Shown in pieces: positions 1 to 34,682 of a stretch of DNA of 34,682 nucleotides. Under the pieces are notes generated by a model. The model was not told the DNA's origin, ran no database searches, and saw only the letters and a list, made by a program, of their open reading frames with translations. The stretch spans positions 1-34,682 of the forward strand of contig CAIVJW010000213.1 in the NCBI GenBank assembly GCA_903906315.1. Direction: 5' to 3'. A program made the translations under genes and the position numbers. Source of the DNA: an uncultured delta proteobacterium (lineage in GTDB: Bacteria; Myxococcota_A; Polyangia; Polyangiales; Polyangiaceae). Positions within the stretch are counted from its first letter, which is position 1, and every line of letters starts with the position of its first letter.

Positions 1-2
1 CC

Positions 3-1901
3 TCGGGCGCCGCGAGCGACGCCTTCGCGAGGACCGAGGCCGCGCGCACGCCCGCGCGATCGAGCGAGGCCTTCGCCGCCACCCTCGCCGCGCCCACGCC
101 GAGGTCGGGCGAGGCGGCGCCCCGAGAGGCCCCGCCCACGTCGGCGCGATCGCGCCCCGCGGCGCGGATCGCGATCGGGGGCCTCGCGGTCGCGGGCGTC
201 GCGCTCGCCCTCGGGGCGCTGTCCGCGCGCGGCAGGAGCCCGGCGCAGGCGATCGCGCCCGCCCCGATCGCGACCGCGGTCGCGCCGAGCTCCGCGTCGG
301 CGGCGAGCCGCGCGCGCCTCGCGACGGCGCAGCTCGACGAGCTGGCGATGGGCACCTCGATCCCGGCCGCGCGCGCGGCGTTCCTCGCGGGCTACCAGAC
401 GTTGCGCGACGCGGGCTCCGCGCTCGCGATGCTCGACAAGGCGCGCACGATCGACCCGAGCTACGGGGCGGCGCACCTCTGGTACGCCGTGGCGATGGCC
501 GACAGCGGGGCCGGGCTCGAGGCGCGGCCAGCGTTCAACAAGGCGAGCGAGGCCCGGGCCAGCCTGAGCCCCCGCAACCGAATCGTCCTCGACGCGCTCG
601 CGCCGTGCACCCGGAGCGAGCCGATCGACACGGCCGCGTGCGTGACGAAGCTCGAGGCCGCGGCGCAGGCCGACCCCGACGCGGCGTACCTCGTGTACCT
701 GCTCGGCAGCCGCCGCGGCGACGTGGGTCCGTCGACCGCGTACCTCGCCGACATGGACCGGGTGATCGCGGTCGACCCCGAGTGGGCGCTGCCGCTCCAG
801 GCCAAGGGCTGGGCGCTCTCGTACCTGGGCCGGTTCGACGAGGCGCGGGCGGCGATCGACCGCTGCATCCAGCTGTCGCCCGGCGCGGGCGCCTGCTTCC
901 AGAGCCGAATCCTGATCTCGAACCAGCTCGGCGACTGCGCGGCCGGCGAGGCCGACGCTCGACGCTGGCAGGCGGCCACGCCCGACGACCCCTCCGCGAT
1001 CTCGTACCTCGTGAACGCCGCGCTCGCGAAGGGGCTCCCGGCCGAGGCGCTCCACGAGATGAACGCCCAGTACGGGCTCAAGATCCCCGAGGCGCAGCGG
1101 GCCTGGTGGGACGCCTGGATGCCGAAGTTCGACGCCGTGCTGCGCGGTGACTTCCCCGCCGCGCGCCGGGCGGCCATCGACGTCGATCGCAAGACGGCGC
1201 CCCGGACCGACCGGCTCTACCACTACATCGCCGCCAACATGGCCATCGAGCTCGCGCTGGAGACGGGAGACGGCGCGGAGGCAGCGCGGGTCGCCGGGGA
1301 CGTGCTCCGTCGCAAGGACGCCTGGGTCGCCGAGCCCCGCAGCGACGACATCGCGATCGCGGGCGACATCGAGCCCTATTTCCTCGACGTGCTCCGCGAC
1401 GCCGGCAAGCTCTCCTCGCGCGAGCGCGCCGACCGGCGCGAGGCGTGGCTCCGCGGCTGGCGCTCGCACGTGAGCCCGTTCTACGAGCGCTACCTCTGGC
1501 TGACCGCCTACGCACCGCTCGTCGACGACGAGGAGGAGGCTCGCGAGGCCGAGGCGGCCCTGCCGGCAGGAGGAATCCCGCCGTTCTATCCCCTCTCCAC
1601 GGGCACGGGCGTGTCGGCGGACCTGGGCATCGGCAAGATGCACCTCCTGCTCGGCCGGGCGGCGGAGGCGCTCCCGTATCTCCGTCGCGCGGCGCAGGGC
1701 TGCACGGGCTCCGACGACCTCGTCCTCTACATCCGCGCGGCGATTCCGCTCGGCCAGGCGCTCGAGAAGACCGGCGACCACGACGGGGCGTGTCGCGCCT
1801 ACGCGAGCGTCACGGCGCGCTGGGGCAAGGCCAAGCCCCGCAGCGTGACGGCCGAGCAGGCCAAGGCGGCGGCCAAGGCGCTCCGGTGCCCCGCGCCCTG
1901 A
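3..1901 (+). CDS. TPR-containing membrane protein, C-terminal part; probably the sensor part of a Ser/Thr protein kinase (partial at left edge)
   Basis: The frame is open from the first bases of the window, so the gene starts upstream; the ATG at 348 is internal. The visible 632 residues begin with an Ala/Pro/Arg-rich linker. One transmembrane segment follows at about nt 168-228 (core GGLAVAGVALALGALSA), then a short Ala/Pro linker and a long helical repeat region. Several TPR-like units are readable there, with motifs such as GWALSYLGRFDEARAAIDR and LGRAAEALPYLRRAA. In myxobacteria this order (linker, single membrane segment, extracytoplasmic TPR domain) is typical of PknB-type kinases, where the TPR part is thought to bind proteins. 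The kinase domain itself lies outside the window, so that part is inference. The gene converges on the VWA gene at 2031. Confidence 0.75.
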   Translation, partial: SGAASDAFARTEAARTPARSSEAFAATLAAPTPRSGEAAPREAPPTSARSRPAARIAIGGLAVAGVALALGALSARGRSPAQAIAPAPIATAVAPSSASAASRARLATAQLDELAMGTSIPAARAAFLAGYQTLRDAGSALAMLDKARTIDPSYGAAHLWYAVAMADSGAGLEARPAFNKASEARASLSPRNRIVLDALAPCTRSEPIDTAACVTKLEAAAQADPDAAYLVYLLGSRRGDVGPSTAYLADMDRVIAVDPEWALPLQAKGWALSYLGRFDEARAAIDRCIQLSPGAGACFQSRILISNQLGDCAAGEADARRWQAATPDDPSAISYLVNAALAKGLPAEALHEMNAQYGLKIPEAQRAWWDAWMPKFDAVLRGDFPAARRAAIDVDRKTAPRTDRLYHYIAANMAIELALETGDGAEAARVAGDVLRRKDAWVAEPRSDDIAIAGDIEPYFLDVLRDAGKLSSRERADRREAWLRGWRSHVSPFYERYLWLTAYAPLVDDEEEAREAEAALPAGGIPPFYPLSTGTGVSADLGIGKMHLLLGRAAEALPYLRRAAQGCTGSDDLVLYIRAAIPLGQALEKTGDHDGACRAYASVTARWGKAKPRSVTAEQAKAAAKALRCPAP

Positions 1902-1986
1902 CCGTCGGGCGCGCGGGAGGGTTGCCGCCCTTGGCGCGACGGCCCGCGCGCTTCGGTCGCGTGGAGGAGGGCGACGGGGCGGCGTC

Positions 1987-2006
1987 GAGGGGGAGGCTGC
2001 CCCCTC
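1987..2006. terminator. hairpin between convergent genes, possible bidirectional terminator
   Basis: A perfect 7-bp stem (GAGGGGG / CCCCCTC) encloses the six-base loop AGGCTG. It lies in the 129-base gap between the convergent stops at 1901 and 2031. No T-tract follows on either strand, so the call rests on position and stem strength alone. Confidence 0.35.
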
Positions 2007-2030
2007 CGCCGATCCTCGCGCGCCGCCGGG

Positions 2031-3665
2031 CTACTTGCCCGCGCTCGAGGCGTACGCCGGGTGCTTCTGCACGAGCTCGTCGATCTCGCCGAGCTCCACG
2101 TCGCCCGCGAGGTCGGGCCGACCGAGCAGCCCTTCGATCTCCGCGTGCAGCGCGACGAGCAGGTCGTGCGCGCCGCTCGTGGCCTGGAGCGCCTTGGCGT
2201 AGCGCACGATCGCGCCGCCCTTCGCGAGCTCGCGCCCGCCGGACGGCCGCAGGTCGCTGATCGGGAGGGATACCGAGACCGCCTCGCGGTTCGTCGGGGT
2301 CGCCTTCGACTCCCACGAGACCGTGACCGAGATCAGGTCCGATCCCTGCACCTGCGCCTCGTCGCACGACGAGAGCTCCTGGCGAAAGACCATCTCGCCG
2401 CCGGGCGCGAGGTGCTGCGGCTCGATGTCCTCCGGGTTCGGCGAGTACCCCTCGCCGTCGAAGCCTGCGATCGAGAGGTACCAGGGCACCTCGACGGCGA
2501 CCTGGACGCTCCGCGCCGCGACGGACAGCACCTCGTCGAAGCGGTCGCCGAACATCCGGTCGGCCTCCTCGTCGCTGTCGAGGTAGACGTAGGCGCCTCG
2601 GCCGGCGTCCGTGAGCTGGTTCATCAGCCGGTCGCTGTAGCCCTGGGCAGGCCCGGTGCCGACGCCCGTGAGGTACACCTCGGCGCTGTCGGCCTTGCCG
2701 GCCTCGGCGCCGATGACCGATCCGTCGGTCACGCCGAGGTTCGCGCCGCCGTCGCTCACCAGCACGACGCGGTTCACGCTGCGCGGGTCGAAGCCCTCGC
2801 GAGCGACCTCGTACGCGGTCTGGAGGGCCGCGTGCAGGTCGCTCCCGCCGCTCGCGCGGAGCCCCTCGATCAGACCGGTCAGCGCCGGGTCGTCGGGGCC
2901 GGTGACGGCGTGCCTGCGCAGCAGGACGGACTCGGTGAGGCTCCACGTCAGCACGCTGACGACGTCCCCCGCGACCAGCTTCCGCGCGACGGCGCGGAGC
3001 ATCGCGCGTTCGCGCGCGAGGCCCTCGGTCGCCATCGATCCGGAGTTGTCGAGCACGAACGTCAGCGCCAGCGGCAGGCGCTGACCGACCGCTTGAAAGG
3101 CGCGGACCCCCACCTGCAGCTCGATCGTCGCGCCCGTGCGCACGGCCGCCGCGTGGACCGCGACCACCTGGGCCGCCGAGGCCGGCGGCGCGTAGCCGAC
3201 GTGGTAGTAGTTCAAGAACTCGTAGGTCCGGATGGTCCCCGGGTCCGGCACGAGCCCGGCGCGGAGCTGCTGCCGGGCGAGCACCGGAGACCCCATCGAG
3301 TTCGAGTCGTCGGCCGACTCGTAGTAGGCGTGTCGGTCCGGCGGGTTCAAGGCGGCCACGTCGACGCAGCCCCGCGCGACCTGCATACCCTTCACGACGT
3401 CCGGGTTGTCGACCGAAAGCCCCGACCGGTGCGTGCCCGGCACGCCGCCGCGGCTCAGCCCGGTCGCCTCCCCGGCTCCGCTGGCTCCCGCCCCCGGGCC
3501 GAAGGAATCCCCGGCCTCGTTGGCGCCGGAGGCATCCCCCATCGAGTCGGAGGCCGCCTGCGACCCGGAGCAGCCTGCCGCGAGCGCGACGCCGACGCCG
3601 AACAGGAGGCCGACCGCACGCAGCGAGACGCGCACGCGCCGACCGCGTCGGCACCGCGCGATCAC
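2031..3665 (-). CDS. VWA-domain lipoprotein of the YfbK type (downstream paralogue)
   Basis: This is a 544-residue predicted lipoprotein. A signal sequence with hydrophobic core VGLLFGVGVALAAGC puts the lipid-bearing Cys at 32, followed by a Ser/Gly/Ala-rich spacer to about residue 85. Residues 112-160 (ESADDSNSMGSP, RTYEFLNYY) match the N-terminal domain that precedes VWA in YfbK-like proteins. The VWA domain carries the metal-site motif DNSGS at 206-210, a GGSDLHAAL motif where a Thr-containing loop is usual, and LVSDGGANLG. The last ~150 residues fit the DUF3520-like tail. A GTG start at 3665 overlaps the stop of the upstream paralogue as GTGA, indicating coupled translation; an in-frame GTG at 3635 would give a more standard signal (Cys22). 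Such proteins are often labelled Ca-activated chloride channel-like without proof of channel activity. The role is probably protein or polymer binding at the cell surface. Confidence 0.85.
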   Translation of the reverse strand: MIARCRRGRRVRVSLRAVGLLFGVGVALAAGCSGSQAASDSMGDASGANEAGDSFGPGAGASGAGEATGLSRGGVPGTHRSGLSVDNPDVVKGMQVARGCVDVAALNPPDRHAYYESADDSNSMGSPVLARQQLRAGLVPDPGTIRTYEFLNYYHVGYAPPASAAQVVAVHAAAVRTGATIELQVGVRAFQAVGQRLPLALTFVLDNSGSMATEGLARERAMLRAVARKLVAGDVVSVLTWSLTESVLLRRHAVTGPDDPALTGLIEGLRASGGSDLHAALQTAYEVAREGFDPRSVNRVVLVSDGGANLGVTDGSVIGAEAGKADSAEVYLTGVGTGPAQGYSDRLMNQLTDAGRGAYVYLDSDEEADRMFGDRFDEVLSVAARSVQVAVEVPWYLSIAGFDGEGYSPNPEDIEPQHLAPGGEMVFRQELSSCDEAQVQGSDLISVTVSWESKATPTNREAVSVSLPISDLRPSGGRELAKGGAIVRYAKALQATSGAHDLLVALHAEIEGLLGRPDLAGDVELGEIDELVQKHPAYASSAGK

Positions 3666-5338
3666 TTGGGCACCGCGGGGAAGAGCGGGTGGTTCGGCAG
3701 CAGCCCGGCGATCTCGGTGAGCTCGGGATCCGCCGCGAGCTCCGGGCTGGCGAGCAGCTCGAGCACGCGCGCGTGGGCCAGCGCGAGCTGCCCGGGCGGG
3801 TCCTCGCCGACGAGCTTGAGCGCCTCCGCGTACCCGACGATCGCCTCGCCCTTGTGCAGGGCGGCGTGCGCCCCGACGAAGAGGTCGTTCAGGTCGAGCG
3901 TGAGCTCGTCGGTGTGGGGCTGCCGGGTCAGCGGATCGTCCCACGTCACGAGCACGTGCAGCGGGTCGCCGGAGACCAGCGGGTCGGTGAACCCGTACGC
4001 GCACCGCGCGATGACCTGCTGGAAGATCATCTCGCCGCCGGGCGCGAGGTGCTGCGGATCGATGGCGACCGGATCGGTGGAGTAGGCCTCCCCGAAGAAG
4101 TCGGGGATGTCGAAGTAGTACGGGACGGTGAGCTTGACCTGGACGTCGCGCGCCGCGATGCCGACGATCTCGTCGAAGCGCTTGTCGAACAGGCCCGCGG
4201 CCTCGCCAGCGCTGTCGAGGTACACGTACGCGCCGCGGCCGGCGTCGGTCACGGCGTTCATCAGCGAGTCCGCGTACCCGAGCGCGGGCCCGAGGCCGAC
4301 GCCGGCGAGGTAGATGCCCTCCTTGTCGGCGTCGCGGGCCTCGACGGCGATGACGTTGCGGTCGACGACGCCGAGGTTGGCGCCCCCGTCGCTGACCAGC
4401 ATCACGCGGTTCAGCCAGGTCTTATCGAAGTTCTCGTGGGCGAGCGCGTAGGCGGCCCTGAGGCCGGCGTGGAGATCGCTGCCTCCCTGCGGGCGGATCG
4501 CCTCGGCCACCGCGAGCACGGTGGCGTCGTTGGGCCCCGTGACGCGGTGACCGGAGAGCAGCACCGAGTCCTCGAGGTTCCACGTCACGACGCTGAGGAC
4601 GTCATCCTTCGCGAGCTTCTTGGCGAGGGCGCGGACGAGGGCGCGCTCCCGCTCGATGCCGACGCCCGCGAGCGACCCGGAAGCGTCGAGCGCAAGCGTG
4701 AGCGAGATCGGCCGCCGCACCTTGAGGGCGTCGACCGCGCGGACTCCGATCTGCAGCGACACCCGGGACGGGTCCTTCTGGCTCACCTCGGCATCGGCGT
4801 AGATCGCGACGTGGCCGGCGGCCGCGGCGGGGTGGCGGATGCGGTAGTAGTTCAGAAACTCGTAGGTCCGGACCGTCGCCGGGTCCGGGCTCTGGTGGGC
4901 GCGCAGGAGCTCCCGCGCCAAGGTGGGCGAGCCCATCGAGTTGGAGTCGTCGGCGGACTCGTAGAACGACCGGGTCAGCGGGTCGCCGTCCGTGGTGACG
5001 GCCTCGGCCGCCGCCGTGTCCATGGCCTCGAGGCACGCGGGCGGCGTCGGCGGCGGCTCGCTCGGGCGACCACCGCCCTCGTCCGGTCCCAGCTTGCCGC
5101 CGCCAGCGCCGGTCATCGTCCCGGTGTTTTCGGCGCTCGTCCCCGTCGAGAACCCGCTGGTGCCCGAGCCCGCGCGGTGCACCGGGGCGGTGGTGTCGCC
5201 GTTCGAAGGGGGCATGGGGCCGGGCGCGCCTCCCGGACCCGAGGCGCGGCCGGACGCATCGTCCTGCGAGGCGCCGCAGGCGGCTTGCGCTGCGATCGCA
5301 GCCGCTAGAAACCCGATTCCGAGCCACCGATTGAGCAT
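3662..5338 (-). CDS. VWA-domain lipoprotein of the YfbK type (upstream paralogue)
   Basis: This 558-residue protein begins at an ATG with a good ribosome site (GAGGA five bases upstream). The signal core is LGIGFLAAAIAAQAAC, giving Cys21 as the likely lipidated residue. A low-complexity Gly/Ser/Thr/Pro spacer runs to about residue 100. The YfbK-type N-terminal domain (ESADDSNSMGSP at 127-138, RTYEFLNYY at 157-165) precedes a VWA domain with DASGS at 218-222 and LVSDGGANLGV. It shares its whole architecture and several identical blocks with the gene directly downstream, so the pair looks like a tandem duplication that has since diverged, mainly in the spacer. The two stop/start codons overlap (GTGA), so they are probably one operon. 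The substrate or partner is unknown. Confidence 0.87.
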   Translation of the reverse strand: MLNRWLGIGFLAAAIAAQAACGASQDDASGRASGPGGAPGPMPPSNGDTTAPVHRAGSGTSGFSTGTSAENTGTMTGAGGGKLGPDEGGGRPSEPPPTPPACLEAMDTAAAEAVTTDGDPLTRSFYESADDSNSMGSPTLARELLRAHQSPDPATVRTYEFLNYYRIRHPAAAAGHVAIYADAEVSQKDPSRVSLQIGVRAVDALKVRRPISLTLALDASGSLAGVGIERERALVRALAKKLAKDDVLSVVTWNLEDSVLLSGHRVTGPNDATVLAVAEAIRPQGGSDLHAGLRAAYALAHENFDKTWLNRVMLVSDGGANLGVVDRNVIAVEARDADKEGIYLAGVGLGPALGYADSLMNAVTDAGRGAYVYLDSAGEAAGLFDKRFDEIVGIAARDVQVKLTVPYYFDIPDFFGEAYSTDPVAIDPQHLAPGGEMIFQQVIARCAYGFTDPLVSGDPLHVLVTWDDPLTRQPHTDELTLDLNDLFVGAHAALHKGEAIVGYAEALKLVGEDPPGQLALAHARVLELLASPELAADPELTEIAGLLPNHPLFPAVPK

Positions 5339-5541
5339 GGGGGTCCTCGTCGATAGGAGCACGAGCAGGACTAAGCAACGTGCGTGCCCCTTCGTCTCTC
5401 GAAGCATATCGCGGAGTTCGCGAGTCGGCGAGCTTCGCGCGCGGCACAGGCTGACGCAGGGCGGGCAACCTCGCCGCACGGGAGGCCCGCCGGAGAATCC
5501 GGGCCCGGCAGCGGTGAACACTTGGCCTGCGGGGGCCCGAC

Positions 5542-5925
5542 GTGCGACAAAACCCCACCGTGAAGGCGCGCGTCGTTGGCAGATCCCTCGCTGTGCTGCT
5601 GCTCTCGACAGCGGCGTCCCTGCTCGGCGGCTCGCTCGGCTGCGAGCTCCTCTTCGCCCCACCGGCGGCGCCGAAGGTCCCCGACCTGAAGCTGCCCGAG
5701 GCGCCGAAGCCACCGACGGCGCCGAAGCCGCCGGACCTGAAGGCCCCGCAGGTCCCGTCCGCGCCCGTGCCCGGCAACTGCTGCCTGCGCGACGCGAGCC
5801 AGGCGTCGCTGGCGTGCGGCGGCAACGCGGAGCGGTGCTGCTCGGACAAGTACGACCGGAGCGACTGCGAGGACGCGGGCGGCTTCTGGTTCCACACCCC
5901 CGAGGGGTGCGCGGGCGCCTGCTGA
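5542..5925 (+). CDS. small cysteine-rich secreted or lipid-anchored protein
   Basis: Family not recognised. The 127-residue product starts at a GTG (a second GTG six codons later is also possible). It has a basic N-terminus and a hydrophobic stretch (SLAVLLLSTAASLLGG) ending at Cys34, so it is probably exported and may be lipid-anchored, although the lipobox is imperfect. Residues ~38-77 form a Pro/Lys/Ala-rich spacer with repeated APKxPDLK-like units. The C-terminal 50 residues contain eight cysteines, including two CC pairs (NCCL and RCCSD), which suggests a small disulfide-stabilised module. The gene is transcribed away from the VWA pair across a 203-base divergent gap. Codon use resembles its neighbours. 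Function is unknown. Confidence 0.7.
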   Translation: MRQNPTVKARVVGRSLAVLLLSTAASLLGGSLGCELLFAPPAAPKVPDLKLPEAPKPPTAPKPPDLKAPQVPSAPVPGNCCLRDASQASLACGGNAERCCSDKYDRSDCEDAGGFWFHTPEGCAGAC

Positions 5926-6329
<404 letters not shown>

Positions 6330-7604
6330 ATGATGACCGCCACGATCGATCGTCACGAGGGAGGCCTCGGCCTCGAAGCCGCCGGCGGCGCGAGGCCCGG
6401 CGCGACCTGCTCGGTGCTCGAGGACGACGGCGCGGTCGGCCGGATCGCCGGGCCCTGGCGCGAGCTGCTCGCCGCGAGCGGGACCGATGAGCCGATGATG
6501 TCGCCCACCTGGGCGGCTTCGTGGTGGGAGGTCTTCGGCGGCACCGAGGGGCGCGCGCTGCGCGTCGGGGTCGTCCGCGACGGTGGCCGCCTGGTCGGGA
6601 TCGCGCCGTTCGTCGCGCGCACGCACTGGTATGGCGGGGCGCTGCCGTTTCGCCGGGTAGAGCTCGTGGGGACCGGTGAAGGCCCGGAGGACGAGGTCTG
6701 CTCGGAGTACGTGGGTGTCATCGCCGAGCGCGGCGCCGAGGCGCGCGTCGCCGAGGCGGTCGCGGAGGCGCTCGTGCGCGGCCAGTTCGACGCCTGGGAC
6801 GAGGTCTACCTGCCCGGGATGAACGCGGGCACCCCGATGCCCGAGGCCCTCGCGTCCTCGCTGCGAAGGCGCGGGATCGACGTGGAGATCACGACCGAGG
6901 GGGAGGCCGCGGTGGCCGTCCTCGAGCCGACGTGGGAGGCGTGGCTCGCGGCGCTCCCGGCGCGGCACCGCTACGCCGTCACGCGGTCGCTGCGCGACTT
7001 CGATCGCTGGGCGGAGGGCACCGGGCGCGTCGACGTGGTCGCGACCGAGGCCGAGCTCCCGCGCGCGACGGAGGCCCTCGTCGAGCTGCACGAGAGCAGG
7101 TGGCGCGGCTCGGCCGTCGCGCACGGAGCGTTCCGGTCGGCGCGGTTCCGCGCGTTCCACGAGATCCTCATGCCGCGCCTGCTGGCGAAGGGGGCGCTCG
7201 ATCTGTCGCTGCTGTCGGCGTTCGGCGCGCCGGTGGGGGTGCTCTACGCCATCCGGTGGGGCCGGCGCGTCGCGTACTACCAGAGCGGGCGCCGGACGGA
7301 CCTGCCGGACGCGGTGCGGCCGGGCATGGTCCTGCACGCGCACGCGATCCAGCGGGCGATCGCCGCGGGCTGCCAGGAGTACGACCTGCTCGGCGGGTCC
7401 GCGCGCTTCAAGCGGACGCTCTCCCAGTCGACGCGGACCCTCGTGCGGCTGCGCGCGGTGCGGCCCGGGCTGCTCGAGACGACGCGGCGCCTCGCGACGG
7501 TCGAGCTTCGACGGGCGCGGACGGCGTGGGACTCGCTCCGCCGGACCCTCGGCAGCGGCCACGAGGCGAAGCCCGAGCCGGACGATCACGACGAGCCTCG
7601 CTGA
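6330..7604 (+). CDS. CelD/BcsL-type GNAT acyltransferase
   Basis: The 424-residue protein belongs to the GNAT superfamily, CelD-like branch (Acetyltransf_6). These enzymes are usually cytoplasmic and often sit near cellulose or exopolysaccharide genes, where they are believed to transfer an acyl group from acyl-CoA. The N-terminal half contains the typical segment PTWAASWWEVFGG. The C-terminal GNAT core is recognisable from residue ~300: GVLYAIRWGRRVAYYQSGR, then RPGMVLHAHAIQRAIAAGC and YDLLGGSARFKRTLS, which is the usual YDFxxGxxxYK block. The frame is open far upstream, but the ATG at 6330 (followed at once by a second ATG) is the first sensible start. No Shine-Dalgarno sequence is obvious. 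The next gene is a second, more distant member of the family. Confidence 0.85.
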   Translation: MMTATIDRHEGGLGLEAAGGARPGATCSVLEDDGAVGRIAGPWRELLAASGTDEPMMSPTWAASWWEVFGGTEGRALRVGVVRDGGRLVGIAPFVARTHWYGGALPFRRVELVGTGEGPEDEVCSEYVGVIAERGAEARVAEAVAEALVRGQFDAWDEVYLPGMNAGTPMPEALASSLRRRGIDVEITTEGEAAVAVLEPTWEAWLAALPARHRYAVTRSLRDFDRWAEGTGRVDVVATEAELPRATEALVELHESRWRGSAVAHGAFRSARFRAFHEILMPRLLAKGALDLSLLSAFGAPVGVLYAIRWGRRVAYYQSGRRTDLPDAVRPGMVLHAHAIQRAIAAGCQEYDLLGGSARFKRTLSQSTRTLVRLRAVRPGLLETTRRLATVELRRARTAWDSLRRTLGSGHEAKPEPDDHDEPR

Positions 7605-7697
7605 CGGTCCGGCGCGCAACGCATGCGGGTGCGCCTCCGGGTGCCCGCGCGGCGCGGCAGAGCGCGGGCGGGGATTGCTTCTTGCAGCGGCGCGGGC

Positions 7698-9551
7698 ATG
7701 GGGATCGAAACCGCGACGCACGACACCGCGACCTCCACGCTCCTTCCGTTCCCGGCCGGGCGAGCGCCCGACGTGTTCCGCGAGTGGCACGACCTCGCGG
7801 CGCGATCGCCCCTCCGGATCGCGCCCGAGCTCTTCGCGCTGAACCTCCCGCTCGCGGACGCGGGCGAGCCCCTCGTGGCCGAGGCGCGCCGCGACGGCCG
7901 CCTCTTCGGCATGCTGCCGCTGCTCCGCACGGGACGCACGCTGAGCGCGCTCCAGAGCGAACACATGCCGGAGTTCGACCTCGCGGGCGGGGCGGACGCG
8001 GTCGAGAGCCTCTGGAACGCGCTCGTCGAGGACGACGGCTGGGACGTCCTCACGCTGAAGAACGTGCCGAGCAGCTCGCCGCTCGCGACCGAGCTGCCGC
8101 GCCTGGCGCGCGCCGACGGGTGCCGCACCGCGACCCGGCCCGGGCCGCGGCACCTGGTCGTCGGGCTGCGCGACCTCGATCGCGAGGTCAGCGCGAAGCT
8201 CCGCGCGAACCTGCGTCGGTGCGACCGCAAGCTCGGCGGCGTCACGCTCGAGCGGACGACCACGTTCGCGCGCCGGGACTTCGAGGAGGCGATCGCCATC
8301 GAGGCGATGGCGTGGAAGGACGCCGCGGGGACGAGCCTCGCCGCCGATCCGCGCGTGACGCACCTCTACGAGGCGCTGATCCGGATCTTCGGACGGCGCG
8401 GGCAGATGGCGCTTTCGTTCGTGCGCGCCGAGGGCAAGCGCATCGCGATGCTGCTGTCGCTGGAGGACGGCCGATCGGTCGACGCCCTCAAGATCGGCTA
8501 CGACCCGCGGTACGCCGCGCTCAGCCCGGGGCACCTCATCGTGTGGAAGGTCGCCGAGGACGCCGCGCGGCGCGGGTTCGAGGAGCTGTGCTTCCTCGGC
8601 GCCGACGACGAGTGGAAGCGCCGGTGGACGACGCGAGCCCGCGATCACGTCGGGGTGGTGGTCTACCGGCCGACGGTGCGCGGGCTCGCCTGCTGGGCGC
8701 TGCGCGAGGTGGTGAAGCCGCGGTTGCCGCCGTCGATGCGCGACCCGCGGACGCCCCTGCGCCACGGCTGCCAGCAGCGCTGCCTCATCGGCGAGAGCAC
8801 CGTCTTCGAGCGCGCGCGCGGGCGCGTCGAGCACGGGCTCGGCCTGCGGAGCGGGCTGCGGCGCCGGCTCGATCACGTCCTCGGCGCGGGCGTGAACCGC
8901 ATGGCGGCCACGCTCGGCGAGGCGTCGGTCTTCGCCGAGGGCAGCACCGTCCGCGTGATCGACGAGGCGCGGCTGCGCGCGACGCTCGACGCGGCCGGGC
9001 GCACGCGCGGGCTCGGCTTCATGCCCCAGCAGTGGGAAACGTGCGGGGAGACCTTCCGGGTGCAGAAGGTCGTGCGACGGCTGCGCGACGACGGCGGCCG
9101 GATGCGCGCGGTACACCGGACGGTGCTCCTCGAGCACGTCGACTGCACGGGCACGGGCGAGCCAAAGGGCTGCGGCCGCCACTGCCCGCTCATGTACCGC
9201 GACGAGTGGGTCGAGGCCGCCCCGGCGTCCCCGCACGCGCCCGCGCCGCGCGACGACCGACCGCACGCGCGCGTGCGCACCCCGGACGAGATCCGCGCGA
9301 CGCTCGACGTGTTCGGCCAGCGCGACGGGCTCACGTTCATGCCGGAGATGGAGGCGTGGGCGGGCCAGCGCTTCCCCGTCGCGCGCCGGATCGAGCGCGT
9401 CTTCGAGCTCGACCGCTGGGTCGCCCCGCGCGCGCCGGTGTACGTGCTCGAGGGGCTGCGCTGCACCGGCGCGGCGCTGGGCGGCCGCGGCCCTTGCGAC
9501 CGCGGGTGCGCGCTGCTCTGGCACCGCGACTGGCTGCTGACCGAGCCGTGA
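7698..9551 (+). CDS. CelD-type GNAT acyltransferase fused to two copies of a cysteine-containing domain
   Basis: Of the 617 residues, about 1-345 form a CelD-like acyltransferase, with SPGHLIVWKVAEDAARRG and FLGADDEWKRRW (~278-315) as the conserved core. A basic linker (~346-413) contains HGCQQRC. Two copies of one ~95-residue domain then follow, at ~414-510 and ~523-617. Both share ATLD, GLxFMP, GxxFxV, a VLE(H/G) strand, CTG, and a closing CxxxCxLxxRDW-like pattern. The arrangement of cysteines suggests metal binding. I recall this small domain as free-standing unnamed proteins near polysaccharide gene clusters, but cannot name a family. The ATG at 7698 was chosen because it sits just before the first residues that look like the domain; an upstream in-frame ATG at 7623 would add 25 Arg-rich residues. 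The gene lies 93 bases after the other acyltransferase and may be co-transcribed. Confidence 0.82.
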   Translation: MGIETATHDTATSTLLPFPAGRAPDVFREWHDLAARSPLRIAPELFALNLPLADAGEPLVAEARRDGRLFGMLPLLRTGRTLSALQSEHMPEFDLAGGADAVESLWNALVEDDGWDVLTLKNVPSSSPLATELPRLARADGCRTATRPGPRHLVVGLRDLDREVSAKLRANLRRCDRKLGGVTLERTTTFARRDFEEAIAIEAMAWKDAAGTSLAADPRVTHLYEALIRIFGRRGQMALSFVRAEGKRIAMLLSLEDGRSVDALKIGYDPRYAALSPGHLIVWKVAEDAARRGFEELCFLGADDEWKRRWTTRARDHVGVVVYRPTVRGLACWALREVVKPRLPPSMRDPRTPLRHGCQQRCLIGESTVFERARGRVEHGLGLRSGLRRRLDHVLGAGVNRMAATLGEASVFAEGSTVRVIDEARLRATLDAAGRTRGLGFMPQQWETCGETFRVQKVVRRLRDDGGRMRAVHRTVLLEHVDCTGTGEPKGCGRHCPLMYRDEWVEAAPASPHAPAPRDDRPHARVRTPDEIRATLDVFGQRDGLTFMPEMEAWAGQRFPVARRIERVFELDRWVAPRAPVYVLEGLRCTGAALGGRGPCDRGCALLWHRDWLLTEP

Positions 9552-9631
9552 GGGGCGCCCGCCAGGGGTAGGTCGACGGTCGGGGGCGATCGCGGCGGAG
9601 CCGGAGACGCCGCGGCGAGCGCCCGGTGCGC

Positions 9632-9637
9632 TAGGCT
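9632..9637 (+). promoter_or_regulatory. candidate -10 element (TAGGCT) of a leaderless transcript
   Basis: TAGGCT, preceded by GC, ends 11 bases before the ATG at 9649. No Shine-Dalgarno sequence is present between them. The hexamer fits the TANNNT pattern seen before several other starts in the window. Confidence 0.4.
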
Positions 9638-9648
9638 CGACGCCGCCG

Positions 9649-10137
9649 ATGAAGCGCGACCTCGCCCGCGTCCTCGATCCGGCGGCCCTCGCGGCCGCGG
9701 GCGGCGCGCGCGCTCGCCTGCGCGTCGAGGTGCCCTCGGCCTGGCTCCTCGCGGGCGCCGAGCTCGAGATCACGCTGCCGGCGCGGATCGGCTGCGCGCG
9801 CTGCGACGGCGGCGGGTGCGACGGCTGCGGCCGCAGCGGCGCCCTGCGCGCGCCCGACGACCCCGCGGAACGCGCGATCCGCGTCCACCTGCCGGCGGGC
9901 GACGGGCGCGCCGTCGCGCTGCGAATCGTGCGGCCATTCGGCGTGGCGACGGACGTCGACCAGCTCGTGCTCGAGATCGGGCCGGCGAGCGAGTGCGACG
10001 CGCGCGTGCGGCGCATCGAGCGGAAGCCGGAGGCGGAGGGGAGCGAGGGGTCGATCGCGTGGAGCCCGGCGGCGATGGCCGCGACCGCGATCGTCGTGCT
10101 CGGAATGCTCGCCGCGCTGCTGATGGGCGGGCGGTAG
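9649..10137 (+). CDS. tail-anchored protein with a DnaJ-like zinc knuckle
   Basis: The 162-residue product resembles a piece of the C-terminal substrate-binding region of DnaJ: a strand VEVPSAWLLAGAELEITLPA, then a cysteine knuckle (CARCDGGGCDGCGRSG, Cys49/52/57/60), then VHLPAGDGRAVALRIVRPFG. There is no J domain with its HPD motif, and only one pair of CxxC motifs instead of the four repeats of true DnaJ, so at most one zinc is expected. A single hydrophobic segment at about 139-159 (AAMAATAIVVLGMLAALLMG) ends the protein, so it is probably tail-anchored with the zinc part in the cytoplasm. It cannot act as a normal DnaJ co-chaperone; a scaffold or client-binding role at the membrane is a guess. 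Translation probably starts on a leaderless or very short-leader mRNA. Confidence 0.7.
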   Translation: MKRDLARVLDPAALAAAGGARARLRVEVPSAWLLAGAELEITLPARIGCARCDGGGCDGCGRSGALRAPDDPAERAIRVHLPAGDGRAVALRIVRPFGVATDVDQLVLEIGPASECDARVRRIERKPEAEGSEGSIAWSPAAMAATAIVVLGMLAALLMGGR

Positions 10138-10256
10138 GCGGATCGGCGCCCTCGCGCTCCGCGTCGCCCCGCGGACCGCGCCCTTCCCCCGCGCGGGCGG
10201 CCGTGAAATCCTCGCGACCGATCCTTCCCTCTCCCCCGGAAGGCCACGAGGACGTC

Positions 10257-13016
10257 ATGCCGAAGCGCCGCTCGCAGCTCCCCCGCCCGCTCACGACCCT
10301 CGCGCCGACCGGGATCGCGGCGCTCCTCGCCGTGCTCGCGCCGGCTGCGTGCGGAGACGACGACGCCACCACCCCGGCTGCGACCACCGCGACCGGCACC
10401 GCGACCGGCGCCGGTGGCGGAGGCGGTGGCGCGATCGGCTCCGTCGAAGACGTCATGGCCGAGCTGCCCCAGTCGTGCGCGTTCGCATGCAGCGGGTGCG
10501 GCGAGCCCGAGACCGCGTTCTCCTGCCCGACGCTGCGGCCCTGGGAGAAGCTGCCTCACGCCGAAGCCTGCGGCGCCTGGGACGGCACGTACCCCGCGCC
10601 CGCGAAGGGCCAGTGCGCCGCGTCCGCGCCGGCCGGCGACGCGATCCGCAAGACGGGCCCGATCCCGGGCGGTTTCGTGCTCCCGGACGGCCACGCCATC
10701 AGGCCCCTCGGGCGCGAGGTCGTGTTCGACGAGAAGGACCTGCTCGGCGGCTTCCCGCAGAACCTGCTGATCGTGCCGGGGACGAGGCTCGCGATCAGCA
10801 CCGACGCCGACGTCGGCGACGACGCCCTCCGCCTGATCGACCTCGACGCCCTCGCGGGCGACGCCTACCCGGTGACCGGGCACGTCGCGTTCCCGCCGCC
10901 GAGCGCGCTCTACTACGGCCTTGCGGTCCCGGCGGCGGGCCGCGCGCTCGCGTCGGGCGGCGGCGACGCGACGATCTACGCGTTCGACCTCGACGAGCAG
11001 ACCGGCGGCGTCACCCGCGCGAAGAGCCGCGACCTCCCGCTCGGCCTCGCGGGCAGCAAACCCTGGTTCTCCGGGGCGATCGCGACGACCAAGGACGGCA
11101 AGCGCCTGGTCGTCGCGCCGGCCGAGTACGCATCGGAGGTCGCGATCCTGTCGCTCGAGGCGGCCGACTACGGCAAGAAGCTCGCCGGCATCGCCGTCGA
11201 CACGTCGCGCATCTTCGACCTCCGGATCGACCCGTTCGACCCGGCGGGCACGACGTTCTACGCGACCGATTTCTCGCAGAACCGCGTGATCGAGATCGAC
11301 GCGGCGGCAGGCAAGCTCGTGCGCACGATCGCGCTCGAGGGGCACCCCACGCAGATCGCGTTCCTCGACGCGACGTACGCGGTCGTGTCGGAGGCGACCG
11401 GCGACACGCTGGCCATCGTGGACCGCGCGAAGGGCACGGTCGCGTCGCGCGCGACGGTGCTCGACAAGGACGCGCCGCACGGCCTCTCGCCGACGGTGAT
11501 GGCCTACGACGCCGCGCAGAAGCGCCTCTACGTCGCGCTCTCGATGGTGAACGCGGTCGAGGTCTTCGACGTCGCCGGCACGCCGCCGACGATCACGCCG
11601 CGCGGCCGCATCCCGACCGCGTGGCTGCCCACCGCGATCGCGCTGCGCGAGGACGGATCGCTCGTGATCCTGAACGGCAAGGGCCACGGCACCGGCACCG
11701 ACGGAAGGCCGTATCCCTGGGCCAAGGGCCCCATCACCGATCGCATGCGCGGCAGCGTGCAGCTCGTCCCGGCCGCGGCGCTCGCCGACCTCGACGCGGC
11801 GACGAAGACGGTCGACGAGAACCTGCGCCTCGAGGACGTCGCGGGCCGGCCCGAGGTCACGTGCCCCGCGGGTGCGGACGACTTCCCGGTGCCGAAGGAC
11901 AACACGAGCGGCCCGTCGAAGATCATCAAGCACGTCATCCTGGTCGTGCGCGAGAACAAGACCTTCGACGCCGTCTTCGGGGACCTACCTGGCCTCGACG
12001 GCGACCCGAAGCTCATCATGGCCGGCGACGCGAAGCGCCAGGCGGCGATCTGGAAGAACACGCGCAAGGTCGCGCAGGCGTTCACGAGCTTCGACAACTT
12101 CTACACGAGCGCGGAGCAGTCGCTGCAAGGCCACACGTGGACGGTCTTCGGCCGCACGACCGACTGGATGGAGCGCGCGTGGGTCGACATGTGGGGCCGC
12201 GCGACGCGCCCGATCACCTCGGCCGTGGGGCCCGAGGTCGCGCCGGTCGAAGGCGGCGTGTTCGTGTGGCTGACCCGGGTCGGCGTGCCGAACCAGAACA
12301 TGGGCGAGATCGTCGACGTCGGCCCCGCCGGCCCCGACTCGCGCTACCCGGGCTTCGCGTACGCGCAGAACCGGCCGGACGTCGACAAGTCCTGCTACAT
12401 GGCCGGTCGCATCCGCCTCGCGTGCGATCTGGCGGCGTTCACGTACGCGGTGCAGGCCAACGACCACACCTACGGCGCCAAGGCGGGCGCCGCCGCGCCG
12501 GAGGTCATGATCGCGGTGAACGACGAGGCGACGGGCCTGCTGCTCGACGGCCTCTCGCACAGCCCGATCTGGAAGGACTCGATCCTCATCGTCACCGAGG
12601 ACGACCCGCAGGACGGCGGCGACCACGTCGACCTGCACCGATCGCTCCTCTTCATGGCCTCGCCGTGGATCAAGCGCGGCTACGTCAGCCACACGCACGT
12701 CGACATGGCCGCGGTCTACAAGACCGTCGCGAACCTCTTCGGCGTCCCCTACAACAACGAGATGGCGCGGCACGCGGTCGTGCCGTTCGACGCGTTCACG
12801 AGCACGCCCGACTACACGCCGTACACCTACGAGCCCCGCACGGTCACGGCGCCGTGCAACGGCCCCGACGGCAGCCAGGCGATGGCGGCGCAGGGCTGGG
12901 ACTTCGACGACCTCGACGACCAGCCCGGGCTGTCGGACCAGGTCGCCGAGATGCTGCACGAGCCGGCCGACAAGCGGGGCGTCCGCGTGATCGACCGGGC
13001 CCCGACGCGGCCGTGA
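10257..13016 (+). CDS. lipoprotein with YncE-like beta-propeller and phosphoesterase (PLC/acid phosphatase family) domain
   Basis: The 919-residue protein has a lipoprotein signal (core GIAALLAVLAPAAC, Cys32) and a Gly/Thr-rich spacer. A seven-bladed-type propeller of YVTN/YncE character spans ~130-500 (blades such as GTTFYATDFSQNRVIEIDA and QKRLYVALSMVNAVEVFDV). A phosphoesterase domain occupies ~555-880. Its signatures are KHVILVVRENKTFD with the metal-site pair Glu566/Asn567, the downstream EQSLQGHTWTVFG block, and TEDDPQDGGDHVD with Asp782/Asp783. These match the bifunctional YncE/alkaline-phosphatase-like proteins, which act outside the cytoplasm on phosphate esters of unknown identity. 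The ATG at 10257 has GAGGA four bases upstream. The gene converges on the next one with a 30-base gap. Substrate cannot be deduced. Confidence 0.85.
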   Translation: MPKRRSQLPRPLTTLAPTGIAALLAVLAPAACGDDDATTPAATTATGTATGAGGGGGGAIGSVEDVMAELPQSCAFACSGCGEPETAFSCPTLRPWEKLPHAEACGAWDGTYPAPAKGQCAASAPAGDAIRKTGPIPGGFVLPDGHAIRPLGREVVFDEKDLLGGFPQNLLIVPGTRLAISTDADVGDDALRLIDLDALAGDAYPVTGHVAFPPPSALYYGLAVPAAGRALASGGGDATIYAFDLDEQTGGVTRAKSRDLPLGLAGSKPWFSGAIATTKDGKRLVVAPAEYASEVAILSLEAADYGKKLAGIAVDTSRIFDLRIDPFDPAGTTFYATDFSQNRVIEIDAAAGKLVRTIALEGHPTQIAFLDATYAVVSEATGDTLAIVDRAKGTVASRATVLDKDAPHGLSPTVMAYDAAQKRLYVALSMVNAVEVFDVAGTPPTITPRGRIPTAWLPTAIALREDGSLVILNGKGHGTGTDGRPYPWAKGPITDRMRGSVQLVPAAALADLDAATKTVDENLRLEDVAGRPEVTCPAGADDFPVPKDNTSGPSKIIKHVILVVRENKTFDAVFGDLPGLDGDPKLIMAGDAKRQAAIWKNTRKVAQAFTSFDNFYTSAEQSLQGHTWTVFGRTTDWMERAWVDMWGRATRPITSAVGPEVAPVEGGVFVWLTRVGVPNQNMGEIVDVGPAGPDSRYPGFAYAQNRPDVDKSCYMAGRIRLACDLAAFTYAVQANDHTYGAKAGAAAPEVMIAVNDEATGLLLDGLSHSPIWKDSILIVTEDDPQDGGDHVDLHRSLLFMASPWIKRGYVSHTHVDMAAVYKTVANLFGVPYNNEMARHAVVPFDAFTSTPDYTPYTYEPRTVTAPCNGPDGSQAMAAQGWDFDDLDDQPGLSDQVAEMLHEPADKRGVRVIDRAPTRP

Positions 13017-13046
13017 GCGCGGGCCGGCGGCGTGCGGCCGGGCGGG

Positions 13047-13787
13047 TCAGGCCCTCCGGCGACGGGCGCGCGCGACGGCGGCCTTCGCGATCGGGATCGG
13101 CGAGGGGTCGAGCGGGGGGAGCGCCACGAGCAGGCGCTCGATCGCGGGGAGCGCGTGCGTGAAGGCGCGCCGCGCGCGGAGCTCCTCGAACGGCGTGTCG
13201 TAGACGAGCACCGCGACGTAGATCGAGGCGAACGACAGCGCCACGTAGCCGAAGCCGGGCACGCTCGCCTGCTCGTGCAGGTGCCCGCCCCGGTGGAGCC
13301 CCGCCATCGCGGGCAGGGCGCGCACCTTGGTGACGGCCCGGAAGCAGGCGGCGCTGCGGACGAGCCGCTCGCGCGCGGACTCCGTCTCGGTCTCGGTCGT
13401 GCCCCAGAGCACGGGCGACCGCGCGTCGATGACGAGCGCGTCGCGGGCGCCGCCCTCCCGCGCGAGGGCGTGGAGCTCCGCCTGCAGGGCCTCGAGCAGC
13501 TCCGACCGCGCGGGCCGCGCCGACGGCGGGGCCTCGCCGAGGGAGAGCCGGAACGCGTCGACGAGCACCGCGAGCCGATCGGTCGCCGCCGCGAGGTCGT
13601 GGCCCGCCGGCAGGCGCGCGCCGACGGCCATCCCCTCGGGCAGCCGCGCGACGATCCAGCCCGCGCCGTCCGGCGTCGCCTCGCCCGGCCCGACCAGCTC
13701 CGCGGCCTCGGCGCCGAGCTCGCGCTTCACGATCGCCAGGAACTCCTCGAGTCGTCGGTGCATGCGGCTCCGGGGCTGGCGGAACAT
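13047..13787 (-). CDS. conserved-looking protein of unknown function
   Basis: I do not recognise the family. The ATG at 13787 was chosen because GAGGGG lies seven bases upstream; a second ATG at 13763 is possible, and the frame extends to 13928 without support. The 246-residue product is soluble (no signal peptide or membrane helix). It starts with a basic helix (RRLEEFLAIVKREL), and has a middle region DALVIDARSPVLWGTTE and a later stretch FGYVALSFASIYVAVLVYD followed by a helix and a basic tail ending in RARRRRA. The alternation of strands and helices recalls the small signalling folds of the roadblock/GAF kind, but this is only an impression. It is transcribed divergently from the GT-C gene across 202 bases. 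Confidence 0.65.
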   Translation of the reverse strand: MFRQPRSRMHRRLEEFLAIVKRELGAEAAELVGPGEATPDGAGWIVARLPEGMAVGARLPAGHDLAAATDRLAVLVDAFRLSLGEAPPSARPARSELLEALQAELHALAREGGARDALVIDARSPVLWGTTETETESARERLVRSAACFRAVTKVRALPAMAGLHRGGHLHEQASVPGFGYVALSFASIYVAVLVYDTPFEELRARRAFTHALPAIERLLVALPPLDPSPIPIAKAAVARARRRRA

Positions 13788-13989
13788 GAGCCCGCCACCC
13801 CTCTGCACCTTGCCCGGAGGGCGGGCGCGGTCAAGCGCGGCGCCGACGCGGGCGCTCGGCTGGGCCGGGTGGCGCGGCGCGTTCGGCGAGACGCCGCGCA
13901 CTCGTTGCGGTAACCGGGACGTTCGCAATGGGCACGGTCAGGCACGTCGTCGGGGGGCGATCGCGCGCGCGACGCGCGGCGAGGGGCTA

Positions 13990-15918
13990 GTGGGCCCGGA
14001 CCCCGCCCGGCCGCAGGGCGACTCGCCCGAACGAGCGCGCCGCCTCGCCGCGACCGCCCGCGCCTCGCTCCCGGATCACGCCGGCGCGATCGCGATCGCC
14101 GTCTTCGCGCTCGTGGCGGCGGCGATGACCCTGTGGCTGCAGACGCTGCCGTCCATCCCCGACTTCGACTCGTACTACCACCTGGCGGTCGCGCGCCTGT
14201 ACCGCGCCGAGGGGATCGTCCGCGGCCTCCCGTGGGCGCGGCTGAGCCTGCTCGGCGAGCGGCTCGGCGACAAGGAGCTGCTGTTTCACCTCGCGCTGCC
14301 GCCGTTCGCCTCGCCGCTCGGCGGCCGCGTCGCGATCGGCCTCATCGACGGCGCGATCCTCGGGCTCGTCGCCTGGCTCGGCGTGCGCCGCGCGGGGCGC
14401 GCCGCGGGCCTCGTGCCGGCCTGGATGCTGCTCTCCGCCGTGTCGTTCCTCACGCGGATGGTGCGCCTCCGGCCCGAGCTGTTCTCGCTCTTCTTCCTGA
14501 TCGCGTTCACCTACGCCTTCGCGCGCCGCCGGCCCGTCGTCGCGGCCGCGCTCGCGGCGCTCTTCGCGCTGAGCCACACCGCCTTCCACCTGATCGTCGT
14601 GCTCGCCGGCCTGTACTTCGTGGTCGGGGGGGTGTTCGAGAAGCGCTGGGAGGTCCGGCTGCTGATCGCGACGGTCGCGGGCGTCGCGGTCGGCGTGCTG
14701 GTCCACCCGCGCTTCCCGGACAACCTCGCCACGTTCTGGGTGCAAAACGTCCTCTTCTTCGCCCACAAGAAGGGCCTCGACGTCGGCCAGGAGTTCCACG
14801 CGACCAACCCGCTGCTGTTCGTCTGGCATCACCTCGGCTGGTGCGTCGGCCTCGTCGTGCTGTGGCGCGCGCGCGCCGCCGAGGCGGGCCCGAGGTCGCG
14901 CGAGGCGCTGATCTTCGGCGCTGCGGCCGCGTTCTTCGTCCTGCCGTTCGTCTTCATGACGCGCATGGCGACGTACTTCATCCCGCTCGCCACGCTCGCC
15001 TTGGTCTTCCGCATCGGCGACGCCGGCGGGCTCACGACCCGCGTGCGCCTGTTCCGCCGCGACCGGGCGCCCCTCGCGGCGCTGCTCGCCGCGTGCGTGG
15101 GGCTTTCGCTGCCCTCGACGCTGAAGCACGGGCTCGAGCTGCGCCAGGTCGACGGCGGGGTCACGACGAGCGAGGACGACCTGCGCGAGCTCGGCGCCGC
15201 CGTGCCCGAGGGCGCGCACGTGGCCGCCACGTGGGGCGCGGCCGAGGCCTACGTCTTCTTCGCGCCGCAGGGTCGCTACCTGAACCTGCTCGATCCCGTC
15301 TTCATGGCGCTGCCGTACCCCCGCGAATACGCCGCGCAGCGGGCCATTTTCGAGGGCAGCGAGCCCGACGTCCCGTTCGTCGCCAAGGAGCTGCTCGACA
15401 GCGACTTCATCGCGGGCCTCGCCGACGAGGTCGACCGCGACCTGATCGCGCGGCTGCAGCACGACCCGCGCGTGCGGCTCCGGTTCGCCTCGCGCAACGT
15501 GCTCGTCGAGATCGTCGACGACCGGAACGCGGGCTTCGTCCGCGACTGGCTCGTGGCCGACGAGGGCGGCGCGGACGCGCCCGCACCGTACGCGCGGCCC
15601 GCGAGCGCCGCGGCGAGGAGGCGCGAGGGCTTCGTCGACCTCGGGGCGGCGCTGCCGGGCGCGACGTGCGCGGTCGCCACGCGCAAGGAGACCGTCGCGG
15701 CGGCGTCGACGCGCGCCTACGAGCTCGCGGTCTACGGCCCGGGCGAGATCGCCGTCGACGGCGTCACGCGCGCGCGCACCGACAAGACGCCGCTCGCGAT
15801 CCTCGGACGCGGCGCGCGGATCCGCCTGGACCTCGCGGCGGGCGATCACACGTTCCGCGTGCGCACGTGCCGGGGAGAGGGCTCCACGCGCAGCGGGTTC
15901 TACCTCGTCGCGAGGTAG
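13990..15918 (+). CDS. polytopic membrane protein of the GT-C glycosyltransferase type (STT3-like)
   Basis: The 642-residue protein starts at a GTG with GAGGGG three bases upstream. After a charged N-terminus, the first membrane helix (AIAIAVFALVAAAMTLWL, ~33-50) is followed by an extracytoplasmic loop with PDFDSYYHL. Asp58 and Asp60 there correspond to the acidic DxD-like motif of GT-C enzymes such as STT3/PglB and protein mannosyltransferases. About eight or nine more hydrophobic helices follow to residue ~380, then a soluble extracytoplasmic C-terminal domain of ~250 residues. GT-C enzymes move sugars or oligosaccharides from polyprenyl-linked donors to proteins or glycans outside the membrane. 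No polyprenyl-sugar or other glycan genes are next to it, so donor and acceptor are open. The WWDYG motif of true oligosaccharyltransferases was not seen, so a plain glycosyltransferase is equally possible. Confidence 0.75.
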   Translation: MGPDPARPQGDSPERARRLAATARASLPDHAGAIAIAVFALVAAAMTLWLQTLPSIPDFDSYYHLAVARLYRAEGIVRGLPWARLSLLGERLGDKELLFHLALPPFASPLGGRVAIGLIDGAILGLVAWLGVRRAGRAAGLVPAWMLLSAVSFLTRMVRLRPELFSLFFLIAFTYAFARRRPVVAAALAALFALSHTAFHLIVVLAGLYFVVGGVFEKRWEVRLLIATVAGVAVGVLVHPRFPDNLATFWVQNVLFFAHKKGLDVGQEFHATNPLLFVWHHLGWCVGLVVLWRARAAEAGPRSREALIFGAAAAFFVLPFVFMTRMATYFIPLATLALVFRIGDAGGLTTRVRLFRRDRAPLAALLAACVGLSLPSTLKHGLELRQVDGGVTTSEDDLRELGAAVPEGAHVAATWGAAEAYVFFAPQGRYLNLLDPVFMALPYPREYAAQRAIFEGSEPDVPFVAKELLDSDFIAGLADEVDRDLIARLQHDPRVRLRFASRNVLVEIVDDRNAGFVRDWLVADEGGADAPAPYARPASAAARRREGFVDLGAALPGATCAVATRKETVAAASTRAYELAVYGPGEIAVDGVTRARTDKTPLAILGRGARIRLDLAAGDHTFRVRTCRGEGSTRSGFYLVAR

Positions 15919-15934
15919 CGGCAGCGCGAAGGGG

Positions 15935-15959
15935 CGCGGCCGGGACCGACCGGCACGCG
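15935..15959. terminator. hairpin between convergent genes, possible terminator
   Basis: The arms CGCGGCCGG and CCGGCACGCG pair over nine base pairs with one bulged A, around the loop GACCGA. The hairpin fills most of the 54-base gap between the stops of the GT-C gene and the OmpA-like gene. There is no T-tract. Confidence 0.35.
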
Positions 15960-15972
15960 GTCGTCGCGCGCC

Positions 15973-18033
<2,061 letters not shown>

Positions 18034-18043
18034 ACGGCCGGGG

Positions 18044-18049
18044 AGGGTA
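18044..18049 (-). promoter_or_regulatory. candidate -10 element (TACCCT) of a leaderless transcript
   Basis: On the minus strand TACCCT ends ten bases before the ATG at 18033. No Shine-Dalgarno sequence lies between. No clear -35 element is visible. Confidence 0.35.
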
Positions 18050-18140
18050 GATCAGAGCCGGCCGGAACGGGGATCCGATTGCGGCTCGCGGCTCGCGGAG
18101 TCCCGTTCCCGCCGCGGGCGCGATCGACGATGCTCGATCC

Positions 18141-19091
18141 ATGTCCCCCGCCCTCCGCGCCCTCGCGTTCGGCCTCGCGGTCCCCGCGTGCGGCGCGCCC
18201 GCTGCGCCGCCCGTGAGCCGCGCCGCTCCCCCGCCGGCCGCGTCGCCCGCGCCCTCGCCTGCGGCCTCGCCGCCCCTCGCGACCGCGCCCTCCCGCGCCG
18301 GCACCGCGTGCGGCGCGCTCGAATGCCGCCTGTTCGACGCGCCGGCCGACGCCTTCGCCGCCGTGCTCGCCCACGATCCCGTGGTCCTCGGCGTCGGCGA
18401 GGCCCACGCGCAGAAGGCCACCGAGGGCGTCGCTTCGGTCACCCGCCGCTTCACCGCCGAGCTGCTGCCGCAGCTCCAGGGGCGCGCGTCGGACCTGATC
18501 GTCGAGCTCATGATCCCGCCCAAGGGCTGCAAGCCCGAGGTGGAGCAGAAGGTGCGCGCCGAGCAGAAGCAGGTGACCGCGCCGCAGGCGGACGGAAACC
18601 AGGCCGAGTACGTCGCGCTTGGCGAGGCGGCGCGGGCGATCGGCGTCGTGCCCGACGGCCTCCGCCCGTCGTGCGCGGACCTCGACGACGTGGCGAAGGC
18701 GGGCGCCGACGCCGTGCCGCGCATGCTCGACATGATCGCGCGCCTCTCGGCGGCGAAGGCGAAGCAGCTGTTCGATCGGGACGCGGTGGTGTCTCCGGAG
18801 AAGCTCGTCGTGGTGTACGGCGGCGCGATGCACAACGACCTCGCGCCGCGCGCGGGGCGCGAGGGCTTCAGCTTCGGCCCCGCGCTCGCGGGCGTCACCG
18901 GCGACCGCTACCTCGAGCTCGACGTCTTCGTGCCGGAGTCGATCCAGGACACCGAGACGTGGCGGTCGTTCGCCTGGTACCCGCACTACGATCGGGCCGC
19001 GCACGGCAGCAAGACCGCGCTCTTCCGGGTCGGCCCGCGATCCTTCGTCCTCCTCTTCCCGAGGAGCGCGACGCCCGCCTCCGCGCGGTGA
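18141..19091 (+). CDS. ChaN/TraB-like lipoprotein
   Basis: The 316-residue product has a short lipoprotein signal ([10 protein letters not shown], Cys17) and an Ala/Pro spacer to about residue 50. The body begins with [18 protein letters not shown] and later has [17 protein letters not shown]. The Gly-Glu-x-His and Gly-x-x-H pair is the hallmark of the EreA/ChaN/TraB superfamily, which includes haem-binding lipoprotein ChaN and erythromycin esterase. In ChaN-like proteins a domain of this kind binds haem; in others the pair is catalytic. The His positions are present here, but the specific ligand cannot be told from sequence alone. The start is an ATG preceded by no clear Shine-Dalgarno sequence. 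The gene is divergent from the OmpA-like gene across 107 bases and is followed 79 bases later by murA. Confidence 0.7.
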
Positions 19092-19170
19092 TCTCCCGGC
19101 GCGCGAACGCGCGAACGCGCGCCGATCCGGACATTCGCCGCCGCCGCGCATTCGTGCGATAGCGGCCGCC

Positions 19171-20457
19171 ATGGACGTGATCCGCATCCGCGGCGGCAAG
19201 AGGCTCCACGGCGTGGTCCCGATCAGCGGCGCGAAGAACGCGGCGCTGCCCGTGCTCTGCGCGACCTTGCTCTCGGATGGCGAGAGCCTGCTGCGCAACG
19301 TCCCGAGGCTCCGCGACATCGAGACGACCGCGGCGCTGCTGCGCTTCCTCGGCCGCAACGTCGAGGTCGACACGCCCCTCGTGCGCGTGAGCGGCAACGG
19401 CGAGCCCAGGCCCGAGGCTCCGTACGAGCTGGTCAAGCAGATGCGCGCGAGCATCATGGTGCTCGGGCCGCTCGTCGCCCGCTACGGCCGCGCGAAGGTC
19501 TCGCTGCCGGGCGGCTGCCAGATCGGCACGCGCCCGGTGGACCAGCACCTCAAGGGCCTCGAGGCGCTCGGCGCGACGATCCGGATCTCGCGCGGCTACA
19601 TCGTGGCCGAGGCGCCCTCGCGCCTGCGCGGCAACGAGATCGTCTTCGACCTGCCGACGGTCACCGGGACCGAGAACCTGATGATGGCGGCGGCGCTCGC
19701 GAAGGGGAAGTCGACCCTCGTCAACTGCGCGCACGAGCCGGAGGTCGAGGAGCTCGCCCTCGTGCTCAACAAGATGGGAGCCCGCGTCAACGGCGCCGGC
19801 ACCGACGTGATCCAGATCGAGGGCGCCGACGAGCTCGCGCCGTTCGACCACGCGATCGTCTCCGACCGCATCGAGGCCGGCACGTACATGGTCGCGGTGG
19901 CAGCCGCGGGCGGCGACGTGCTGCTCGAGAACGCACCGCTCGAGCACCTCGAGGTGCTCGCCGTGAAGCTCCGCGCCGCGGGCGTCGAGATCAGCCGCGA
20001 GGGCACCGCCGTGCGCGTCCGACGCGACAAGCCGCTGCGCCCCGTCGACGTGACGACCGCGCCGCACCCGGGCTTCCCGACCGACATGCAGGCGCAGTTC
20101 ATGGTGCTCATGTGCCTCGCCGAGGGCACGAGCCGCATCGTCGAGACGATCTTCGAAAACCGCTTCATGCACGTGCCCGAGCTCGGCCGAATGGGCGCGC
20201 TCATCGACGTCGACGGTCACACCGCGCACGTCCACGGCGGCCGGCCGCTGTCGGGGGCGAAGGTCATGGCGACCGACCTGCGCGCGAGCGCGTCGCTCGT
20301 GATCGCGGGCCTCGTCACGGCCGAGGGCGAGACGGACGTGCAGCGCGTCTACCACCTCGACCGCGGCTACGATCACATGGAGCGCAAGCTCGCCGCGATC
20401 GGCGCCGACACGCAGCGCATCAAAGGCGACGAGCACATCAAGGGCGACGAGGCATGA
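19171..20457 (+). CDS. murA: UDP-N-acetylglucosamine 1-carboxyvinyltransferase
   Basis: This is a full-length (428 residue) cytoplasmic enzyme that transfers enolpyruvate from phosphoenolpyruvate to UDP-GlcNAc, the first committed step of peptidoglycan synthesis. Key residues are all visible: Lys22 in [11 protein letters not shown], the catalytic Cys116 in [16 protein letters not shown] (target of fosfomycin in this family) and Asp305 in [12 protein letters not shown]. The C-terminus has a short repeated [11 protein letters not shown] tail not usual for MurA. The ATG is preceded by GATAGCGG five bases upstream and by no Shine-Dalgarno sequence, so initiation may be leaderless. Its last bases overlap the hisG start as ATGA, so the two are co-translated. 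Confidence 0.97.
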
Positions 20458-21113
20458 GCTCGGGCGCCGTGCGTCCCCTCACGATCGCCGTCCCGAAGGG
20501 GCGCATCCTCAAGGCGCTCGCGCCGCTGCTCGAGCGCGCCGGCGTCGACGCGGACGCCCTGCGCGAGAGCGACCGCCGCCTCGTGCGCGAGGCCGCCGGC
20601 GGCGCGCTGCGGTTCCTGTTCCTCAAGCCCGACGACGTGCCGACCTACGTCGAGTACGGCGCCGCGGACGCGGGGGTCTCGGGGCGCGACACGCTGCTCG
20701 AGCGCGCCTTCGACGTCTACTCGCCTATCGATCTCGGCATCGGCCGCTGCCGCCTCGTCGTCGCGGGCCCGCGCGGCGCCACGCCGCCCGATCTCCCGCG
20801 CGTCGCGACGAAGTACCCGCGCATCGCGGCGGCGCACTTCGCCAAGCAGGGCGTGCAGGCGGAGATCATCCAGGTCTCGGGGTCGGTCGAGCTCGCCCCG
20901 CTCGTCGGCCTGGCGCACCTCATCGTCGACGTGGTCGAGACGGGCACGACGCTGCGGGACAACGACCTCGAGATCCGCGAGGTCGTCACCGACGTGAGCA
21001 CCCTCTTCATCGCCAACCGCGCCTCGTGGAAGCTGAGATCGGCCGAGCTCGGGGGCCTGTGCTCACGCCTGCGGGCCGCCGTGATCGAGGCCCGCGCGCA
21101 GGCCGCGGGCTGA
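20454..21113 (+). CDS. hisG: ATP phosphoribosyltransferase, short form
   Basis: The enzyme joins ATP and PRPP, the first step of histidine synthesis. At 219 residues it is the short type, lacking the C-terminal ACT-like regulatory domain of long HisG. Visible motifs are [11 protein letters not shown] near the N-terminus, the substrate loop region [17 protein letters not shown], and the PRPP-binding [12 protein letters not shown] (Asp159-Thr166 region). Short HisG enzymes need the regulatory partner HisZ for full activity and feedback control, so a hisZ gene should exist elsewhere; none is in the window, nor any other his gene. The ATG overlaps the murA stop (ATGA), so its translation is probably coupled to murA. 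Confidence 0.95.
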
Positions 21114-21174
21114 GCGAGGGTCCCTCCGCCGGCCGTCGGCGCAGGGCGGCTCGGCCGCCTCGACCAGGGATCGC

Positions 21175-21203
21175 CGTCGGCGCACGTGCCGACGTGATAG
21201 CAT
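21175..21203 (+). promoter_or_regulatory. inverted repeat next to a candidate -10 element, upstream of the histidine kinase
   Basis: The arms CGTCGGC and GCCGACG (21175-21181 and 21188-21194) flank the six-base spacer GCACGT. Four bases later TAGCAT (21198-21203) fits the TANNNT pattern, with 26 bases between it and the kinase ATG, enough for a leader with the Shine-Dalgarno site. The repeat could be an operator. It could also be a weak terminator for hisG. Confidence 0.35.
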
Positions 21204-21229
21204 CGGCTCCGGGGAGGGAGGCCGCGAGA

Positions 21230-22768
21230 ATGGCCACGAACGAAGGCGATCCGCAGGTGGACCTGGCCGAGGTCGCGGACGCTCACGGAGGCGGCATGGT
21301 CGTCGCCGACGTCGACGGCCGGCTCACGTGGCAGAGCCCGGGCGCCGAGCGCCTGCTCGGGATCGAGGTCGGCAGCGATCTCGCGGCGTGGTGCGCGCGC
21401 AGCCACCTGCGCAGGCCGGGCACGGACGCGCCCCTGCGCCTCGACGATCTGCTGTTCGTCAGCGCCCTGCGGGGGGATCCCAAGGGCGAGAGGGAATACG
21501 TCTGGGACCCGCCCGGCGCGCGCGCGGCCGCGTACCTGCGCGTCGCCGCGATCCCGATGCGCGGCCCGGGAGGCGACGTCACGGGCGCGGCCATCGTGCT
21601 GCGCGACGTCACCGATCAGCGCGTCACCGAGCAGCGCCTCGAGCTCGAGGAGCGCTTCTTCGCCGACGTCATCGACTGCATCGCCGACCCCATCTTCGTC
21701 AAGGATCGCGCGTATCGGTTCGCCCTCGTGAACCGCGCGCTCTGCGCGATGGTGGGGTTTTCCCGCGAGGAGCTCGTCGGCCGGACGGACTACGACTTTC
21801 TCCCGAAGGAGCAGTCGGACTTCTTCCGGCTCAAGGACGAGCAGATGTTCGTGACCGGGAGCCACGTGTCGATCGAGGAGGAGCCGATCACCGACGCGAC
21901 GGGCGCCGAGCACGTGCTCTCGACGATCAAGGCGCCGCTGCACGACGATCGAGGCGAGGTCAGCCACCTCGTCGGCATCATCCACGACATCACGCAGGCG
22001 AAGCGGGCGGCGGAGGCGCTCGAGCGCGCGAACCAGGCCCTCGCCGAGCGGGTCGCCGAGCGCGAGGCCGCCCTCGCGCAGCTCGCGGCCGTGAACCACG
22101 AGCTCGAGGCGTTCAGCTACTCCGTCTCGCACGACCTCCGCCAGCCGCTGCGGGCAATCGACGGCTTCAGCAAGGCGCTGATCGAGGACTACGGCCCGAC
22201 CCTGCCCGCCGAGGCGCGCGGCTACCTCGAGCGGGTGCGCGCGGGCACGGGCCGGATGGGCGACCTCATCGACGACTTGCTCGCGCTCTCACGGCTGAGC
22301 CAGATCGAGGTCGTCCGGACGCGGGTCGACCTGTCGGCCCTGACGCGCGAGGTGATGGCGGCGCTCCAGGCCGGCTCGCCCACGCGCGAGGTCGACGCCT
22401 TCGTGGACGAGGGCCTCGAGGTCGAGGCCGACCCCAAGCTCGTGCGGATCGTGCTCGAGAACCTCCTCGGCAACGCATGGAAGTTCACGGGCCACAAGGC
22501 GCGCGCGCGGATCGAGCTGCGGCGGTCCACGCCGGCGGGCGAGGCGCCTGCGACGTACGTGGTGCGAGACGATGGCGCTGGCTTCGACATGGCCTACGTC
22601 GCTAAGCTCTTCGGCGCTTTTCAGCGCTTGCACGGGGCGAGGGAGTTCGAGGGGACGGGCATCGGGCTCGCCACGGTCCAGCGGATCGTCCACCGGCACG
22701 GCGGGCGCATCTGGGCGGAGGGCGAGGTCGACGGGGGCGCGGAGTTCTACTTCACGCTGGGCTCGTGA
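21230..22768 (+). CDS. cytoplasmic sensor histidine kinase with two PAS domains
   Basis: The 512-residue kinase has no membrane segment. A first PAS-like domain occupies ~15-130 (GMVVADVDGRLTWQSPGAERL) and a second ~140-265 (CIADPIFVKDRAYRFALVNRA, then a PAC-type strand VGIIHDITQAK). A short coiled coil leads to the dimerisation domain with phospho-accepting His301 in SYSVSHDLRQPLRAIDGF. The ATPase domain has the N box ENLLGNAWKFTG, G1 DDGAGFDM and G2 GTGIGLATV. The HDLRQPLRAI motif is typical of phytochrome-like kinases that pair with small Rcp1-like regulators, and such a regulator is the next gene. The ATG at 21230 has GGGGAGGGAG nine bases upstream. The input signal is unknown; no haem or flavin motif was identified. 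Confidence 0.92.
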   Translation: MATNEGDPQVDLAEVADAHGGGMVVADVDGRLTWQSPGAERLLGIEVGSDLAAWCARSHLRRPGTDAPLRLDDLLFVSALRGDPKGEREYVWDPPGARAAAYLRVAAIPMRGPGGDVTGAAIVLRDVTDQRVTEQRLELEERFFADVIDCIADPIFVKDRAYRFALVNRALCAMVGFSREELVGRTDYDFLPKEQSDFFRLKDEQMFVTGSHVSIEEEPITDATGAEHVLSTIKAPLHDDRGEVSHLVGIIHDITQAKRAAEALERANQALAERVAEREAALAQLAAVNHELEAFSYSVSHDLRQPLRAIDGFSKALIEDYGPTLPAEARGYLERVRAGTGRMGDLIDDLLALSRLSQIEVVRTRVDLSALTREVMAALQAGSPTREVDAFVDEGLEVEADPKLVRIVLENLLGNAWKFTGHKARARIELRRSTPAGEAPATYVVRDDGAGFDMAYVAKLFGAFQRLHGAREFEGTGIGLATVQRIVHRHGGRIWAEGEVDGGAEFYFTLGS

Positions 22769-22800
22769 GGGGCGGCGGGCACGGAGGCGAGGTCGGTTCG

Positions 22801-23253
22801 ATGCGCGACAAGCTGATTCTCCTGGTGGAGGACAACCCGGACGACGAGGCGCTGACGCTCCGCGCGTTCAAGAAGAACAAGATCAAGAACGAGATCGTCG
22901 TCGCGCACGACGGCGTCGAGGCCCTCGACTTCCTCTTCGGCACCGGTCGGCACGCCGGCCGAGACCTCTCGGTGATGCCGGAGGTCGTGCTGCTCGATCT
23001 CAAGCTGCCGAAGCTCGACGGCCTCGACGTCCTCCGACGCATCCGCGCCGACCACCGGACGAACCTCCTGCCCGTCGTCGTGCTCACCTCGTCGAACGAG
23101 GAGAAGGACCTCGTCGACACGTACAGCCTCGGCGCGAACAGCTACATCCGGAAGCCGGTCGACTTCGTCGAGTTCACCGAGGCCGTCGGGCAGCTCGGCC
23201 TTTACTGGTTTCAGTTGAACCAGCCGCCTCCGCGACCGGGCAAGGGGGCGTGA
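22801..23253 (+). CDS. single-domain response regulator, Rcp1-like
   Basis: The 150-residue receiver domain has the acidic pair Glu10/Asp11 in LVEDNPDDEAL, phospho-accepting Asp66 in VVLLDLKLPKLDG, the switch Thr in VVVLTSSNEEKD and the conserved Lys in YIRKPVDF. There is no output domain. The insertion FGTGRHAG after helix 2 is usual for Rcp1-like partners of PAS or phytochrome kinases. The ATG at 22801 is chosen because GAGG lies eight bases upstream; a GTG at 22765 overlapping the kinase stop (GTGA) would add 12 Gly-rich residues. It most likely accepts phosphate from the preceding kinase and passes it on or acts by protein contact. It ends one base before the hybrid kinase start. Confidence 0.93.
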   Translation: MRDKLILLVEDNPDDEALTLRAFKKNKIKNEIVVAHDGVEALDFLFGTGRHAGRDLSVMPEVVLLDLKLPKLDGLDVLRRIRADHRTNLLPVVVLTSSNEEKDLVDTYSLGANSYIRKPVDFVEFTEAVGQLGLYWFQLNQPPPRPGKGA

Positions 23254-23254
23254 C

Positions 23255-25228
23255 GTGGAGCGAGGGGGACGACCGCTCCGGGTCCTGATCGTCGAGGACT
23301 CCGAGGACGACGCCGTGCTGCTCGTGCGCGAGCTGGAGCGCGGCGGCTACGAGGTCGCCTGCGAGCGCGTCGAGACGGCGGCCGAGATGGTCGAAGCGCT
23401 CGCCGCCCGCGAGTGGGACGCGGTCCTCTCGGACTTCTCGATGCCCAGTTTCAGCGCGCCCGCGGCGCTGGCGATCCTGCACGCCTCCGGGCGGGACCTG
23501 CCGTTCATCATCGTGTCGGGCACCATCGGCGAGGACGTCGCGGTCGCGGCGATGAAGGCGGGCGCGCACGACTACCTGACGAAGCGCAGCCTCGCTCGCC
23601 TCGTCGCGGCGGTCGAGCGCGAGCTGCGCGAGGCTGCCGAGCGCAAGGCACGCCACGCGGCGGAGGCCTCCCTCCGGGCGAGCGAGGCGCACCTGCGGGC
23701 CATCCTCGACAGCGCCCTCGACGCCATCCTGACGTTCGACCCGGCCGGCCGCATCGAGTCCGCGAACCCCGCAGCCGAGCGCGTGTTCGGCTGGACGGCG
23801 GCCGAGATCGTCGGCCGATCCTTCCACGACCTCGTCGTTCCGAGCCAGGGCGACGGCGACGGCGAGGCCACGCCGCGCGTGGTCGGCGCGCTGCGCCACC
23901 CCGGTGCTCGCGAGCTCGTCGGGCGGCGCCAGTCGGGGCAGCCGTTCCCGATGGACGTCGCCGTCAGCGCGATGCTCGGCAGCGAGCGGAGGCTCGGCAT
24001 CGCGATCGTGCGCGACGTGACCGAGCGCAAGGATCTCGAGGCGCAGGTCCGCCAGATGCTGCGGACCGAGACGATGGGGCGCCTCGCGGGCGGCATCGCG
24101 CACGACTTCAACAACCTCCTCGCGGTCATCCTGAGCTACGCGAACATCGCGCTGCGCGATCTCCCCCAGGGCACGCGCCTGCGCGCCGACCTCGAGGAGA
24201 TCGTGCAGGCCGGCCAGCGCGCCGCGGGCCTCACGCGGCAGCTGCTCACGTTCTCGCGGCGGCAGGTGCTCACGCCGCGCGTCCTCGGCGTGAACGAGCT
24301 CATCGCGGACATGAACCGGATGCTGCTGCGGCTCATCGGCGAGAACGTCGCCCTCGAGGTCGTGGCCGCGGGCGACCTCGGCACCGTGCGCGCCGATCGC
24401 GGGCAGCTCGAGCAGGTGCTGATGAACCTCGTCGTGAACGCGCGCGACGCGATGCCCGAGGGCGGCGCGGTGACGATCGCGACGGCCAACGCCCTCGTCG
24501 GCGAGGAGCGCGCCCGCCTCCACGGCGTCGCGCCCGGCGCCTACGTCGAGATCCTCGTCACCGACACCGGCGTCGGCATCGCGCCCGACGTGCTGCCGCA
24601 CTTGTTCGAGCCGTTCTTCACGTCGAAGGAGGCCGGCAAGGGCACGGGGCTCGGCCTCGCGACGACCAACGGCATCGTGAAGCAGTCGGGAGGCTTCCTC
24701 GAGGTCGAGAGCGACGTGGGCCGCGGCGCGCGCTTCGCGGTGTACCTGCCGCGCCTCGACGAGCCCGCCGAGCCCGCCCTCGCGGAGGAGCTCACGATGC
24801 CTCGCGGCCGCGAGACGGTGCTGGTGGTCGAGGACGAGCCGTCTCTGCGCGAGGTCGCCACCCGCGGGCTGCGCGATCTCGGCTACCAGGTGCTCGAGGC
24901 CGCCGATGGGTACGACGCCCTCCGCGTCGCGGACCGCTTCGGCGGGCCGATCCACCTGCTGTTGACGGACGTCGTGATGCCCGGGCTCGGCGGCCGCAAG
25001 CTCGCCGATCGGATGCGGGTCGTGCGCCCCGAGACGCGGGTCCTGTACACGTCGGGCTACACCGACGGCGCGTTCCTCGCGCAGAACGCCATCGAGCGAC
25101 CCAACGGGTTCCTCCAGAAGCCGTTCACCGTCGCCGCGCTCGCCCGCAAGGTCCGCGAGTCGCTCGACGATCCGGCCGCGCCCTCGCAGAGCGCGGCGGC
25201 GCCCCCTTCCGTCACGGTCGCGTCGTAG
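23255..25228 (+). CDS. hybrid histidine kinase, receiver-PAS-kinase-receiver
   Basis: The 657-residue cytoplasmic protein has five modules in order. A receiver spans 8-122 with Asp60 in AVLSDFSMP. A PAS domain spans ~140-258 (ILDSALDAILTFDPAGRIES). The dimerisation domain has His283 in GGIAHDFNNLLAVI. The ATPase domain has N box NLVVNARDAM at 391-400, G1 DTGVGI at 437-442 and G2 GKGTGLGLAT at 461-470. A second receiver spans 520-638 with Asp572 in LLTDVVMPG and Lys622. The HDFNNLL motif marks the NtrB-like kinase class often found in hybrid sensors. The GTG start follows the stop of the small regulator by a single base, so the three signalling genes are one operon. The N-terminal receiver lets other kinases, possibly the first in the operon, control this one. 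Confidence 0.93.
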   Translation: MERGGRPLRVLIVEDSEDDAVLLVRELERGGYEVACERVETAAEMVEALAAREWDAVLSDFSMPSFSAPAALAILHASGRDLPFIIVSGTIGEDVAVAAMKAGAHDYLTKRSLARLVAAVERELREAAERKARHAAEASLRASEAHLRAILDSALDAILTFDPAGRIESANPAAERVFGWTAAEIVGRSFHDLVVPSQGDGDGEATPRVVGALRHPGARELVGRRQSGQPFPMDVAVSAMLGSERRLGIAIVRDVTERKDLEAQVRQMLRTETMGRLAGGIAHDFNNLLAVILSYANIALRDLPQGTRLRADLEEIVQAGQRAAGLTRQLLTFSRRQVLTPRVLGVNELIADMNRMLLRLIGENVALEVVAAGDLGTVRADRGQLEQVLMNLVVNARDAMPEGGAVTIATANALVGEERARLHGVAPGAYVEILVTDTGVGIAPDVLPHLFEPFFTSKEAGKGTGLGLATTNGIVKQSGGFLEVESDVGRGARFAVYLPRLDEPAEPALAEELTMPRGRETVLVVEDEPSLREVATRGLRDLGYQVLEAADGYDALRVADRFGGPIHLLLTDVVMPGLGGRKLADRMRVVRPETRVLYTSGYTDGAFLAQNAIERPNGFLQKPFTVAALARKVRESLDDPAAPSQSAAAPPSVTVAS

Positions 25229-25238
25229 TCCGCGCGAG

Positions 25239-25260
25239 GCGTTCCGAACGCGGCTACGAT
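25239..25260 (+). promoter_or_regulatory. palindrome and candidate -10 element (TACGAT) upstream of a SUMF1-like gene
   Basis: GCGTTC and GAACGC (25239-25251) form a 13-base palindrome with one central base. Three bases later, TACGAT (25255-25260) is preceded by GC and ends six bases before the ATG at 25267. No Shine-Dalgarno sequence is present, so a leaderless transcript is likely. The palindrome may be an operator. It is short enough to occur by chance. Confidence 0.4.
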
Positions 25261-25266
25261 CGCGGC

Positions 25267-26493
25267 ATGCGTCCCCGCGCCCTCTCCGCGCCCCTCGCGC
25301 TCTCGCTGTGCCTCGCGCTCTCGCTCGCCCTCCCGGCGTGCAACCGGTCGCGCGAAGGAGGCGGCGAGAGCGGCGGGATCTTCGGCGGCGGACCGGCGAC
25401 CGGCGCGTCGTCGGGGTCGATCGGCCCGGTGGCGTCCGTCCCCGCGGGGTCGTTCCGCGCAGGCAGCCCGTGCGGCGCCACCCCGCGCATCACGAACGAG
25501 GAGCTCGTCGGACCGACGATCGCGATGGGATCGTTCTCGATCGACGTCTACCCGTACCCGAACGACCCGGTGAAGCCGGCGCGCGTGGACGTGTCGCGTG
25601 ACGAGGCCGAAACGGCGTGCACGGAGCGCGGCCGGCGGCTCTGCTCGGAGCTCGAGTGGGAGCGCGCCTGCAAGGGGCCGGCGAGCACGACCTTCGAGTA
25701 CGGCGGCGGCTACGACGCAGCGGCGTGCAAGGCGCAGCCGGACCTCCTGCCCGGCAAGCGCCCGAGGTGCGCGAGCGCGTTCGGCGTGAAGGACCAGCAC
25801 GGCCTCGTGTTCGAGTGGACGCGGAGCGCGTGGGGGCGCGGCACGGGCAGCGAGCTCGGCACCGTGCGCGGCGGTCCCGGCGGCGTGCTCCAGGCGCGGT
25901 GCGCGAACGGCCAGAGCCGCCCCCCGGGCACCCGCGCGCACGACCTCGGCTTCCGGTGCTGCGGGGGCCCGGTCGACCCGGCGATCGTCGATCTGAGCCT
26001 GCGCCACGAGGCGACGATCGTGGAGGAGCCCAGCGTCGAGGGCGGCCTCGGCGCCGCGATGCTCCGCGCGATGCCGAAGGATCACCAGAGCGTCGCCGGC
26101 GCGCGCGTGGGGTTCGAGAAGCTGTGGCGCTGGCACCCACGCGACAACGAGGAGCTCCTCGTGGGCCGCTGGACGTCGCGCCCGTCGGGCCCGGAGCCCG
26201 CCTCGCACGTGATCGCGGTGTTCAAGGTGTGCGGCGGCGTGCCGGCGCTGGTCGCCCACATGCGGGGCGCGGTCGCGGAGGTCGGCGCGCCCGGATCGGG
26301 AGCGGATCCGCAGCGCCTCGGCGCGCGGGTCGCGACGAGCCCCGACGCGGGCGAGCTGCGGATCAGCTACTCGTACGGCTCCGTCGGGGTCGAGCACCCG
26401 GACTGGGTCAAGCCCGGCGCGACGCTCCCCGCGGGCGCGCGGCCCACGATCGCGCAGCCGAAGGGCCCGATCATCGCGCCGAAGCGCCGCTGA
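25267..26493 (+). CDS. SUMF1/FGE-type lipoprotein
   Basis: The 408-residue protein has a lipoprotein signal (LALSLCLALSLALPAC, Cys25) and a Gly/Ser spacer. A formylglycine-generating-enzyme-like (SUMF1) domain spans about residues 58-240: SFSIDVYPYPNDPVKPARV, RRLCSELEWERACKGP, and the closing block DLGFRCC. The remaining ~165 residues contain no domain I can name. True FGE oxidises a sulfatase cysteine with two active-site cysteines. Here the expected RGGSW-type block reads RGGPGG and the catalytic pair is not clear, so enzymatic activity is doubtful; a binding role at the envelope is more likely. Two further SUMF1-like lipoproteins lie at 29180 and 33253. Four base pairs of context (GC before TACGAT) link its start to the leaderless pattern. 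Confidence 0.8.
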   Translation: MRPRALSAPLALSLCLALSLALPACNRSREGGGESGGIFGGGPATGASSGSIGPVASVPAGSFRAGSPCGATPRITNEELVGPTIAMGSFSIDVYPYPNDPVKPARVDVSRDEAETACTERGRRLCSELEWERACKGPASTTFEYGGGYDAAACKAQPDLLPGKRPRCASAFGVKDQHGLVFEWTRSAWGRGTGSELGTVRGGPGGVLQARCANGQSRPPGTRAHDLGFRCCGGPVDPAIVDLSLRHEATIVEEPSVEGGLGAAMLRAMPKDHQSVAGARVGFEKLWRWHPRDNEELLVGRWTSRPSGPEPASHVIAVFKVCGGVPALVAHMRGAVAEVGAPGSGADPQRLGARVATSPDAGELRISYSYGSVGVEHPDWVKPGATLPAGARPTIAQPKGPIIAPKRR

Positions 26494-26510
26494 CCGCGAT
26501 CGGCCCGCCC

Positions 26511-26538
26511 TTGACGGCCCGGGCCCGACCCTTAGCTT
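26511..26538 (+). promoter_or_regulatory. candidate sigma-70 promoter, TTGACG-16-TAGCTT
   Basis: TTGACG (26511-26516) and TAGCTT (26533-26538) are separated by 16 bases. The -10 element ends six bases before the GTG at 26545, which would then be the first codon of a leaderless mRNA. It is the only element in the series with a convincing -35 box. Confidence 0.55.
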
Positions 26539-26544
26539 CCCCCC

Positions 26545-26937
26545 GTGATCAAGCGCGTCCTCGGGAGCGGGTGGAGAAAGCGCCTGGCGGTCCCCGCCGT
26601 TTCGGCCACCCGCTGGAACGTCGCGCTCCTCGTGGCGATCATCGCCGACGCGATCGAGATCGGCGTCGCGCCCGTGTTCGGGGCGGGCGCGCTCTCGGTG
26701 CCGGACGACGTGCTCGACCTGGTGGTCGCGTTCGCGCTACTGATCGCGCTCGGACCGCGCCCTCGCCTCGCCCTGGCGCTCGCGATCGAGCTGGTCCCCG
26801 GCGTCACGCTGCTACCGACCTGGACGGCCGTCGTCCTGAGCCTGCCGCGCGCCCCGGCCGGCCTCCCCGAACCCAAGAAGGATCGCGCCTCGTGCAACAC
26901 CTCCGGATCGACGACGCCGAGGTCCGCTACGACGTGA
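26545..26937 (+). CDS. small membrane protein of unknown function
   Basis: The 130-residue product begins at a GTG. After a basic start (KRVLGSGWRKR) it has about three hydrophobic helices: NVALLVAIIADAIEIGV, VLDLVVAFALLIALG and LALALAIELVPGVTLLPTW. Acidic residues sit inside two of them (ADAIEI and AIELVPG), a pattern I recall from a widespread uncharacterised family of small membrane proteins, which I cannot name. The last ~15 residues overlap the start of the next gene by 46 bases in another frame and look like read-on sequence. The gene has its own promoter candidate and is probably co-transcribed with the hydrolase gene that follows. Confidence 0.7.
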   Translation: MIKRVLGSGWRKRLAVPAVSATRWNVALLVAIIADAIEIGVAPVFGAGALSVPDDVLDLVVAFALLIALGPRPRLALALAIELVPGVTLLPTWTAVVLSLPRAPAGLPEPKKDRASCNTSGSTTPRSATT

Positions 26938-27692
26938 CCGGCGAGGGCCTCGCCCTCCTCTTCTTGCACGCCTTCCCGCTCGGCCTCGCGATGTGGGACG
27001 GTCAGGCGGCCTCGCTCGCCGACGCCGCGCGCGTGGTGCGCTTCGACGCACGCGGCTTCGGCGGGTCGACCCGGGTCGACGGCCCGCTCACGATGGACCG
27101 CATCGCGGACGACGCGGCCGCCCTGCTCGACCACCTGCGCATCGACCGCGCCGTCGTCGCGGGCTGCTCCATGGGCGGCTACGCGGCCTTCGCGATGGTT
27201 CGCCGCCACCCGGGCCGCGTGCGCGCGCTCGTCCTCGGCGACACGCGCGCCGGGGCCGACTCGCCCGAAGCCCGGGCAGGCCGGGCCGCGCTTGCCGAGC
27301 GCGTCCTCGCCGGCGGCGCGACCGTCGCGAGCGACGCCTTCCTGCCGAAGCTCCTCGGCGCGACGACGCAGCGCGATCGGCCCGAATTGGCCGTCCGCGT
27401 GCGCTCGTTGATCCTCCGCAACGCCCCGCAGGGCATCGCGAGCGCGCTCGACGGCCTCGGCGCGCGCGCCGACTCGACGCCGACGCTCGCCGACATCCGC
27501 GTGCCCACGCTCGTCGTGTGCGGCGAGGAGGACACCCTCACGCCGCCGTCCGAGGCCGAGGCGATGGCGCGCGCGATCGCGGGCGCCGAGCTCGCGATCC
27601 TCCCCGGCGCGGGCCACCTCGCGAGCCTCGAGAACCCCGCGGGCTACGACCTGGCCCTGCGCGCCTTCCTCGCGCGCGTCGCCGCGAGCTGA
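26892..27692 (+). CDS. alpha/beta hydrolase
   Basis: This 266-residue cytoplasmic enzyme has the full catalytic triad: Ser93 in the nucleophile elbow GCSMGGYAA, Asp214 in VCGEEDTLTPP and His242 in LPGAGHLASLENP. The oxyanion region is FLHAFPLGLAMWDGQ, followed by FDARGFGGS. The closest common relatives are 3-oxoadipate enol-lactonase-like and haloperoxidase-like hydrolases, but the substrate cannot be assigned and there are no aromatic-degradation genes nearby. The GTG at 26892 has AAGGA about eight bases upstream and lies inside the end of the preceding gene, so the two are probably an operon. It converges on the minus-strand gene at 27718 with a 25-base gap. Confidence 0.88.
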   Translation: MQHLRIDDAEVRYDVTGEGLALLFLHAFPLGLAMWDGQAASLADAARVVRFDARGFGGSTRVDGPLTMDRIADDAAALLDHLRIDRAVVAGCSMGGYAAFAMVRRHPGRVRALVLGDTRAGADSPEARAGRAALAERVLAGGATVASDAFLPKLLGATTQRDRPELAVRVRSLILRNAPQGIASALDGLGARADSTPTLADIRVPTLVVCGEEDTLTPPSEAEAMARAIAGAELAILPGAGHLASLENPAGYDLALRAFLARVAAS

Positions 27693-27717
27693 CGCAAGGC
27701 GGACGCGAGCCGCGCGC

Positions 27718-28380
27718 CTACGAAGCGCGCACGTCGACCACGGCCGTCCAGTCGTTGCGCCCGTCCGCGTCGACGAAGCGCAGCCGCAGGCGCTCGCCGG
27801 GCGACGAGCCGGCCACGTCGACAACGGCGACGCCCGCGCCCACCCAGTCGTCCCCGCGCACGAGGTCGGCGAGGTGGCACCCGCCGAAGATCAGGCGCGC
27901 GGGGCCCGCGGTCGGCGACGCGGAGGCCGCCGTGCCGAGCTCGACGAGCCCGCGCGGCTCGGGCACCTGCGCGTCGATGAACCACGCCGAGAGCGCGCCC
28001 GGGTCGGCGAGCGCGGCGTACACCGCGGCCACGCCGTCGCCCGCGTCGCGCTCGATGGCCGCCGCGACCACGACGACGCGGCCCCGGTCCCGGATGCGCG
28101 CGCGCAGGCGGATCGACGCGCCCGCGGGCGCCGGGCTCACGACCGGGTACGCCCCCTCCACGGCGAAGGGGACCGCGGCGCGCCCGATCACGCGCGACTC
28201 CAGCTCGTCGACGAGCAGCGCCCCGATCACGATCACGGGCTCGGGCCGGCCCCGAAAGAGGCCGTCGTGGCCGCGCGCGAGCTCGAGCGTCGTGAGGGAG
28301 ACCGTCACCGTGCGCCGCGTGCCGGGCGCCGGCCCGGACGCCGGGGCCCTCGGCTTCCTCTTCGCCACGCGCCCGCTCAC
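27718..28380 (-). CDS. protein of unknown function, coupled to mtfA
   Basis: I do not recognise this 220-residue protein. It begins with a very basic segment (VAKRKPRAPA), has no signal peptide or membrane helix, and consists mainly of predicted strands, for example RTVTVSLTTLELARG, EPVIVIGALLVDE, ASIRLRARIRDRGRVVVV and a closing DWTAVVDVR. That composition suggests a beta-sandwich. The GTG start overlaps the stop of mtfA as GTGA, which fixes the start and implies coupled expression, so a link with the MtfA peptidase is reasonable but unproven. Codon usage is like its neighbours. Confidence 0.7.
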   Translation of the reverse strand: MSGRVAKRKPRAPASGPAPGTRRTVTVSLTTLELARGHDGLFRGRPEPVIVIGALLVDELESRVIGRAAVPFAVEGAYPVVSPAPAGASIRLRARIRDRGRVVVVAAAIERDAGDGVAAVYAALADPGALSAWFIDAQVPEPRGLVELGTAASASPTAGPARLIFGGCHLADLVRGDDWVGAGVAVVDVAGSSPGERLRLRFVDADGRNDWTAVVDVRAS

Positions 28381-29150
28381 GCCTCGACGGGGCCGGCCGG
28401 GTCCTGCGCGTAGTACGCCGCGAGCTCCGCGTAGAGCTCCGGGTGGCGCGCGCGCAGCGCCCGCGGCTTCTCGAAGAACGCCTCGGTCGCGACCGCGAAG
28501 AACTCCGCGGGGTTCGTGGCGCCGTACCGGTCGATCACGGTCCGCCGCCCGCGCCCGTCCGCGTCGACGAGCCCTGCGTAGGCCGCGCCGAGCACGCGCG
28601 CCCAGGCGCCGTAGCGAAGGAAGGGCAGCTCGGGCGTGCCATCGGACGCGCCGTCCTCCTGGTCGAGCTGGTGGGCGAACTCGTGCAGCACCACGTTCTG
28701 CCCGTCGCCCGGGTCGGCCGCGCCCGCGATCACCGCGTCCCACGCCAGCACGACGGTGCCCGCGCCCCACGACTCGCCGAGCCGCACCTCGTGGCCCAGG
28801 ACGACGACGCCGCCCTCCCCCACGCGCGACACCTTCGCGACGTAGGCGCGCGGGTAGATCACGATCGTGACGAGCTCCGGATACGGCTCGCCCTCGCAGC
28901 GGCCGATCACGAGCAGGCACGCCTGCGCGGCGATCGTGACGCGCATGGCGTCCGTGACCTCGAGCCCACCGGCGCCCTCGAAGCGCTTCGCGGCGAGGAA
29001 GACGTTGACGAGCCCCTCGAGCTCGGCGCGCGCCTCGGGCGAGAGCGCGGCGACCTGCGGGACGCTCCTCGCGAGGATCGCGCGGTGAGGATCGGGGAAG
29101 GGCGCGTCGCGCTCGGCGGACCACCGCAGCCGGTCGAGGAAGCCCAGCAT
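28377..29150 (-). CDS. mtfA: zinc-dependent peptidase of the MtfA family
   Basis: The 257-residue protein has the zinc-binding HExxH motif as HEFAH (His156, Glu157, His160) in VVLHEFAHQLDQEDG. The usual third-ligand region NPAEFFAVATEAFFEKP follows. In Escherichia coli MtfA is a cytoplasmic aminopeptidase that binds the repressor Mlc and so affects glucose uptake; whether an Mlc-like partner exists here is unknown. Length and the N-terminal pattern (LGFLDRLRW and a long helical region before the zinc site) fit the family. The ATG at 29150 has no Shine-Dalgarno sequence; a TAGCCT hexamer ends nine bases upstream. The next gene is coupled through GTGA. Confidence 0.9.
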   Translation of the reverse strand: MLGFLDRLRWSAERDAPFPDPHRAILARSVPQVAALSPEARAELEGLVNVFLAAKRFEGAGGLEVTDAMRVTIAAQACLLVIGRCEGEPYPELVTIVIYPRAYVAKVSRVGEGGVVVLGHEVRLGESWGAGTVVLAWDAVIAGAADPGDGQNVVLHEFAHQLDQEDGASDGTPELPFLRYGAWARVLGAAYAGLVDADGRGRRTVIDRYGATNPAEFFAVATEAFFEKPRALRARHPELYAELAAYYAQDPAGPVEA

Positions 29151-29159
29151 GGTCGGGCG

Positions 29160-29165
29160 AGGCTA
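29160..29165 (-). promoter_or_regulatory. candidate -10 element (TAGCCT) of mtfA
   Basis: On the minus strand TAGCCT, preceded by GTGC, ends nine bases before the mtfA ATG. No Shine-Dalgarno sequence intervenes. The element lies in the 29-base gap between mtfA and the upstream gene's stop, so mtfA may have its own promoter. Confidence 0.4.
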
Positions 29166-29179
29166 GCACCGCGCCGGCG

Positions 29180-30253
29180 TCACTTGGTCGGCGTCACGCC
29201 CTTCGAGATCGGCCCCGCCTTCCGCTTGGCGGGCGGCGGCGGCGGCCTCCACACCGGCACCCCGTCGGCCGCGGGCTTCGCGAGGTCCTCGCGCGACATC
29301 CTCGGGTCGGCGCAGCAGCGGAACGAGATGAAGTAGTAGGTGAACTCGGGCGGGTGGCTGAAGGTGATCGGCCGGCAGGCGTTGCGCACGTGGCCCCACG
29401 CGCCGCCCTTGAGCCCGGCGAACTTCGACCGCCCGCGGTCCTTCTCGCTGATGACCCACTCGTCGAGGTTGCCCGTGAGGTCGTGCACGCCGAAGCCGGA
29501 GACGCAGCCGGCCTTCGCGCCGCTCGGCACGCTCTGGTCGAGGCGCGCGAGCTCGGCGTTCTGCAGCCCGGGCCGCGACGAGTAGACGCCCTTCAGGCGC
29601 GGCTCGATCCAGGGGTTGTCGAGGTTGCAGGCGACGGGGTCGCGCTTCCTGCCCGCGGGGAACGGGAGCTTCTCGGGCCCCTCGCACGCGGCCACCCACT
29701 CGCTCTCGTAGCAGAGGCGCTTGCCCTCGGCCTCGCACGCGGCCTCGCCGTCGTACCAGTCGACCATCACGGGCGGGTGCGCGCCGGCCTGGTTGGGGTA
29801 CTCGTACTCGTCGATGCAGTAGCGCTGCCGGCGCTCGGGCGAGGCGCACCGCTGGCCGGGCGCGAACTCGTGGCAGAGCGTGATGTGGTTCGACTTCGAG
29901 TACTCGCTCTTGAGGCAGCGCTGCTCGACCTCCGCGCAGTACGTCGTGTCGACGTAGCGCATGCCGGCCGGGCACGGCCCCTCGGCTTTCGGGGCGTCGG
30001 CCGCGGGCGGCGCGCCGGCGTCGGGCGCGCTCGCGTGCGCGGCGGCAGGCGCAGAGCTTGCGGGGCTCGCGGCCGAAACTGAGGCGGATCGATCGGTCCC
30101 CGCGTCGGCGGCGAGACTCGGGACTGGACGCGCCGGCTCGATCGGAGCAGACGAGGCGCACGCCGCGCAGGCGAGCGTGATCGCGAGGCCCGCGGGGGCG
30201 GTCGAGAGACCTTTCCCCGGGGCTGTAGTGCTAGGAGGGCGCTCGGTCGTCAT
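29180..30253 (-). CDS. SUMF1/FGE-type lipoprotein
   Basis: The 357-residue protein has an N-terminal hydrophobic stretch ([14 protein letters not shown]) ending in cysteines that could be lipidated, then an Ala/Ser/Pro spacer to about residue 90. The SUMF1-like domain contains [45 protein letters not shown] and [13 protein letters not shown], and ends in ISFRCC. These motifs give the fold clearly. The second active-site cysteine of true formylglycine-generating enzymes is not evident, so it may be a non-catalytic surface protein. The only canonical start is the ATG at 30253, whose first two bases pair with the start codon of sucC on the other strand; no Shine-Dalgarno sequence is visible. A Pro-rich basic tail follows the domain. 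Confidence 0.78.
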
Positions 30254-31439
30254 GAAGATCCACGAATACCAAGCGAAGCAAATCTTCGCACGCTACGGAA
30301 TCCCCGTCCCCAAGGGGCAGCCCGCGTTCTCGGTCGCCGAAGTCGGGCCGATCGCCGAGCGCCTCATCGCCGAGACGGGCAACCCCGTGGTTGTCGTCAA
30401 GGCCCAGATCCACGCCGGAGGCCGCGGGAAAGGCGGCGGCGTGAAGGTCGCGAAGGGCGGAGCCGCCGAGGCCACCGCGATCGCCGACAAGATGCTCGGC
30501 ATGCAGCTCGTCACGAAGCAGACGGGCCCGGCCGGGCAGAAGGTCCGGCGGCTCTACGTCGAGCAGGGCCTCGACATCGCGCGCGAGCTCTACCTCGCGG
30601 CGCTCATCGACCGCGACACGCGCCGCATCGCCATCATCGCCTCGACCGAGGGCGGCATGGACATCGAGCAGGTCGCGCACGACACGCCGGAGAAGATCCT
30701 CACGGTGAGCGTCGACCCGGTCCTCGGCCTCGCGCAGTTCCAGGTCCGTCAGCTCGCGTTCGCGCTCGGCATCACGGGCAAGGACTCGATGAAGGCCTTC
30801 GCCAAGGCGCTCGACGGCATCTACAAGGCCTTCGTCGCCGAGGACTGCTCGCTGCTGGAGATCAACCCGCTCGTCGTGACGAAGACGGGCGAGGTCGTCG
30901 CGCTCGACGCGAAGGTCACGTTCGACGACAACGCCGACGTCCGCCACAAGGAGTGGGCCGAGCTGCGCGACACGGACGAAGAGGATCCGGTCGAGCTCGA
31001 GGCCAAGAAGCACGGCCTGTCGTACGTGTCGCTCGACGGCGACATCGGCTGCCTGGTGAACGGCGCCGGGCTCGCCATGGCGACGATGGACATCATCCTG
31101 CAGCACGGCGGAAGCCCCGCGAACTTCCTCGACGTCGGCGGCGGCGCGACGAAGGAGCAGGTCACTCAGGCGTTCCGCATGATCCTGCGGAGTGACAAGG
31201 TGAAGGGCATCTTCGTCAACATCTTCGGCGGCATCATGCGCTGCGACGTCGTCGCGGCCGGCGTGGTCGCGGCCGCGAAGGAGCTCGGGCTCAAGGTGCC
31301 GCTGGTCGTGCGGCTCGAGGGCACGAACGTCGATCTCGGCCGGAAGATCCTGGACGAGAGCGGCATCGCCATCCAGTCGGCGAGCAGCATGGGCGACGGC
31401 GCCGCGAAGATCGTCGCGGCCACCCGCAAGTCGGCCTGA
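30252..31439 (+). CDS. sucC: succinate-CoA ligase, beta subunit
   Basis: The 395-residue product is a complete SucC. With SucD it interconverts succinyl-CoA and succinate with formation of a nucleoside triphosphate, a step of the citric acid cycle. The N-terminus [16 protein letters not shown] is the family signature and fixes the ATG at 30252. The ATP-grasp region shows [17 protein letters not shown] and [11 protein letters not shown], and the C-terminal CoA-ligase-like domain has [12 protein letters not shown] and IFGGIMRCD. Whether ATP or GTP is preferred cannot be read from sequence by eye. GGAGG lies about 13 bases upstream, rather far for a ribosome site. sucD follows 11 bases after the stop. 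Confidence 0.97.
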
Positions 31440-31450
31440 GAGGAAAGACC

Positions 31451-32326
31451 ATGAGCATCCTCGTCAACAAAGACACCCGGGTCGTATTCCAAGGCATCAC
31501 GGGTGAATACGGCTCGCTCCACGCGAAGGCCTGCCTCGCGTACGGCACCAAGATCGTCGCCGGCGTCACGCCGGGTCGCGGCGGCCAGAAGTTCGAGGAC
31601 AAGGTCCCCGTCTTCAACACCGTCGCCGAGGCCGTGAAGGCCGAGGGCGCCGACGTCTCGTGCATCTTCGTCCCGCCCGTCGGCGCCGCCGACGCGATCT
31701 GCGAGGCCGTCGACGCGGGCGTGAAGCTCGTCATCTGCATCACCGAGGGCATTCCGGTGCTCGACATGGTGAAGGCCCGCCGATACATCGAGAACAAGGA
31801 CGTCCGGCTGATTGGGCCGAACTGCCCCGGCGTCATCACCCCGGACGAGTGCAAGATCGGCATCATGCCGGGCGCCATCCACAAGAAGGGCCCGATTGGC
31901 GTGCTCTCGCGATCCGGCACGCTGACCTACGAGGCCGTCGGCCAGCTGTCGGCACTCGGCATCGGGCAGTCGACGTGCATCGGCCTCGGCGGCGACCCCG
32001 TCGCGGGCATGGACTTCATCGACGTCCTCGACCTCTTCAACAAGGACCCGGAGACCGAGGCCGTCATCATGATCGGCGAGATCGGCGGCAACGCCGAGCA
32101 GCGCGCGGCAGCCTGGATCAAGGCGAACATGAAGAAGCCGGTCGTCGGCTTCATCGCGGGCCGCGCGGCGCCTCCGGGCAAGCGCATGGGCCACGCGGGC
32201 GCCATCATCGCGGGCGGCAAGGGCACGGCGGCCGAGAAGATCGCCGCGCTCGAAGAGGCCGGCGTGAAGGTCGCGCCGACTCCGGCGGACATGGGCACGA
32301 CGCTCGTCGCGGCCTGGAAGAGGTAG
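31451..32326 (+). CDS. sucD: succinate-CoA ligase, alpha subunit
   Basis: The 291-residue SucD carries the CoA-binding Rossmann domain ([16 protein letters not shown], then TPGRGG) and the active-site histidine that is phosphorylated during catalysis, His248 in [17 protein letters not shown]. Length and motifs are those of the family throughout ([31 protein letters not shown]). A clear ribosome site GAGGAAAG lies about four bases before the ATG. The gene is co-transcribed with sucC, and a strong hairpin ends the operon 22 bases after the stop. Confidence 0.97.
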
Positions 32327-32347
32327 TCAGTCCACGACTGGCATGCA

Positions 32348-32383
32348 CGCGGCCGCGCTTCCCGAGAGGGGGGCGCGGCCGCG
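32348..32383 (+). terminator. intrinsic terminator of sucCD
   Basis: A 16-bp stem forms from CGCGGCCGCGC and its exact complement, extended inward by two G-T pairs and three C-G pairs, and closed by a GAGA tetraloop of the stable GNRA class. The sequence CGGCTTTCG follows, so the T-tract is short, as is common at this base composition. It starts 22 bases after the sucD stop. Confidence 0.75.
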
Positions 32384-32449
32384 CGGCTTTCGAAGGCAGG
32401 GGCGGCGGCGGCCGCAGCCGGGCGCGGCGGACCGACTGCGGCGGCGTGC

Positions 32450-32455
32450 TACGGT
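32450..32455 (+). promoter_or_regulatory. candidate -10 element (TACGGT) of the small ORF at 32462
   Basis: TACGGT, preceded by GC, ends six bases before the ATG at 32462. There is no Shine-Dalgarno sequence. The spacing fits a leaderless transcript. Confidence 0.4.
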
Positions 32456-32461
32456 CCCGGG

Positions 32462-32656
32462 ATGACCACGCGCAACCTCGCCGACCCCAACTTCGAGCCG
32501 ACGGACGAGGACTTCCGCGACCTCCTGCACGCTGCCGGGACCGACGCGCGCGAGGCGCATGTTGCCGCGGAGTCCCTCGTCCGCGAGCGGATCCGGGCGC
32601 TGCGCGCCGCGGCGACGCAGACCGCGACGGGCCAGCTCGGCGCCAGCCGCTCGTGA
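32462..32656 (+). CDS. small protein, possible antitoxin partner of a zeta-like kinase
   Basis: The 64-residue product is acidic in its first half (LADPNFEPTDEDFRDLLHAAG) and mostly helical, with an Ala-rich C-terminus. It has no signal or membrane segment. Its stop overlaps the GTG start of the zeta-toxin-like gene (GTGA), the layout of many type II toxin-antitoxin operons, and that position is the main reason for the suggestion. I do not recognise it as the epsilon antitoxin or any other named family. Since the downstream gene is broken, the small protein may no longer have a partner. Its frame is intact. Confidence 0.55.
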   Translation: MTTRNLADPNFEPTDEDFRDLLHAAGTDAREAHVAAESLVRERIRALRAAATQTATGQLGASRS

Positions 32657-32920
32657 AGCCGGTCCTCGTCGTCCTCGCGGGCCCGAACGGCGCCGGCAAG
32701 ACGACGGTGGACGGCGCGTCTGCGGCGCGACACCTGGAGCGTGGGCGTCGAGTACATCAACCCGGACGACATCGCCCGGGACCGGTTCGGCGACTGGAGC
32801 TCGCCCTCCGCGGTGCGGCAAGCCGCCGTCTGGGCCGAGGCGCAACGGGAGGAGCTTCTGGCGGCGCGCGCAGGCATCGCGTTCGAGAGACGCACGTGCT
32901 CGCTGAACGCCGCGCCCGCC
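32653..32920 (+). pseudogene. zeta-toxin/P-loop kinase-like gene, frameshifted and cut off
   Basis: The GTG start gives VKPVLVVLAGPNGAGKTT, with a perfect Walker A motif at residues 10-18. That frame then turns into Arg-rich nonsense. From about 32740 the homology continues one frame over: GVEYINPDDIARDRFGDW, then SAVRQAAVWAEAQREELL and AGIAFERR, matching the order of zeta-toxin family proteins (NADEIAR-type segment, then a FET-type segment). A one-base insertion (or equivalent) between about 32703 and 32725 explains the switch. The homology stops near 32905-32920, where the 3' end of a minus-strand thioredoxin-like gene begins. Only about 90 of the ~190 residues of a zeta domain remain. Active enzymes phosphorylate UDP-sugars or related targets; this one should be dead unless the frameshift is a sequencing error, and even then it is truncated. 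Confidence 0.7.
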
Positions 32921-32923
32921 CTC

Positions 32924-33286
32924 CTACGGCACGTGCGCGACCACGTCCTCCGCGGTCGCCCCCGGCGGCGCGGCCCAGCGCACCTCGCCGTCCTGGCCAA
33001 TCACGAACGTCGCCGGCACCGTCGCCACCCCCGTCGCGCCCTTCAGCGTGCCGGCCTTGTCGACCAGGAACCGCTCGCGCACTCCCCAGCCATCGAGCAC
33101 CTTGCGCGCGTCGTCGGTCGACTCCCCCTCTCGCAAGGCAGCCAGTAGCACGAGCTTGCCCCCGCGCGACTCGAGGTCTGCCTTGCGGGCGACGAGGGCG
33201 GGGAGGCTCCGCTTGCAGGGCTCGCAGTCGGTGGCCCAGGCGTCGACCACGGTCACCTTCGCGGAGGACGCGGGGACATGGCGAAG
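32924..33286 (-). pseudogene. TlpA/thioredoxin-like gene lacking its 5' part
   Basis: The minus strand encodes about 120 residues of a thioredoxin-fold domain of the TlpA type. KVTVVDAWAT is followed by the redox motif CEPC (Cys-Glu-Pro-Cys), KRSLPALVARK, RERFLVDKAG, VATVPATFVIGQDGEVRW (with the usual cis-Pro) and a natural-looking end EDVVAHVP. There is no start codon, signal peptide or N-terminal region: upstream the homology stops at about HVPASS, where a SUMF1-like gene begins in another frame. TlpA-like proteins keep cysteines reduced in the periplasm. This copy is probably not expressed as a working protein. Confidence 0.72.
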
Positions 33287-34419
33287 GCGCAGTACGCCGT
33301 CGCCTGGTTCCAGTCGACGCAGTTGATCGGGTGGTTGCCGCGGTCGGGCTTGTCCCAGTTGCACGAGGACTCGCTCGTCAGCCCTTCGTCCGTGCACCGG
33401 CCCGCGCCGACGCACGCCCGGTAGGCCGCGACCGTCACCTCCGTGAGGTCGATCTCGAACGCGCCCACCGTGACCCGGTGCGCGGGCGCGGCGGAAGCCC
33501 AGTCGGGTAGGTCATTCGCGCCCATCAGAAAGCTGCCGCCGGAGATGCTCACCATGCCGCCGCTCGCCGGCGAGGGCGCGCGCGGGCGCGGCGGCTCGAC
33601 GGCGGCGGGAGCCGGGGCGGGCACTGGCGCGGGACGTGGCGCCTCCACGACGGGCTCCGGCCTCGGCGGCGCCGGCGCTTCGGCCTGCCGCCTCTCCGGC
33701 AGCTTCGGCTCGATCTTCATCAGCTCGATCTTCAGCGGCGCGCTGCACTGCGGGCTCGCCTGCCCGGTCCGGTTCGCCGCCACGCACGCCTCGAGGCTCC
33801 CGTCGCCGTCGTGGCGCTGGATCCCCTGCGCGAGGTGCGTCCCCGCCCCGATCCCGAACAGGACCGCGCTCGCGTCGATGGCCTCGCGACTCCCTCGGTG
33901 GATCGCGAAGCCGCCGACCGTGATGCTCTTGACCACGTAGTTCGCCTTGGCGCACTCGCGCCCTCGGAGGGCGCCAATCGTCGCGTCCGGCGGCAGGAGC
34001 CTCGTCCCCACCATCAGCACGTCCTTCTTCAGCGCGTCGCCCTCGTGCAGGCCCGCGCCGAGGCGCGCCGCGCCGAGCGGGAGCTGCGCCCAGAGGTCGC
34101 CCGCGCGATAGGCCGTCTTGTGGTCCTCGCTCGAATAGGCCTTGTATTGGTACTTGCCCTCGGCGAAGCAATCGAGCAGCTCCAGCTCCACGAGGCAGCG
34201 GTGCTCCGTGAAGCGCACCGCGACGATGCCCGAGTCGGCCACCTGATCGAGCTTCGCGCGCTGGGTCGGCGCCAGGCCGAGGACGTCGCGCCCCGTGTCC
34301 AGGCACGTGAGCGTGTTGCGCTCGCCGTCGCCGAGGTCCCACGGCTTGAGCTGGGGGCCGCCGCAGGAGGTCGTGACGGCGAGGAGGGAGGCGAGGCCGA
34401 CGGAGAGGCGGGACAGCAC
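33253..34419 (-). pseudogene. SUMF1-type lipoprotein gene lacking its 3' part
   Basis: A GTG at 34419 gives a lipoprotein signal (RLSVGLASLLAVTTSC, Cys19). About 260 residues of a myxobacterial-type extracytoplasmic region follow (LKPWDLGDGERN, RCLVELELLDCF, a Pro/Ala-rich linker). A SUMF1 domain then begins with MVSISGGSFLMGANDLPDW, EIDLTEVTVAAYRAC and HPINCVDWNQATAYCAFA. At that point, where KRLPTEEEWE-like sequence should follow, homology ends. Nine unrelated residues (MSPRPPRR after the Ala) lead to a stop at 33253, while the adjacent TlpA-like sequence starts in a different frame. The 388-residue product lacks about two thirds of the SUMF1 domain. It might still be made and exported, but the domain cannot fold normally. 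Confidence 0.72.
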
Positions 34420-34430
34420 GGTGACACGAG

Positions 34431-34436
34431 AGGCTA
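34431..34436 (-). promoter_or_regulatory. candidate -10 element (TAGCCT) of the truncated SUMF1 gene
   Basis: On the minus strand TAGCCT, preceded by GGC, ends 11 bases before the GTG at 34419. No Shine-Dalgarno sequence is present. The element supports that start choice. Confidence 0.38.
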
Positions 34437-34544
34437 GCCGAGGGGGCACGGGCAAGAGAAGCGGCGCACGGGCGCGGCGACCGCGCGACCGGTCCGCCCC
34501 GTCGATTCCACGCAACCGCGCCGTGCCTCGCGTCGACATCCCGG

Positions 34545-34550
34545 TACCAT
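34545..34550 (+). promoter_or_regulatory. candidate -10 element (TACCAT) of the right-edge gene
   Basis: TACCAT ends seven bases before the ATG at 34558. It overlaps an earlier in-frame ATG at 34549. If the hexamer is a -10 element, the later ATG is the true start. Confidence 0.35.
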
Positions 34551-34557
34551 GTCGTCC

Positions 34558-34682
34558 ATGTCTACCCCGGCCCGCGTGATCCCCCGCGACGTCGACGCCC
34601 TCCCCCCGGCGGACTGGACGCTGCCGGAGGTGCCCGTGCCCGAGTCCATCCTGCACGTCAGCGTCGTCGACCTGCTCCAGGC
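34558..34682 (+). CDS. N-terminal part of an unidentified protein (partial at right edge), possibly Uma2 family
   Basis: Forty-one codons are visible before the window ends: an opening STPARVIPRDVDALPPADW and then VPVPESILHVSVVDLL. The Asp/Leu/Pro-rich opening followed by a PES-x-x-H element recalls the N-terminus of Uma2-type putative nucleases, which are abundant in Polyangiales, but the stretch is too short for a firm call. An alternative ATG lies at 34549. It is divergent from the truncated SUMF1 gene. Confidence 0.5.
   Translation, partial: MSTPARVIPRDVDALPPADWTLPEVPVPESILHVSVVDLLQ

What the first reader, a model, noticed from the sequence alone, without database searches (positions are those of the whole stretch)
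33253..33300. Deletion scar joining the 5' part of a SUMF1 lipoprotein gene to the 3' part of a TlpA-like gene, out of frame
On the minus strand SUMF1 homology runs up to DWNQATAYCAFA. Within a few bases TlpA homology begins (HVPASSAKVTVVDAW) in another frame. Both proteins are cut in the middle of a domain at the same place, about 33270-33288. The simplest reading is one deletion across two adjacent genes. An assembly collapse would give the same picture.
Basis: partly seen in the sequence, partly recalled or inferred. Interest (0 to 1): 0.55.

Follow-up and report, generated by a model that had tools for sequence, protein, structure and literature searches.

The report
Deletion scar of lost diversity-generating retroelement
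Two broken genes in a myxobacterial genome are fused at a deletion scar where related bacteria carry a machine that rapidly mutates a surface protein, so the scar most likely marks where that machine was lost.

Summary
On the minus strand, a SUMF1 (FGE-sulfatase) lipoprotein gene stops mid-domain at 33281/33280, and a TlpA-like gene missing its first ~50 codons continues in another frame. The join shares about one base.

Relatives explain it. In G015:C164, G027:C255 and G129:C482 the same two genes flank an intact diversity-generating retroelement (DGR): variable region (VR) at the SUMF1 3' end, avd, template repeat (TR), and a reverse transcriptase (RT) with the DGR GxxxSQ motif. TR/VR differences sit at TR adenines in 18/19, 24/25, 15/16 and 23/24 cases. 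In G024:C88 both genes are intact, but only an RT tail and a worn TR remain between them. The stretch matching the scar is 853, 2519 and 2649 bases long in G024, G015 and G027.

Best reading: one deletion removed VR, TR, avd and RT with the inner ends of both genes, leaving pseudogenes. That this lineage's ancestor had the core is inferred from synteny; no trace of it was found in the window. A second truncation and a frameshift within 0.6 kb suggest decay. Assembly error cannot be excluded without reads, but a repeat collapse does not fit. The scar is ordinary; the locus is moderately interesting.

The parts
33281..34419 (-). 5' part of a SUMF1/FGE-sulfatase lipoprotein gene (GTG start, lipobox-like Cys19, N-terminal domain with conserved cysteines, Pro/Ala linker, first ~105 positions of the FGE domain); truncated
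   Evidence: relatives
33280..33281 (-). Junction (scar): last SUMF1-like codon GCC (33282-33280), first TlpA-like codon CAT (33280-33278); about 1 base shared
33253..33279 (-). Out-of-frame tail of the SUMF1 reading frame, MSPRPPRR and stop TGA
32924..33280 (-). 3' part of a TlpA-like thiol-disulfide oxidoreductase gene (CEPC motif and stop intact); signal peptide and first ~50 codons missing
32888..32923 (.). Short flank between the TlpA stop and the second truncation
32735..32887 (+). Kinase-like (zeta/AAA_33-type) gene, second piece, cut after GIAFE: probable second scar at about 32887/32888
   Evidence: longer homologue in G010:C21, L082
32653..32709 (+). Kinase-like gene, first piece (VKPVLVVLAGPNGAGKTTV), in another frame from the second piece: frameshift between 32709 and 32735

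Best explanation
The junction is a real deletion scar. The ancestral locus carried, in order: a SUMF1/FGE-type lipoprotein gene that was a DGR target with its variable region at the 3' end; an avd gene; the template repeat; a convergent RT gene; and a TlpA-like lipoprotein thiol-disulfide oxidoreductase gene. One illegitimate recombination event with almost no homology removed everything from the middle of the FGE domain to about codon 50 of tlpA, roughly 2.5 kb if the ancestor resembled G015 or G027. What remains can at most make a truncated lipoprotein with half an FGE domain and a TlpA core that lacks its export signal, so the locus is now a pair of pseudogenes and can no longer be diversified. 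Shown: the scar; the intact DGR at the same locus in relatives; the worn DGR at the same locus in another relative. Inferred: that this lineage once had the core; the size and mechanism of the deletion; loss of function.
For: Truncated domains on both sides. Same genes flanking a DGR in G015:C164 and G027:C255 (TR/VR mismatches 18/19 and 24/25 at TR adenines; the single exception is a C/G difference at the same 3' site in both, as expected for IMH/IMH*, which I recall), and in G129:C482 with one TR and two VRs (15/16 and 23/24). RTs hit PF00078 and hold IGSLTSQ. Avd proteins pass Pfam bAvd PF22296 in G015 and G027. G024:C88 keeps intact SUMF1 and TlpA with a worn TR (10/15 at A) and a 25-residue RT tail: 42 bits, against a maximum of 22.3 in 200 shuffles. 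Scar-equivalent points are 853, 2519 and 2649 bases apart in G024:C88, G015 and G027 (not measured in G129). The SUMF1 N-domain has no close second copy in the assembly: next best E 6e-15, 34%. A second truncation and a frameshift lie within 0.6 kb.
Against: No TR, VR or RT remnant was found in the window. The best RT hit (E 0.005, 30% over 69 aa, 31565-31762) lies inside sucD in its frame and is taken as chance; the best TR/VR-query hits are 14 bases at E 0.04 and, with G024's VR stretch, 33 bases at E 0.004 some 12 kb away, also taken as chance. No same-genus genome is held, so the ancestor is read from relatives whose SUMF1 is about 33-43% and TlpA about 31-54% identical. The N-domain tree places the window in the 12-row group with the DGR-bearing loci but gives no supported sister, and the window's branch is long, 1.82 against a median of 0.38. 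Some relatives have FGE-type SUMF1 and TlpA without a DGR (G005:C49, G024:C324, TlpA upstream), and three loci with TlpA downstream of the N-domain but no FGE domain in that gene (G025:C46, G018:C207, G010:C13) show no DGR. No reads were available.
Confidence: 0.7

Rival explanations
1. A deletion across two genes that were already directly adjacent, in a lineage whose DGR core was lost earlier or never present; the scar then removed only about 0.6-0.9 kb.
For: G024:C88 has SUMF1 and TlpA intact with 853 bases between scar-equivalent points and no whole DGR. G005:C49 and G024:C324 have both genes without RT, and G025:C46 has N-domain/OmpA and TlpA genes close together with no DGR. No DGR remnant found in the window.
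Against: All 4 fetched loci with the same gene order and orientation and an FGE domain hold a TR between the genes, 3 of them with an RT. Even G024:C88 shows the core was there.
Confidence: 0.17
2. Assembly artefact: a chimeric or collapsed contig joined two parts of the locus. DGR loci can be hard to assemble because TR and VR are repeats and VR varies between cells (my inference).
For: Draft genome in 455 contigs; the scar lies 1.4 kb from a contig end; no reads; several lesions cluster in 0.6 kb.
Against: The junction is upstream of where the VR would be and inside tlpA, not at TR/VR, and shares about one base, whereas a repeat collapse needs a long shared repeat. None of the other 17 matches spans the junction into tlpA. 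Three FGE stretches starting near profile position 101-105 (C164, C266, C300) turn out to sit in long frames of a divergent FGE type, not orphan 3' ends. SUMF1 and TlpA frames are open up to the join.
Confidence: 0.1
3. A functional gene: the two halves are expressed as one SUMF1-TlpA fusion by frameshifting, or the TlpA core is made by re-initiation at the in-frame GTG that overlaps the SUMF1-frame stop (GTGA, 33256-33253).
For: Both frames are open to the join, the CEPC motif is intact, and the stop/start overlap is visible in the sequence.
Against: The FGE domain lacks more than half its length, TlpA would lack an export signal, and no fetched relative shows such a fusion.
Confidence: 0.03

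Closest known systems
Inverted-type DGR (RT on one strand; TR, VR and target on the other), PMC3521204 (passages and section 15 read)
   Same: Relatives' loci have this layout, long TR/VR repeats (122-138 bp), almost only A changes, and the (I/V/L)GxxxSQ RT motif
   Different: The window keeps only the two flanking gene stubs; no DGR part was found there
DGR-diversified outer-membrane lipoproteins of Legionella and Treponema (passages in PMC10907252 and PMC8867640)
   Same: Lipoprotein target; in the relatives the variable region lies in an FGE domain, called a subtype of C-type-lectin folds in PMC10907252
   Different: A myxobacterial target with a cysteine-rich N-terminal domain and a TlpA-like neighbour; the window copy has lost the part that would hold its variable region
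Degraded or remnant DGRs of cyanobacteria (all3226 remnant TR-VR; RT-only cassette of Anabaena sp. 90; passages in PMC7517822)
   Same: DGR parts removed while target-gene pieces remain
   Different: Here the deletion runs into both flanking genes, and the same locus shows a different loss in another lineage (G024:C88)

Membership tests
Diversity-generating retroelement (window locus) | RT gene with (I/V/L)GxxxSQ motif | tested here: not met
   No RT in the window; best hit E 0.005 inside sucD
Diversity-generating retroelement (window locus) | TR/VR pair with changes at TR adenines | tested here: not met
   No TR-like stretch beyond short weak hits; the SUMF1 3' end that would hold the VR is missing
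Diversity-generating retroelement (relatives' loci G015:C164, G027:C255, G129:C482) | RT with (I/V/L)GxxxSQ motif | tested here: met
   IGSLTSQ in all three; PF00078
Diversity-generating retroelement (relatives' loci) | TR/VR pair with changes at TR adenines | tested here: met
   18/19, 24/25, 15/16, 23/24 mismatches at A
Diversity-generating retroelement (relatives' loci) | Accessory protein Avd | tested here: met
   PF22296 over cut-off in G015 and G027; NF033474 best NCBIfam hit but below its cut-off of 80 bits (75 and 63.7). In G129 only read by eye
Diversity-generating retroelement (relatives' loci) | Ongoing mutagenic retrohoming | not testable with these tools
   Needs reads or culture
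FGE-sulfatase / SUMF1 domain protein | Complete PF03781 domain | tested here: not met
   Profile positions 4-105 of 255 only
TlpA/ResA-like thiol-disulfide oxidoreductase | Thioredoxin-like fold with CxxC | tested here: inconclusive
   CEPC and C-terminal part present, first 24 AhpC-TSA profile positions and signal peptide missing; NCBIfam ResA E 2e-10, 40.7 bits against a cut-off of 170; no fold predicted

The most novel reading that the evidence does not exclude
The SUMF1 lipoprotein / TlpA pair is a dedicated module in Polyangiaceae-like bacteria: a surface receptor with a cysteine-rich N-domain whose FGE head is diversified by a DGR, and a thiol-disulfide oxidoreductase that serves its folding or redox state. 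The mutating core is excised repeatedly and independently from this locus (here with loss of the receptor, in G024:C88 with the receptor kept and its variant frozen), so DGR loss is a recurrent evolutionary step.
Probability: 0.3. Interest if true: 0.6.

Novelty: new member of a known kind. Interest (0 to 1): 0.4.

Why it matters
If right, the scar is one end state in a series (intact, worn, deleted) of a DGR at one conserved locus, which allows the loss of hypermutation to be studied by comparison. It also points to a frequent TlpA-like neighbour of DGR-diversified lipoproteins in myxobacteria. My searches of the held papers listed no paper that, by title and start of abstract, treats these; they cover only open-licence papers, and I read passages of only some of them.

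Tried and rejected
In-frame or conserved fusion: no fetched relative has it. TR/VR recombination as the deletion mechanism: rejected, because the junction lies outside where both would be. DGR remnants in the window: none beyond weak hits. A close second copy of the N-domain in the assembly: not found. Orphan SUMF1 3' ends: three FGE stretches starting near position 101-105 were checked and belong to long frames of another FGE type; others that start at 74-94 were not checked one by one. Three scars in a row: the first kinase break is better read as a small frameshift, the second as a truncation. Trees for the exact sister of the window gave no supported answer. Plasmid search with the kinase pieces: no match. 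The 47-aa kinase piece matched 3 of 59 genomes, own included. Named-genome scan with the TlpA fragment alone: no relative; with a 4-row alignment: 4 loci, of which three equal G025, G024 and G005 contigs by length and so name them JAAFHV010000014, JACQWT010000216 and CANJMI010000049; the fourth is a weak hit in Paludisphaera. G005:C49 and G025:C46 self-repeats show no A bias.

Full report
Setting. The window is a whole contig (C213, 34,682 bases) of a draft genome of 8.79 Mb in 455 contigs. No other genome of its genus is held. The three family members that I could name are MAGs titled Myxococcales, Deltaproteobacteria and Polyangiaceae.

The observation. On the minus strand, a GTG-started reading frame from 34419 encodes a lipoprotein-like protein whose FGE-sulfatase domain matches profile positions 4-105 of 255. 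It then runs into MSPRPPRR and a stop. A TlpA-like frame begins at 33280 (HVPASSAKVTVVDAW) and ends at 32924; it covers AhpC-TSA positions 25-123 of 124. In an alignment with seven intact homologues the fragment lacks about 50 N-terminal residues, signal peptide included. Six SUMF1 paralogues of the same genome read on past the homologous point with SUMF1-like sequence. The two homologies meet within about one codon, with one shared base.

Relatives. With the SUMF1 part, 53 of 59 genomes (own included) give a match, and with the TlpA part 58 of 59; many of these are other members of large families. Nine places with both on one contig were fetched, plus one TlpA place without SUMF1. Because those nine were chosen for having both, they do not measure how often the genes are paired. 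A less biased set is the 11 further loci that I took by TlpA score alone (108 genomes searched): 7 of 11 have the SUMF1 N-domain and/or an FGE domain nearby; in three of the four without it the TlpA match lies within about 1.2 kb of a contig end. Orientation varies: TlpA lies downstream, upstream, divergent or convergent.

What lies between them. In G015:C164 the order is SUMF1, avd, TR, RT (opposite strand), TlpA. The SUMF1 3' end and the TR are 131 bases long with 19 mismatches, 18 of them at TR adenines. In G027:C255 the order is the same, with 138 bases and 24 of 25 at adenines. In both, the one exception is a C/G difference at the same spot near the 3' end, as in IMH/IMH* pairs of known DGRs (recalled). 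G129:C482 has one TR and two VRs (15/16 and 23/24 at adenines) and an RT between SUMF1 and TlpA. All three RTs hold IGSLTSQ, which fits the motif given for DGR RTs in PMC3521204 (passages read). Pfam bAvd passes its cut-off in G015 and G027; NCBIfam's Avd model is the best hit there but stays under its cut-off. The RT lies opposite to target, TR and VR, the 'inverted' layout of PMC3521204 section 15. Self-repeats in L069, L071 and L077 show no adenine bias.

Half-decayed cases. G024:C88 has intact SUMF1 and TlpA. Between them are a 68-base TR-like stretch (10 of 15 mismatches at A) and, on the other strand, a 25-residue RT C-terminus: 42 bits, against a maximum of 22.3 in 200 mononucleotide shuffles. 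G024:C379 has an RT match that ends at about residue 148, with a stop soon after and before the contig end, beside N-domain and TlpA genes. In all 4 of 4 fetched loci where an FGE-type SUMF1 gene is followed by TlpA in the same direction (G024:C88, G015:C164, G027:C255, G129:C482), DGR parts lie between. Against this, three loci with TlpA downstream of an N-domain gene without FGE (G025:C46, G018:C207, G010:C13) show no DGR, nor do G005:C49 and G024:C324, where TlpA is upstream.

Reading of the scar. Points equivalent to the two sides of the junction are 853 (G024:C88), 2519 (G015) and 2649 (G027) bases apart. A deletion from mid-FGE to TlpA codon ~50 would remove VR, avd, TR and RT together. 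In the window itself no RT or TR was found: the best RT hit (E 0.005) lies inside sucD in its own frame, and the best TR/VR-query hits are short (14 bases, E 0.04; 33 bases, E 0.004, about 12 kb away). So the window locus is not a DGR; it is what I infer to be left after one was lost. The N-domain tree puts the window in the 12-row group that holds the DGR-bearing loci, without a supported sister and on a long branch.

Is it real? A repeat collapse needs a long shared repeat at the join, and none is seen; the join is also not where TR or VR would be. None of the other 17 matches to the 1-kb stretch in the genome spans the junction into tlpA. Three FGE stretches that start near profile position 101-105 were checked and are parts of long frames of a divergent FGE type, not orphan 3' ends. 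Next to the scar, a kinase-like gene on the plus strand has a frameshift between 32709 and 32735 and stops matching its homologue at 32887, where about 120 residues or more are missing. Several lesions in 0.6 kb fit a decaying stretch, but they would also fit a poorly assembled one. No reads were available.

Context in the genome. The genome has 57 FGE stretches. C415, C313 and C55 hold TR/VR pairs with 22/22, 19/19 and 13/13 mismatches at TR adenines. C415 and C313 have an RT (one search lists five PF00078 matches in this genome: C197, C375, C185, C415, C313); in C55 the RT matches only in two end pieces with the middle missing. DGRs have thus worked in this genome, and at least one other looks broken.

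Function. In the N-domain, the lipobox-like Cys and five further cysteines are each conserved in 15 of 16 rows; a sixth near the start is offset in the alignment. With a TlpA-like lipoprotein as neighbour, a disulfide-related partnership is plausible but untested. In G025:C46 the same N-domain is joined to an OmpA domain instead of FGE.

Literature. Searches: DGR with FGE-sulfatase (6 papers), with Myxococc (9), with variable protein, lipoprotein and degenerate (0), with TlpA (1, unrelated by title), DGR with hypermutation or antigen sensors (37, 10 listed), with pseudogene and template repeat (2), with Polyangi (0). Passages seen: PMC8144416 (none on FGE or myxobacteria), PMC10907252, PMC3521204 (section 15), PMC8867640, PMC7159879, PMC7517822. 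PMC7517822 describes remnant TR-VR homology without RT and suggests removal of diversification components once a variant is selected. The G024:C88 state fits that idea; the window is a more destructive outcome. PMC7159879 links FGE-type domains and DGRs to conflict systems of multicellular bacteria, which are found in myxobacteria too, but the passages seen do not treat this lipoprotein/TlpA locus.

Noticed in passing
G000:C415 (L089) 1140-5155: Complete inverted DGR in the same genome: FGE target (N-terminal part reads by eye as a Ser/Thr protein kinase), bAvd, TR 2387-2512(-), RT on +; 22 of 22 TR/VR mismatches at adenines.
   Followed up: partly
G000:C313 (L154) 2968-5285: Second DGR: RT 3085-4134(-), TR/VR 124 bases, 19 of 19 mismatches at adenines.
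   Followed up: partly
G000:C55 (L155) 2346-4168: TR/VR pair 13 of 13 at adenines, but the RT matches only in two end pieces; another ORF (by eye a GxxExxY-type protein) lies between.
   Followed up: partly
G024:C477 (L153) 3654-5947: Another relative's DGR: FGE target, RT and a TR/VR pair with 16 of 16 mismatches at adenines.
   Followed up: no
window 32462-32887 +: Small ORF plus zeta/AAA-type kinase gene with a frameshift and a 3' truncation, resembling a decayed toxin-antitoxin-like pair; Pfam support is weak (Zeta_toxin E 0.009, under cut-off).
   Followed up: partly
G000:C381 and C196 (L092, L090): Further SUMF1-type genes that look broken by eye: C381 is cut mid-domain; C196 appears frameshifted near its 3' end.
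   Followed up: no
G000:C373:179-271 (L088): Asn-rich TR-like FGE 3' end at a contig start, 82% identical to the C415 TR.
   Followed up: no
L069 4469-5872 (G025:C46): The same N-terminal domain is fused to an OmpA domain instead of FGE, with TlpA still downstream.
   Followed up: partly
window 2378-3324 and 4015-4964; 16435-17047: A 70% identical duplicated stretch of ~950 bases, and a run of overlapping 270-350 base repeats.
   Followed up: no
window 25585-25959 + and 29183-30253 -: Two other FGE-domain genes in the window with profile matches only from about position 82-94 onward.
   Followed up: no
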